DNA of 64,000 nucleotides. Origin: Gammaproteobacteria bacterium. GTDB taxonomy: Bacteria; Pseudomonadota; Gammaproteobacteria; Poriferisulfidales; Poriferisulfidaceae. Below the pieces are notes generated by a model, which was given only the letters and a program-made list of their open reading frames with translations, was not told where the DNA came from and ran no database searches. Both the position numbers and the translations under genes were made by a program. This document shows, one piece after another, positions 1 through 64,000 of the stretch. The DNA lies in contig JAPPLD010000013.1 of assembly GCA_028819565.1 (NCBI GenBank), positions 24,893 to 88,892 on the forward strand, given 5' to 3'. Positions within the stretch are counted from its first letter, which is position 1. Every line of letters begins with the position of its first letter.

Positions 1-87
1 GGGACAGGGGAGAAGACATTAATTTGGCATTTTTATGGTCAATGCATTATCATAGTGTATGGACATTCTCAATAGATTCGAAGGCTG

Positions 88-1554
88 ATGGCCGGTTTTG
101 TTGAAGAAGCGCTGACGTTCGATGATGTGCTTCTGGTGCCGGGCCATTCCGAAGTACTGCCGCGCGACGTCGACCTGACGGCGCAGTTGACCCCGGGCAT
201 TAAACTCCGCATTCCTTTCGTTTCGGCCGCCATGGATACGGTGACCGAGGCGGACCTCGCCATTGCGATGGCTCAGGAAGGTGGGATTGGCATGATCCAC
301 AAGAATCAGGGCATCGCCGAACAGGCCGAACAGGTGCGGCGGGTCAAGAAGTACGAGAGCGGGGTGATCCGCGAACCGCTGACCATCCATTCCGGCGCCA
401 GCGTGGGCGAGGTGCTGGAGCTGACCCGCGCACACAACATCTCCGGTGTGCCGGTGGTCGACGGCGAGGACCTGGTCGGCATCGTCACGCATCGCGACTT
501 GCGTTTCGAGACACACCTCGACGCTCCGGTCAGCACCATCATGACACCGAAGGAACGATTGGTGACCGCGCCGGAAGGAACCAGCCTCGAGGTCGTCCAG
601 GAGTTGCTGCGGGAGCATCGCATTGAGAAGCTCCTGATCGTGGACCCGGACTTCCATCTGCGCGGGATGGTGACGGTCAAGGATATCCAGAAATCGACCG
701 ACTACCCGAACTCTTGCAAGGATGAGCATGGCCGTCTTCGGGTTGGCGGCGCGGTCGGTGCCGAAGCGGACGGGATGCCGCGGGTTGAGGCACTGGTCGA
801 AGCCGGTGTCGACGTGGTGACGCTGGACAGTGCCCACGGGCATGCGGAAGGGGTGCTGCAGCGGGTGCGGGAAATCCGTGCCGCGTACCCGAACCTGGAA
901 ATGATCGCAGGCAATATCGCAACTGGCGAGGGGGCGGTAGCATTGGCGGACGCCGGGGCAAGCACGGTCAAGGTCGGGGTCGGCCCCGGTTCGATCTGCA
1001 CCACGCGGGTGGTGGCCGGGGTCGGGGTTCCCCAGATCACCGCCATCGATAACGCTTGCGAGGTTTTGAGGGATCGAGGGGTGCCCGTGATTGCAGACGG
1101 CGGCATCCGTTACTCGGGAGATGCGGCCAAGGCACTGGCGGCCGGGGCCTCAACCGTAATGATTGGCAGCCTGCTGGCCGGCACGAGTGAGGCGCCCGGC
1201 GAAGTGGAACTGTACCAAGGACGATCGTACAAGTTGTATCGGGGCATGGGCTCACTCGGTGCCATGCAGCGCGGTTCTCGGGAACGCTACTTCCAGGGAG
1301 AAGAGCAGGAGCCCTCGAAGCTGGTGCCGGAAGGAATTGAGGGGCGGGTCCCTTACAAAGGGCCACTGTCCGGAGTGCTTCACCAGTTGGTTGGTGGGGT
1401 GCGTTCCGGAATGGGCTATGTCGGTGCCTGTACCCTGGGCGACCTGCACAGTCGTGCCCGACTGATCCGCGTGACTCTGGCAGGCTTGCGGGAAGGCCAC
1501 GCGCACGATGTGCTGATCACCAAAGAGGCTCCCAACTATCGGACCGAGATCTGA
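88..1554 (+). CDS. guaB: IMP dehydrogenase
   Basis: 488 aa; N-term [28 protein letters not shown] domains, [18 protein letters not shown] active-site loop. Confidence 0.97.
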
Positions 1555-1557
1555 TCC

Positions 1558-3117
1558 GTGACTTCGGACATCCATTCCGAACGGATCCTGGTACTGGATT
1601 TCGGCTCGCAATATGTGCAGTTGATCGCGCGCCGGGTGCGCGAGGCGGGTTGCTATTGTGAAATCTACGCCTGCGACGCGCCTGAGGAACAGATCCGAAG
1701 CTTTGACCCCCGCGGCGTGATCCTGTCGGGCGGCCCCGAGACCACGACTGAAGATACCCACCCGCCGGTGCCGGATGCGGTGCTCGATTTGGACATCCCG
1801 GTGCTCGGCATTTGCTACGGCATGCAGGCGCTGGCTCGTCGCCATGGCGCCGAAGTGCATGCCGGGAAGCGCAGGGAATTCGGCTTGGCGACATTGCGTC
1901 GCAATGGAGCGAATTCCCTGATGGAAGCGCTTGGCAAGAGCTCTGAGACCGAGGTATGGATGTCTCACGGGGACCACGTGGAGACAGTACCGGAGGGATT
2001 CCGGGTAACGGCATCTACCGAGAGCGTGCCAATCGCGGCACTAGAACATGAATCGCGTCCCTGGTTCGGGCTGCAGTTCCATCCAGAGGTTACCCATACC
2101 CCGGGGGGACAACGGCTGATCGAAAGTTTCGTGCGGCAATACTGCGGCTGCCGAGGGTTGTGGGAACCCGAGGCGATCATCGAGGACCGCATCGCGACGG
2201 TGCGTGCTCAGGTGGGGGAAGATGGCGTGGTTCTTGCTCTGTCCGGAGGCGTCGACTCGTCGGTCGTGGCGGCCCTGCTGGCCCGGGCCATTGGCGAGCA
2301 GTTGACCTGCATCTTCGTGGACAATGGCCTGCTTCGCGCAGGGGAAGCGACACAGGTCCGCGAGACCTTTGCCGAACATCTGGGCGTTCAGGTGATCCAG
2401 GTCGATGCCCGGGAGCGATTTCTCTCCGCTTTGGTTGGGGTGACGGACCCGGAAGACAAGCGGAAGATCATTGGGCGCGAATTTATCCACGTGTTTCAGG
2501 AGCAGGCGGAGCAACTGCTGAACGTGCGCTGGCTGGCTCAAGGAACCATCTATCCGGATGTAATCGAGTCGGCTGCAGCCGCGACCGGCAAGGCACACCT
2601 GATCAAGTCGCACCATAATGTCGGCGGCCTGCCGGAAACCCTGCACCTCCAGTTGGTCGAGCCGCTGCGCGAACTGTTCAAGGACGAAGTCCGCCGGGTC
2701 GGGCGAACATTAGGTCTGCCGCAGGAACTGATCGGTCGTCACCCATTTCCCGGGCCGGGGCTGGGAGTTCGTGTGTTGGGCGAAGTACGTGCTGAATACC
2801 TTGAACTGGCACGCGAGGCGGATCGGATCTTCATCGAGGAGTTGCGTGCCTGGGATCTATACGATCAGGTAGCGCAGGCGTTTGTGGTGTTCCTGCCGGT
2901 TCGCTCGGTGGGCGTGATGGGTGATGGACGGCGCTACGACTACGTGGTGACTCTGCGTGCGGTGGAGACGCAGGATTTCATGACTGCGCGATGGGCGCAC
3001 CTGCCAGACGAATTCCTCGACCGCTGCGCACGGCGCATTATTAATGAGATCGACGGCATTGCCCGAGTGTGCTACGACATCTCCGGCAAGCCACCTGCGA
3101 CCGTGGAGTGGGAGTGA
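1558..3117 (+). CDS. guaA: GMP synthase (glutamine-hydrolysing)
   Basis: 519 aa; GATase motif GICYGMQ, PP-loop [12 protein letters not shown]-term KPPATVEWE; directly after guaB. Confidence 0.97.
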
Positions 3118-3575
3118 CAGCGGCAGATGCGTTCGACGAAGCGATGATGCGCCAGGCCTTGGACCTGGCGGAGCAGGCGGCGAACGCAGAAGAAGTACCA
3201 GTCGGTGCAGTTGTGACACTGGAGGGTGCCGTAGTCGGTACCGGTCGCAATTGCAGCATCGAACGGAACGACCCCAGTGCGCATGCTGAGATCGTCGCAT
3301 TACGCGAAGCAAGTCTGAAGGTCGGCAATTACCGCTTGCCGGGCGCCACACTGTACGTCACGCTCGAGCCTTGCCTGATGTGCGTGGGTGTGGCAGTCAC
3401 GGCGCGCGTGGAGCGTCTGGTCTTCGGCGCTGCGGACCCGAAGGCGGGCTGTCTCGGAGGCGCGTACGATGCGCGTGAACTGACTTTTCTGAATCATCGC
3501 TTCGCCGTGACTTCGGGCGTGTGTGCGACGGAAAGCGGAACTTTACTCCAGAAATTTTTTCAGGCGCGTCGGTGA
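3114..3575 (+). CDS. tadA: tRNA-specific adenosine deaminase; probable GTG start overlapping the guaA stop (GTGA)
   Basis: HAEI...[13 protein letters not shown] zinc deaminase motifs; the listed ORF opens upstream at 3069 inside guaA, but the GTG at 3114 is in frame. Confidence 0.88.
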
Positions 3576-3626
3576 AGATACACAAACCATCCGGTTCGGC
3601 GCACGAAGCCTATACCAAGAATTAGG

Positions 3627-3662
3627 TATAATGCGCCAGCGCTTTTTGGCTATAATGCGCCA
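3627..3662 (+). promoter_or_regulatory. Tandem duplicated TATAATGCGCCA sequence (possible twin -10 elements) upstream of the ligase/liv operon
   Basis: TATAATGCGCCA at 3627-3638 and 3651-3662, 24 bp apart, in the tadA-ligase intergenic region. Confidence 0.35.
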
Positions 3663-3734
3663 TCAAGATTTTAGGGATATTCACGGGAAGCAGATGAGCA
3701 AAATATCCGTCTCAAACTTTCGACAAGGCTGGAA

Positions 3735-5594
3735 TTGATGGATACATTCCTCTCCCTACTGCTGGAACGAGCAAGGAAAAGTCCGGACGTCCCGGCTTTT
3801 CGAACCAAGCAAATGGGCATCTGGAATCTCACTTCCTGGTCGCAGGCTCGCGACCAAGTTTCTATCTTGGCTCAAGCGCTGGGCCAAAACGGAGTCGAAG
3901 CGGGAACCCCGGTCGGAGTCTTTGGCCCTAACGCCACCGACTTCTACTTGGGTTACCTCGCGGTCCAGAGCCTAGGAGGGATCGTAGTACCAATCGGCAC
4001 GAACACATTTGGCGAGGAGCTTGGGCAACAGGTTCACAGTGCCGACGTTGAGCACGTCTTCGCGTTCGAGCAACAGCATGTGGACGCCTTGCTGGAATGC
4101 GGGCAGACCTGCGTGAAGAGAATTTTCTATATCAACGGGCGGGGCATGGAGAACTACACCCAGCCGGAGTTGATGTTGCTGTCGGACGCCACGGAAGGGA
4201 TTGAAGCCTCGGCCGCATTTCTGGAACAGATGGAAGGGCAACGGAATCCGCAGGAAACCGCGACCATCCTGTTTACCTCCGGCACCGGCCGCTCGGAGCG
4301 TCCGGTGGAACTGTCGCATGGCGCCCTGATCGCAACGGCCCGCAGCATCGCGCGACGCGAGACGATTACCGAGAAGGACGAACTGCTGGCATACCTGCCG
4401 CTGTCGGTGTCCAGCGATTTCCTCTTCTCCTTTTCACTGGCCCTGACGACCGGCTGTACCCTGAACTGCCCGGAGAGCGATGATACGGTGCTGCAGAACA
4501 TGCAGGAAATCGGTCCGAGCGTCCTGTTCGGTCCGCCCTACGTCTACAAGTACATCTACACCCATGCTTCCAACCGGATCGAGAGTGCCCGGACGTTCGA
4601 CACCAAAATCTATAAGTCAGCCTTGCGCGCCGTCATGACGGTCGCCTCGCACCGGGCCGCCGGTCAGAAGGGATCCTTCACTGACTGGCTGCTCTTCATG
4701 TTTGCGCGCATGACCACGTTTAGCCCGTTTTGTAATATCTACGGCTTAAGTCGCTTGCGCCTGGCGCTGACCGGCGGCGACGCGATTGCACCGGACGTGT
4801 TCAATTTCTTCCGGGCGATTGGTATCGACTTGCGCGAGACGTACGGTCAGGTCGAGGGCTGCGCCTGCGTAACCATGCAATCCTCCGAAGATTGGAATTC
4901 GGATTCGGTTGGCTTGCCACTCGACGACACGGAAGTTCGCATCGAGAATGGCGAGATCTGGTTCCGCGGACCGGGACAGATGAAGGGAATCTACAAGAAT
5001 CCGGAGGCAACGGCTGACAGCATCAAAGACGGCTGGGTGCGGACTCACGACGCCGGTCATCTGGATGACCAAGGGCGTCTGCACGTACACGGACAGATCG
5101 CCCGCATGGGGTCATTGAACGGTGGCGGTGCATTTGCGTCGGACATGCTGGAAACCCGTCTGCGTTCGTTCGAATACATCAAGCAGGCGATTGTCCTCGG
5201 AGACGAGCGGGACTACCCGGTCGCGGTGGTGACAGTTGACGGCACGATCACCCGGACTTGGGCAGACCGCCGCAGCCTGCGCTACACGGGTTATGCCGAC
5301 CTCTCGGCTCACGCCTCGGTGCAGGAGATGATTCGCGAATACATCCAGAAAGTCAACGAGGACCTTGCCGAAGATCCAGAAACCTCGGGCATGCAATTCC
5401 GCCGCTTCGCTATCCTGAACCGCGAATTCATGGCCTCAGCCGGCGAGGTGACGCCAACCCGGAAATTGCGTTGCCACGAGATCGAGGAGAAGCACCGGGG
5501 ATTGATCGACGCGCTTTACAGCGATGCGTTGGAGTACACTTATACGGACCCGGTGGACGAGGAATCCTACACCGTGCCTTTGGGAAACGTTTGA
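3735..5594 (+). CDS. AMP-dependent synthetase/ligase (long-chain acyl-CoA synthetase-like), transporter-associated, divergent P-loop
   Basis: ATILFTSGTGRSERPVELSH, LRETYGQVEG, DGWVRTHDAGHLDDQGRLHVHGQ; followed immediately by livG-like gene. Confidence 0.85.
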   Translation: MMDTFLSLLLERARKSPDVPAFRTKQMGIWNLTSWSQARDQVSILAQALGQNGVEAGTPVGVFGPNATDFYLGYLAVQSLGGIVVPIGTNTFGEELGQQVHSADVEHVFAFEQQHVDALLECGQTCVKRIFYINGRGMENYTQPELMLLSDATEGIEASAAFLEQMEGQRNPQETATILFTSGTGRSERPVELSHGALIATARSIARRETITEKDELLAYLPLSVSSDFLFSFSLALTTGCTLNCPESDDTVLQNMQEIGPSVLFGPPYVYKYIYTHASNRIESARTFDTKIYKSALRAVMTVASHRAAGQKGSFTDWLLFMFARMTTFSPFCNIYGLSRLRLALTGGDAIAPDVFNFFRAIGIDLRETYGQVEGCACVTMQSSEDWNSDSVGLPLDDTEVRIENGEIWFRGPGQMKGIYKNPEATADSIKDGWVRTHDAGHLDDQGRLHVHGQIARMGSLNGGGAFASDMLETRLRSFEYIKQAIVLGDERDYPVAVVTVDGTITRTWADRRSLRYTGYADLSAHASVQEMIREYIQKVNEDLAEDPETSGMQFRRFAILNREFMASAGEVTPTRKLRCHEIEEKHRGLIDALYSDALEYTYTDPVDEESYTVPLGNV

Positions 5595-5595
5595 G

Positions 5596-6372
5596 ATGGC
5601 TGCTGGAAACCCGATTCTGCAAATTGACAACATCACCTTGGCGTTCGGCGGCGTGACCGCGCTGAACGGTATCAGTTTCGATGTGGCGGAAGGCGAGATC
5701 TGCGCAGTCATCGGGCCTAACGGCGCAGGCAAGAGTTCCATGCTGAACGTCATCAACGGGGTCTATGTCCCGCAGGAAGGCCGAGTCGTCTTCAAAGGGC
5801 AGGACTGTACCCGGATGCGCCCGCGGCAGATCGCCCAACTGGGCATGGCCCGGACATTCCAGAACATCGGGCTTTTCCAAGGTATGACCGTACTGGAGAA
5901 CATCCTGACCGGTCGCTGCATGAAAATCCGCTCCACCTGGCTCGAGCAGGGCCTGAATATTGGCCGGGCCCGGCGCGAAGAGGTGGAAAACCGCAGGGCG
6001 GTCGAGGAAGTCATCGAATTCCTGCACTTGCAGGGCATCCGTAAGACACCGGTCGGCAAGTTGCCGTATGGCCTGCAGAAGCGTGTCGAGTTGGCTCGAG
6101 CGCTGGTGGCCGAACCGACCATGCTGCTGCAGGACGAACCGATGACCGGCATGAATCTGGAAGAGAAGAAGGACATGTCTTGCTTCGCGCTTGAGATCAA
6201 CCGCGAGTACGGGACTACCATCGTTCTGATCGAGCATGACATGAGCGTGGTGATGGACATTTCCGACCACGTGGTGGTGCTGGACTATGGTGCGAAAATC
6301 GGGGACGGCACTCCGGACGAAGTCAAGAACAATCAAGATGTAATTGATGCCTATCTGGGCGTGACACACTGA
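5596..6372 (+). CDS. livG: Branched-chain amino acid/amide ABC transporter ATP-binding protein (LivG-like)
   Basis: Walker A GPNGAGKSS, signature-like YGLQKRVELARAL, Walker B LLQDEP, IEHDM; ATG 5596 follows the ligase stop. Confidence 0.9.
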   Translation: MAAGNPILQIDNITLAFGGVTALNGISFDVAEGEICAVIGPNGAGKSSMLNVINGVYVPQEGRVVFKGQDCTRMRPRQIAQLGMARTFQNIGLFQGMTVLENILTGRCMKIRSTWLEQGLNIGRARREEVENRRAVEEVIEFLHLQGIRKTPVGKLPYGLQKRVELARALVAEPTMLLQDEPMTGMNLEEKKDMSCFALEINREYGTTIVLIEHDMSVVMDISDHVVVLDYGAKIGDGTPDEVKNNQDVIDAYLGVTH

Positions 6373-6383
6373 GGGAGACGAGC

Positions 6384-7325
6384 ATGGGTTTCGACTGGGT
6401 CTTTTTCACCGAACTGATCGTCGGTGGACTGATGTCCGGCGTTATGTACTCGCTGGTGGCAATCGGCTTCGTGTTGATCTATAAGTCTTCTGGGATTTTC
6501 AATTTCGCACAGGGCACCATGCTGCTGTTCGCGGCATTGACTTTCGTCAAACTGACCGAGGGCGGCGTGAATTTCTGGGTGGCGCTACCCGTCTCGATGG
6601 GCACCATGGTCGTGTTCGGAATTCTCGTGGAGCGATTCATGATGCGCCCGCTGGCCAACCAGTCGTTGCTGTCGCTATTCATGGCAACGGTCGGTCTGGC
6701 GATCTTGATCGAAGGCTTGGCTCAATACATGTGGGACTCTGCAATCCACGGTCTGCAGTTGGCGGACTTCCTGGATCTGGCGCTGCTGGATCCGGTCAAT
6801 ATGACGATTTTCGTCGTTGACTACATTGAATGGCTGGACATTCTGATATCCAAATTCGACATCTTCGCCACGATCGTGGCGGGCACCATGATTTTGATAT
6901 TGGCTGTCTTCTTCCAGAAGACCCGGACCGGGATGTCGCTGCGCGCTGTCTCCGACGACCATCTGGCCGCCATGGCGGTGGGTATCCCGCTGTCCCGGGT
7001 ATGGGCACTGGTGTGGGCCGTGACCGGCATCATCGCGCTGATTGCGGGCCTGCTGTGGGCTGAGCGAGTCAGCGTCTCGTTTACGCTGGTGGAGGCAGTG
7101 CTCAAGGCACTGCCGGTGATTCTGATTGGCGGCCTGACCTCGATTCCCGGCGCCATCGTGGGTGGCCTGATCATTGGGGTCGGTGAAAAGTTGGGCGAGA
7201 TCTATCTGGGTGACTTGATAGGCGTGCAGGGGATCGAAACCTGGTTCTCCTATTTCATCGCTTTGGTCTTCTTGCTGTTTAGACCATCTGGGCTGTTTGG
7301 GTTGAAAACTATTGAAAGAGTCTAG
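6384..7325 (+). CDS. livH: Branched-chain amino acid ABC transporter permease (LivH-like)
   Basis: Multi-TM; GVMYSLVAIGFVLIYKSSGIFNFAQG motif. Confidence 0.9.
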   Translation: MGFDWVFFTELIVGGLMSGVMYSLVAIGFVLIYKSSGIFNFAQGTMLLFAALTFVKLTEGGVNFWVALPVSMGTMVVFGILVERFMMRPLANQSLLSLFMATVGLAILIEGLAQYMWDSAIHGLQLADFLDLALLDPVNMTIFVVDYIEWLDILISKFDIFATIVAGTMILILAVFFQKTRTGMSLRAVSDDHLAAMAVGIPLSRVWALVWAVTGIIALIAGLLWAERVSVSFTLVEAVLKALPVILIGGLTSIPGAIVGGLIIGVGEKLGEIYLGDLIGVQGIETWFSYFIALVFLLFRPSGLFGLKTIERV

Positions 7326-7327
7326 CC

Positions 7328-8419
7328 ATGATTTATCGCGAAACCGGCACATTCATTACCAGCTACCTTGAGGATCGGAAGCTCTTTCCGATTCCTTTCG
7401 ACAAATGGGCGATGGCCGTGTTCATGTTGTTCATGGTCTTCGTCGTGCCCTTTATCGCCAGCGATTATTGGTTAGCAGCCCACTTGATTCCGATCCTGGC
7501 CTACGGCACTGCCGCACTCGGCCTGAACCTTCTCACTGGCATGACCGGGCAGTTGTCGCTCGGCACGGCTGGCTTCATGTGCTTTGGCGCATTCTTTACA
7601 TTCAACATCATGCTGCGCAGCCCGGAATGGATGAATTTGCCGCTGGCGATGATGTTGGCGGGTTCGGTGACCGGCGTGATCGGCATCATCTTCGGCCTAC
7701 CCAGCATCCGAATCAAAGGCTTTTACCTGCTGGTGTCGACACTGGCGGCGCAGTATTTCGCGCTGTGGTTCTTCCGCTCCTATCCATACTTCCTGAACTA
7801 TGCCACTGCTACGGTCACCCTGCCGGATCATCACTTTGACTTTTACGGCATTGGGGACGTTTTCGGCGTGGATATGGCTAGTTTCGAGGCCAAGTACCTG
7901 ATGTCCTTAGGCGTCGTCTCCGCACTCGCGCTATTTGCCAAAAACCTGATGCGAAGTGCGACCGGACGAAACTTCATGGCGGTCCGCGACATGGACATCG
8001 CGGCGAGCGTGATCGGCATCCCGGTGATACGTACCAAGATGCTGGCATTCTTCGTCAGTTGTTTCTACTGCGGCGTGGGCGGGGCGCTGTTCTGCTACGC
8101 TTACCTGCAGGTGCTGGGGATCCGCACCTTCGAAATGAACCGCTCGTTCGAGATCCTGTTCATGGCGATTATCGGCGGGCTCGGCTCGATTGCGGGATCG
8201 TTCTATGGCACCGTCTTGGTGTACGAATTTCCGATCCTCTTTTCCTGGGCGGGCGATTACCTGTTCGGAGGAGCCTTCGATACCGCAGTGGTGGACAATG
8301 TCGCCAAGATTACGTATGGCATCTTGATCATCGCGTTGCTGATTCGCGAGCCGGGTGGACTGGCCGCATTGTGGGCAACGGCGAAGCAAAAATTGCGAAC
8401 TTGGCCGTTTCCGCACTGA
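7328..8419 (+). CDS. livM: Branched-chain amino acid ABC transporter permease (LivM-like)
   Basis: Multi-TM; LGLNLLTGMTGQLSLGTAGFMCFGA; GGLGSIAGSFYGT. Confidence 0.9.
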   Translation: MIYRETGTFITSYLEDRKLFPIPFDKWAMAVFMLFMVFVVPFIASDYWLAAHLIPILAYGTAALGLNLLTGMTGQLSLGTAGFMCFGAFFTFNIMLRSPEWMNLPLAMMLAGSVTGVIGIIFGLPSIRIKGFYLLVSTLAAQYFALWFFRSYPYFLNYATATVTLPDHHFDFYGIGDVFGVDMASFEAKYLMSLGVVSALALFAKNLMRSATGRNFMAVRDMDIAASVIGIPVIRTKMLAFFVSCFYCGVGGALFCYAYLQVLGIRTFEMNRSFEILFMAIIGGLGSIAGSFYGTVLVYEFPILFSWAGDYLFGGAFDTAVVDNVAKITYGILIIALLIREPGGLAALWATAKQKLRTWPFPH

Positions 8420-8593
8420 CGTGCGCCGGGACCACAAGGACAAAATCTAACCTATTGATTTTCCAGAACTACTCTCAAATCTCTCTGTGAGCACTTGCTA
8501 AAAGGGAAGTTTGGGTGTACAAAGGGGCTTGCTGAAAAGCAGTTAACTGCAAGCCATAACTAAAAAGCCTCTTATAGGAGGGCAAAAGAAATT

Positions 8594-9940
8594 ATGAAAA
8601 CCAAACTTTGGATAACAGGTCTCGCTATGGCCACCGCCATGTCTGCGACCGCTCCCGTGATGGCCGAAGGGGAAGTCTACATCCCCATGCCGGTCTATCG
8701 AGTGGGACCGTACGCAACGGGTGGCACCGGCTACTTCGGTGGAATCATTGACTACTACACGTTGATGAACATGACCGAAGGCGGTGTCGGTGGTATGAAA
8801 ATCATCTGGAATGAGTGTGAGACCAACTACAATGACCAAAAGGGCGTGGAGTGCTATCACCGACAGAAAGAATTCCAGGGCAAACAAGCTCTGTTCTTCG
8901 ATCCTCTGTCCGTGGGTATTTCCACTTCTCTAGTCGCGCAGGGCCGTAAGGATAAGATTGCTATCATCGCAGTCAACCACGGCCGTACCGAAGGTCAGCG
9001 TGGTGACGTCTTCCCGTACTACTTCATGCCAGGTATTAACACCTATGACGAGCATTCCATCATCACTGCCTACATCGGCGAGTTGGAAGGCGGCATGGAG
9101 AATCTGGCGGGCAAGAAGATCGTCCTACTGTTCCACGGCTCCACTTATGGCCGTGAGGCAGTTGAATTCACGCACATGCTTTGCGAGAAGCATAATTGCT
9201 CATCTGAAGCGATCGAAGTTCCCCATCCGGGCAACGAGCAGACTTCACAGTGGCTGAAAATCCGCCGCTCGAAGCCTGACTACGTGGTGCTGCGCGGCTG
9301 GGGTGTGATGAATCCGGTTGCCATGCAGACTGGTGTCCGCATGGGCTTCCCGATTTCCAACCTGATCGGCAACATTTGGAGCAACGACGATGGTGACGTG
9401 AAGCCGGCTGGCTCTTCCGCCAATGGCTACCAAGCCATTACTACGCACCCGACGGGTCGTGTGGCTAAGGTGATCGATGAGATCGTCGCAAAGCTGTATG
9501 ACCAAGGTCAGGGTGACCTGGAAGACAAATCCCGTATCGGTTCCAACTACTGGAACCTCGGCGTGATGGCTGGTGTCATCCACCTGGAGGCGGTTCGTGT
9601 CGCTCAGGCTCGTTTCGGGGCTGACGTCAATTCCGCTCAGGTACGCTGGGGCTTTGAGAACCTGAACCTAGATACCGCACGCCTGACTGAGTTGGGTGCT
9701 AACGGTCTGGTTCCGGAGATCAAGACCAACTGCATGGACCATGTAGGCGGCCATCAGGCCAAGTTCATGCGTTGGGTATACGCCGAGACGAAGTGGGAAG
9801 TCGCAAGTGACTGGATTGATGGTGACGTTGAGCTTTCTCAGGCCATCATTGATGCCAAGGCAGAAAACGCAATCGAGAACGAGGGTATTACCCCGCGTGA
9901 TTGCAACGATCCTGCACAGCGCGACGATTTCGACGTCTGA
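8594..9940 (+). CDS. ABC transporter periplasmic substrate-binding protein (branched-chain amino acid/amide type)
   Basis: Signal peptide MKTKLWITGLAMATAMSATAPVMA; periplasmic-binding fold; between livM and livF. Confidence 0.87.
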   Translation: MKTKLWITGLAMATAMSATAPVMAEGEVYIPMPVYRVGPYATGGTGYFGGIIDYYTLMNMTEGGVGGMKIIWNECETNYNDQKGVECYHRQKEFQGKQALFFDPLSVGISTSLVAQGRKDKIAIIAVNHGRTEGQRGDVFPYYFMPGINTYDEHSIITAYIGELEGGMENLAGKKIVLLFHGSTYGREAVEFTHMLCEKHNCSSEAIEVPHPGNEQTSQWLKIRRSKPDYVVLRGWGVMNPVAMQTGVRMGFPISNLIGNIWSNDDGDVKPAGSSANGYQAITTHPTGRVAKVIDEIVAKLYDQGQGDLEDKSRIGSNYWNLGVMAGVIHLEAVRVAQARFGADVNSAQVRWGFENLNLDTARLTELGANGLVPEIKTNCMDHVGGHQAKFMRWVYAETKWEVASDWIDGDVELSQAIIDAKAENAIENEGITPRDCNDPAQRDDFDV

Positions 9941-9966
9941 TCGAAACGGTATGCATTCAGAGGAAC

Positions 9967-9986
9967 GGCGGGGGGCAACCCCCGCC
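9967..9986 (+). other. Intercistronic GNRA-loop hairpin between the binding-protein gene and livF
   Basis: GGCGGGGG-GCAA-CCCCCGCC perfect 8-bp stem. Confidence 0.6.
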
Positions 9987-10091
9987 CGACCTCTTCCCTC
10001 TAGAGGGACGATTTGTAGAAAAGGTTGCCTCTGACGCCAAGCGTGTTCCGCTTCGCCTCAGACTCAGCCCCGCACAACTGGAGCTAGAATC

Positions 10092-10898
10092 ATGACCGAT
10101 GTCTTGCTGTCCATCAACAATATCGAAGTTACCTATGCCCGCGTGATTTTGGCTTTGCGCGGCATTAGTCTGCAGGTAAAGAAGGGCGCCATCGTTTCGT
10201 TGCTGGGCGCCAATGGGGCCGGTAAGACGACAACCCTCAAGGCATGCTCCAACTTGTTGCCGGCCGAACGCGGCGAGATCAGCAAGGGTTCGATTGAGCT
10301 TCTCGGTGAAGATACCGCGGGAATGAGCGCATATGACCTGGTGAAAAGCGGTGTCTCGCAGGTGCTGGAGGGGCGACACTGCTTCTCGCATCTAACGGTG
10401 GAAGAGAACCTGATGACAGGCGCATTCATCCACGAAGACCGTGCACAGGCGAAAAAGGATCTGGAATTGGTCTACGAATACTTTCCCCGCATCAAAGTGC
10501 GCAGGAAAAGTGAGGCTGGCTTCACCTCTGGCGGTGAGCAACAGATGGTCGCTATCGGCCGGGCTTTGATGTCTCGCCCGAAACTTATTCTGCTTGACGA
10601 ACCATCCATGGGTATTGCTCCGCAGTTGGTTGAAGAAGTGTTTGAAATCGTCCAGAACCTCAACAAGAACGAAGGAGTGAGTTTCCTAGTTGCCGAGCAG
10701 AATGCCCGGATCGCGCTCAAGTACGCGACTGAAGCCTATGTAGTTGAAAACGGACGAGTCATGCTGCGTGGTCCCTCCGAGGAACTGATGGGACGGGCGG
10801 ATGTACAGGAGTTGTATTTGGGAGCTGGGACCGACGAAGGCGGCGAAAGTTTCCGCGACGTCAAGCACTACCATCGCCGGCGGCCCTCGTTCGCCTGA
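10092..10898 (+). CDS. livF: Branched-chain amino acid ABC transporter ATP-binding protein (LivF-like)
   Basis: Walker A GANGAGKTT, TSGGEQQMVAIGRALM, LLDEPSMGIAP. Confidence 0.92.
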   Translation: MTDVLLSINNIEVTYARVILALRGISLQVKKGAIVSLLGANGAGKTTTLKACSNLLPAERGEISKGSIELLGEDTAGMSAYDLVKSGVSQVLEGRHCFSHLTVEENLMTGAFIHEDRAQAKKDLELVYEYFPRIKVRRKSEAGFTSGGEQQMVAIGRALMSRPKLILLDEPSMGIAPQLVEEVFEIVQNLNKNEGVSFLVAEQNARIALKYATEAYVVENGRVMLRGPSEELMGRADVQELYLGAGTDEGGESFRDVKHYHRRRPSFA

Positions 10899-10994
10899 TT
10901 GGAGTCTCCTGCGTTCTGTGAGCAGGTATTTGCCGATTCTCGTTGGCGGAAAAGTCGAAAATGGGTTATTCTAGAGGCCGTACCGACTGACACC

Positions 10995-11084
10995 ATGATG
11001 AAAAGTTCGTACGATTTCCATTCCCCCAACACGGTTGCGCACCGTGTTGCTTTGCTTCGCTCTGCTTCCCTGCTGCCGCGATAG
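10995..11084 (+). promoter_or_regulatory. Putative leuA leader peptide (MMKSSYDFHSPNTVAHRVALLRSASLLPR) with overlapping hairpins
   Basis: Short ORF with two Leu-Leu pairs upstream of leuA; inverted repeats CAACACGGT/ACCGTGTTG (11027-11049) and CTGCCGC/GCGGCAG (11073-11090). Confidence 0.5.
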
Positions 11085-11196
11085 CGGCAGAATTACACGA
11101 CTCTACAATCGATTTGGCGCGTAAAACGCCTGAAACCAATAGTTTTGACCCAATGCCCCTGCAATAGTGGGGCCAAAGCCAAGGGAATATCCAGAA

Positions 11197-12735
11197 ATGG
11201 ACAAGTTGATCATTTTCGACACCACACTCCGGGACGGTGAGCAGAGCCCCGGGGCTTCCATGACAAGGGACGAGAAGCTGAATATTGCCCGTGCCTTGGA
11301 AAAAATGCGTGTCGATGTAATTGAAGCAGGATTTCCGATTGCCAGTCCGGACGAATTCGAATCTGTAAAGCAGATCGGAAAGGCGGTCACCGGCAGTACA
11401 GTCTGTGGCCTGGCGCGTGCCTTGGACAAAGACATCGACCGAGCGGGCGAAGCGCTGAGGACGGCCGCGCGTCCTCGCATCCATACGTTCATTGCGACCT
11501 CTCCGATTCATATGGAGCAAAAACTCCATATGCAACCGGAACAGGTGATCGACCATGCCGTGGCGGCAGTAAAACGGGCTCGGAAATATACCGACGATGT
11601 GGAATTTTCCCCGGAGGATGCCGGGCGTTCGGAGCGGGATTTCCTGTGCCGAATCGTCGAGGCGGTGATCGCAGCAGGAGCCAGGACCATCAACATTCCA
11701 GACACGGTGGGATACAGCCTGCCATTTCAGTTCGGCGAGCTGGTCGGAGAATTGATCGGGCGTATTCCGAATTCGGATCAGGCTGTGTTTTCAGTTCACT
11801 GCCATAACGACTTGGGTTTGGCTGTCGCCAACTCTCTGTTAGCCGTACGCCATGGTGCCCGTCAAGTCGAATGCACGATCAACGGCTTGGGGGAACGGGC
11901 AGGGAATGCCTCACTTGAAGAAATCGTTATGGCCGTGCGTACGCGCCAAGACGTGTTTGATTGCGATACTGAGATCGACACGACCCAGATCGTGCCGACT
12001 TCACGCCTTGTTTCCAGTGTGACGGGCTTTCCGGTACAGCCGAATAAAGCAATCGTAGGAGCCAATGCATTTGCGCACGAATCCGGTATTCATCAGGACG
12101 GCGTGCTCAAGTATCGGGAAACCTATGAAATCATGCGTGCCCAGGATGTAGGTTGGTCCGATAATCGAATCGTCTTGGGCAAGCATTCAGGACGGCGCGC
12201 CATCATGGATCGCATTCAGAAGCTCGGCATCATGATCGAGGATGACGAAATGGATGCCTTTTTCGCCCATTTCAAGGAATTGGCAGACCGCAAGCATGAA
12301 ATCTATGACGATGATCTGCGGAGATTGGCGCTGGTGGAAGCCGATCAGTCGGATCAAGGGGTTTATCAGCTGGTTGACCTCGAAGTCACCTCGAAAGTCG
12401 GGACAACGCCTGTGGCGCGCGTCACTTTGGCGCGGGGCGATGAGCAATTCGACGGGGAAGCCTCGGGGGGAGGGCCAGTCGATGCGTCGTTCAGAGCGAT
12501 TGAGGACATCGTCAATTCGGAGTCCGAATTGCAACTGTATTCGGTCAACAACATCACGACCGGAACGGATGCCCAGGGCGAAGTGACCGTGCGCCTGAGA
12601 AAAAATGGCGTAGTGGTCAATGGACAAGGCGCACACACGGACATCGTTATTGCTTCTGCGCATGCGTACCTGAATGCGCTTGGGAAACTGATCCGGGAAC
12701 CTGGCCGAATGCATCCGCAACTGGATCACATATAA
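11197..12735 (+). CDS. leuA: 2-isopropylmalate synthase
   Basis: [36 protein letters not shown]-terminal regulatory domain. Confidence 0.96.
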
Positions 12736-12765
12736 AGCGAGAGCCTGGTATCCGACAGCAAAATC

Positions 12766-13551
12766 ATGCCTAGTGATCCACACCTCGAAGAGTTAGGCCT
12801 GAGTCGATGGAGCCATCGAGATCAGAGTGCAGCAGATGGGACAGCAAAGGAATCGCAGGGAGACGGTGAATTAGCGGCCCCCGAGGTTGCTGAAGAGATA
12901 GAAGAGGAGAAGTCCACCACGACCCTGACGCTCGACGCCGATGCACAACACCTTCGAAAATGGCGTGTGATACGCAAGGAGGTTTCGGGATGCGTTCTGT
13001 GTGAATTGCACCGAACCCGGAAGAATACAGTCTTCGGTGTGGGAAATGAAAATGCAGACCTGATGCTGATTGGTGAAGCACCTGGAGCAGATGAGGATGC
13101 CCAGGGAGAACCATTCGTCGGTCGAGCCGGGAAGCTACTGGACAGCATGCTGGAAGCAATCGGACTGAGCCGGGAGCGGGTATTTATCGCGAATATCCTG
13201 AAATGTCGTCCGCCAAACAACGAAAATCCGACGCCGGAGCAGGCGGAGACATGCCGACCCTACCTGGATCGCCAAATTCAACTGATCCAGCCAAAAGTCA
13301 TACTGGCGCTGGGTGCCGTGGCAGCGCATAATCTCCTAGAGGTGGAGACGCCCATCGGCCGACTACGCGGCACCGTATTTGAAATGTCAAAATCGGGAAT
13401 CCCCGTCATTCCCACCTATCACCCAGCCTATCTACTCCGTCGGCCGCAGGGGAAAGCTCAGTCGCTGGAAGATCTCCTCCTGCTATGCAAGACACTTGAA
13501 GAGCTGGGCGTAAAAACCAATTCTTTCGAGGCAGGAACCCCAGCGGACTAG
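12766..13551 (+). CDS. Uracil-DNA glycosylase, family 4 (Fe-S)
   Basis: [60 protein letters not shown]. Confidence 0.92.
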
Positions 13552-13608
13552 GAAGCGGCACCTTAAAGGGAAAAATCATGCCGCTGGTCGATAACCAGAA
13601 AGAATAGA

Positions 13609-16410
13609 TTACGCGGAATTTCCGATTCCCGCGTCTTTACGACACACTCCTTGGGCATAGCAGGAAGAACAAGTCGCTTCGTCTCCATGAGCCGGCATTT
13701 CGTGACTTGCACGCAAGTCCTGGAACATCCCACGTAACCGGTCGTGCACTTTTCGGCCGAGTGCCTCCAGAAATTCGCCTTCCACGGACGTCAAAGGTAT
13801 TTCTTTCTGTGGATCTTGGCTCAGCCACCAGTACTCGGCTCGCTCGATAGGTTTCGTCATCAGCGCGTAACTGGTCAATTGGACTTGTTCGCCACTTTGT
13901 ACCTCATCCTTGGAGATCCTTTTGGAACCCGTCTTATAGTCGATCACGATACGATTTCCGGCCTTATCCTCGTCCATTCGGTCAATGCGCCCACAAAGCA
14001 GCAATCTTTCATCGATCCTATACTCTACTTGCTGTTCACTTTCTAGAGTAACCTGATGTTTTTCATTAGATTGTTGGAACTCCACATAGCGCCGTGCAAT
14101 GAACCTCCAGCGCTCTAGGAACACAATGTTTGAGGGGCTGGGTGTCAGCCGCTCCATGAAATACACTCCGATTTCCTGCAATAGTCTGAACGCAGCAGTC
14201 TCACGCTTGCCTATTTGGCCTTGCCAGGGTCCTGGAGCGCCAGCAATGCCGGAGTGGAAGGCCTCCAGGCATTGATGGACGTAGTTGCCAAACTCCAAGT
14301 TGTCCATTTCCTCATGGATCATGTCGGGCCCCCGGATGCGAAGCATGTCTCGAACATAGAAGCGGTACGGGCAATCAATCAAGGCTTGGTGTCCGCTGGC
14401 CGAAATATTGCTTGGCAGCAGGTCCGGGCTGGCAGGAGGGTGCGGCATGATTCCGGAGGTCGTTTCGCGAATCTGAAGTCCGGGAGGCCGCACCCAGGCA
14501 TCTGGATGCAGACTGAGCACGGACAAGGAAGGTTCTTTGAGCGAAGCTTTGTATGCTAGGCGATGGAACACATCGATCTGGGTCCACCAGATGCTCGGCA
14601 AGAGCGGCTCATCCTGATCGGTTTTCTGGTAGGTCAGGAGAACTTGCTCGGAGGATAAGATCAGGGACAGGAATCGTTGCAAATCCAGTTTCTTGAGTTC
14701 AGTGCGAGTCGGCAATCCCAAGTCACCACGAACCGAATCGTTGAATACGAGGAAAGAGGAATCTACGCCCGGATAATGGCGGGAATCCATACCGGCGACG
14801 ATCAGGCAGTCGAATCGGGCGAGGTGGGCATGGTTGAGTTTAATCAGGAAAACCAGGTCTTGAGAGGATCTGTGCCGGAAGTTCTGTTGTTCCAGCGCCC
14901 AGCGCAACAGGGCATTCCACTGGGATTTCGGTAGCCGAGTCTCGCTTTGCGACAACTGGAAACCCATGCGGCCAAGTTCCGACAAAACCTGCTTCCCGAC
15001 TTCGTCATTGGCCAGACAGGGCCGGCAACCCAGAAGATCCAAGCTTTTCAGCAGAGCTTGCATATACTCTCCACCAGTCGGTTCGCGTAGCGCTAGCAAG
15101 GGGCGAGCGGCGCGCTCGACCTGCTCCAGCATATCCAGCCAATCAGGTTCTCCATCTGCAACCTGCCGATAGTTTTCCAAGCCACTGTGAATATTGCGGC
15201 GATACAGAAGATGTTCGAAATCCCCGATTCGATCCGGCTCGCCGATAGTTCCTTTCAGGCGCACGAATGGAGACTTGAGAATGTCCAGAAGCGCCAGGTA
15301 ATGAAATTCCTCGTTCAAGCATTCGAGCCATCGCTCAATCGTGCTGGCTGCGCTTGTGGTGGAGAGAGCCCAACCGGCATAATCCTGGATCTGGATGCCA
15401 GCGCGTTCTAGCAAGGCGCGAACCCGACGTGCCAATTTGCGATCCTCTGTGACCAGCCCGATATTCCGATGTCCTTCCTTTAGCCAACGCCGGATCTGGA
15501 TGTCGATCGCGCGGGCATGAGGCTCCGCCTGTTCCGCAACAAAAGTGGCAAGCCGACCCTTCAGAGGATCTTCCGGGCAATCTGCCGGGCAGGCTCGCGC
15601 ACGTTCCACCATGGTGGATTCCTCTTGTGCAAAAGCTTCTTGGAGGACAATGGCATAAGGGGAGGGTGAAGTACTCGCAGCAGGTGGCTCTGCGTCTAGG
15701 GTAATGAGAGATTTGGGTCGGGTGAGGATGGAAACCGGAATCTCCTGGTTGAGCCGCTCGAGTGCTTCGATTTCCGCTGCCGCAAGCCGATCGTGACCAC
15801 AGACGTAGATGGCTTGCGTCTCTGGAGGAGGAGCCAAGTGCCGCAAAGCCTCGCGGTAGTATTTCCCTGAACTGAGGAAGTTCCCTGAACCTTTGCTCCA
15901 AGCGGTCCACAGCAGGTGGATGATACGAGCCTCGTTACTTAATTGTTCAGGAGGTTCATCGGCAATATGGTAGGAATCCTGAAGTCGTGAAGACAATTCT
16001 TCCTGATCCGATGGCAATGAGATTTCGTTGAGCCAAAGTTGATCGAACAATTCCATCATCTCGCGGGCGAGCGACCAAGAATCCGCTTGCTCTAGAGACC
16101 GTAAAGTTTCGCTTTTTTGCAGGGCGGCCACCAAGTCCAGCAGTTCGGACAAATGGTTTTCCATGCCGTTGAAGCGGCCGTGTTGTCGCGCCCATGCCGG
16201 GAAAGTCAGGATGGGAGGTAGAAGCAGTCCTTGGTGATCAGATTCGGCGTGATCAAGCAATGCCGACCGTAGGGCTCGACCTGTTGTGGCATTCGGCACC
16301 AGGATTGCAAGGCTGGTCAGGTCCGGCAGGGTTGCCGCATGGTGTTCCAGAATAGTTTTGGCGCAATACTCCCCGAGCGGCATATGCAGGGGGCAGGCGA
16401 TCCGCCTCAT
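13609..16410 (-). CDS. PD-(D/E)XK nuclease family protein (AddB/RecB-like exonuclease)
   Basis: 933 aa; C-terminal nuclease motif GNRIVIDYKTGSK and cysteines in CPYRFYVRDML...CSSCYAQGVC (AddB/Cas4-type Fe-S arrangement). Confidence 0.82.
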   Translation of the reverse strand: MRRIACPLHMPLGEYCAKTILEHHAATLPDLTSLAILVPNATTGRALRSALLDHAESDHQGLLLPPILTFPAWARQHGRFNGMENHLSELLDLVAALQKSETLRSLEQADSWSLAREMMELFDQLWLNEISLPSDQEELSSRLQDSYHIADEPPEQLSNEARIIHLLWTAWSKGSGNFLSSGKYYREALRHLAPPPETQAIYVCGHDRLAAAEIEALERLNQEIPVSILTRPKSLITLDAEPPAASTSPSPYAIVLQEAFAQEESTMVERARACPADCPEDPLKGRLATFVAEQAEPHARAIDIQIRRWLKEGHRNIGLVTEDRKLARRVRALLERAGIQIQDYAGWALSTTSAASTIERWLECLNEEFHYLALLDILKSPFVRLKGTIGEPDRIGDFEHLLYRRNIHSGLENYRQVADGEPDWLDMLEQVERAARPLLALREPTGGEYMQALLKSLDLLGCRPCLANDEVGKQVLSELGRMGFQLSQSETRLPKSQWNALLRWALEQQNFRHRSSQDLVFLIKLNHAHLARFDCLIVAGMDSRHYPGVDSSFLVFNDSVRGDLGLPTRTELKKLDLQRFLSLILSSEQVLLTYQKTDQDEPLLPSIWWTQIDVFHRLAYKASLKEPSLSVLSLHPDAWVRPPGLQIRETTSGIMPHPPASPDLLPSNISASGHQALIDCPYRFYVRDMLRIRGPDMIHEEMDNLEFGNYVHQCLEAFHSGIAGAPGPWQGQIGKRETAAFRLLQEIGVYFMERLTPSPSNIVFLERWRFIARRYVEFQQSNEKHQVTLESEQQVEYRIDERLLLCGRIDRMDEDKAGNRIVIDYKTGSKRISKDEVQSGEQVQLTSYALMTKPIERAEYWWLSQDPQKEIPLTSVEGEFLEALGRKVHDRLRGMFQDLRASHEMPAHGDEATCSSCYAQGVCRKDAGIGNSA

Positions 16411-16734
16411 TCAGAGTTCGAGCAGCGCTCTTTTCCCAGGCTTGCCGCGCCACTCGTCTGCATCGGGCGGGGGAGGTTTCTGGCGGCTAATTTCCGGCCA
16501 TTCGCTCGCCAGATCTGCATTAATCTGGAGGAACTCCATCTGATCCTCAGGGATGTCTTTTTCTGGCACGATGGCATCAATCGGGCATTCCGGCACACAC
16601 AAAGCGCAATCGATGCACTCTTCGGGGTCGATTACCAGAAAATTCGGACCCTCATGGAAACATTCAACCGGGCAGACTTCCACACAGTCGGTGTATTTAC
16701 ATTTGATGCAGTCTTCAAGGACGACGAACGTCAT
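16411..16734 (-). CDS. fdxA: 7Fe ferredoxin, FdxA type
   Basis: [55 protein letters not shown]; stop codon directly abuts the downstream nuclease start. Confidence 0.95.
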
Positions 16735-16817
16735 GAGCAGAAAGGCTGTACAAGAGGATCAGCGTGGCGCACAGTATATCGGATTACCGAGTGCGGCCTT
16801 GCAAAGAATCTGGGGTT

Positions 16818-16841
16818 GACAGGACTATCCTGTGTCCTGTC
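16818..16841. repeat. Perfect 8-bp inverted repeat upstream of the hydrolase/LLM cluster
   Basis: GACAGGAC-TATCCTGT-GTCCTGTC. Confidence 0.5.
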
Positions 16842-17015
16842 TTGATTCGGGTCATCGTCCTGACTCATCAGGGATTTGGATTAGGCAGACTCTTAGCGAT
16901 CTCCTATTTTGCTGGGCTTTCAATCTTGTGTATAGTCCACTAGAAATCTATCAACTCGGCATTCGAAGCGTTTCGGGCACCGACCACCTATATGCGAACA
17001 ACACGGGATGCCGGC

Positions 17016-17768
17016 ATGAAGTTGCAGGGAATCGATCTGGACGTGGCGCGCATGGGCTCGGGCCCGCCACTACTGATGCTCCATGGCGGTGACGGTCCGG
17101 TCGCCGGCATGCCCTTCGCCACCCGCCTTGCCGAGAAATTCGAGATTATCGCGCCGGTGCACCCGGGCTTCGCAAGGACAAGGATTCCCGACCATTTCGA
17201 CTGCATCAACGACCTCGTCTATCTCTATCTTGACCTCCTCGACAAGCTCGACCTCAGGGAGACCCTGCTTGTCGGCTTCTCGATGGGCGGCTGGGTGGCG
17301 GCCGAAATGGCGACCATGACGACCGAGCGGCTGTCGCGGCTGGCCCTGGTCAACTCCGTCGGCGTCAAGGTCGGTGGCCGGGACGACCGCGACATCGCCG
17401 ACGTGTTAGCCGTACCCGGCGAACGGCTTGCCGAGATCATGTTCCACGACCCGTCGATGATGCCCGATTTCGCGGACATGTCCGAGGAGCAGCTTGAAAC
17501 CGTTACCGCCAACCGCATGGCGCTGGGCGTCTACACGTGGGATCCCTACATGCACAACCCCAAACTCCCGGGGCGGCTCCATCGGGTCACCATCCCAGTC
17601 CATTTCATATGGGGCGCCAGCGACGGTGTGGTGTCGGTGGATTATGGTCGCGGCTTTTGCGCGATGATCCCAGGCGCGACGATGACTGTAATCGAGAAAG
17701 CCGGCCACGTCCCTCATATGGAACAGCCGGACCGGTTCGTCGAGGCCCTGCTGGCGTTTGCCAACTGA
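17016..17768 (+). CDS. Alpha/beta hydrolase
   Basis: MLHGGDG, nucleophile elbow GFSMGG, GHVPHMEQP; longer ORF from 16992 also possible. Confidence 0.85.
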   Translation: MKLQGIDLDVARMGSGPPLLMLHGGDGPVAGMPFATRLAEKFEIIAPVHPGFARTRIPDHFDCINDLVYLYLDLLDKLDLRETLLVGFSMGGWVAAEMATMTTERLSRLALVNSVGVKVGGRDDRDIADVLAVPGERLAEIMFHDPSMMPDFADMSEEQLETVTANRMALGVYTWDPYMHNPKLPGRLHRVTIPVHFIWGASDGVVSVDYGRGFCAMIPGATMTVIEKAGHVPHMEQPDRFVEALLAFAN

Positions 17769-17783
17769 CAGGAGAACCTGACG

Positions 17784-19013
17784 ATGAAGAGTTGGTGGTT
17801 TACCGAGGACTGCTACCCATACCTCCCGGACGAGAACAGCTACCGATCGATCCGCGTCGAGCTGCCGAACATTCACTGCGATCCGCAGAAGGCGAGCGAG
17901 CTCTACAACCGCTATCTCGACTTGTGGTGCGCCGCGGACGAACTGGGCCTTGAGATCATGGTCAACGAGCATCACCAGACCGCGACCTGCATGGTTCCGG
18001 CCGCCCCCATCATGATCGGCATCCTCGCGCGCCAGACCGAGCGGGCGCGGCTCCTGATCCTCGGAAACCCGCTTCCTAACCGCAACCAGCCGGTCCGCGT
18101 CGCCGAGGAGATGGCGATGATCGATGTTATCTCGAAGGGACGTCTCGAATGCGGCTTTGTGCGCAGCGTGCCCTACGAAGCGGCGGCGGCGAACATCCTG
18201 CCCTACAAGGGCACCGAACGGTTGTGGGAAGCTCACGACCTGATCCTCAAGGCGTGGACGACCCATGACGGTCCGTTTAACTTCGAAGGCCGCTGGTACC
18301 ACCACCGACAGGTCAACATCTGGCCGCGTCCGTGGCAGCAACCCCACCCGCCAGTCTGGGTCACCATGGGCAGCGCCGGTACCGCGGTACCAGTGGCCGA
18401 GCACGACTATGTCGGCGCCGCCTTCCTCGCTGGTTATCCGAGGATCCGGAGCATCTTTCGCGGCTACCGCGATGCCTATCTCGCCGCCCATGGCAAGCCT
18501 GCGCCGTTCGATCGCCTGGCCTACCTCGCCCTGTGCTATGTCGGCGAGAACGAGCGCGAGGCAGAGGACGGCGCCAACCACCTGATGTGGTACATGCAGG
18601 CCAACAAAGTCGCCGAGCAGTGGCAGAACCCACCTGGCTACCATTCACCTCCCATCGCCGCCGCCGTGATGCGCGGCGTGGCCAGTCCTGGCATTCCGGT
18701 CAATCCGACCCTCGATCAGCAGATGGCGCACGGCAACGTGTTTGCCGGAACACCGGACCAGGTCTATGAGCAGATCAAGGCGTTCTGGGAGTATTCAGGC
18801 GGCTTCGGCCACATGATGATCATGGGCCAGGCGGGCTTCCTGTCCGACGCCGACGCGCTCAAGTCGATGCGACTCTATACCGACGAGGTCTATCCGCGGC
18901 TGCGTGAGCTCACTGAAAGGTCGGACCCAGCGGAAGTCGCCGAACGCAGCCGTGCGATGGCCAACAAGGAGAGCGCCGACCTCGGCAATTTCGGAATCGA
19001 GTTCGTCCGCTGA
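17784..19013 (+). CDS. LLM-class (luciferase-like) flavin-dependent oxidoreductase
   Basis: GLEIMVNEHHQTATCMVPAAPIMIGILARQTERARLLILGNPLPNRNQPVRVAEEMAMIDVISKGRLECGFVR. Confidence 0.88.
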   Translation: MKSWWFTEDCYPYLPDENSYRSIRVELPNIHCDPQKASELYNRYLDLWCAADELGLEIMVNEHHQTATCMVPAAPIMIGILARQTERARLLILGNPLPNRNQPVRVAEEMAMIDVISKGRLECGFVRSVPYEAAAANILPYKGTERLWEAHDLILKAWTTHDGPFNFEGRWYHHRQVNIWPRPWQQPHPPVWVTMGSAGTAVPVAEHDYVGAAFLAGYPRIRSIFRGYRDAYLAAHGKPAPFDRLAYLALCYVGENEREAEDGANHLMWYMQANKVAEQWQNPPGYHSPPIAAAVMRGVASPGIPVNPTLDQQMAHGNVFAGTPDQVYEQIKAFWEYSGGFGHMMIMGQAGFLSDADALKSMRLYTDEVYPRLRELTERSDPAEVAERSRAMANKESADLGNFGIEFVR

Positions 19014-19047
19014 CCGCCGGACCGGAAAAGTTTCCCAAGAGAGGAAA

Positions 19048-19914
19048 ATGGTCGATATCCATTCCAGGCACGTCGAGGTGGACGGTGTTTCCACGCACTA
19101 TCTCGAAGCGGGGGATCCCGGCGCGCCGACCGTCGCGTTGCTGCATTCCGGCGAGTTCGGCGCCGCCGCAGAAATCAGCTGGGAGTTCACGATCCCGGCG
19201 CTGGCGCCGCACTACCGCGTGATCGCCCCCGACTGGCTCGGCTTCGGCAGGACCGACAAAATCTACGACTTCGCCGACGCGCGCGGACGGGTCTACGGCC
19301 ACATGCAGCGGTTCTTCGAGGTTCTCGGCATCGGTGAGGCCGACTTCATCGGCAATTCGATGGGGGGATCTAATCTTGCGCGAATCATTGCCGATCCGCC
19401 ACCGATCCTGCCGGTGCGGTCCGCTGTGCTGTGTTCGGGCGGTGGCTTCACGCCGCTAACCGAGGCAAGAAAGGTTCTTCTCGCCTATGACTGCTCGACC
19501 GATGCGATGCGTGCGCTGCTTCACGCCATGCTGCATGATCCGCGCTGGGGCAACGACGACGCCTACGTCGCCAGGCGCCAGGAACTCGCGCTGATGCCGG
19601 GTGCGTTCGAGTGCGCCTCGGCGCCGCGCCTGAAACGTTCGGAGAAGGAGCCCGAGGGCGGCAGGCGGACCGAGCAAAGGTTTGGGGCGCCGGACAACAC
19701 CGCCTACGAGCGTATCGAGGTCCCGGTTCTCATCATCGCCGGCGCCAACGATCCTCTGCGCGCACCCGGCTATTCGGAGGAGCTGGCCCGGCGCATTCCG
19801 GACAACGAGCATCACATCTACAAGGAATGTGGCCACTGCCCGAACATCGAGCATGCCGAACGCTTCAACGTGGACGTCCTTGCCTTCCTCGACCGCATCC
19901 ACGACCGTGCCTGA
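19048..19914 (+). CDS. Alpha/beta hydrolase (meta-cleavage-product-hydrolase-like)
   Basis: Nucleophile elbow GNSMGGSN, GANDPLR, CGHCPNIEHAERFN; ATG at 19048 after GAGG. Confidence 0.84.
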   Translation: MVDIHSRHVEVDGVSTHYLEAGDPGAPTVALLHSGEFGAAAEISWEFTIPALAPHYRVIAPDWLGFGRTDKIYDFADARGRVYGHMQRFFEVLGIGEADFIGNSMGGSNLARIIADPPPILPVRSAVLCSGGGFTPLTEARKVLLAYDCSTDAMRALLHAMLHDPRWGNDDAYVARRQELALMPGAFECASAPRLKRSEKEPEGGRRTEQRFGAPDNTAYERIEVPVLIIAGANDPLRAPGYSEELARRIPDNEHHIYKECGHCPNIEHAERFNVDVLAFLDRIHDRA

Positions 19915-20011
19915 GAGGACACGCCCGGCCGCTCAAAATTGCAAGCCTTTTGGATTTAAGGATGGCCGGGTCCTTTTGAACTCGCCGTTCGGACCCTACA
20001 GGACATCTCAG

Positions 20012-20369
20012 TGGTGGAGGTGGCGGGAATCGAACCCGCGTCCGGCAGTTCTTCCTCTTCGGCCCTACATGCTTAGCACCGTCTTTTGTCTTGCGGTCAA
20101 CACCCGACGGACAGGGCCCGATGACCACCAGCCTGCATTTTTAATTTAACCTTTCAGCTCCAGACAGACCGAACGGCGATCTTGTGTAGTCGACATCCAT
20201 ATCGGGATCCACAAGCATCTCCCGAAAGGATGACTAGCCGAGATTAGGCGGCTAGTGCGTAGTTGTCGTCGTTGGCAACTAATTTTTTCGCAACCGTTTT
20301 TTACGAGGTCGTTGCCGCCTCGGCATGCGCCTTGGATTTAGTAACCGCCGTCGAAGCCAGGTCACCCCC
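20012..20369 (-). ncRNA. ssrA: tmRNA (transfer-messenger RNA)
   Basis: Minus strand begins GGGGGTGACCTGGCTTCGACGG and ends GGTTCGATTCCCGCCACCTCCACCA; acceptor stem pairs; tag ORF at 20244-20276 decodes as ANDDNYALAA-stop. Confidence 0.97.
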
Positions 20370-20403
20370 AAGTCATCTGAACCCATTATACGAGATAATA
20401 GGC

Positions 20404-23400
20404 ATGGAGTTCGCTTTTCTGTCCGTACGAACCGATCCTCCGACCGTCATTTTCATGCCCGTTTGCTCTTATTCCGGCGGCAAGGCGCTGACCGATCATT
20501 CCCGGCACAGGCTCAATGTTCGCCTGCAAGCGCATGGTCGCGGGCAGGTTTCCAGCGCGCGTTTCCTGCATTTTGTGGACTGTGAGCGGGACCTCGAACC
20601 AACTGAGGAGGAAATCCTCGCAGGGCTCCTAGACTACGCGCCGGCCGCAGACGAACCGACTCCAGACCCCTCGGTCTTGGTTGTCCCGCGACTTGGCACA
20701 ATCTCGCCATGGTCCAGCAAAGCCACTGAAATTATCCGGAATTGCGGGCTGACTGCCGTTCTGCGAGTGGAGCGGGGAGTCGAATACCGCTTACAGGGAA
20801 CAGAGGACATTCCTCCGGAGCAGATTGCTCTTCTGCACGACCGGATGACCGAGTCAATCTTGTCTGATGCAGAGCAGTGCAACGAACTTTTCGCACACCC
20901 GGAACCTGCACCGCTTGAAAGGATTTCCTTGGCTTCTAACCCAACCCAAGCCTTGCGTGAGGCTAACCAAGCCTACGGTCTAGCGCTTTCCGAAACCGAC
21001 ATCGAATACCTGATCCAGGCCTATCACAAACTTAGGCGTGACCCTACGGATGCCGAGTTGATGATGTTCGGCCAAGTTAATTCTGAGCACTGTCGGCACA
21101 AGATCTTCAATGCACGTTGGACGATCAATGGGAAACCGATGCCGAAGAGCCTGTTCGAGATGATCCGGCATACGCATGCCGTGTCTCCGGATGGGACTCT
21201 GTCGGCCTACCGCGACAATGCTGCAGTGCTTGATCTCGGCCGTAGCCGCCGTTTTGCGGTTAATCCCAAGACCCGCGCATGGGAGGCCATTGACGACGAC
21301 TACGGAATGGTCATCAAAGTGGAAACTCACAACCACCCGACGGGCATTTCTCCATTTCCAGGTGCTGCGACGGGTAGCGGGGGAGAGATTCGCGATGAAA
21401 CCGCCTGTGGCCGGGGTGGGCGCCCGAAGGCGGGCCTATGCGGATTCACGGTGTCGGATCTCAACCTCGACACATGGCCACGGCCTTGGGAGGATCTGTC
21501 CCGGGAGCACCCGCCTCGCATGGCTCGACCGCTGGACATCATGATCGAAGGGCCGATCGGGGCGGCTTCTTTCAATAACGAATTTGGCCGGCCATGCCTG
21601 ACCGGGTACTTCCGTACTTTAGAAAGCGAGGCACCTACACCTACGGGGCGTAAGACATTCGGCTACCACAAACCGATCATGATTGCGGGAGGCGTCGGCA
21701 GCATCCGCAAGGACCATGTGCAGAAACAGTCAATTCCCGAAGGGGCCTTGATCGTGGTTCTGGGAGGCCCGGCCATGCTGATCGGTTTAGGGGGTGGAGC
21801 CGCATCGTCGCAGCATACGGGAGCGGGAGACGAGGACCTGGATTACGCTTCGGTACAGCGCAGCAATCCTGAAATGCAACGTCGCGCCCAAGAAGTCATT
21901 GAACAGTGCACGGCATGGGGAACAGATAATCCAATTCTGGCTTTGCACGATGTGGGTGCTGGCGGGCTTTCCAATGCCATTCCGGAACTGATTGATGGGG
22001 AGCCGGGTGGTGCAGAGTTGGATTTGCGTGAGATCCCATGTGCAGACAGCGGAATGTCACCACGGGAAATTTGGTGCAATGAGTCACAGGAGCGTTATGT
22101 GCTCACGATCCGGGCGGAAGCGCTTGAGAGTTTTTCCGAACTGTGCCGTAGGGAACGATGCCCGTTCTCGATAGTTGGGCAGGCGGTCGCTGACGGCCAA
22201 TTGTGCTTGAAAGATCCGCATTTCGGAGAGATTGCGGCAGACGTGCCCTTGACGCTTTTGTTCGGGGAATCCTCCAAGATGGATATAGCCGTGCCTTCGA
22301 TAGATTGGCCGGATGTGTCGCTGGACCTGAAGGACGTTGAGATCTCGGAGGCGATAGAGTGTGTACTGACACTGCCCTGCGTGGGCTCCAAGTCTTTCCT
22401 GATCACGATCGGGGATCGCTCGGTAGGGGGCTTGACGGTCCGGGATCAGATGGTTGGGCCTTGGCAGGTTCCGGTTGCGGATGCGGCAGTAACGGCCTGT
22501 GATTTCGAGGGAATCGAGGGAGAAGCCATGGCGATGGGGGAGAGGCCGGCCTTGGCTGTCCATCGCCCAGCGGCTTCCGCGCGCATGGCGGTGGCAGAAG
22601 CCCTCACTAATCTAGCCAGTGTGAAAGTGCTTGACCGGACCCGGATTCGTCTGTCTGCGAATTGGATGGCTGCGGGCTCCGAAGCAGAGGCACTCTACGG
22701 ACTATATGAAGCGGTCGAGGCAGTCGGCATGGACTTGTGCCCAAAGCTCGGCATCGCAATCCCGGTTGGCAAGGATTCCTTGTCCATGCAGGCAACCTGG
22801 GAAGGCAAGCAGGTGACTTCTCCGGTCTCGCTGGTTGTTTCGGCGTTTGCCCCGGTGGAAGATGTGCGACGACATGTTACGCCGCAATTGCAGGATATGG
22901 CCGATTCATGCTTGTTGCTGGTATCCCTGAGTTCCAAACGACGTCTCGGCGGTTCGGCGTTGGCGCAAGTGTACGGTCAGACCGGCTCGGAGACTCCGGA
23001 CGTGGACAATCCATCGCTTCTAGCCGCTTTTTTTGATCAGATTCAGGCGCTACTGGGCGAAGATGCGATTCTGGCCTACCACGATCGCTCAGACGGAGGG
23101 CTGCTGGCTTGCCTTTGTGAATGCGCCTTTGCTGGCCGCATGGGGCTGAAAATAGACTTTCCAGTCGAAGCGGGTGAAGTGTTGGATTACCTGTTTAACG
23201 AGGAGATTGGCGCAGTATTGCAGGTTCGGGATGCACAGGTGCAGGAAATCATGGACCGGCTCAAGGAAGCCGGGCTTACATGCGAATTGATCGGAACCCC
23301 GGATACCGAGTCGATGCTTCGATTGCGTTGCCAGGGTGAGGAAATCGGAGCCTGGCCATTACCCGAGCTTGAGCAGTTGTGGAGCCGAACCAGCTACGAG

Positions 23401-24306
23401 ATTGCCCGCCGCCGGGATCATGAGGGATGTGCTCGCAACGAGCATGAAAATAGGAAGAAATGGGGTACTCCGCCACTTTTCTCCAAATTGTCTTATGAAA
23501 TCGAGGAGAACCCCGCTGCACCCTATATCCAAGCCAGTACAGCACCCACCGTCGCGATTCTCAGGGAGCAGGGCGTCAACGGACAGTTCGAAATGGCGGC
23601 CGCGTTCTCCCGAGCTGGTTTCGTCTGCAGGGATCTGCACATGAGCGACCTCCAGCAGAACCCGCATCTTCTGGACGATGTCTCGGGCTTGGCTGCCTGT
23701 GGCGGATTCTCGTACGGCGACGTTCTCGGAGCCGGTGGGGGTTGGGCAAAAAATGTCTTGTATCACAAAGACCTAAGGGAGATATTCGAGAAATTCTTCA
23801 AGCGTCCAGAAGTTTTTGCGCTGGGTGTCTGCAATGGCTGCCAGTTGCTTTCCCAAATGAAAGATCTGATCCCGGGTGCGGGGCATTGGCCGCGTTTTGT
23901 GCCCAATCTCAGCGAACAGTTCGAAGCCAGACTGTGCGAAGTAGAGATTTTGGAATCGCCCTCTGTCCTGCTTCAAGGCATGGCCGGCAGCCGCCTCCCG
24001 ATCGTTGTCGCGCATGGGGAAGGGCGCATCGATCCACAATACAACATAGCGGACCTAGAAGAGATGGCCTGCCTGCGTTACATCAATGCGAATGGAAAAG
24101 CCGCCGCGGAGGATTACCCCACCAATCCAAACGGTTCGGAAGAGGGCATAACTGCTCTGACTAACGCGGACGGACGCTTCACCATCATGATGCCGCACCC
24201 GGAACGGGTATTCCGCACCCTGCAGCATTCATGGCACCCCTCGGAATGGGGAGAAGATGCCCCCTGGCTGCGTCTTTTTCAGAATGCGCGGGCTTGGGTG
24301 GCCTAA
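20404..24306 (+). CDS. purL: Phosphoribosylformylglycinamidine synthase; start at 20404 or 20455
   Basis: GQVNSEHCRHKIFNA, VKVETHNHPTGISPFPGAATGSGGEIRDE, GATase ALGVCNGCQLLSQ; upstream part of the listed ORF lies in tmRNA. Confidence 0.95.
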   Translation: MEFAFLSVRTDPPTVIFMPVCSYSGGKALTDHSRHRLNVRLQAHGRGQVSSARFLHFVDCERDLEPTEEEILAGLLDYAPAADEPTPDPSVLVVPRLGTISPWSSKATEIIRNCGLTAVLRVERGVEYRLQGTEDIPPEQIALLHDRMTESILSDAEQCNELFAHPEPAPLERISLASNPTQALREANQAYGLALSETDIEYLIQAYHKLRRDPTDAELMMFGQVNSEHCRHKIFNARWTINGKPMPKSLFEMIRHTHAVSPDGTLSAYRDNAAVLDLGRSRRFAVNPKTRAWEAIDDDYGMVIKVETHNHPTGISPFPGAATGSGGEIRDETACGRGGRPKAGLCGFTVSDLNLDTWPRPWEDLSREHPPRMARPLDIMIEGPIGAASFNNEFGRPCLTGYFRTLESEAPTPTGRKTFGYHKPIMIAGGVGSIRKDHVQKQSIPEGALIVVLGGPAMLIGLGGGAASSQHTGAGDEDLDYASVQRSNPEMQRRAQEVIEQCTAWGTDNPILALHDVGAGGLSNAIPELIDGEPGGAELDLREIPCADSGMSPREIWCNESQERYVLTIRAEALESFSELCRRERCPFSIVGQAVADGQLCLKDPHFGEIAADVPLTLLFGESSKMDIAVPSIDWPDVSLDLKDVEISEAIECVLTLPCVGSKSFLITIGDRSVGGLTVRDQMVGPWQVPVADAAVTACDFEGIEGEAMAMGERPALAVHRPAASARMAVAEALTNLASVKVLDRTRIRLSANWMAAGSEAEALYGLYEAVEAVGMDLCPKLGIAIPVGKDSLSMQATWEGKQVTSPVSLVVSAFAPVEDVRRHVTPQLQDMADSCLLLVSLSSKRRLGGSALAQVYGQTGSETPDVDNPSLLAAFFDQIQALLGEDAILAYHDRSDGGLLACLCECAFAGRMGLKIDFPVEAGEVLDYLFNEEIGAVLQVRDAQVQEIMDRLKEAGLTCELIGTPDTESMLRLRCQGEEIGAWPLPELEQLWSRTSYEIARRRDHEGCARNEHENRKKWGTPPLFSKLSYEIEENPAAPYIQASTAPTVAILREQGVNGQFEMAAAFSRAGFVCRDLHMSDLQQNPHLLDDVSGLAACGGFSYGDVLGAGGGWAKNVLYHKDLREIFEKFFKRPEVFALGVCNGCQLLSQMKDLIPGAGHWPRFVPNLSEQFEARLCEVEILESPSVLLQGMAGSRLPIVVAHGEGRIDPQYNIADLEEMACLRYINANGKAAAEDYPTNPNGSEEGITALTNADGRFTIMMPHPERVFRTLQHSWHPSEWGEDAPWLRLFQNARAWVA

Positions 24307-24358
24307 AAAGGCTGATTTCTTGTATACTTTTTCGCCAAACCACTCTCAGGCAGGGTAA

Positions 24359-25360
24359 GTGGATCAAGTAATCCAAGTCGAGGCGCCTGCGCGTCTGCAT
24401 CTCGGTTTTCTGGACCTTCATGGCGGTCTTGGTCGGCGTTTCGGCGGAATCGGCGTTAGCCTGAAGGAAATCAGCACTCGTCTTCATTGCTCCCGCAGTA
24501 CGGAATTCTCCGCCAAGGGACCCGATTCGGAACGTGCGCTCAAATACGCCCAGCATCTGTTGGGCATGATGGGGCAAGAAGGCGCGGTCAACATTGAAGT
24601 CCATCAAGCGATTCCGCCACATGCGGGACTAGGCTCCGGCACGCAGTTGGCTTTGGCCGTTGGCACTGCTGTTAGCCATTTGTATAAGTTGAATCTAGAT
24701 CCTTATGAAATTGCAGAGAAACTTGCCCGAGGCGGACGTTCCGGGATCGGCATTGGCGCATTCGAACAGGGAGGTTTTCTAGTCGACGGCGGGCGGGGAA
24801 GCGATGGTTCGCTTGCCCCGATAATTGCACGGCACCCATTTCCCGAACATTGGCGGATCTTGCTACTGATGGCGCGCAGCAGCCAAGAAGGTCTTTCAGG
24901 TGAAGCGGAACGCCGAGCCTTCGGCGATCTGCCCGAATTCCCCGCTTCAGATGCGGCACATTTGTGTCGTTTGACCTTGATGCACATCTTGCCCTCCCTG
25001 CTTGAATCCAATCTGGAAAGGTTTGCCAAGGGAATTGGCGAGTTGCAGGACAAGATTGGAGACTATTTTGCGCCAGCTCAAGGCGGACGTTTTTTCCACG
25101 TAAAAATCACTCGCCTCCTGAAGCAGGCCAAACAGCTTGGTTTTCAGGGCGTTGGGCAAAGTTCCTGGGGGCCGACCGGATTTGTCCTGACTGACAGCGA
25201 AACCCAAGCTCATGCACTGGCGAAGAAGCTCCAGCCTATTGATCCGGATCTGGATCTCCGGATCATCGAAGCTTCTAACCACGGGCACCAACTAACTGTT
25301 GGCGCTGGAGCGGGAGAAGAATCGAATCGCCAGAAAAAGAAAACCACTACAAGAACTTGA
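24359..25360 (+). CDS. Beta-ribofuranosylaminobenzene 5'-phosphate synthase-like protein (H4MPT biosynthesis)
   Basis: GHMP-like VEAPARLHLGFLDLHGGLGRRFGGIGVSL and HAGLGSGTQLALAVG; followed by mtdB; GTG start. Confidence 0.87.
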   Translation: MDQVIQVEAPARLHLGFLDLHGGLGRRFGGIGVSLKEISTRLHCSRSTEFSAKGPDSERALKYAQHLLGMMGQEGAVNIEVHQAIPPHAGLGSGTQLALAVGTAVSHLYKLNLDPYEIAEKLARGGRSGIGIGAFEQGGFLVDGGRGSDGSLAPIIARHPFPEHWRILLLMARSSQEGLSGEAERRAFGDLPEFPASDAAHLCRLTLMHILPSLLESNLERFAKGIGELQDKIGDYFAPAQGGRFFHVKITRLLKQAKQLGFQGVGQSSWGPTGFVLTDSETQAHALAKKLQPIDPDLDLRIIEASNHGHQLTVGAGAGEESNRQKKKTTTRT

Positions 25361-25373
25361 AAAAAGGAAAATC

Positions 25374-26273
25374 ATGGAAAAGAAATACCTTTTACACATG
25401 CTGACCTCAGCGAAAAACCTAAGTCCGTTTGATGCCAACATGGCATACGATGCGGGCTGGGACGCCTGCATTCCATACATCCAAGTGGAAAGCGACGAAG
25501 TTAAAGGCCTTGTCGAAGATGCGATATTTTCGCGGGGGCCGAGTGGCGTCAAGCGTACCGGCTTGTTTATTGGCGGACGCGACATGCATCAGGCAATGGA
25601 AATGCTGGAGACATGCCAGAAATCCATGGTGCCGCCATTTGTGGTCTCGGCATTTGCCGATCCCAGCGGAGCATTCACAACGGCAGCCGCAATGGTGGCA
25701 AAAGTCGAGAAAGCGTTGCGCGACGGGCATGGAGAGGGACTTTCGGGCCAGCGCATTGTGGCACTTGGCGGAACTGGCCCAGTCGGGTCGGCAGCGGCGG
25801 TCATCGCCGCAAACGCGGGAGCCAGAGTCACCATTCTGGGACGTCAGAAAGAGAAAAGCGACCGTGCAGCCGAACTGTGCAACCAGAAATACGGCGCAGG
25901 CTCGGCCGTTGACGGAGAGGCCAATGACCAACTTGACCAGCTCCTTGGTGAGACTGATGTCGTATTCGCCTCGGCAGCAGCGGGAATCCAGTTAGTATCC
26001 AAAGAACAAATGGCCAATGCGCCCAGGCTAAAAGTGGCGGCCGATGTCAATGCCGTCCCCCCATCCGGCATCCATGGCCTCGGGGTAATGGACGACGGGA
26101 GCCCGATCGAGGATTCCCAGAGCGGGGCGGTCGGCATCGGCGCGCTTGCCATCGGAAATGTGAAGTACCAGACCCAGCATCGGCTGCTCCAGCAGATGCG
26201 CGAGATGGAAGAGCCGGTCTATTTCCATTTCGAACACGCTTTCGAAGTGGCGCGCCAGTGTGCTTCGGAATAG
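25374..26273 (+). CDS. mtdB: NAD(P)-dependent methylene-tetrahydromethanopterin dehydrogenase
   Basis: KKYLLHMLTSAKNLSPFDANMAYDAGWD; VALGGTGPVGSAAAVIAANAGARVTILGR. Confidence 0.92.
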   Translation: MEKKYLLHMLTSAKNLSPFDANMAYDAGWDACIPYIQVESDEVKGLVEDAIFSRGPSGVKRTGLFIGGRDMHQAMEMLETCQKSMVPPFVVSAFADPSGAFTTAAAMVAKVEKALRDGHGEGLSGQRIVALGGTGPVGSAAAVIAANAGARVTILGRQKEKSDRAAELCNQKYGAGSAVDGEANDQLDQLLGETDVVFASAAAGIQLVSKEQMANAPRLKVAADVNAVPPSGIHGLGVMDDGSPIEDSQSGAVGIGALAIGNVKYQTQHRLLQQMREMEEPVYFHFEHAFEVARQCASE

Positions 26274-27429
26274 CAGGAGACTGTTCCTGCTGTCCGCTTC
26301 GGTGCGGGCACATGCCCAAGCGGCTATGCGTTGCCAGCGGCCAGTCGTGGCGATCGACGGGTTTCTCGATGCGGACCTGAATGCCGATGAAATGATCCGG
26401 GCGAATCTGGAAGAAGACCAGTTCTCCTTGGAAATACTGGAAATTGTGTGCCAACGAAGCCAGCCAGACGACCTGTTGGCCTACGGCTCCGGTTTTGAAT
26501 CGCATCCAGAGTTCTTGGATCGTTTGCAATCCTGCGTTCGGGTTCTAGGCAATTCACCTAGCACCGTACGTCTGTGCGCCGATCCTGTGCAGTTATCGAA
26601 CCGTTTGGAAAAACTTGGAATCTCTGGACCGGAAACCAGAGCTCAACGGCCAAGAGATCTAGAAGGCTGGCTCGTCAAGCAAAAAGGCCGGACGGGAGGA
26701 TGCCATGTGCAGCCAGCTTCGCAATGCCAAGGCACTTCGAATTCTTTCTACTGGCAGCGCCAATGCACAGGCAAACCTCATTCCGCGCTTTTTCTCGCAG
26801 CCGGAGGAGTAGCCCATGTCATCGGAATTAGTCAGTTATTGCCTTCGGAAAGAGCAGATGCGCCCTACGCTTGGAGTGGCGCGATCGGCCCGATTCGAGT
26901 TTTACCGGAGGTTTTCGAGCAAGTACAATGGGCATCACGAGTCTTGGCGAGCGATCTTGATCTTCTTGGCCTCTGCGGCATCGATTTCATAGTTGATCCT
27001 AAAAAGGAAGTGCAACTCGTGGATTTGAATCCAAGATTAGTGGCTACTTGCGAGCTTTACGCGGATCGTTTTGTCTCCGATTACATGAGCGCGCATATTG
27101 AAACCTGCCTCACCGGAGACCCGGACGGACACTTGGTTCCTGCCTCAGAACGAGGAGAGGGCGTGCGAGGAGTACAGGTCGTTTATGCTCCACGCCCAAT
27201 TGCTGGCATGACAAATTGGAAGTGGCCGGATGGGGCAGCCGACCTGCCGAATTCCGGAACCAATATCGATGCCGGACAGCCTTTGTGTACCGTACGAGGG
27301 CATTACCGCGACATGGACGAGGCTCGTGCCAGCCTACAGGATCTCAGCCATCAAGTTTTGGCATACCTGCAACTCGATACCCTTCACCCGTTTTCCCCTG
27401 GAAGCCCTGCACATGAAGTTGCCCATTAG
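26260..27429 (+). CDS. ATP-grasp domain protein of the H4MPT cluster (orf17-like)
   Basis: GWLVKQKGRTGGCHV, LLGLCGIDFIVDPKKEVQLVDLNPRLVATCELY; overlaps mtdB 3' end; start codon uncertain. Confidence 0.75.
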   Translation: MLRNSRRLFLLSASVRAHAQAAMRCQRPVVAIDGFLDADLNADEMIRANLEEDQFSLEILEIVCQRSQPDDLLAYGSGFESHPEFLDRLQSCVRVLGNSPSTVRLCADPVQLSNRLEKLGISGPETRAQRPRDLEGWLVKQKGRTGGCHVQPASQCQGTSNSFYWQRQCTGKPHSALFLAAGGVAHVIGISQLLPSERADAPYAWSGAIGPIRVLPEVFEQVQWASRVLASDLDLLGLCGIDFIVDPKKEVQLVDLNPRLVATCELYADRFVSDYMSAHIETCLTGDPDGHLVPASERGEGVRGVQVVYAPRPIAGMTNWKWPDGAADLPNSGTNIDAGQPLCTVRGHYRDMDEARASLQDLSHQVLAYLQLDTLHPFSPGSPAHEVAH

Positions 27430-28375
27430 CCTCAACCGTCAGGTTGAACCCCTGGTTCGCTCCCTTTCCGATCAGGCATGGAGTCTGCGCATCGTGGAAT
27501 CTCCAACGGAAGAAGGAATCTGGGTGGTGGATGCTGGCATCAATGCGATCGGCGGGATCGAGGCGGGACGCCAGATCGCGGAGATTTGCATGGGGGGTCT
27601 GGGGCAGGCCACACTGACTTATGGCGGGTTGGGGGATTGGCCGCTAACCATACACGTTCACACGCAACACCCGGTTTTGGCCTGTCTGGCGAGCCAATAC
27701 GCGGGATGGTCGCTGAGCGACAAGGAAAGCGGCTTTCACGCCTTGGGGTCCGGTCCGGCCCGCAGCATGGCGCAGAAGGAAGAACTGTTCGAGAAGATTG
27801 ACTACAAGGACTCCTATATCTACACGGCGCTGGTGCTGGAAGTCGACAAGATTCCGCCACGCGCGGTGCGCGATAAGATCTGCCAGGATTGCGGAGTCGA
27901 ACCTTTCAACCTGACTTTGATCCTGACGCCAACCACAAGCCTCGCTGGGACGGTGCAGGTGGTCGGCCGGGTCCTTGAGGTTGGGCTACACAAAGCGCAC
28001 GAACTGGGGTTTGATCTGAGCTGCGTGGTGGATGGCATTGGCAGCGCCCCGGTTCCGCCACTCGATAGTTCCGACATGGTGAAAATGATGGGGCGTACGA
28101 ACGATGCGATCCTGTTCGGCGGGCAGATTAAACTGTTCGTCCAATCCACCGACGAGGAAGCGGAAAGACTCGCGATCGAACTGCCGAGCAGCACGTCCCG
28201 TGATTACGGCAAACCCTTCGCCGAAGTGTTCAAGGATCACGAGTACGATTTCTTCCAAGTCGATCCGATGCTGTTCAGCCCGGCTCGGGTTTTAGTCAAT
28301 AACATCCGGACTGGCCACTCCTTTGCCGCTGGCGCAGTCAACCACGAATTGCTGGAGCAATCCTTTAGGGAATGA
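27413..28375 (+). CDS. mch: Methenyltetrahydromethanopterin cyclohydrolase
   Basis: SLNRQVEPLVRSL...GINAIGGIEAGRQIAEICMGGLG; FAEVFKDHEYDFFQVDPMLFSPA. Confidence 0.95.
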   Translation: MKLPISLNRQVEPLVRSLSDQAWSLRIVESPTEEGIWVVDAGINAIGGIEAGRQIAEICMGGLGQATLTYGGLGDWPLTIHVHTQHPVLACLASQYAGWSLSDKESGFHALGSGPARSMAQKEELFEKIDYKDSYIYTALVLEVDKIPPRAVRDKICQDCGVEPFNLTLILTPTTSLAGTVQVVGRVLEVGLHKAHELGFDLSCVVDGIGSAPVPPLDSSDMVKMMGRTNDAILFGGQIKLFVQSTDEEAERLAIELPSSTSRDYGKPFAEVFKDHEYDFFQVDPMLFSPARVLVNNIRTGHSFAAGAVNHELLEQSFRE

Positions 28376-29283
28376 TCGAACACGGGCGCTACGCCATCGT
28401 GACCGATCAACCTGGCTGGCACGGCCGCCAGCTCCGTCAGGCTTTGGAGGCGAAGGGCCTGGAAAGTGATTTTGTTCGTTTGCAGGAATGCTGCCTGGAA
28501 GTACAAAACGGCACCCCGAAAATCGGAATCCCCGGTTTTGAAGACCAGTTGCCGTCGGGGGTATTTATCCGTGAGGTACCAGGGGGAAGCCTGGAAGAGG
28601 TCATCTTCTATCTGGACATCCTGCATGCCTTGGAAGCTTCGGGCATCAAGGTCTACAATGACGCCGGCGCGATCGAACGCAGTGTGGATAAGGTTCGCGC
28701 CAGTTTCCTGTTCGCACTTCACAACGTCCCAACACCTCGAACTTTTGCGGTGCGGGACGTTCGGCAGATGCGCGAGTTCCTGGGCAATTGGTTTGAAACC
28801 CATCAGCACGTGGTGGCGAAACCCATCTTCGGCTCGCAGGGCAAGGGACTGAAGCGTCTGTCACGAGACGACCCGCACCCTGACTACGACCTGTCCCATG
28901 GAATCTACTATTTGCAGGAATATATCGAGCCGGTCTCAGCTCGCAGTTGTGACTGGCGAATTTTGGTTATTGATGGCCAGGCCACCGCGGCCATGCGCCG
29001 AGAAGGTGAAGGCTGGATCAGCAATATTGCGAATGGAGGACAGGGCCACCCGGCTTCGTTGGAGCCGGAATTGGCCCGATTGGCGGAACGTGCAGTGACG
29101 GCAGTGGGGATGCTGTATGCGGGAGTGGACCTGATGCGCGACCGGCAGGGAGTCGCCTGGGTCACCGAAGTCAACAGCATCCCGGCATGGCGGGGACTTC
29201 AGCAGGTCCATCCGGAAAATATTTCAGATCTTCTGGTCGAAGGGTTCCTGAAGCACTGCCACGGAGGATCCCCGCCGTCCTGA
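28372..29283 (+). CDS. RimK-like ATP-grasp protein of the H4MPT cluster (orf7-like)
   Basis: VVAKPIFGSQGKGLKRL, YLQEYIEPVSARSCDWRILVIDGQ, GVDLMRDRQGVAWVTEVNSIPAWRGLQ. Confidence 0.87.
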   Translation: MIEHGRYAIVTDQPGWHGRQLRQALEAKGLESDFVRLQECCLEVQNGTPKIGIPGFEDQLPSGVFIREVPGGSLEEVIFYLDILHALEASGIKVYNDAGAIERSVDKVRASFLFALHNVPTPRTFAVRDVRQMREFLGNWFETHQHVVAKPIFGSQGKGLKRLSRDDPHPDYDLSHGIYYLQEYIEPVSARSCDWRILVIDGQATAAMRREGEGWISNIANGGQGHPASLEPELARLAERAVTAVGMLYAGVDLMRDRQGVAWVTEVNSIPAWRGLQQVHPENISDLLVEGFLKHCHGGSPPS

Positions 29284-29295
29284 ACAGGCATTCCG

Positions 29296-30231
29296 ATGGC
29301 CAAGTACTTGCGCGCCTACTACGACCCCCCTTGGCGTTTCACCTCGCGGCAGTTCCTGTATGCCTGCCTGCTGGATCTGCAGGCACTGAAACCGGGCAAC
29401 GTCGGACTGCATGGGGAAGGCCACGGTAAAACATGCCAGGACTTCCGGCGGAGTGCTCAGGCGGCAGTTGAATTGATTACTCGACCGGACTGGAGTTTGG
29501 GTCGGCAAATACGCGAAGCGGCCCAGGCTAGCTGGGGCGTGGCAGGCTGCAATACAAATCTCGGGGTCCTACTGCTGACAGCACCACTAGTTTCCGCCTA
29601 TTACCGGGAGGATCCTCCGGGCCTGGAGCAGCGCGTGGAGGCGGTCCTGGCGGAAACCACGGTCAATGACGCGCGAGATGTATACCAGGCTATTCAACTG
29701 ATGCAGCCAGCGGGCTTGGGGCGGTCATCGCAAGCCGATATTCGCGAGCGACCAAAAATCACTTTGCGGGAGGCCATGGCGCTGGCTGCCGAACGAGACC
29801 AAATCGCGACACAGTACCGAGACGGATTTCCGATCGTCTTTGCCGAAGCCCGACCGCAATGGGAATCGCTTTGCCTCCAGTGGGGTGATGCGCGGTGGGC
29901 GATGACCGGTGTATTCCTGACTCTTCTCGGACGCTATCCGGACTCTCACATTGCCCGCGTACACGGTGAAGAGGCAGCAAAGTCAGTTAGTGGTAAGATT
30001 AAAAGGTTAGCCGATGAATTTTGCGGGGCTGATGCCCCAGATATTCTTCGGCCTAAGCTCCTGGAACTGGATGCTTCTTGGAAGAGCGCCGGTTTTAGCC
30101 CGGGAACCACGGCGGACTTGACCCTAGCGGGGGTCCTGGCCGCCCGGCTCGACGGGTGGAGCGACGACAGGGACACGGATGTCCTGTCACAGGGAGATGA
30201 TTCCCGAAACCCATCGGGTGCGTCTGCGTGA
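29296..30231 (+). CDS. Triphosphoribosyl-dephospho-CoA synthase-like protein (orf5-like, H4MPT cluster)
   Basis: [35 protein letters not shown]; CitG-type motifs between orf7-like gene and fae. Confidence 0.82.
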
Positions 30232-30283
30232 TTTGACGGATCCGTTGTTTGCAAACAAAAACAAAAACTGGAGTAAATCAACA

Positions 30284-30808
30284 ATGGCAATCGATAAAGT
30301 TCTCGTTGGAGAGGCCTTGGTCAATGACAATGACCCTTCCGGGACAATGGCAGAAATCGCTCACATCGATCTTCTCATTGGCCCGCGCGGCTCTGCCGTG
30401 GAAACGGCTTTCTGCAACGGTCTGGTCAACAACAAGGACGGGTTCACGACACTGCTCGCTGTAGTGGCACCGAACCTGCCGTGTAAGCCGGACACCATGA
30501 TGTACAACAAGGTCACGATCAAGGGCGCCAAACAGGCTGTCCAGATGTTCGGACCCGCCCAGAAGGCTGTCGCCATGGCTGTTGCGGATTCAGTTGAGGC
30601 CGGGGTTCTTCCGAAAGATGAAAGCGGCAACCTGTATGTCTGTGTTGGCGTATTCATCCACTGGGAGGCCGACAGCGATGCGGCGATCTACGAAAACAAC
30701 TATAAGGCTACTAAACAGGCTATCGCCAACGCCGTGAGCGGAGTTCCCACTGTGGACGACATGCTTTCCCAGAAGGACAGCACGGACCATCCGTTCCAAG
30801 GCTTCTAA
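30284..30808 (+). CDS. fae: Formaldehyde-activating enzyme
   Basis: [47 protein letters not shown]...[25 protein letters not shown]. Confidence 0.96.
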
Positions 30809-30824
30809 TCAAGCATCGTGCTCG

Positions 30825-30857
30825 AAAAAAGCGCCGCTTTATGCGGCGCTTTTTTTT
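30825..30857 (+). terminator. Rho-independent terminator after fae
   Basis: AAAAAAGCGCCGC-TTTAT-GCGGCGCTTTTTTTT. Confidence 0.95.
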
Positions 30858-30959
30858 GGGCTTATATACAATGATCTGCAAGGCCCTTGATAATTCATTC
30901 ATATTCAATATCTTATAAAGTTTTTGGCGAGTCGGTTTCCGGCGTGGCATAATCCGTTG

Positions 30960-32270
30960 ATGATTCGCTCCTCCGTCTATCGCCTGTATCCGGGCACCCT
31001 GCGCCGGGCGCAGTTGCTGTCCGGCGTCGCCGGAGCCAACCGCTACGTCTGGAACTGGGCGATCGGACAGAACCGCGACGCGATGAAAGCCTATGAAGAA
31101 GGTAAGGGCGAAAAGCCGTCGCCGACTTTCTTCACTCTGGGGCTGGAATTCACGAGACTGCGCAACAGCGAAGACCACGAATGGCTGAAGGCGTTGCCGT
31201 ATGCGGAAGTGCGGTATGTCCTGAAGCGGTATGCGGATGCGATGAGAGAGGCCAGGAAAGGCCGGCGCGGATTTCCGAAGTTCAAGCACAAGGAAGACGG
31301 TGACTCGTTCACCATTCCGCAGAACGTGCGGATTGAGAATAACAGGCTGTACGTCACCAAGGTGGGCTGGGTGCCGATCAGTCGCCAGGGCGGCGACCCG
31401 TGGGCGCACGGGAAAGTGAAACAGGCTGTGGTGGTCAAGCCTCCCAGCGGGAAGTGGCATGTGTCGTTGTTTTGGGAAGTCCCGGATGCAGAACTGAAGG
31501 ACAACGGGGAAGCGGTGGGACTGGACATGGGCAAGTGGAACGTGGCGACTACCGAACCGCAGCGGATCTTCATGCCGGACGTCTCCCGTCTTGAAACTCG
31601 GCTGAAGCGGCACCAGCGAAAGATGCACCGGCGAAAACGCGTGCCCTTGTTGGATGCAGACGGGGAGCCAAGGCGAACCCGGCAAGGCAAAGCCATCACG
31701 GTGAATTCGCGCCGCCGCGAGAAGGAACGGAGGATCGTGGCGAAACTGTACCGGAAGGTCGCCCACATCCGGGACAATTGGAAGCACCATGTCAGTTGCG
31801 ACTTGGCGAGCCGGTTCGGGACGGTCTGCGTGGAAGACCTGAAGATCAGGAACATGATGAAGTCGGCCAAGGGCACGATGGAGAAGCCGGGCAAGAATGT
31901 CAAGGCCAAATCATCCTTGAACCGGGGAATTGCGGAAAGTGGCTGGGGTCGGTTGCGCTGGATGCTGGACTACAAGGCGCACCGGGTAGAGAAGGTCGAT
32001 CCAGCGTACACGAGCCAGCGTTGCCACCAATGTGGGCACGTGGCGGAGGAGAATCGTCGGGAGGAGAGATTCAAATGCGTATCCTGCGGATACGCGGGGA
32101 ACGCGGACATTAATGCCGCGTTCAATATACTGGCGTTGGGGACTGGCGCGGCTGGACAGGGAGGGGCGTTCGCCTCTGTCAGAGCCGGACCTCCGGGTGC
32201 GGTTCTTTCAAGTGACCCCGATGATCTGTTTATAGATATACAAGGTCTGCTTGCGGATTATTGTGTATAA
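30960..32270 (+). CDS. tnpB: RNA-guided endonuclease TnpB (IS200/IS605 or IS607 accessory protein)
   Basis: RuvC motifs VGLDMGKWN, VEDLKI, GNADINAAFNIL; zinc finger CHQCGH...CVSCGYAGNAD. Confidence 0.93.
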   Translation: MIRSSVYRLYPGTLRRAQLLSGVAGANRYVWNWAIGQNRDAMKAYEEGKGEKPSPTFFTLGLEFTRLRNSEDHEWLKALPYAEVRYVLKRYADAMREARKGRRGFPKFKHKEDGDSFTIPQNVRIENNRLYVTKVGWVPISRQGGDPWAHGKVKQAVVVKPPSGKWHVSLFWEVPDAELKDNGEAVGLDMGKWNVATTEPQRIFMPDVSRLETRLKRHQRKMHRRKRVPLLDADGEPRRTRQGKAITVNSRRREKERRIVAKLYRKVAHIRDNWKHHVSCDLASRFGTVCVEDLKIRNMMKSAKGTMEKPGKNVKAKSSLNRGIAESGWGRLRWMLDYKAHRVEKVDPAYTSQRCHQCGHVAEENRREERFKCVSCGYAGNADINAAFNILALGTGAAGQGGAFASVRAGPPGAVLSSDPDDLFIDIQGLLADYCV

Positions 32271-32271
32271 G
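32130..32271 (+). ncRNA. Probable omegaRNA/reRNA scaffold overlapping tnpB 3' end (boundaries approximate)
   Basis: Stem-loops after the RuvC-III motif: GAGG-GGCGTTCG-CCTC and CCGGA-CC-TCCGG (32185-32196); by analogy with characterised TnpB loci. Confidence 0.4.
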
Positions 32272-32355
32272 TCTCCTTTTTTTATGCCGCAGTTACAATG
32301 TCTTCTCCGGGAAAACCTTGAGGAAAGGCCTCGCTGGCACTCAGGGAGCATAGAA

Positions 32356-32796
32356 ATGGACGCACGCGTGATTGCCGAGCCGTTGGAGCCTTGGAAAGAG
32401 ATCCAAGAGTTCTTGTCGGCTCATGCGGAATTGCGCGGGAAGTGTGGCGCAATGGTGGTGTTCGTGGGCACGATGCGGTCACAGAACGAAGGGGAGACTG
32501 TACAGTCCATGCACCTTGAACACTACCCGGAAATGACCCAGGCCCATCTGGAAGAAATCGCACGTCAGGCGCGGGACAAGTTTGGGCTTTCAGCCGTCCT
32601 TCTGCGCCACCGTGTCGGGGAAATTCATCCGGGTGACGACATCGTTTTGGTCGCAGTCTGGGCGGAACACCGGAAGGCCGCGTACGAAGGCAACCGGTTT
32701 CTCATGGAGGACTTGAAGTCCACTGCGCCTTTCTGGAAGGAAGAGACCCTCGCAGGGGGCGAGCGGCGCTGGGTGGAGGAAAACACTCCGGGCTGA
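32356..32796 (+). CDS. moaE: Molybdopterin synthase catalytic subunit
   Basis: GAMVVFVGTMRSQNEGETVQSMHLEHYPEMT; HRVGEIHPGDDIVLVAVWAEHRKAAYEGNRFLMEDLKSTAPFWKEE. Confidence 0.92.
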   Translation: MDARVIAEPLEPWKEIQEFLSAHAELRGKCGAMVVFVGTMRSQNEGETVQSMHLEHYPEMTQAHLEEIARQARDKFGLSAVLLRHRVGEIHPGDDIVLVAVWAEHRKAAYEGNRFLMEDLKSTAPFWKEETLAGGERRWVEENTPG

Positions 32797-32802
32797 GCCC
32801 AC

Positions 32803-34065
32803 TCAGGTGATTCCGCTGAACGGAATCACTTCCACGATGGCGCCTTCCTCAACTCGACCTTGCTCCAATGGCAACACGATAAAGCAGTTTGCCTGACTCA
32901 TTGAAGTCAGGATGCCGGAGCCCTGTGCCCCGGTGCAAGAGACTGTGTGGCTGCCATCCTCCGCCTGTTGGAGAATACCCCGCTGGTATTCCACGCGCCC
33001 TTGCCGCTTGCGTAGCGAAGACGTAACCGGAACGCGCAAAGCCAATGGCGGTTGCTCAGTGGCACCTGCCATGCGGAGCAGGGCAGGTCGCACGAACTGA
33101 TAAAAGGTCACCATCACTGAAACTGGATTTCCAGGCAAGCCGAAGAATTTCGCTTCCCCGATCCGGCCAAATGCCAAGGGGCGCCCGGGCTTGATGGCGA
33201 CTTTCCAGAAATTCACGTCGCCCAGCTCGCTCAGCACTTCTTTCACGTAGTCGGCCTCTCCGACCGAGACTCCGCCAGATGTGATGACCATATCAGCCTG
33301 CTCAGAAGCGTCATGGAACGCTTGGGCAACCGCGGCACGATCGTCACGTACCACACCCAAGTCCAAGGCATCCACATGAAGATGCCGCAGCATGGCCGAC
33401 AGGGTGTAGCGATTGCTGTTGTAGATTTGGCCGTCTTCCAGGGGTTCGCCAACTTCCCGAAGCTCGTCCCCGGTAGAGAAGAAAGCGACCCGAATGCGGC
33501 GTCGTACGGGAACCTCGGTAATGCCGACTGAGGCGAGCAGGCCCAGGTCCGCAGGCCCGAGCAGATGTCCGGGTTCCAATATCACGCTTCCTGCGGCAAT
33601 GTCTTCGCCCGCGGCCCGGACATTCTGTCCAGGTTTCTCTCCGGGAAGGATTTCGATTTCCGTGTCGCTAACCGCCCGAATCCGCTCCTGGATGACAACG
33701 GTGTCTGCTGCCTCCGGCATGACCCCCCCGGTCATGATGCGAACACATTCTCCGGAATCTACTGAACCGTCGTGGGGATGGCCCGCGAACGACGACCCGA
33801 TCAAAGTGAAAGTCTTGGGTTCTTGGATCGGCAAATCCTGTCTCCGCACGGCATAGCCGTCCATCGCCGAGTTCGTGTGACCGGGCACGTCGATTTCCGA
33901 GCATACTTCGACGGCCAGCACACGATCCAGCGCCTCCATGGTCGGAACCGCTTCCGTTTCCGTTGTGGGCTGGACGACAGACTGAATGTGCTCAGTGGCC
34001 TGATCTGGCGTGATCGACTCCGGATCAAAATCATCCATGCAGCTGAAAGAGGTTTTAGCATTCAT
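32803..34065 (-). CDS. moeA: Molybdopterin molybdenumtransferase
   Basis: SAMDGYAVR, STGDELREVG, MVITSGGVSVGEADYVKEVL, GLPGNPVSVMV. Confidence 0.94.
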   Translation of the reverse strand: MNAKTSFSCMDDFDPESITPDQATEHIQSVVQPTTETEAVPTMEALDRVLAVEVCSEIDVPGHTNSAMDGYAVRRQDLPIQEPKTFTLIGSSFAGHPHDGSVDSGECVRIMTGGVMPEAADTVVIQERIRAVSDTEIEILPGEKPGQNVRAAGEDIAAGSVILEPGHLLGPADLGLLASVGITEVPVRRRIRVAFFSTGDELREVGEPLEDGQIYNSNRYTLSAMLRHLHVDALDLGVVRDDRAAVAQAFHDASEQADMVITSGGVSVGEADYVKEVLSELGDVNFWKVAIKPGRPLAFGRIGEAKFFGLPGNPVSVMVTFYQFVRPALLRMAGATEQPPLALRVPVTSSLRKRQGRVEYQRGILQQAEDGSHTVSCTGAQGSGILTSMSQANCFIVLPLEQGRVEEGAIVEVIPFSGIT

Positions 34066-34586
34066 CGACGCGCCCTCCTCAGAAGGACGTTGACGGCCCC
34101 GGTGTTGCCGGGAACACTGTGAAAACCGAGAACCTCCGGATGCTGGCGCAATGCGGCATTGACCAATCCTTTCAAGCGTGAACCCCGGTTCTCAGAGCGA
34201 TGTCCTTTCCCGTGGATCAGGCATACGGAACGGCGATTCGCCTGTTGTGCGCGAGCGATGGCAGCCACAATGGTAGTGCAGGCTTCTCGTGCGTCCTGGC
34301 CATGCAAGTCTATTTCCTCGGGAGAAGGCGATAACCGGCCTCTGCACAAATTCTGGTATTCCTTGTCCAGCAATCCAGGACGGCGCCAATTCAAGATCTC
34401 TCGCCCATCCATAGGTTTTGCCTCGGGAACTTCGATCGGACGTTCTCGTGCCGTCTGCCGTGTCGCAGGAGGTCGGGGTTCGGGCACCGAGAGTGCGCGA
34501 TCAGAGCGAGAGCGGCGCCCGAGAGGGGCAACGCCCATCATGGCCTGCTCAAACGCCTCAAGATCCTCGTTGCGTGCTTTGTCCAT
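34062..34586 (-). CDS. Smr-domain (MutS2-like) DNA endonuclease family protein
   Basis: EIDLHGQDAREACTTIV...SVCLIHGKGHRSENRGSRLKGLVNAALRQHPEVLGFHS. Confidence 0.88.
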   Translation of the reverse strand: MDKARNEDLEAFEQAMMGVAPLGRRSRSDRALSVPEPRPPATRQTARERPIEVPEAKPMDGREILNWRRPGLLDKEYQNLCRGRLSPSPEEIDLHGQDAREACTTIVAAIARAQQANRRSVCLIHGKGHRSENRGSRLKGLVNAALRQHPEVLGFHSVPGNTGAVNVLLRRARR

Positions 34587-34753
34587 GGCTGGGGGAAGGA
34601 AAATGGCTGATTTCCAAGTATATCCGACCCATTTTCACACGAGGCCATTCTGTGGGGAAGGCAAGAGCAAATCCATTCTTCCCAAGTTTATGGTGCAAAG
34701 TTAAAATAGACTGAACAGGCCGGCCTCCGGGCTCCGGCGATTCTGCACATACC

Positions 34754-35509
34754 ATGCGCCTACTGCTGAGCAACGATGACGGGTACCAAGCTCCCGGTCT
34801 TGAGTGTCTGGCCGAGCACTTGGGCACGTTGGCCGAATTGACGGTGATTGCGCCCTCTCGCGACCGTAGCGGCGCAAGCAACTCCCTGACACTTGACCGC
34901 GACCTGCATGTGTGCACTGCCCCTAACGGATTCCACTACGTGGAAGAGGGCACTCCAACCGATTGCGTACATCTTGGCATCACCGGGTTGATGAAGCCGG
35001 AGCCGGACATGGTCGTGTCCGGCATTAATAATGGAGCCAATTTGGGAGATGATGTACTTTATTCGGGCACGGTCGCCGCCGCCATGGAAGGGCGGACGCT
35101 GGGGTTTCCGGCGATCGCGGTCTCGATAACATCCCGTACTCCGAAACACTATGAAACGGCTGCGCACATTGCCCGTTCCTTGGTTCACCGCCTGTCAGAG
35201 CGGGAGCTTCCTCCAGAGATCATTCTCAACATCAACGTTCCAGATCTGCCACTGGAAGACTTGCGCGGCTTGCGCATGACCCGGTTGGGCCATCGACATC
35301 GCGCGGAACCTGCAATTCGGCAAGAAGATGAAGATGATCGTTCGGTCTGGCGCGTCGGACCGCCGGGGCCGGACAAGGACGGCGGGGAAGGCACTGACTT
35401 TCATGCGGTGCGCGAAGGGTTTGCTTCCGTCACGCCGATGCAGGTGGACTTGACTCGGCACCGTGATTTCGACAACCTGTCGAAATGGCTGCAGCAGATT
35501 GCTTTGTGA
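34754..35509 (+). CDS. surE: 5'/3'-nucleotidase
   Basis: MRLLLSNDDGYQAPGLECLAEHL; APSRDRSGASNSLTL; VVSGINNGANLGDDVLYSGTVAAAMEGR. Confidence 0.96.
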   Translation: MRLLLSNDDGYQAPGLECLAEHLGTLAELTVIAPSRDRSGASNSLTLDRDLHVCTAPNGFHYVEEGTPTDCVHLGITGLMKPEPDMVVSGINNGANLGDDVLYSGTVAAAMEGRTLGFPAIAVSITSRTPKHYETAAHIARSLVHRLSERELPPEIILNINVPDLPLEDLRGLRMTRLGHRHRAEPAIRQEDEDDRSVWRVGPPGPDKDGGEGTDFHAVREGFASVTPMQVDLTRHRDFDNLSKWLQQIAL

Positions 35510-35535
35510 AAGCGCATACAAACGAAGGAACCGGC

Positions 35536-36171
35536 ATGACTGCCGCTCGGCACCAAGCGGCCCTGATCGAGCGTTTGCGCGAGAAGGGGATTGGAAACGA
35601 GGCGGTCCTGCAAGCCATCCTAGAAACGCCTCGGCACCGCTTCGTGAGCGACGCGGTCGCCCGTCACGCCTATCGCGACGACGCCTTGCCCATTGGCTAC
35701 GATCAAACCATTTCCCAACCGTACGTGGTGGCCTTCATGACGCAGGCTCTGCTGGAGGCGGGATCTCCCCGGATCGTGCTTGAAATCGGGACCGGGTCCG
35801 GCTATCAATCCGCAGTTCTGGCCAAACTGGTGAAACGGGTCTACAGCATCGAACGCATTCCCCAGCTGCATCGACAGTCAAGTCAGCGACTTCGCGAGCT
35901 GGGCATTCACAACGTTTCCACCCGCCTAGGCGATGGCAGCCAGGGGTGGCCCGAACGTGCGCCTTACGAGGCGATCATGCTTACGGCGGCCAGTCCGGCC
36001 CCGCCCGAGGCGCTTCTGGAACAACTGTCCGAAGGGGGTCGATTGCTAATCCCGGAGGGTGCGCCCCATGAAGCCCAGACGCTGGTACGCTACGCCAGGA
36101 CAGTGGGAGGCATCACTCGGGAAGAGCTCCTGGACGTGTTGTTTGTGCCACTGGTACCCCAGGCAGGTTGA
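35536..36171 (+). CDS. pcm: Protein-L-isoaspartate O-methyltransferase
   Basis: RHRFVSDAVARHAYRDDALPIGYDQTISQPYVVAFMT; VLEIGTGSGYQSAVLA; 35485 upstream start also possible. Confidence 0.94.
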   Translation: MTAARHQAALIERLREKGIGNEAVLQAILETPRHRFVSDAVARHAYRDDALPIGYDQTISQPYVVAFMTQALLEAGSPRIVLEIGTGSGYQSAVLAKLVKRVYSIERIPQLHRQSSQRLRELGIHNVSTRLGDGSQGWPERAPYEAIMLTAASPAPPEALLEQLSEGGRLLIPEGAPHEAQTLVRYARTVGGITREELLDVLFVPLVPQAG

Positions 36172-36173
36172 AT

Positions 36174-36755
36174 ATGCGCTTGTTTGCCCCTCTATACGAC
36201 CAGACCTTGCGTTGGGCCCGCCACTCCCGGGCACCTTGGGCCTTGAGTGTCCTGAGTTTTGCGGAATCCGTCATTTTCCCCGTTCCGACGGACGTGATGC
36301 TGGCACCCATGGTGCTGGCGCAACCGTTGAAATGGCTGCATTATGCGGCTCTTGCGACGGTTTTCTCAGTACTCGGTGGTGTTTTTGGCTACCTGCTGGG
36401 AGCTTGGGCATTCGACTGGGCCTCCGCTTGGCTTTTGGCCAATGATGGAAATCAGGTATTTGCCGAGGCACAGCGACTGTTCCAGGAGTGGGGGGTCTGG
36501 TTTGTTTTCATTGCAGCCTTCACACCTGTCCCCTACAAAGTATTTACGATCAGTGCCGGCTTCATGGCGTTGGCGTTGGTACCTTTCGTTATCGCCTCGG
36601 CAGTGGGTCGGGCAGCACGATTCTTCCTCGTTGCTGGCCTTGTGCACTGGGTAGGTGCTCGGTACGAGCCTTGGCTGCGCCGTCACGTAGAATCTGTTGG
36701 CTGGCTGATCGTGGCTGTTTTGGTTCTGTTCTTCGTATACCGCGAATGGTTCTGA
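36174..36755 (+). CDS. YqaA-family membrane protein (DedA/SNARE-associated superfamily)
   Basis: ALSVLSFAESVIFPVPTDVMLAPMVLAQP; surE-pcm-yqaA-nlpD context. Confidence 0.85.
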   Translation: MRLFAPLYDQTLRWARHSRAPWALSVLSFAESVIFPVPTDVMLAPMVLAQPLKWLHYAALATVFSVLGGVFGYLLGAWAFDWASAWLLANDGNQVFAEAQRLFQEWGVWFVFIAAFTPVPYKVFTISAGFMALALVPFVIASAVGRAARFFLVAGLVHWVGARYEPWLRRHVESVGWLIVAVLVLFFVYREWF

Positions 36756-37519
36756 AGAAGGGTATCTGGCAGGCTTTAATCCTTGGAGTGTTCTGCACAG
36801 GGAGCATCTCCTGCGCGACTCTTACGGACCTGCTGGTCGAGCCTTTCGAGCCATCGGTTTCATCGAAGAAAAAATCAACCACCCCCAAAAAACAGGCGAA
36901 AGCCTGCTATCCGGTCAGGGACAGGGAGATTACCTATACCGTACGCAAAGGCGACACGCTGGGTGAAATTGCAGAATGCTTTAAGACGCGTTGGTACTAC
37001 ATCGCCAAACGGAACAAAATCAGGGACCCCAACCGAATCAAAATCGGTCAGAAACTGATCATTCCGGCGCGGTCAGGCAAGGTCGCGGCCAGCAGCGGAA
37101 AAAAGAGCAAAAGCACTGCCACGTCTTCACGGCCGCCGACCCGTGCCAAGAGTGGCATCAACTGGACCTGGCCGGCCCAAGGCAAGATCATCCGGAAGTT
37201 CTCATCCAAAGGGTCGGGGAAGCAGGGAATCTCGATCTCCGGCAAGATGGGGCAGAAGATCGTATCTGCGGCTCCGGGCAAGGTGGTCTACAGCGGGGAA
37301 GGGTTGGTCGGTTACGGGAAACTGATTATCGTGCAACACAAGAAAGAATTCCTGACCGCCTATGCGCATAACAACCGCCTGTTGGTCAAGGAGGGGCAAT
37401 CGGTCAAGAGAGGGCAGACGATTGCGCATATGGGAAAGACAGCGGCAAAGTCGCCGCGGCTTCATTTCGAGATCCGTTATAAGGGGAATGCTGTCGATCC
37501 GCTGAAATACCTGCCTTAG
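36746..37519 (+). CDS. nlpD: NlpD-like lipoprotein with LysM and degenerate M23 domain
   Basis: Lipobox SISC; YTVRKGDTLGEIAECFKTRWYYIAKRNKIRDPNRIKIGQKLIIP; M23 fold lacking the canonical HxxxD Zn site (ISISGKMGQKIVSAAPGKVVYSG). Confidence 0.86.
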   Translation: MVLKKGIWQALILGVFCTGSISCATLTDLLVEPFEPSVSSKKKSTTPKKQAKACYPVRDREITYTVRKGDTLGEIAECFKTRWYYIAKRNKIRDPNRIKIGQKLIIPARSGKVAASSGKKSKSTATSSRPPTRAKSGINWTWPAQGKIIRKFSSKGSGKQGISISGKMGQKIVSAAPGKVVYSGEGLVGYGKLIIVQHKKEFLTAYAHNNRLLVKEGQSVKRGQTIAHMGKTAAKSPRLHFEIRYKGNAVDPLKYLP

Positions 37520-37890
37520 ACCGGCAGGATCAGACAAGCCGCGACATTCCGCCCGTCTTGGGCAAGCAGGTTATAGGTTCGGCAGGCCGCGATCGTGGTC
37601 ATTGCTTCCAGTCCAATCTCCCGACTCAGAAGTGCCCCATAAACCTCCGGATCCGGCAACTGGAGATCCGCACCCGTGCCGAGAACCACCAATTCGGGCT
37701 GATACTCGATCACCGTCGAGAAGTGCTGTGGTTTCAATGGTTCGCTGGCGATGATGGGCCATGCCTGCACCGGTTGGCCAGGCAACAGCATGAAGCTTTC
37801 CGTCAAATCCTGCCCATTGACGCGGACCCCCTCCGCGCTACACGAGTGGATGATGAATTCCGCTGCCGCGTGATCTTCCGCAAACTCCAT
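37516..37890 (-). CDS. Mth938-like (DUF498) domain protein
   Basis: VNGQDLTESFMLLPGQPVQAWP...QPELVVLGTGADLQLPDPEVYGALLSREIGLEAMTTIAACRTYNLLAQDGRNVAACLIL. Confidence 0.83.
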   Translation of the reverse strand: MEFAEDHAAAEFIIHSCSAEGVRVNGQDLTESFMLLPGQPVQAWPIIASEPLKPQHFSTVIEYQPELVVLGTGADLQLPDPEVYGALLSREIGLEAMTTIAACRTYNLLAQDGRNVAACLILPV

Positions 37891-37970
37891 GGGTAATACT
37901 ATAATGGCGTAAATGCAGGGCGTTAGCCGTTGTTCCCGATTATAGAAAACCGACTGGCGGCCGTTTCCCC

Positions 37971-39152
37971 GTGACCGAAGAGTTTCAGCGCGTCTCGCGC
38001 CTTCCCCCATATGTATTCAGCATCGTCAGCGACCTGAGGTCCAAGGCGCGTCGGCGCGGCGAAGATATTATCGATTTTGGGATGGGCAACCCGGATCAGC
38101 CCACGCCGCAGCATATCGTGGACAAACTCTGCGAAACCGTGGCCCGGGGCGACACGCATCGGTATTCGACCTCGCGCGGCATTCCACGCCTGCGCCAGGC
38201 GATCGCCGGCTGGTACCAGCAAAAATTCGACGTGGAAATTGATCCGGAGACGGAAGCCATCGTGACGATCGGCTCAAAAGAAGGCTTGGCTCATCTGGCC
38301 TTGGCCGTACTGTCTCCGGGAGACATGGTGGTCGTGCCAAATCCGGCCTATCCAATCCACCCGTACAGTTGCGTTATCGCCGGGGCCGAGCTCAACTACG
38401 TGCCTATAGACGACGAAGAAGAGTTCCTGAACTCCCTGCAGCAGACTATCGAGAACTGCTGGCCGCGCCCGAAAATGCTGCTGCTGAATTTTCCCTGCAA
38501 CCCGACAGGGCATTGCGTGGGATTGGATTTCTATGCCAAGGTGGTGGACATTGCGCAAGAATACAAACTGTGGGTGGTCCAGGACATCGCTTACGCCGAA
38601 TTAGCTTTTGATGACTACGTGGTGCCGTCCATCCTGCAGGTCAAAGGCGCAAAGGACGTGGCGGTGGAGTTTTATACTTTGTCGAAGTCCTACAACATGC
38701 CAGGCTGGAGGGTCGGTTTTATGTGCGGGAATGCACGCTTGGTCAGTGCGCTTTCGCGAATCAAGTCCTACGTGGATTACGGGTTGTTCACCCCGATTCA
38801 AGTGGCCGCCATCGCGGCATTGGAAGGGCCCCAGGACTGTGTCCGCGAAATCTGCCAGATGTACCAAGAGCGCCGGGATGTGCTGTGCGACGGACTGAAC
38901 GCGATGGAATGGCCCGTGACGAAGCCGTCTGCGACCATGTTTGTGTGGGTGCCGCTTCCGGAAGCCTACGCGGACCTGGGGTCGCTTGAATTCAGCAAGA
39001 TGCTCTTGAAACGGGCTAAGGTCGCAGTTTCGCCGGGGATCGGGTTCGGGCAGCATGGCAACGGGCATGTCCGTTTCAGCCTGATCGAAAACACACAGCG
39101 GACCCGCCAGGCGCTGCGCAATATCAAATCGATGATGAGGGACGCGGAATGA
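37971..39152 (+). CDS. alaC: Alanine/LL-DAP-type aminotransferase (PLP)
   Basis: DIIDFGMGNPDQPTP; NFPCNPTG; TLSKSYNMPGWRVGF; adjacent to hom. Confidence 0.87.
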   Translation: MTEEFQRVSRLPPYVFSIVSDLRSKARRRGEDIIDFGMGNPDQPTPQHIVDKLCETVARGDTHRYSTSRGIPRLRQAIAGWYQQKFDVEIDPETEAIVTIGSKEGLAHLALAVLSPGDMVVVPNPAYPIHPYSCVIAGAELNYVPIDDEEEFLNSLQQTIENCWPRPKMLLLNFPCNPTGHCVGLDFYAKVVDIAQEYKLWVVQDIAYAELAFDDYVVPSILQVKGAKDVAVEFYTLSKSYNMPGWRVGFMCGNARLVSALSRIKSYVDYGLFTPIQVAAIAALEGPQDCVREICQMYQERRDVLCDGLNAMEWPVTKPSATMFVWVPLPEAYADLGSLEFSKMLLKRAKVAVSPGIGFGQHGNGHVRFSLIENTQRTRQALRNIKSMMRDAE

Positions 39153-40471
39153 ACGGGAACGAGATGAGAATCGGATTGCTGGGGCTCGGTTGCGTGGGTT
39201 GCGGCGTCATTCGCGCGTTGTCACGCAATCAGGAAGAAATCGAACGCCGGGCCGGTCGGCGCCTGAATATCGTCACCGCCTGTGCCAGAGACCTAGACAA
39301 GGAACGGGATTGCGATCTTGACGGAATCCAACTGACGCAGGACCCGCAACAAGTCGTGGATCATCCGGAAGTGGACGTAGTGATCGAACTGATGGGCGGT
39401 ATTGATCCCGCACGCGAACTGATCCTGCGCGCAATCGACCAGAGCCGGCCGGTGATTACTGCGAACAAGCACCTGATCGCCCTGCACGGGAGCGAGATAT
39501 TTGCGCGTGCAGAGCAGAAGGGCGTCAACATTGCATTCGAAGCGGCCGTTGCGGGCAGTATTCCCATCATCAAGAACATCCGAGAAAGCCTGAGCGGGAA
39601 CCGAATCGAATGGATTGCCGGAATCATCAACGGCACGGGCAACTACATCCTCACGGCAATGGAAGAGGAAGGCCGCCCGTTTTCGGAGATACTTGCTGAA
39701 GCGCAGCGGCTTGGTTATGCGGAGGCGGACCCGACTTTTGATGTCGACGGCACCGATGCTGCACACAAGCTGACGATTCTGGCCTCCATCGCCTTCGGCA
39801 TTCCTTTGTCTTACGATCATGTGCATGTTGAAGGGATCTCGGACATCACCTCGGAAAACATTGCGGACGCCCGTTCCCTGGGCTACCGGATCAAGCATCT
39901 GGGCATCGCCAAGAGAACCGACGAAGGGATCGAATTGCGAGTCCATCCCACCCTGATCCCGCGTTCACGCCTGGTAGCCAATGTTGCCGGCGTCATGAAT
40001 GCCGTGGTTGTGAAGTCCGATGCGGCGGGTGCGCATCTGTACTACGGCGCCGGCGCCGGTGGAGACCCGACAGCTTCGGCAGTGATCGCGGACCTTGTGG
40101 ATGTGGTGCGGACGCTGACCACTGACGCGGAGAACCGAGTGCCGCACCTGGCCTACCAGCCCCATGCGCTGAGCGATATTCCGATCCTGCCAATCGGGCA
40201 GGTTACGACTGCCTGCTATCTGAGATTGCAAGTAATCGATCGCCCCGGCGTGCTGGCCGCGGTAACTGACATTTTGGGCAGCCTGGGAATCAGCATCGAG
40301 GCAATCCGGCAGCGTGAACCTGATATCGAAGGCGCGGACGGCAGCGTTCCGGTGATTCTGCTGACCCACGAAGTTCCAGAGGATCACATGGATCAGGCGC
40401 TTTCACGCATCGAGGAATTGGATGATATCGTTGCTCCGGTTCAAAGGATTCGGATCGAACTTTTGAAATAA
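39149..40471 (+). CDS. hom: Homoserine dehydrogenase
   Basis: IGLLGLGCVGCGVIRAL; VITANKHLIALHG; GIINGTGNYILTAM; C-terminal ACT domain. Confidence 0.96.
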   Translation: MNGNEMRIGLLGLGCVGCGVIRALSRNQEEIERRAGRRLNIVTACARDLDKERDCDLDGIQLTQDPQQVVDHPEVDVVIELMGGIDPARELILRAIDQSRPVITANKHLIALHGSEIFARAEQKGVNIAFEAAVAGSIPIIKNIRESLSGNRIEWIAGIINGTGNYILTAMEEEGRPFSEILAEAQRLGYAEADPTFDVDGTDAAHKLTILASIAFGIPLSYDHVHVEGISDITSENIADARSLGYRIKHLGIAKRTDEGIELRVHPTLIPRSRLVANVAGVMNAVVVKSDAAGAHLYYGAGAGGDPTASAVIADLVDVVRTLTTDAENRVPHLAYQPHALSDIPILPIGQVTTACYLRLQVIDRPGVLAAVTDILGSLGISIEAIRQREPDIEGADGSVPVILLTHEVPEDHMDQALSRIEELDDIVAPVQRIRIELLK

Positions 40472-40490
40472 GAGGGGGGTCAGATGGAAT

Positions 40491-41621
40491 ATGGAGACGC
40501 GACGCTACACCGGGTTGATTGACCGTTATCGGGAATTCCTGCCACTTGCGCAGGACACGCCAGCGGTTACCCTGTGCGAGGGCGATACCCCGCTTATTGA
40601 GTTGAAGCGACTGCCTCGCGAATGGGGGACGGACTGCCGGGTGTTGGCCAAGTTCGAAGGGCTCAACCCGACTGGCTCATTTAAGGATCGAGGCATGACC
40701 GTGGCGGTGACCCGGGCCGCGGAAGAGGGCAGCCGGGCGATCATCTGCGCGTCTACAGGCAACACTTCGGCTTCCGCTGCGGCTTATGCCACTCGGGCCA
40801 ACATGGAATGTTTCGTGCTGATTCCAGAAGGGAATGTTGCACTGGGAAAACTCGCTCAGGCGATTATGCATGGCGCGACCATCCTCCAGATCAAAGGAAA
40901 TTTCGACGATGGCATGCGTCTCGTCCGAGAAGTGGGTAAGGAAATGCCCGTATCCATTGTCAATTCGATCAATCCCTACCGGCTCCAAGGGCAAAAAACC
41001 ATCGCTTACGAAGTCGTCGGGGCATTGGGAACTCCTCCGGATTACCATTGCCTTCCAGTCGGGAATGCTGGCAACATCAGCGCGCACTGGATCGGGTACA
41101 GTGAATTGGCTGGCTGCCGTTCCGAAGTGACTGAAACCTGCGAGTCTTCGTTGGACTCACACAATATCGAAGTGCCGAAGCAGGTCGATAAGCGGCCAGT
41201 CATGGTGGGTTACCAGGCCTCGGGCAGCGCCCCGTTCATGCGAGGCGAATGGGTGGAGAAGCCGGAGACCCGGGCGACCGCCATCCGCATCGGCCACCCG
41301 CAGAGTTGGGATTACGCCTGGATCGTACACCGCGAGTCGGGCGGATGGTTCGATGAATGCACGGACGAAGAAATCCTGGAAATGCAAAGGCAGTTGGCCA
41401 GTAACGAAGGTGTTTTCTGCGAACCAGCTTCGGCAGTGTCGGTGGCGGGCGTCATGCGAGATATCCGTTCGGGCAAGATCGAAAATGGCAGTACCGTGGT
41501 TTGCACACTGACGGGGCACGGATTGAAAGACCCCAGTGTGGTCGAGGACGTGAAACTGGAAAGCGTCGAGCCTACCTTGGCGGACATCAAGGACGTAATC
41601 GGGAATAAGCTGGGAATCTGA
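40491..41621 (+). CDS. thrC: Threonine synthase
   Basis: CEGDTPLIEL; NPTGSFKDRGMTVAV; CASTGNTSASAAAYA; follows hom. Confidence 0.95.
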   Translation: METRRYTGLIDRYREFLPLAQDTPAVTLCEGDTPLIELKRLPREWGTDCRVLAKFEGLNPTGSFKDRGMTVAVTRAAEEGSRAIICASTGNTSASAAAYATRANMECFVLIPEGNVALGKLAQAIMHGATILQIKGNFDDGMRLVREVGKEMPVSIVNSINPYRLQGQKTIAYEVVGALGTPPDYHCLPVGNAGNISAHWIGYSELAGCRSEVTETCESSLDSHNIEVPKQVDKRPVMVGYQASGSAPFMRGEWVEKPETRATAIRIGHPQSWDYAWIVHRESGGWFDECTDEEILEMQRQLASNEGVFCEPASAVSVAGVMRDIRSGKIENGSTVVCTLTGHGLKDPSVVEDVKLESVEPTLADIKDVIGNKLGI

Positions 41622-41660
41622 ATTCCGCTCGTCCTCGTACGAGAGACGGATCGGCCCAGA

Positions 41661-42524
41661 TCAAGACGTAGATTTGATGCAGCCCAGCCGGGTGAAGGGG
41701 ATCAAGCGAGGCGTTGCCGCCTGGTAGTCGCTGTAGGAAGGGTAGTGCGACGCGGATATGGTTTCAGTCATTCTGCTCGAGCCGAAGAACACACCGGTCA
41801 ATGCAATAAGACCAAAACCGCTCCAGTTGAAAATTTCTCCGGTCGCGGCGATGGCAAACAGGTAGAACACCCACCACATCCCGAGTTCACAGAAGAAATT
41901 CGGATGTCGACAATATTGGAACAGTCCCGTTGTGATGAACGGAGCCTCGATCGGAAGGCCTTGCTCTTGGCGTACTTTCTTCTGTTGCTGGAAGCGCCAC
42001 ATCTGCTGATCCGCGACCGCTTCCCCGATCCAGAATAGAGCGAACAAGGCGGTGGCTAATCCGTCCAGCCAGTTCAGCGGAGATTCCATGGCGATCCAGG
42101 CGTGATGTATGGGCGAGGTAAACAGCCAGATAATGAACAATTGCCCAGGGGCAACAAACGCGATATTGAAGACCTGAAACCAGAAAGGTCCGGCTTTCTC
42201 GCGCATATAGACCCACCGATAATCCTCTCCGCCGGGTTGGTAGCCTCCTTTTCGTGCGTAATTAAATGTCAGGCGGACAGCCCAGAGACAGATCAGAAGC
42301 GTCATCAGGTTCAGACGAGACGACTCGAAATCGGCGCTTGCCGCGACGATCAGGCAGAAAATGGCCGGGGCGACCGACCAGACCCGATCTACCCACGAAT
42401 ATTCGCGCGTGATGACCGATAGCAGCCAGCACGTAATCGCCAGAACAATAGCGAGATCAAGTACAGATCCATATGGCGTGCCCACCATAGGATGGTTGAT
42501 GAAATTGAGGAGCGAAAGATCCAT
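41661..42524 (-). CDS. DUF1295 (steroid 5-alpha-reductase-like) membrane protein
   Basis: WSVAPAIFCLIVA; NYARKGGYQPGGEDYRW; GLFQYCRHPNFFCELGMWW. Confidence 0.87.
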   Translation of the reverse strand: MDLSLLNFINHPMVGTPYGSVLDLAIVLAITCWLLSVITREYSWVDRVWSVAPAIFCLIVAASADFESSRLNLMTLLICLWAVRLTFNYARKGGYQPGGEDYRWVYMREKAGPFWFQVFNIAFVAPGQLFIIWLFTSPIHHAWIAMESPLNWLDGLATALFALFWIGEAVADQQMWRFQQQKKVRQEQGLPIEAPFITTGLFQYCRHPNFFCELGMWWVFYLFAIAATGEIFNWSGFGLIALTGVFFGSSRMTETISASHYPSYSDYQAATPRLIPFTRLGCIKSTS

Positions 42525-42548
42525 TGCCGAATCTGCCCCGAAGTTTAA

Positions 42549-43916
42549 TCAGACCCGGCGTGCCAACTCGGCTGCGGCACCGATGTAGTCGCGTGGCGTC
42601 ATCGCCGACAGTCGCTGCTTGGCTTCGTCAGGCAAATCCAGCCCCGAAATGAACTCGGCCAAGTTCTCTTGGGTGATGCGCTGCCCCCGGGTAAATTCTT
42701 TGAGTTGTTCGTAGGGATCCGGCAGGCCATAACGCTTCATTACGGTTTGAACGGCTTCCGCCAAAACCTCAGGACAGGCTTCCAGATCGTCATCCAACCG
42801 GTCCGTGTCCACATCCAACTTGCCCAGGCCACGCTCAAGCGCGGCGTATGCATTGGTGCTGCATGCCAAGGTCGCACCCATGTTCCGCAATACAGTGGAA
42901 TCGCTAAGGTCGCGCTGCAAGCGTGAAATCGGCAGTTTGTTCGCATAGTAGTCCAGTTCGGCGCAAGCCAGCCCCAAGTTGCCCTCTGCATTCTCGAAGT
43001 CGATCGGATTGACCTTGTGCGGCATGGTGGAAGACCCGACTTCACCGGCCTTGGCCTTCTGTCGGAAGTAACCTAGAGAAATGTACTGCCAGACGTCCCG
43101 GGCGAAATCGGTCAGCAGGTTGTTGATACGGATCAGGCAGTGGAAGAACTCCGTGAACTGATCGTAGGGTTCGATTTGCGTGGTGTAGGGATTCGAATCC
43201 AGCCCGAGCGAATCCAGAACTTTTTCGGAAAGCCCGGCCCAGTCGACTTCCGGATAGGCGGCGAGGTGTGCGTTGTAGTTGCCGACGGCTCCGTTCATCT
43301 TGCCCAGAAAACGCATGCTCCGAAGAAATTCCAGCTGGCGTCGAAGCCGAGCAACCGTTACCGCGAGTTCCTTGCCGACGGTGGTCGGCGAGGCAGGCTG
43401 ACCGTGCGTGCGCGACAACATCGGGATGTCCGCATATTCGTGGGCCATGCTCTGAATGTTCTGCTCAAGGCGCTCTAGGGCCGGCAGCACGACTTCCGTG
43501 CGGGCGCGGTCGAGCATCAGGGCATAGGCTGGATGGTTGACGTCCCACGAGGTGCAGGCAAAGTGAATGAATCCCTCCAGTGCGCCCAGGTCCGGATCTT
43601 CCTTGAGTTTCTCGCGCAAGAAATACTCCAGGGCTTTGACGTCGTGGTTGGTTTCTTTTTCGATATCCTTGACCTGCTGGGCCTGCTCGGGAGAGAATCC
43701 CGCAACCAGCGACTGAAGGCGCTCTTTGGCTGCATCGGACAAAGATGGAATCTCCGAGATCCCCGAGTGATCCGACAAGGCCACAAGCCATGCAACCTCC
43801 ACCTCAAGGCGGTGGTGAATCAGGCCAAATTCGGAGAATAACTGACGCAGTCGCGTGTTTGTAGTCTTGTGGTAACGCCCATCAACCGGCGACAGGGCAG
43901 TCAATGGCGAAAGTTC
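42549..43916 (-). CDS. purB: Adenylosuccinate lyase; probable TTG start
   Basis: LELSPLTALSPVDGRYHKTTNTRLRQLFSEFGLIHHRLEVE; GSSTMPHKVNPIDFENAEGNL; ORF track start 43940 is probably 8 codons too long. Confidence 0.93.
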   Translation of the reverse strand, partial: ELSPLTALSPVDGRYHKTTNTRLRQLFSEFGLIHHRLEVEVAWLVALSDHSGISEIPSLSDAAKERLQSLVAGFSPEQAQQVKDIEKETNHDVKALEYFLREKLKEDPDLGALEGFIHFACTSWDVNHPAYALMLDRARTEVVLPALERLEQNIQSMAHEYADIPMLSRTHGQPASPTTVGKELAVTVARLRRQLEFLRSMRFLGKMNGAVGNYNAHLAAYPEVDWAGLSEKVLDSLGLDSNPYTTQIEPYDQFTEFFHCLIRINNLLTDFARDVWQYISLGYFRQKAKAGEVGSSTMPHKVNPIDFENAEGNLGLACAELDYYANKLPISRLQRDLSDSTVLRNMGATLACSTNAYAALERGLGKLDVDTDRLDDDLEACPEVLAEAVQTVMKRYGLPDPYEQLKEFTRGQRITQENLAEFISGLDLPDEAKQRLSAMTPRDYIGAAAELARRV

Positions 43917-43990
43917 CAAGCGTACGACTCTCAATAACAAATTTCTAGATTAATTATACTGCTCCTTGCAAATCATCGCTTTTTTATCAA

Positions 43991-45361
43991 ATGGCTTCAT
44001 ATCGCACAGAAAAAGACAGCATGGGAGAAATCCAGGTTCCCGAAGATGCCCTTTATGGTGCACAAACACAGCGTGCAGTTGAAAACTTTCCGGTCAGCGG
44101 CCTGACCATGCCGCGTGCTTTCCTGTACGGGCTCGGCCTGGTCAAGGCGGCCTGCACGGAAGCCAACGCGAGCCTGGGCTTGCTGGAGCAGGAAAAAGCC
44201 GATGCCATCATCGCGGCCGCCCAGCAGGTCGCGAATGGCCAGCACGATGTGGAATTTCCGGTGGACGTGTTTCAGACCGGTTCCGGGACCAGCACGAACA
44301 TGAACGCCAATGAGGTGATTGCCCATCTGGCGGGGAAAGGCGTGCATCCCAACGATCACGTCAACATGAGTCAGAGTTCGAACGACGTGATCCCAACTGT
44401 CCTGCATGTCAGCGCCGCATTGGCGCTTCATGAGCGGTTATTGCCGGCCTTGCGACATTTGCATCAGACGGTGGAGGCCAAGGCGACCGACCTGGATCGG
44501 CAGGTCAAGACCGGGCGCACTCACCTGATGGATGCGATGCCGGTGCGAATGTCACAGGAAGTTGGAGCTTGGGCCAGCCAGATCCGCTACGGAATAGAAC
44601 GGATCGAGGCGGCATTACCCCGATTGCTGGAACTGGCGCAGGGCGGTACGGCTGTGGGCAGCGGCATCAATGCCCCGGAGGGGTTTGAAGATGCCTTTAT
44701 CGAATCGATTCGAAACAGCACTTCGCTCGACTTTCAATCCAAGCCGGATAAATTTGAGGGACTGGCGGCCCAAGATACGGCTGTAGAGCTCAGCGGGCAA
44801 CTGCGCACGGTGGCCGTAAGCCTGATGAAAATTGCCAACGACTTGCGCTGGATGAATTCCGGACCCTTGGCGGGTCTTGGAGAGATCGCGTTGCCAGCCC
44901 TGCAGCCAGGCAGCAGCATTATGCCGGGCAAGGTCAATCCGGTAATTCCTGAAGCAACGGCGATGGTGGCCGCCCAAGTGATGGGAAACGACGCGACGAT
45001 TGCAGTAGCGGGGCAGTCTGGCAGCTTCCAGCTGAACGTCATGTTGCCGGTGATTGCCTATAACCTGTTGCAAAGCATTGAGCTGCTTTCCAATTCTTCG
45101 CGCCTTCTGGCCGACCAGGCGATTTCTGGTTTCACCGTCAATGAAGCGGTATTGCAAGAGTCGCTTGGGCGGAATCCGATTCTGGTTACGGCGTTGAACA
45201 CCGTAATCGGCTATGAAAAAGGAGCGGCTATCGCCAAGCAGGCCTATGCGGAGGGACGCCCGGTCATCGATGTGGCGCGGGAACAGACCGACCTGTCCGA
45301 AGAGGAATTGAAACGTCTCCTGGATCCGGACGCGTTGACCCGCGGAGGAATTCAGAAGTAA
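43991..45361 (+). CDS. fumC: Class II fumarate hydratase
   Basis: YRTEKDSMGEIQVPEDALYGAQTQRAVENFPVSG; GSSIMPGKVNPVIPEA. Confidence 0.97.
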   Translation: MASYRTEKDSMGEIQVPEDALYGAQTQRAVENFPVSGLTMPRAFLYGLGLVKAACTEANASLGLLEQEKADAIIAAAQQVANGQHDVEFPVDVFQTGSGTSTNMNANEVIAHLAGKGVHPNDHVNMSQSSNDVIPTVLHVSAALALHERLLPALRHLHQTVEAKATDLDRQVKTGRTHLMDAMPVRMSQEVGAWASQIRYGIERIEAALPRLLELAQGGTAVGSGINAPEGFEDAFIESIRNSTSLDFQSKPDKFEGLAAQDTAVELSGQLRTVAVSLMKIANDLRWMNSGPLAGLGEIALPALQPGSSIMPGKVNPVIPEATAMVAAQVMGNDATIAVAGQSGSFQLNVMLPVIAYNLLQSIELLSNSSRLLADQAISGFTVNEAVLQESLGRNPILVTALNTVIGYEKGAAIAKQAYAEGRPVIDVAREQTDLSEEELKRLLDPDALTRGGIQK

Positions 45362-45400
45362 CCGGCAACCGGTGCCTTAGAATCCCGGAAAGCAAGCCGC

Positions 45401-48073
<2,673 letters not shown>

Positions 48074-48191
48074 AGTTTTGTAATTTCGTAAGTTTTCGTT
48101 CAGAAAGAATTAAATTTAACACTCCGCCGGGATTGGCGGACGGCGACAAACGCCTATTTTCGCACGAAACCGTCTACGAGGCGACGGAATC

Positions 48192-48196
48192 TGCAT
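48192..48196. repeat. Left copy of 5-bp target-site duplication (TGCAT)
   Basis: TGCAT immediately outside the left CCCCGATC IS end. Confidence 0.92.
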
Positions 48197-50099
48197 CCCC
48201 GATCTCCGAGCTAATCGAGTCAAGACAAGAAGAGAGGCCCGGCTGGCGGTGCATTAACTGCGTGTAGCAGTTAAAATCAGTGGTGACAACCATTCACCCA
48301 TCGGGTGAATCAACAACAACCAACCGGGAGCCCCATTATATGATCAAATCATCCTGCCGGTTCGCCGTCGGCGGCGACCCGGGCCTGAACCAGACCAGCG
48401 CGCACGGTGGCGTCCTGTTGTGGCTGGAGGGGCTGCGCCTGATGGGCGCCTTCCATCGCCTGCCGGTGCAGGTGTGCGGCGCCCAGGGCTGGACCGACGG
48501 CCAGATGATGCTGGCGATAAGCCTGCTGAATATCGTCGGCTACGAGCACGTCTCGGACGTGGACGCGCTGGAGGAAGACGCCAGCCTGTGCCGCCTGGTG
48601 CGGGAGTATGAGCCGGAGCTTTTCGGCCTGCCGGCGGCGGCCCTGGCGCACCGCTTCCGGGGTGGGCGCGGCCGCACCTTCCCGTCGGCGAGTTCGGTGC
48701 ACGACTGGCTGCTGCGCTTCCAGGACCAGGAGGCCGGGAAGGCGCGGGAGAAGGGTCAGGCGGTGGTGCTGGAGCCGGCGGCGGAGTTGCAGGTGGTGCA
48801 GGAGGTGACGCGCCGCCTGGCGCATCGCCTGATTCAGGTCTTGGGGCTGGACGAGTTGACCCTGGACATGGACGCGACGGTGCTGGCCTCCGGCAAGCGA
48901 GACGCGCTTTACACGTACCGCAGCGCGACCGGCAAGGTTCCCGGCGAGCGGGGCTACCAGCCGCTGGCGGTGTTCTGCCCGGAGCTGGGGAGGGTGCTGG
49001 CCTCGGAGTTCCGGGACGGCAACGTGCCGGCCAAGACGCGCAACCTGGAGTTGCTGGAGCAGGTGCTGGGCGAGGTGCCGCCGGCGATCCGGCGGGTCTG
49101 GTTCCGCACCGACGGCGCGGGCTTCCAGCATGGCCTGGTGCGGTTCTGCAATGAACCGGCCTCGCGCCCAGAGGCTTTGCGTCGCTTCGGGGTGATCGGC
49201 TTCGTGGTGTCGGCGGACTTGGACGATGAGATGCGCGAGTCGCTGGCGCAGACCGCGGAGAACTGGTGGGTGCCGATGCCGGGTTCGGAGCTGGAATGCG
49301 CAGATCTGGATCATGCCTCGACCTGGGATGCCAAGCCACCGCAGGCCGGACAGCTGCTTCGCTACGTGGCGACCCGGCAGGCGCGGCCGGGCGAGTTCGG
49401 GCTGGGGCCGGATGAGAGTCCGGCGACGGACCGCGCCCCGGCCTATCGGCATCAGATCTACCTGACCAACCTGGCGTATCCGCTCGCGCCGCACGAGGGG
49501 GCGGGGCTTCCGATGGCAACGGCGGAGGTGGTGCGCTATGCGCATGAACGCTGCGGGCATGGCGAGGAGGTTCATGCGGTGCTCAAGCTGGACCTGGCCG
49601 GCGGCATGCTGCCGTCGGGCAAGTTCGGGCCGAATGCGGCGTGGTGGCATCTGGCGGTGCTGTCGGCAAACCTCAACGCGCTGTTGCGGCACTGCGCCTT
49701 TGGCCGGGACTGGCTGTGGGCGCGGATGAAGCAGGTGCGGCGCCACTGGGTGCACCTGATCGCCCGGGTGACCCGGCATGCGCGGGTGCAGCGGCTGTTG
49801 TTCCAGCCATCGCGGGTGTCCCAGGTGCATCAGGCACTGGGGCGAATGACCCGGATGCTGGCGCCCGCCCCGCCGTAGCGAGACCCACCCCCATGCCGAC
49901 CCAGGAATCCGGGCCGCCCAAGGCATCGCGGCCGGCGAAGCCCTGCGCGCTGGCACGAAAATCACGCTTCAAACAGCCGGAAAACTTTCTTTCGCGGCGA
50001 GTCGGTCTGCTGGTTCGCCAGAATTTACCCTGGAATCCGCCTCAGGCGGACTCTTGGCCATGGAAAAACAGAAAAATCCCGTTAGCTCGGAGATCGGGG
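48197..50099 (+). mobile_element. IS1380-family-like insertion sequence, 1903 bp, apparently complete
   Basis: Perfect 18-bp TIRs CCCCGATCTCCGAGCTAA (48197-48214) and TTAGCTCGGAGATCGGGG (50082-50099); TGCAT duplication; intact transposase ORF. Confidence 0.93.
48340..49878 (+). CDS. IS1380-family-like DDE transposase
   Basis: GWTDGQMMLAISLLNIVGYEHVSDVDALEEDASLCRLV; LTLDMDATVLASGK; RTDGAGFQ; HGEEVHAVLKLDLAGGMLPSGKFGPNAAWWHLAVLSANL. Confidence 0.88.
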   Translation: MIKSSCRFAVGGDPGLNQTSAHGGVLLWLEGLRLMGAFHRLPVQVCGAQGWTDGQMMLAISLLNIVGYEHVSDVDALEEDASLCRLVREYEPELFGLPAAALAHRFRGGRGRTFPSASSVHDWLLRFQDQEAGKAREKGQAVVLEPAAELQVVQEVTRRLAHRLIQVLGLDELTLDMDATVLASGKRDALYTYRSATGKVPGERGYQPLAVFCPELGRVLASEFRDGNVPAKTRNLELLEQVLGEVPPAIRRVWFRTDGAGFQHGLVRFCNEPASRPEALRRFGVIGFVVSADLDDEMRESLAQTAENWWVPMPGSELECADLDHASTWDAKPPQAGQLLRYVATRQARPGEFGLGPDESPATDRAPAYRHQIYLTNLAYPLAPHEGAGLPMATAEVVRYAHERCGHGEEVHAVLKLDLAGGMLPSGKFGPNAAWWHLAVLSANLNALLRHCAFGRDWLWARMKQVRRHWVHLIARVTRHARVQRLLFQPSRVSQVHQALGRMTRMLAPAPP

Positions 50100-51179
50100 T
50101 GCATCCAACGCTTTCAAGATAACGCCCCCGCCCAAGCAAACTTCTCCAAGGTAAAACACCACCGATTGACCTGGGGCTGGAGCCCATTGGGGCAATGCGA
50201 AGTGTACCCGGCAGTCTTTTCCGTTCTGTTCCAGTCGACAATCCTGCAAGGGCTGGCGGTGACGAATCCGCGCCTTGAGAGATTGCTCCCCGGGCGGATT
50301 GCCAGCAATCCAGTGCGGTGATTCGATTTCCAGCACATGGATGTTCAAGGCTGGATGGTCGCGATCCTGGGTCACGGTCAACTGACCGTTTTCGAGGTTC
50401 TTGTCGACAACATACCAAGGGCCTCCGTCGCTTCCGGAAACTCCACCAATACCAAGGCCGGCTCGCTGGCCGATCGTCTGGAATGCCAGTCCTTGGTGTT
50501 CTCCGAGCTTGCGCCCGGAAGAATCGACAATCGGGCCGGGCTGGGCCGGGATGTAATTTGCCAAAAAATCCTGAAACCGCCGCTCACCGATGAAACAGAT
50601 GCCCGTGCTGTCTTTCTTATCATGCACCGGGAGCCCGATCCGGCGCGCCTGCTCCCGGGTTTCTTTCTTGGTCATGGCCTGCAGGGGGAAGTGGGCGGAG
50701 GCCAATTGCTCCTGATCCAGGCGATGGAGGAAATAGGTTTGATCCTTGCCCAAGTCCTCGGACTGGATGAGTTCGGGAGCGAGTCCATGAAACCGGACGC
50801 CCGCATAGTGACCCGTGGCAATACGATCCACGCCAAGCGTCCGGGCATAGTCCAGGAAAGCCCGAAACTTGATTTCTCGGTTGCACAGGATGTCCGGGTT
50901 CGGTGTGCGTCCGGCCGAATACTCGGCCAAGAAGACCTGGAACACGCGGTCCCAGTACTCTGCGGAGAAATTGATGGTGTGCAACTGGAGGTCGAGCTTG
51001 TCGCAAACCGCCTGAGCATCAGCGAGATCCACTGCCGCCGCACAATATTCCTCGGTATCATCCTCTTCCCAGTTCTTCATGAATACGGCTTCGACCTCGA
51101 TGCCGCGTTCACGCAGTTTCCAGGCTGCAACAGCCGAATCAACCCCTCCGGACAATCCGATCAATATCTGTGCCGGCAT
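50082..51179 (-). CDS. mnmA: tRNA 2-thiouridylase MnmA; extreme C-terminus replaced by IS-encoded residues
   Basis: LIGLSGGVDSAVAAWKL; GEVCLGGGVILKALDA then PRSPS-stop encoded by the IS terminal repeat. Confidence 0.95.
   Translation of the reverse strand: MPAQILIGLSGGVDSAVAAWKLRERGIEVEAVFMKNWEEDDTEEYCAAAVDLADAQAVCDKLDLQLHTINFSAEYWDRVFQVFLAEYSAGRTPNPDILCNREIKFRAFLDYARTLGVDRIATGHYAGVRFHGLAPELIQSEDLGKDQTYFLHRLDQEQLASAHFPLQAMTKKETREQARRIGLPVHDKKDSTGICFIGERRFQDFLANYIPAQPGPIVDSSGRKLGEHQGLAFQTIGQRAGLGIGGVSGSDGGPWYVVDKNLENGQLTVTQDRDHPALNIHVLEIESPHWIAGNPPGEQSLKARIRHRQPLQDCRLEQNGKDCRVHFALPQWAPAPGQSVVFYLGEVCLGGGVILKALDAPRSPS
50100..50104. repeat. Right copy of 5-bp target-site duplication (TGCAT)
   Basis: TGCAT immediately outside right ...GATCGGGG IS end. 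Confidence 0.92.
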
Positions 51180-51191
51180 GGTGGAATCCGG

Positions 51192-51635
51192 CTAGGAGGA
51201 AATGAGCGAAAGCGGGTGCCGAATCCCAGCCAGGTAGTCGTCGACACACTGCAGCACCATCGGGCTGCGCCGCCGATGCTCTGCCAGGGCAGCGATCTCG
51301 TCCCGCGTCATCCACACGGTCCGGATGATCGTGTCGTCCAGTTCCCGATCCGGATATTCCTGAATCAGCCGACCACAGAACGCAAATCGCAAGTACATGT
51401 GAGGCGAGTCAGGCAAAAGGTACTGGTAGATGCCGACCAAAGCCTCCGGGTTGAACTCCCAAGCCGCTTCTTCGAGTATCTCCCGTGCACAGCCTTGCAT
51501 CAGGGTTTCATTAGCATCCAGGTGCCCGGCCGGCTGGTTTATAACCGTTTCCCCGTCGACCCGTTCCTCAACCAGCAGGAATCGGCCATCCCGCTCGGCA
51601 ATCGCGGCAACAGTCAGGTGAGGCGTCCAATCCAT
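51192..51635 (-). CDS. NUDIX hydrolase (NudJ-like)
   Basis: PAGHLDANETLMQGCAREILEEAAWEF Nudix box; upstream of mnmA. Confidence 0.9.
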   Translation of the reverse strand: MDWTPHLTVAAIAERDGRFLLVEERVDGETVINQPAGHLDANETLMQGCAREILEEAAWEFNPEALVGIYQYLLPDSPHMYLRFAFCGRLIQEYPDRELDDTIIRTVWMTRDEIAALAEHRRRSPMVLQCVDDYLAGIRHPLSLISS

Positions 51636-51787
51636 GGTGAAAAATCAAAGCTGATCCGCGTCGCGAATATGATAGAGTGATTTTGATAAATGGTGAACTT
51701 CTGGGCACATATCCTGATGCCGACGCACTGGACAGGCGAAATGGCTAGCGTGCCGAAAAGATCCTGCGGACCGCAGGGGAGGGTGTC

Positions 51788-54061
51788 GTGAGCGGTGCAT
51801 TCAGCGACGAATTCGAACGCGCATTGTCGGAAATCTGGCAGCTCGCCCGAAACCGCGGGCACGGCTACGTGACCCTAGAGCATGTCGTCCTCGCTATTCT
51901 GAATGAACCGACCGCGCAGGGGCTCTTCCGTGAGCATGAAATCGCCCTGTCCGTCTTCCAAGACGAATTGCTCGAATTCATCGATCGCCACACGCCCCGG
52001 AACAACAACACCTCGCAGAAGGTTGAGGAGACACGTAGCGTCAGCCGGGTGCAGGCACGCGCCCAGATGATTTTCGAGGTTCCCACCGGCGTGCATGTGT
52101 TGGAGATGCTTTTTGAAGAGCCACAGTCGCACGCGGTGCAACTGCTTCGGAAACACGGGCTCGACCGCGATCAGGTCTCGCAATTCCGGGTCCGCATGGA
52201 TCGTGTTCGGTTCGGCGCACAGGATACGGAAAGCCGGAAGCCAGCCCGGCGCGGCAGCGACCCGATGGAGGTTTTGGCGCGCAACAAGCTTGCCATGGAA
52301 CATTGCGCAACCGACCTGAACGAGCGTGTACGGGAGGGAACGATTGACGCGCTTATCGGCAGACAGGATGAGATGAGCCAGATTATCCGCACCTTGGGGC
52401 GGAGGCGGAAAAATAACGTGGTGCTGGTTGGTGAGGCAGGGGTTGGCAAAACTGCGTTGGCCGAGGGGCTTGCTTGGCGGATCGCCCAAGGCGATGTCCC
52501 GAAGAGTTTGGCCTCGTCGACGGTGCTCTCCCTGAACGTGGGCAATCTCGTCGCCGGGACTAGGTTCCGTGGGGATTTCGAAGAACGCATGAAGAATTTC
52601 CTGAACAACCTGAAGAAACGCCCCGACACAATCCTGTTCATCGATGAGATCCACATGCTGGTCGGAGCGGGCTCGGCCTCCGGCATGGCAATGGATGCTG
52701 CCGACCAACTCAAACCCCTGCTGACGACAGAGGGGTTCCGCTGTATCGGGGCTACCACTCACCGCGAATTCCGGCAGATCTTCGAACAGGACTCTGCCTT
52801 GGCGCGCCGATTCCGCCGGATCGAGGTGCAGGAACCTTCTATCGCGGAAACCTACCAGATCCTCGAAGGCTTGAAGAAAAGCTACGAGGAACACCACCAG
52901 GTCACCTACAGCGAGGATGTCATCCGGGCGATTGTGGACTTGTCCGCCAAATACCTGCATGACCGGCAACTTCCGGACAAGGCCGTCGACCTGATGGACG
53001 AAACTGGATCCGGCTGCCGCCTGGAACTGGAGAACCCGGCACCCTATGCCATACACGTGCATGATGTCGAACGCACGGTCGCAACGATGGCGCGAATCCC
53101 GGAACGCAGCGTCAACACTTCTTCAGCAAAAGCGTTGTTGGACTTGGATAAAAAACTGAAGGCCCTGGTCTTCGGACAGGACGAGGCCATCGATCAGTTG
53201 GCTCAGGCAATTAAGATCTCGCGAGCCCGATTGAAACCGGAGCAACGCCCGATGGGCGCCTTTTTGTTCAGCGGCCCGACTGGGGTCGGCAAAACAGAAG
53301 TCTGCCGCCAAATGGCGGAAGTGATGGGCGTGGAGTTGCTGCGCTTCGACATGTCGGAGTACATGGAGCGCCAGTCAGTGGCACGCCTGATCGGGGCCCC
53401 GCCAGGCTATGTCGGCTACGACGAAGGGGGGCTGCTGACCGAGTCGGTCATGCGGCACCCGTATGCGGTGCTGTTGCTGGACGAGGTGGAGAAGGCTCAT
53501 CCGGACGTGATGAACGTGTTGCTGCAGGTCATGGACTACGGCAAGCTGACCGACAGCAATGGGCGGGCTGTGGATTTTCGGAACCTGCTGCTCATGATGA
53601 CCTGCAATGTCGGGGCAGGGCAGGCCAGTCGCGCCAGCATGGGCTTCACGCCGCAGGATCACGCCAGCGATATTCAACGTGAGATCGAACGGGTTTTCGC
53701 CCCCGAATTCCGGAATCGCCTGGATGCCACCGTCCAGTTTGCTCCGCTCGACGAGGAAAATATCCTGGCAGTGGTCGGCAAACTCCTGGGGGAACTCCAG
53801 GAATCCTTGCGCGAACAGAATATCTGGCTGAAAGCGGATCTCCGGGCTCGCCGCTGGCTTGCCCGCGAAGGATTCGATCCCGTGATGGGGGCCCGTTGCA
53901 TGCAGCGGGTCATACGGGATCAGATCCGGGTTCCGCTGGCAGATAAAATTCTGTGCGGAGCCCTAAACGAGGGAGGGACGGTTCGCCTGACAGCGAACAA
54001 GACAGGACTGCGGATGACTGTGGAACCGGCAGACGAAAGCTTGCCGGAAACTGTGCACTAG
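51788..54061 (+). CDS. clpA: ATP-dependent Clp protease ATP-binding subunit ClpA
   Basis: GEAGVGKTALAEGLAWRI and GPTGVGKTEVCRQMAE AAA+ modules; LLDEVEKAHPDVMNVLLQVMDYGKLTD; followed by infA; GTG start. Confidence 0.95.
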   Translation: MSGAFSDEFERALSEIWQLARNRGHGYVTLEHVVLAILNEPTAQGLFREHEIALSVFQDELLEFIDRHTPRNNNTSQKVEETRSVSRVQARAQMIFEVPTGVHVLEMLFEEPQSHAVQLLRKHGLDRDQVSQFRVRMDRVRFGAQDTESRKPARRGSDPMEVLARNKLAMEHCATDLNERVREGTIDALIGRQDEMSQIIRTLGRRRKNNVVLVGEAGVGKTALAEGLAWRIAQGDVPKSLASSTVLSLNVGNLVAGTRFRGDFEERMKNFLNNLKKRPDTILFIDEIHMLVGAGSASGMAMDAADQLKPLLTTEGFRCIGATTHREFRQIFEQDSALARRFRRIEVQEPSIAETYQILEGLKKSYEEHHQVTYSEDVIRAIVDLSAKYLHDRQLPDKAVDLMDETGSGCRLELENPAPYAIHVHDVERTVATMARIPERSVNTSSAKALLDLDKKLKALVFGQDEAIDQLAQAIKISRARLKPEQRPMGAFLFSGPTGVGKTEVCRQMAEVMGVELLRFDMSEYMERQSVARLIGAPPGYVGYDEGGLLTESVMRHPYAVLLLDEVEKAHPDVMNVLLQVMDYGKLTDSNGRAVDFRNLLLMMTCNVGAGQASRASMGFTPQDHASDIQREIERVFAPEFRNRLDATVQFAPLDEENILAVVGKLLGELQESLREQNIWLKADLRARRWLAREGFDPVMGARCMQRVIRDQIRVPLADKILCGALNEGGTVRLTANKTGLRMTVEPADESLPETVH

Positions 54062-54068
54062 CCGATAT

Positions 54069-54287
54069 TCATCGAGTGCGGTAAACGATGCGGCCTTTGC
54101 TGAGATCGTACGGGGTCAGTGCGACGGTGACCTTGTCGCCGGTCAGGATCCGGATGTAATGTTTTCGCATCCGACCGGAAATGTGGGCCGTGACCACATG
54201 CCCATTCGTCAATTCAACCCGGAACATAGTGTTGGGCAGGGTCTCGATGACGACCCCCTCCATCTCGATATGTTCTTCCTTTGGCAT
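54069..54287 (-). CDS. infA: Translation initiation factor IF-1
   Basis: [70 protein letters not shown]. Confidence 0.98.
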
Positions 54288-54361
54288 GCTTTGTCACTGG
54301 ATTGTGGCCGGCTCATTATCAGTCATGTCGTATCGAAGTACAAGTTAGGAGAAAGCACGCC

Positions 54362-55306
54362 ATGACGTTTGCCTGCGTATTCCCAGGGCAGGGCGCTCAG
54401 AAGGTTGGAATGATGGCCAGCCTTGCCGAGACCCACCCCGAAATCGAAGAAACCTTTGCGGAAGCCTCCGAGGCACTGGATGAGGATTTATGGGAACTCG
54501 TCAGCGAAGGATCAGCTGAACAACTGAACCAGACCCGAAATTCCCAGCCGGTATTGCTGGCCGCGGAAATTTCAATCTGGAGAGTGTGGCAGAAGCATGG
54601 GGGCCCGTTGCCCGCTTATCTCGCAGGGCATAGCTTCGGGGAATACTCGGCCCTGGTCGCGGCCGGGGCACTAGAGTTCTCCAGTGCGGCACCGCTGGTA
54701 CGTCTCCGGGGTGATTTGATGCAGCAGGCGGTGGAGACAGGGGTCGGCAGCATGGCCGCAGTGCTTGGACTTGAGGATGCCGAGGTGCGCAACGTTTGCG
54801 CACAGATATCGTCACCAGACGCAGTCGTCGAGACCGCGAACTTCAACGCACCCGGACAGGTGGTGCTGTCCGGGCATCGCTCGGCCGTGGAGAAGGCAAC
54901 AGAGGCTTGTCGGGAGGCCGGCGCACGCCGCGCCATGTTATTGGATGTCAGTGTGCCTGCCCACTCCAGTCTGATGCACCCGGCAGTCGACCGCTACGCG
55001 GAAGCCCTTGAAGCAGTAGAATTCACGCATCCGGAAGTTCCAGTCGTCAACAATGTCGATGTCAGTATGGAGACTGCCCCGGCACGGATCCGAGACGCAT
55101 TGAAGCGCCAACTTTACTCGCCAGTGCGCTGGACGGAAAGTATACTGTGGATGGCGGAGCACGGCGTGGACGTACAGATCGAAATGGGACCGGGAAAAAT
55201 TCTGACAGGGCTGAGCAGACGCATCAGCAAATCGGTGCGCGGCTTGTGTTTGGAATCTCCGGACAGCTTGGAGCAAGCGCTCGAGGAGATTGGGAATGCA
55301 GGGTGA
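54362..55306 (+). CDS. fabD: Malonyl-CoA-acyl carrier protein transacylase
   Basis: CVFPGQGAQKVGMM; AGHSFGEYSALVAAG; fab cluster. Confidence 0.95.
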   Translation: MTFACVFPGQGAQKVGMMASLAETHPEIEETFAEASEALDEDLWELVSEGSAEQLNQTRNSQPVLLAAEISIWRVWQKHGGPLPAYLAGHSFGEYSALVAAGALEFSSAAPLVRLRGDLMQQAVETGVGSMAAVLGLEDAEVRNVCAQISSPDAVVETANFNAPGQVVLSGHRSAVEKATEACREAGARRAMLLDVSVPAHSSLMHPAVDRYAEALEAVEFTHPEVPVVNNVDVSMETAPARIRDALKRQLYSPVRWTESILWMAEHGVDVQIEMGPGKILTGLSRRISKSVRGLCLESPDSLEQALEEIGNAG

Positions 55307-56033
55307 AAATGCTTTGGTCACCGGTGCCAGCCGGGGAATCGGTCGGGCCGTTGCTTTGGCGCTAGCGGAAAACGGCGCCTACGTCACCGGCACCGCCACG
55401 ACGCAAGAGGGAGCGCAGCAAGTCGGCACTCTTTTGAGCGAGTCCGGATCGGAGGGATCCGGCGAAATTCTCCAACTGCAGGATCCGGCTTCAATCGATG
55501 CGCTGCTCACGCGGTTGGGGGAACAGGACCGCATGCCGACCATCCTGGTCAACAACGCCGGCATTACCCGGGACAATCTCCTCCTCCGTATGAAGGACGA
55601 GGAGTGGGATGATGTACTGGCAACCAATCTCCGGGGAGTGTTTCAACTAACCCGTGGCTGCCTGCGCAGCATGCTCAAGGCCCGGCACGGGCGCATCATC
55701 AACCTGTCCTCCGTGGTCGCCTTCACCGGCAACCCGGGGCAAGCCAACTATGCGTCCACCAAGGCCGGGCTGGTCGGATTCACCCGGGCGCTGGCCCAGG
55801 AAGTCGGCGCGCGCGGCATCACGGTCAACTGCATTGCGCCCGGATTTATCGAGACGGACATGACCCGGGAACTTTCGGACGAACAGCAGGACGGGCTGCG
55901 ACAGCGGATTCCGCTGCAGCGCTTGGGAACGGCTGATGACATTGCGGCAGCGGCGCTCTATCTGGCTGGAGATGGGGGAGGATATATCACGGGAGAAACC
56001 CTCCATATCAACGGGGGCATGTTCATGGGCTGA
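55296..56033 (+). CDS. fabG: 3-oxoacyl-ACP reductase
   Basis: ALVTGASRGIGRAVALALA; NNAGITRDNLLLRMKDEEW; YASTKAGLVGFTRALAQE. Confidence 0.95.
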   Translation: MQGENALVTGASRGIGRAVALALAENGAYVTGTATTQEGAQQVGTLLSESGSEGSGEILQLQDPASIDALLTRLGEQDRMPTILVNNAGITRDNLLLRMKDEEWDDVLATNLRGVFQLTRGCLRSMLKARHGRIINLSSVVAFTGNPGQANYASTKAGLVGFTRALAQEVGARGITVNCIAPGFIETDMTRELSDEQQDGLRQRIPLQRLGTADDIAAAALYLAGDGGGYITGETLHINGGMFMG

Positions 56034-56186
56034 CCGTGGGAAACCACCATCTGCCGACCTGCCGCCCCGGAATCCACGTTGCTGGTCTTGCTATAATTGA
56101 TGCAGAATGTGGAATGAAAGCGTCATTGCTGCATCACCGCTTTCAATCTTCCGCAATTCACTTATCAACTTGAGGAAATAATCATA

Positions 56187-56429
56187 ATGAGCGACAACAT
56201 CGAAGAACGTGTCATGAAAGTCGTTTCGGAGCAACTGGGCGTAGACCCGGGCGAAGTCTCACTATCCTCGGCGTTTGTTGCTGATCTGGACGCCGACTCT
56301 TTGGACACGGTGGAGTTGGTCATGGCCTTGGAAGAGGAATTCGACTTAACGATCCCGGACGAGATGGCCGAGAAGATCACAACCGTCCAACAGGCGGTGG
56401 ATTTCATCAAGGACGGTTCCAGCGAATAA
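56187..56429 (+). CDS. acpP: Acyl carrier protein
   Basis: [59 protein letters not shown]. Confidence 0.98.
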
Positions 56430-56546
56430 GCCATCTCCCTCTAGATACCAATTAGCCTAAATTGCCCGAACAAAGAATTTCTGGTGGATCCTACGGTCAT
56501 CAGTGCTCGGCAATCCCGTTTCCCATGACCCGATCCGGACCCCAAC

Positions 56547-57788
56547 ATGTCTCGGCGTAGAGTCGTAGTCACCGGCCTTGGAGTGGTTTCGCCGATTGGC
56601 TCGACAGTCTCAAAAGCCTGGGAGAACCTGACGGCCGGACGTAGCGGAATCCGCCCCATCACGCGTTTCGATTCAACCGATTTCTCCGTACGCATCTGCG
56701 GTTCGGTCGTCGACTTCAATGCCGACGACTACATCTCTCCCAAGGAGCAGAGGAAAATGGATGTCTTCATCCATTACGGCATCGCGGCCGCGGCCGATGC
56801 GATTCGGGATTCGGGATTGGACGTAACCGACGAGAACGCGTCGGATATCGGGGTCGCTATCGGCTCCGGGATCGGAGGCTTGCCGTGCATCGAAAACAAT
56901 CACGGCTTCTACGAGGCTTCCGGACCACGCAAAATTTCTCCGTTCTTCGTGCCTAGCAGCATCATTAACATGGTTTCAGGCGACCTGTCTGTCATGTTCA
57001 ACCTCAAAGGCCCCAACATCGCGGTTGTCTCCGCCTGTGCCACAGGCACGCATAACATCGGGCTGGCAGCGCGGTCGATCGCTCACGGTGATGCCGAGGT
57101 GATGGTGGCAGGGGGAGCCGAGATGGCAACCAGCCCGCTTGGAGTCGGCGGTTTCGCCTCGGCCCGGGCCTTGTGCTCCTCGCATAACGACGATCCGGAA
57201 ACTGCCTCACGTCCCTGGGACGCCGATCGCGACGGGTTTGTCCTGGGAGAAGGGGCCGGCGTGGTGGTGCTTGAAGAATACGAATCTGCGAAAGCTCGAG
57301 GAGCTCGGATTTATGGCGAGGTTATAGGATTTGGAATGAATGGGGACGCCCACCACATGACCCAGCCAAGCCCAGGTGGAGAAGGAGCGGCTCGCTGCAT
57401 GCGCCAAACGCTGAAGGATGCCCAGATCGCCCCGGAGGCAGTGGATTACATTAATGCGCACGGCACTTCGACGCCAGCCGGCGACAAAGCGGAAACCGAT
57501 GCCATCAAGACGGTATTCCAGGATCATGCTAGAAAAGTCGCAATCAGTTCCAACAAATCCATGATCGGGCACCTGCTCGGTGCCGCCGGAGGCGTGGAAG
57601 CCGTATTCAGTGTATTGACCCTATACCATCAAGTCATTCCTCCGACCATCAACTATCAGACCCCGGATCCCGATTGCGATCTCGACTATGTTCCCAATAC
57701 GGCTCGCGAAGCGCCGGTGGAAGTGGTTCTCTCCAACTCATTCGGCTTCGGCGGGACCAATGGCAGTTTGGTCTTCAAGCGTGTTTGA
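56547..57788 (+). CDS. fabF: 3-oxoacyl-ACP synthase II
   Basis: [70 protein letters not shown]. Confidence 0.96.
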
Positions 57789-57819
57789 GCGGGGCAAGGC
57801 TCCGAGTTAAATCTCCCTC

Positions 57820-58629
57820 ATGATTCTGGTCGACGGCGTCGCACAATCTCAGGTCGACGCAACGGACCGGGGCCTGCATTACGGGGACGGACTATTTGAA
57901 ACCCTAGCAGTTTTCGAAGGCAAGATTCGTTGCTGGGAAGACCATTGGAAGCGACTCAGCGAGGGGTGTCAACAGCTGGGTCTACATTGTCCGGAACAAG
58001 CCTTGCTCGAGCGCGAGGTTTCCGAACTGAGCGAAGGCGCTCCCCGAAAAGTCGTCAAAATCCTGTTGACCCGTGGTTCCGGGCCGCGCGGGTACCGAAT
58101 TCCAGAAGAGGGCACCACCCGCAGGATTCTCACTGCAAACGACTGGCCGGACTATCCCCCGCAACACGCGCGAGAAGGTGTCCGCGTCTGGTTGTGTCAA
58201 ACCCGACTGGGGCATAATCCCGCGCTGGCGGGTCTCAAGCATTGCAATCGACTGGAGCAAGTACTGGCTCGGCAGGAGTGGCAGGATGAGGCGGAAGAAG
58301 GCCTAATGCTGGATATGGACGGGAATGTCATCGAGGGAACCATGAGCAATGTGTTCCTAGTCTTCAATGATACGCTGGTGACCCCCGACGTGAGTCGCTG
58401 CGGTGTAGCCGGCGTCACTCGGCAGCGGATCATCGACCGTTCCCCCGAACTGGGCATCCCGGTGGAAATAACCGAGATTACGCTGAAGCAACTGCACGAC
58501 GCGCAGGCCTTGTTCTTGTGCAATACGCTGATCGGCCTATGGCCGGTTCGCTTCTTTGACGGCCGCAACTACCCGCTCTCGGATCTGCTCCCAACTTTAC
58601 GCACAATCGACGGACTGGAACTCTCATGA
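57820..58629 (+). CDS. pabC: Aminodeoxychorismate lyase
   Basis: Fold-type IV PLP enzyme; DRGLHYGDGLFETLAV; LKHCNRLEQVLARQEW; fabF-pabC-mltG context. Confidence 0.93.
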   Translation: MILVDGVAQSQVDATDRGLHYGDGLFETLAVFEGKIRCWEDHWKRLSEGCQQLGLHCPEQALLEREVSELSEGAPRKVVKILLTRGSGPRGYRIPEEGTTRRILTANDWPDYPPQHAREGVRVWLCQTRLGHNPALAGLKHCNRLEQVLARQEWQDEAEEGLMLDMDGNVIEGTMSNVFLVFNDTLVTPDVSRCGVAGVTRQRIIDRSPELGIPVEITEITLKQLHDAQALFLCNTLIGLWPVRFFDGRNYPLSDLLPTLRTIDGLELS

Positions 58630-59624
58630 AACCTCGATACCTGCGCCTCGCTGCCATGCTGGTGTTTGTTTCCGTCATGGCATTGGGCGTACATGTTTGG
58701 AGTGTCTTGAGCCAAAACACCATTCCTGCAGACCATGTCGTGGCCATCACGATTGAAAAAGGTGATAGCTTCAAACAGATCACCGACAAGTTGCTCGAAC
58801 ACGATGCCGTAGCTGGACATCTGTACGCTTGGATTGCAGCAAAATATTTGGCAGCCGAAACACGGATTAAGGCCGGGGAATATGTCCTGGTCGGCCCAAT
58901 GGCGACATTGAGAGTTTTCAAGGAATTGATTGACGGTGGCGGTGTCCTGCATCGACAAACTTTTTTCGAAGGCTGGACGATGCGCGAGATACTGGAAGCA
59001 TTGAAAAAGAATCCTACGGTGAAAAAGACGACAAATCCCTTGTTGAGATTCGGGTATTCCACAGCAGACGAGGCGGAAGGGGCGTGTCTTCCGGACACTT
59101 ACAAGCATTATCGGGGTGATCCGGATTACAAGATCCTAGGACTGTGCATCATGGCTATGCGCGAAGCATTGGAAGAACTCTGGGCCACGCGTGCCTCGGG
59201 GCTGCCGTATGACGAACCGAGGGACGCCCTGATTCTGGCATCCATTGTCGAGGCAGAAACCACTCTGGATGAGGAACGCCCTGAAGTCGCCGGCGTCATG
59301 ATCTCTCGCCTTCGCAAGAATATGCGCCTCCAGGCAGACCCGACGGTCATCTATGGCCTAGGGGCAGATTTCGACAACAACCTGACTCGGAAGCACCTGC
59401 GGGCGGACCCCGAAATCAATCCATACAATACCTACCGAATCCATGGACTCCCTCCCGGACCCATCTGCAATCCGGGCAGGCGATCCCTGGAGGCTGCGCT
59501 CCAACCGGACCTGGAAACCGAAAACCTGTACTATGTTGCGGTCGGAGATGGAAGCCATTATTTCTCGGAAACCTACGAGGAGCACATGGAAGCCGTTCGA
59601 AAATATCAACTGGGCGGGAAGTGA
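58626..59624 (+). CDS. mltG: Endolytic transglycosylase MltG
   Basis: LASIVEAETTLDEERPEVAGVMISRLRKNMRLQADPTVIYGLG; YNTYRIHGLPPGPICNPGRRSLEAAL. Confidence 0.95.
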   Translation: MKPRYLRLAAMLVFVSVMALGVHVWSVLSQNTIPADHVVAITIEKGDSFKQITDKLLEHDAVAGHLYAWIAAKYLAAETRIKAGEYVLVGPMATLRVFKELIDGGGVLHRQTFFEGWTMREILEALKKNPTVKKTTNPLLRFGYSTADEAEGACLPDTYKHYRGDPDYKILGLCIMAMREALEELWATRASGLPYDEPRDALILASIVEAETTLDEERPEVAGVMISRLRKNMRLQADPTVIYGLGADFDNNLTRKHLRADPEINPYNTYRIHGLPPGPICNPGRRSLEAALQPDLETENLYYVAVGDGSHYFSETYEEHMEAVRKYQLGGK

Positions 59625-60250
59625 TGCCACGGAAGGGTATGTTTATCAGTCTTGAAGGCATCGAAGGAGCCGGGAAATCGACTCACATGCCAGCCCTCGT
59701 GGACCTGCTCGAGTCCCATAAGATCCCTTGCCTGGCGACGCGGGAGCCCGGAGGGACGGAACTTGGAGAGCGCGTGCGGGAAGTCTTGTTGTCTAAGACC
59801 CAGGCTCCTGCAAGCGTGGAAGCGGAACTACTTCTGATTTTCGCGGCACGGGCAGAACACGTCCATACTCGTATCAAACCGGCCTTGGAAGCTGGTTCAT
59901 GGGTGCTGACAGACCGCTTTCTCGATGCCAGTTTCGCCTACCAAGGGGCAGGGCAGGGACTTGGTGTCGATCGGGTTGAGCAGTTGGCGCAGTGGCTTCT
60001 CCCGGACCTGCGCCCAGATCTGGTTATTGTCTTGGACACGTCAGTAGAAACGGCATTGGAACGTGTCCAGAGACGTGGGCAGAAAAAAGATCGCTATGAA
60101 GAAAACGATTTGGAATTTTTCACTCGTGCGCGACAGTACTACCTGGACCAAGCGAACTCTCAACCTGACCGTTATCGGGTGGTCGACGCAGAGCGTCCGG
60201 TCGATGAAGTCCATACGGAACTTCTTGAAATCCTGCGTGGCCTGATCTGA
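59621..60250 (+). CDS. tmk: Thymidylate kinase
   Basis: FISLEGIEGAGKSTHMPAL; TREPGGTELGERVREVLL; DRFLDASFAYQGAGQGL. Confidence 0.96.
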   Translation: MMPRKGMFISLEGIEGAGKSTHMPALVDLLESHKIPCLATREPGGTELGERVREVLLSKTQAPASVEAELLLIFAARAEHVHTRIKPALEAGSWVLTDRFLDASFAYQGAGQGLGVDRVEQLAQWLLPDLRPDLVIVLDTSVETALERVQRRGQKKDRYEENDLEFFTRARQYYLDQANSQPDRYRVVDAERPVDEVHTELLEILRGLI

Positions 60251-61272
60251 TGCTTGAGAAACAGATACCAGCCTGGCTGGAACCGATCTGGAAACAGTGG
60301 AGGATAGCCTACCGGGAAGGCCGACTGCCACACGCGGTACTGGTTACTGGACCATCTGGGATCGGCAAGCGCTGGCTGGTTGAAATGTTTGTCCGCGGCA
60401 TTCAATGCCGTGCGCCAACCGAGCAGGGGTTACCTTGCGATCAGTGCCCCTCATGCAAGCAATACGTGTCCTACCACCACCTCGAAAGGAAATCCCATCC
60501 TGACATCGACTGGTTGACCATCGGACGCTACTCTATCGGAATCGGGGATATCCGAGATCAAATCATTCAAAGATTGACCCTGAAAGCCAACTACGGGCAC
60601 ATGAGGCTTTTGGTGATCGAGCCGGCCGAACGGATGACACGAGCGGCCTCAAATGCGCTGTTGAAGAGCCTTGAAGAGCCACCTCCCGACACGATGCTTT
60701 TTTTGATCAGTCATCAACCAGGGCGCCTGCTGGCAACGATCCGTAGCCGATGCCAGAGATATGCTTTGCCGGAACCGGATGCGGAACAGAGTCAGACGTG
60801 GCTATCCGAATTTATGCCTTCCGAGCAAGCCAAAAGTGCTCTACAAGCCGGGGGCGGGATGCCGATGCGAGCCCTGCAAATGCAACAGGACGACCAAGTA
60901 GATTTCCGAAACGAATTCGAACAGGGCTTGACCGATGTTTTGGAAGGCAGACAATCAGAGACGGCCTTTGCCAGTGCATGGAATGTGACCCCCGCTCGGG
61001 GGAGGGCGCGCGGAAAGAAAACAGACAGTGAAGAAGTTCAAGAGGATATTTCCATGGATTTGCGCCTGGTCTGGATGATGGATCGGGTCGTGGAAGACAT
61101 TCGAAGCAAGGTGGCCGGGAAAGATTCTGTTTTGAGTATTCGAGCGACTCTCCAAGCCTATCGGGAATTGCTGGACATCCGGGCGCGAGAAGCGATTATT
61201 CCGGCGCCCCAGTTAAACCTGGAGGCGGCCTGTCTAGCTCTAACGGGCGCCGCCCAGCCCCCGGCAGACTAG
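60250..61272 (+). CDS. holB: DNA polymerase III subunit delta'
   Basis: LPHAVLVTGPSGIGKRWLVEMF; CDQCPSCKQ zinc module; NALLKSLEEPPPDTMLFLISHQPGRLLATIRSRCQ. Confidence 0.93.
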   Translation: MLEKQIPAWLEPIWKQWRIAYREGRLPHAVLVTGPSGIGKRWLVEMFVRGIQCRAPTEQGLPCDQCPSCKQYVSYHHLERKSHPDIDWLTIGRYSIGIGDIRDQIIQRLTLKANYGHMRLLVIEPAERMTRAASNALLKSLEEPPPDTMLFLISHQPGRLLATIRSRCQRYALPEPDAEQSQTWLSEFMPSEQAKSALQAGGGMPMRALQMQQDDQVDFRNEFEQGLTDVLEGRQSETAFASAWNVTPARGRARGKKTDSEEVQEDISMDLRLVWMMDRVVEDIRSKVAGKDSVLSIRATLQAYRELLDIRAREAIIPAPQLNLEAACLALTGAAQPPAD

Positions 61273-62408
61273 GAATCGCTGTCGAGAATTTCCTGCAGGG
61301 TTTCGAGCGCAAACTGCAAAGCGTTTGCCGGCGTATAAAAGTGAGGAGAGAAACGAATTCCACCTCCGCGTGCGGCACAGAGAATCCCACGTTTCAGTAA
61401 CCGCTTATACACTTCTTCGCTCTCTCGGCGAGGAGGCGAAAAAGTCAGTATCCCGGCTCGCCGATTCGGTTCCGAAGGTGTCAGTATTTGGCACTCCAAG
61501 GCGCGGAGGGATTGATCGAGTTGCTGGACTCGATCTGCGATACGCTCCTCAATCTCGATCATGCCGACTTCGTGCAGTAAGTTCAGGCTGGCACGCAGGG
61601 CATAGATACCAAGCGTGTTCAGACTCCCGCATTCAAACCGTCTGGCATCTGGAGCAACTTCCCAAGCAGTTTCCTCGTAATGACCAGCTCGAGCGACCAT
61701 ATGCCAGCCATACTGCGACAGACCGAGCTGCTCGTACAACTCGGGACGCGCCCAGAACAATGCGATACCTTCCGGCCCCAACATCCACTTGTGGGCATCG
61801 GCCGCCAAGAAGTCAATCTTGCTTTCGCGCACACTAAGGGAATGCGCGCCCAGGCTCTGGATCGCATCCACGCAAAACAGGGCAGGGGTGTCGTGCAAGG
61901 CATGCCCCAGCAGGGAAAGATCAATCTTGAGACCGGAAGCATAGTGCACTGAACTAGTCGTCAAGAGACGGGTACGAGAATCGACTTGCTCAAGGAGTGC
62001 CTGTTCGGGAGTGTCTGTGGCATTAACATCCACCCAGCGGATTTCAACCGAATGCTGTGTGGCCACGGCTTCCCAAGGAATCCGGTTTGATGGGAACTCT
62101 TCCCGTGCCAGCACGATGTTGTCGCCAGCCTTCCAGTCCAGCCCAAATGCCACGGCAGAAATCCCCTCGGAAGTGTTCTTCAAGAAGGCAATCTCGTCTT
62201 TCGATTCAGCATCCAAGAGCCAACGACCAAGTTCTCGCAGTTCCCATTCTTCCTGCAGCCACATCTCATAACGGCGGGAACTCCAGCTCGCATTTTCATA
62301 AGCGAACTGGGTTACAGCCTTGACAGTCGCTCTCGGCCAAGGTGAAATTCCCGCATGGTTCAGGTGAACCAGGCTTGGATTTAATTCAAATAATTCACTA
62401 TAAGACAT
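61269..62408 (-). CDS. Class V aminotransferase family protein
   Basis: HLNHAGISPWP; FLKNTSEGISAVAFGLDW; CVDAIQSLGAHSL; DFLAADAHKWMLGPEG. Confidence 0.87.
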   Translation of the reverse strand: MSYSELFELNPSLVHLNHAGISPWPRATVKAVTQFAYENASWSSRRYEMWLQEEWELRELGRWLLDAESKDEIAFLKNTSEGISAVAFGLDWKAGDNIVLAREEFPSNRIPWEAVATQHSVEIRWVDVNATDTPEQALLEQVDSRTRLLTTSSVHYASGLKIDLSLLGHALHDTPALFCVDAIQSLGAHSLSVRESKIDFLAADAHKWMLGPEGIALFWARPELYEQLGLSQYGWHMVARAGHYEETAWEVAPDARRFECGSLNTLGIYALRASLNLLHEVGMIEIEERIADRVQQLDQSLRALECQILTPSEPNRRAGILTFSPPRRESEEVYKRLLKRGILCAARGGGIRFSPHFYTPANALQFALETLQEILDSDS

Positions 62409-62429
62409 GGATAATTCTGTTATAATTCA

Positions 62430-63467
62430 ATGTACTGGCAAGCTTTCATTATGAGCATCGTGGATAAAATCTTCTGGGGTGGGGTGGTATTTGCTCTGAA
62501 CCTGTCGATGGCGAATGCCGAACTCCTGAATCTGCCCAAAAACGGGGATTCTGTGTTGGGAATCTCCTACAACATCACGACTCACTATGGTGAAACGACG
62601 CCGATGTTGGCCCAGATGCATCAGATTGGATACCATGAACTGCTGTCGGCCAATCCAAATGTACATACCTGGATGCCGGGAGAAGGCATCCGTATGCACA
62701 TACCCCGACAATACATTCTACCGGGAAAGGTACGCACAGGCCTGGTGCTGAACCTCGCGGAGCTTCGGCTCTACTACTATGACACCGATCCGGACGGCAA
62801 ATCCCAGGTCCGGACGTACCCGATCAGCGCAGGGCGGGTCGATTGGGTAACCCCGATCGGGATGACCCGGGTCTTGGATCGCCTGGAAAACCCGAACTGG
62901 TATCCACCAAAATCTGTCATCCTCGAGCACGAGGCGAGGGGAGAAGAACTGCCGAAAGTGGTTCCACCGGGCGAAGACAACCCGCTCGGCCGGTATGCCC
63001 TGATGCTGGACGCAGATGGTTACTTTATCCATGGCACAAACCGAGAGCAAGGTATCGGGATGAGAGTTACTCACGGCTGCATCCGACTGAGATCCAAGGA
63101 CATCGCCGAGTTGGTTCATCGAGTACCTATCGACGCTCCCGTTGAGATCACGTCGATGCCAATCAAGGCCGGACTACTAAACGGGATTGTCTACGTGGAG
63201 GCTCACCCCAAACCGCTGGAAGAGTTTCCGATGCCGGAAAAAAACCCTGTATTTGAAGAAACGGATGTCCTGCAACCTATTCTTGCTCTTGAAGAGCAAC
63301 TCCCAGCAGGAGATTACGTAATCTATTGGGAGCAGGTAATGGAGATTGCACGGCAGCGGCTCGGAATCCCGATCGCAGTCGGCTGGGACCGTTCGGTGCA
63401 GGTCGCCGTGCCGGAGGGCAGGCCGGAACTGTTATGGAGCCTGGATAAGCCGGCTGACTCCAGTTAA
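62430..63467 (+). CDS. L,D-transpeptidase (YkuD/ErfK-YbiS type), periplasmic
   Basis: Signal sequence; TPIGMTRV; HGTNREQGIGMRVTHGCIRLRSKDI catalytic motif. Confidence 0.93.
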   Translation: MYWQAFIMSIVDKIFWGGVVFALNLSMANAELLNLPKNGDSVLGISYNITTHYGETTPMLAQMHQIGYHELLSANPNVHTWMPGEGIRMHIPRQYILPGKVRTGLVLNLAELRLYYYDTDPDGKSQVRTYPISAGRVDWVTPIGMTRVLDRLENPNWYPPKSVILEHEARGEELPKVVPPGEDNPLGRYALMLDADGYFIHGTNREQGIGMRVTHGCIRLRSKDIAELVHRVPIDAPVEITSMPIKAGLLNGIVYVEAHPKPLEEFPMPEKNPVFEETDVLQPILALEEQLPAGDYVIYWEQVMEIARQRLGIPIAVGWDRSVQVAVPEGRPELLWSLDKPADSS

Positions 63468-63500
63468 AGAAAAAGAGCCTGAAAACAGGCCCTTTTTCTT
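63467..63500. terminator. Bidirectional rho-independent terminator between L,D-transpeptidase and Lpp-like genes
   Basis: AAGAAAAAG-A-GCCTG-AAAA-CAGGC-C-CTTTTTCTT. Confidence 0.92.
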
Positions 63501-63521
63501 GATGCAATCAAACGCTGAAGA

Positions 63522-63818
63522 TTACTTCTTCTGCATGTCATGCATCATCGTGTTGAGGCGATGAGAATTCGCATCGCAGCAGGAAATTGCCATCCGTGCC
63601 AACTCGTCAGCTGTATTAGCTTTCTCATTAGCCTGGAACGCAATGTGATCTGCCGCTTTGGCCATGCGCAATGCTTCATCCGCGGTCGACTGAGCCGCAG
63701 CAACTTGGGAATCCAACGTTGCAAGGTGATCCATGACCGCCTGAGGAACGCCGCATCCAGTGAGGAAGGCACCACTCAAGATGACCCCTAGGGCCAATGC
63801 CTTTGCTTTTTTATCCAT
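63522..63818 (-). CDS. Lpp-like small outer-membrane lipoprotein with C-terminal lysine
   Basis: MDKKAKALALGVILSGAFLTGCGVPQAVMDHLATLDSQVAAAQSTADEALRMAKAADHIAFQANEKANTADELARMAISCCDANSHRLNTMMHDMQKK: lipobox LTGC, Ala-rich coiled coil, terminal KK. Confidence 0.85.
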   Translation of the reverse strand: MDKKAKALALGVILSGAFLTGCGVPQAVMDHLATLDSQVAAAQSTADEALRMAKAADHIAFQANEKANTADELARMAISCCDANSHRLNTMMHDMQKK

Positions 63819-64000
63819 GTCAACTCCAGAGTTGTGTTGTTTTGTTTTTTTAGTGCACTTTTTGCGGCGCACATTGCTAGTAAGATTACCAAGCATTGAG
63901 CACCGTCGGGCTGATTGTACAGATTTTGGTGTAATAATTCAACTAGGTGCGCAGGTTCACTACATATCGGAACACGCCTCGCTTGGCGAATGTGTTTTGA

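What the first reader, a model, noticed from the sequence alone, without database searches (positions are those of the whole stretch)
30861..32271. Standalone TnpB element with 22-bp imperfect inverted ends and tnpB running through its right end
Directly seen: the left end CTTATATACAATGATCTGCAAG matches the reverse complement of the right end, CTTATACACAATAATCCGCAAG, at 19/22 positions, and all three differences are transitions. The right end also folds on itself (TATACAAGGTCTGC ... GCGGATTATTGTGTATA). The tnpB stop codon lies inside the right repeat, so the last codons, the probable omegaRNA and the element boundary share the same bases. Canonical IS200/IS605 elements have subterminal hairpins rather than long terminal inverted repeats, and no TnpA is encoded here. 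Inference: either an IS607-like derivative or a TnpB unit mobilised in trans through an unusual end structure.
Basis: partly seen in the sequence, partly recalled or inferred. Interest (0 to 1): 0.62.

Follow-up and report, generated by a model that had tools for sequence, protein, structure and literature searches.

The report
TnpB gene inside IS1595-type transposon ends
The element is a gene for an RNA-guided DNA-cutting enzyme (TnpB) carried between the ends of a different, cut-and-paste class of transposon, with the matching 8-base duplications of the insertion site; bacterial TnpB was thought to travel only with two other transposon families, so this is an unexpected partnership.

Summary
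The inverted ends are real and are the borders of the mobile unit, slightly further out: 30857/30858 to 32275. They are not IS200/IS605 or IS607 ends. Empty sites in two related genomes have one copy of CTTTTTTT where the window has two, an 8-bp target-site duplication. A sister copy has a perfect AAAGTTTT duplication; its empty site is in the window's own genome. The terminal repeat resembles those of IS1595-family DDE transposons in the same genome (14/15 over the first 15 bp; 20/26 overall). No Y1 TnpA or serine recombinase was found there. Across the genus (sponge symbionts, Ca. Porisulfidus) three supported TnpB clades sit in such elements: two with IS1595-type ends, one with ISL3-type ends; for two clades, matching ends flank real IS1595 or ISL3 transposases. 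The right repeat forms a conserved hairpin at the predicted 3' end of the guide RNA. Catalytic residues are intact. Best reading: a non-autonomous IS1595-type transposon with TnpB as cargo, moved in trans by a DDE transposase; TnpB probably aids retention (inferred). Eukaryotic Fanzors live this way; I found no bacterial precedent in the library searched.

The parts
30825..30857 (+). Intrinsic terminator after the formaldehyde-activating-enzyme-like gene; its T-run was the insertion target
   Evidence: 13-nt perfect inverted repeat followed by T8; empty sites GCGGCGC-T7-ATG in two relatives
30849..30856 (.). Left copy of the 8-bp target-site duplication, CTTTTTTT (T-run one T longer than in the empty sites)
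30858..30882 (+). Left terminal inverted repeat GGGCTTATATACAATGATCTGCAAG, IS1595-type
   Evidence: compare IS1595 element L120
30924..30953 (+). Possible promoter TTGGCG-18-CATAAT just before the start codon (leaderless transcript?)
   Evidence: Read from sequence only; inference
30960..32270 (+). tnpB, 436 aa, RNA-guided endonuclease with RuvC D/E/D residues and zinc ribbon intact
   Evidence: NF040570 233 bits over cut-off 100; PF07282, PF01385, PF12323; aligns to ISDra2 TnpB 8bf8 E=5.3e-22; catalytic columns
32126..32275 (+). Predicted guide-RNA (reRNA/omegaRNA) scaffold overlapping the 3' end of tnpB; a 46-nt stretch, 32137-32182, is identical in all seven copies
   Evidence: Alignment A2, consensus fold, single fold z=-1.71
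32236..32268 (+). Terminal hairpin of the predicted reRNA, 3' arm formed by the right terminal repeat
   Evidence: 97.8% of cells paired over 13 pairs, 3 pairs changed on both sides
32250..32275 (-). Right terminal inverted repeat; reverse complement GAGACTTATACACAATAATCCGCAAG
32276..32283 (.). Right copy of the target-site duplication, CTTTTTTT; the guide is predicted to begin here or just after it
   Evidence: guide position inferred

Best explanation
This is a non-autonomous DDE (cut-and-paste-type) transposon of about 1.42 kb. It has IS1595-type terminal inverted repeats and its only gene is tnpB. Shown: the borders, the 8-bp target-site duplication, the relatedness of its ends to IS1595-family ends in the same genome, several independent insertions of its family in related genomes, and absence of detectable TnpA and serine recombinase in the assembly. 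Inferred: a resident IS1595-family transposase moves it in trans. TnpB is made from the element, a guide RNA is made from the 3' end of its transcript, and that guide reads the right-hand flank. It can therefore recognise the unoccupied version of its own insertion site and cut it, so that repair copies the element back. The right terminal repeat has two jobs: a transposase binding site in DNA and the last hairpin of the guide-RNA scaffold in RNA.
For: Empty sites for the window copy. Perfect 8-bp duplication and empty site for sister copy L015/L051. Four more TnpB elements with one-copy empty sites in 1-4 genomes each. Duplication signal over 25 TnpB loci: 113 matching bases against a maximum of 90 in 20,000 permutations. 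IS1595 transposases by Pfam with the same class of ends and perfect 8-bp duplications. IS1595 family normally has 8-bp duplications and its Merlin relatives terminal GG (PMC8101967). No Y1 TnpA or serine recombinase in the genome. Same arrangement in a different family of the class (G200, ATGAGAAT, 20/20 repeat). Catalytic residues kept in all clades.
Against: No autonomous IS1595 element with exactly the window's terminal repeat was found in six genus genomes; the nearest match 14/15 or 20/26. Transposition in trans, guide-RNA production and cleavage are all untested. Positions next to the insertions show no shared adjacent motif (TAM) for the window's own clade, so cutting of the empty site is not established. 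The window's left T-run has one T more than the duplication predicts. Three of six full-length copies in this clade have no clean duplication.
Confidence: 0.82

Rival explanations
1. An IS200/IS605-type (IS1341-like) standalone TnpB element whose subterminal hairpins happen to look like inverted repeats.
For: TnpB belongs to the general TnpB family; the right end has a hairpin, as IS605 ends do; the window copy alone sits in a T-run where a duplication is hard to prove.
Against: 8-bp duplications and one-copy empty sites in independent insertions; ends match IS1595 elements; no Y1 TnpA found. Canonical TnpB loci from other genomes show no such ends in the same scan (G251, G278, G020).
Confidence: 0.06
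2. An IS607-like derivative moved by a serine recombinase.
For: TnpB scores on the IS607 model (95.9 bits), but far below its cut-off 350 and below the IS200 model.
Against: No serine recombinase in five of six genus genomes including this one; long terminal repeats and 8-bp duplications are not IS607 features.
Confidence: 0.02
3. TnpB is a passive passenger or serves the host or other mobile elements; the IS1595-type ends do all the work and the nuclease gives the element no advantage.
For: IS1595 elements in this genus carry other cargo such as a DNA methylase-HNH protein; no clear shared adjacent motif at the window clade's target sites.
Against: TnpB catalytic residues and the RNA-like 3' end are conserved across copies 77-91% identical to the window's; three or four TnpB clades show the same association, which a chance passenger would not.
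Confidence: 0.25

Closest known systems
Fanzor1 and captured Fanzor2 elements of eukaryotes (PMC3627910, PMC10711439)
   Same: TnpB-like nuclease, sometimes as sole gene, between terminal inverted repeats with target-site duplications; terminal repeat predicted to be part of the guide RNA scaffold
   Different: Bacterial TnpB, not Fanzor; IS1595- and ISL3-type ends rather than hAT, Mariner, Helitron and others
IS1595 family of DDE insertion sequences (eukaryotic relative Merlin; PMC8101967)
   Same: 8-bp duplication, repeats starting GGG, related terminal repeat, passenger genes in family members of this genus
   Different: No transposase in the element; cargo is an RNA-guided nuclease
IS1341-type TnpB-only elements (IS200/IS605 group)
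   Same: tnpB is the only gene; guide RNA expected to overlap the 3' end of tnpB
   Different: Those are reported to lack terminal repeats and duplications (PMC3627910); this element has both
ISL3 family
   Same: A sister TnpB clade in the same genomes carries ISL3-type ends (GGCGCTTC...GTGTGGAA) and 8-bp duplications
   Different: Not the ends of the window element

Membership tests
TnpB RNA-guided nucleases | TnpB domain architecture and RuvC D/E/D plus zinc ribbon | tested here: met
TnpB RNA-guided nucleases | Guide RNA from the right end, cleavage next to a TAM | not testable with these tools
   Only a conserved 3' fold was found; no TAM resolved for this clade
IS200/IS605 | Y1 (HUH) TnpA in the element or in the genome to act in trans | tested here: not met
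   PF01797: 0 matches in the assembly, controls ring
IS200/IS605 | No target-site duplication, insertion 3' of a fixed short motif | tested here: not met
   8-bp duplications, empty sites
IS607 | Serine recombinase TnpA, no duplication | tested here: not met
   PF00239 absent from this genome; duplications present
IS1595 (as a non-autonomous derivative) | 8-bp target-site duplication | tested here: met
   Window CTTTTTTT, sister AAAGTTTT, ATAATATC
IS1595 (as a non-autonomous derivative) | Terminal inverted repeats homologous to an IS1595 element | tested here: met
   14/15 over the first 15 bp with the C16 element; 20/26 with L120 counted by eye; an IS1595 element with the identical repeat was not found
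IS1595 (as a non-autonomous derivative) | Encodes a Zn-ribbon plus DDE_Tnp_IS1595 transposase | tested here: not met
   Only tnpB in the element; transposases are elsewhere in the genome. So it is an IS1595-type non-autonomous element, not an IS1595 insertion sequence
Fanzor | Membership of the eukaryotic Fanzor clades | not tested
   Bacterial host and TnpB model scores make it a TnpB; only the arrangement is Fanzor-like

The most novel reading that the evidence does not exclude
Bacterial TnpB lineages have formed lasting partnerships with two DDE transposon families (IS1595 and ISL3). The transposon's terminal repeat was recoded as part of the guide RNA, and the nuclease drives element retention or homing for cut-and-paste transposons, a bacterial counterpart of Fanzor1.
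Probability: 0.4. Interest if true: 0.87.

Novelty: new variant of a known kind. Interest (0 to 1): 0.74.

Why it matters
Bacterial TnpB is described as belonging to IS200/IS605 and IS607, and its role is explained by how those transposases leave the donor site. TnpB clades living in IS1595- and ISL3-type elements break that rule. They show that the switch of partners known from eukaryotic Fanzors also happened in bacteria, and they give a simple bacterial system for asking whether an RNA-guided nuclease helps a DDE transposon. They also suggest that some 'orphan' TnpBs are misfiled because nobody looked for duplications.

Tried and rejected
IS607 and IS605 readings (and the duplications). A scan for an autonomous element with exactly the window's repeat in the genus: none. 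A search for an adjacent motif (TAM) around 17 insertions: nothing shared for the window clade; in clade C some sites read T-R-A-T across the junction, but this was noticed after the fact, fits about half the sites and is not claimed. My first structure string for the hairpin was one column off, repeated correctly. Automatic border placement by consensus misplaced borders for a few copies (G002_C13a, G001_C30, G000_C31); these were set by the duplication and empty sites instead. The permutation test used the automatic borders, so it is conservative. Literature searches for TnpB with IS1595, ISL3 or DDE ends found no bacterial precedent, but subscription papers and preprints are mostly not held.

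Full report
Observation. The inverted ends are present as described: 19 of 22 positions match. A combined pattern finds no other site in the window with up to three mismatches and none is expected by chance. The tnpB stop lies in the right repeat. The protein is a TnpB (NF040570, 233 bits against a cut-off of 100; OrfB_IS605 and Cas12f1-like domains; ISDra2 TnpB structure 8bf8, E = 5.3e-22). The RuvC D, E and D columns and the zinc ribbon are intact.

Borders. The genome holds two further near-complete copies, at 91% and 85% identity. Related genomes hold more. Two relatives, G001 and G002, have the unoccupied site: GCGGCGC-TTTTTTT-ATG. The window reads GCGGCG-CTTTTTTT-T-GGGCTTATA ... GTATAAGTCTC-CTTTTTTT-ATG. 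This is an 8-bp direct repeat around the inverted ends, with one T extra on the left, most simply a slip in the T-run. Because a T-run is poor evidence alone, I tested other copies.

Independent insertions. The sister copy in G002 (L015/L051) is flanked by AAAGTTTT on both sides. Its empty site, aligned without a gap through the junction, is in the window's own genome. The G001 copy has ATAATATT and ATAATGTC, and the relatives' empty sites read ATAATATC in two and ATAATATT in two others. Beyond the window's clade, TnpB elements in the same genus show GTATTGGA, TATAATTA, GTATATTG, ACTACTAA, GTTTATTT, ATGCGTTT and ATCCGATG. For the first three of these, empty sites in three or four genomes each were aligned and carry a single target, some with one extra base nearby. 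Over 25 TnpB loci with automatically placed borders, left and right 8-mers agree far better within a locus than between loci: 113 matches against at most 90 in 20,000 permutations. Canonical TnpB loci from three other genera gave no such ends in the same kind of scan.

What the ends are. A search for the first 15 bases of the repeat found not only TnpB elements but also pairs of GGGAATTATATACAA-like ends 2.2-5.6 kb apart, enclosing transposases, with perfect 8-bp duplications AAAAAGAA, TAATGAAA and GATAAAAA. Pfam places these transposases in the IS1595 family, with DDE_Tnp_IS1595 domain and, where scanned, a zinc ribbon. A further IS1595 element in the window's own genome has 30/30 identical ends GGGAATTATGTAGCAAAATCTGCAAGCGCA and duplication GGCCATTT. 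These are the ends of most TnpB clade C elements, and they match the window's repeat at 20 of 26 ungapped positions (counted by eye). TnpB clade B has the ends of an ISL3 element found in G003, GGCGCTTCCGGGTTTCGTGTGGAA with duplication TCCAAAAC. Published descriptions give IS1595 elements 8-bp duplications, and the related Merlin elements terminal GG (PMC8101967).

TnpB tree. The clades A (window), B (ISL3-type ends) and C (IS1595-type ends) are each one group with 99-100% support and agree with the class of ends. A fourth lineage, D, is a single copy. Clade C relatives also occur in another family of the class, G200, with 20/20 ends and duplication ATGAGAAT, so the association is not confined to one genus. 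Y1 TnpA was not found in the window's assembly. Serine recombinase was absent from five of six genus genomes. The assembly is 96.7% complete, so absence is strong but not absolute.

Guide RNA. Seven copies align without gaps over the last 176 nt. A 46-nt stretch (32137-32182) is identical in all, while the full-length proteins are 77-91% identical to the window's, which suggests a constraint on RNA. A terminal hairpin, 32236-32268, whose 3' arm is the right terminal repeat, is 97.8% paired across copies. It has three pairs changed on both sides, one cell each and seemingly all from the single most divergent copy, so the covariation support is modest. The window RNA folds somewhat better than shuffled sequence (z = -1.7). 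In Fanzor1 the terminal repeats and duplications are predicted to be part of the RNA scaffold (PMC10711439). The right repeat here may play the same double role; this is an inference.

How it works. The best-supported account is a non-autonomous IS1595-type element moved in trans by a resident IS1595 transposase. TnpB, guided by RNA that reads into the right flank, would cut the unoccupied site and cause the element to be copied back, as proposed for TnpB in IS200/IS605 (PMC10432273). The first half rests on anatomy. The second half is inferred, and I could not find a shared adjacent motif at this clade's insertion sites.

Known or new. Bao and Jurka stated that bacterial TnpB-only elements lack terminal repeats and duplications and that bacterial TnpB is found in IS200/605 and IS607 elements (PMC3627910). 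Eukaryotic Fanzors are known from DDE elements. I found no paper in the library searched that places bacterial TnpB in IS1595- or ISL3-type elements. I therefore call it a new variant of a known kind, with the caution that subscription papers and preprints were mostly not searchable.

Noticed in passing
L116:632-1974 (G000 contig C31, about 103132-104473): A TnpB element (clade D) is inserted just after the start codon of ispF; its right terminal repeat appears to supply a new ATG in frame (MYKSP-RIGHGYDVHAF), so the essential gene may still be expressed.
   Followed up: partly
L120:44-2723 (G000 contig C2): IS1595 element with 30/30 terminal repeats carries a DNA methylase fused to an HNH domain as cargo beside the transposase.
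   Followed up: partly
L109 (G005 C81) and L110 (G002 C18): Other IS1595-type elements of the genus carry further genes, in L109 apparently DNA-modification-related, between perfect 8-bp duplications.
   Followed up: no
L059/L007 (G000 contig C6, 39.7-41.1 kb): The sequences flanking this copy lie about 217 bp apart in G002, so the copy seems to have an adjacent deletion, and its left end is degraded.
   Followed up: partly
L069 versus L078 (TnpB clade C): TnpB proteins 90% identical carry terminal repeats that differ in the inner half, matched at both ends (20/20 in L069), as if the ends had been exchanged for those of another IS1595 element.
   Followed up: no
Clade C insertion sites: About half of the insertion sites read T-R-A-T across the left junction of the duplication, reminiscent of known TnpB adjacent motifs; noticed after the fact, small sample.
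   Followed up: partly
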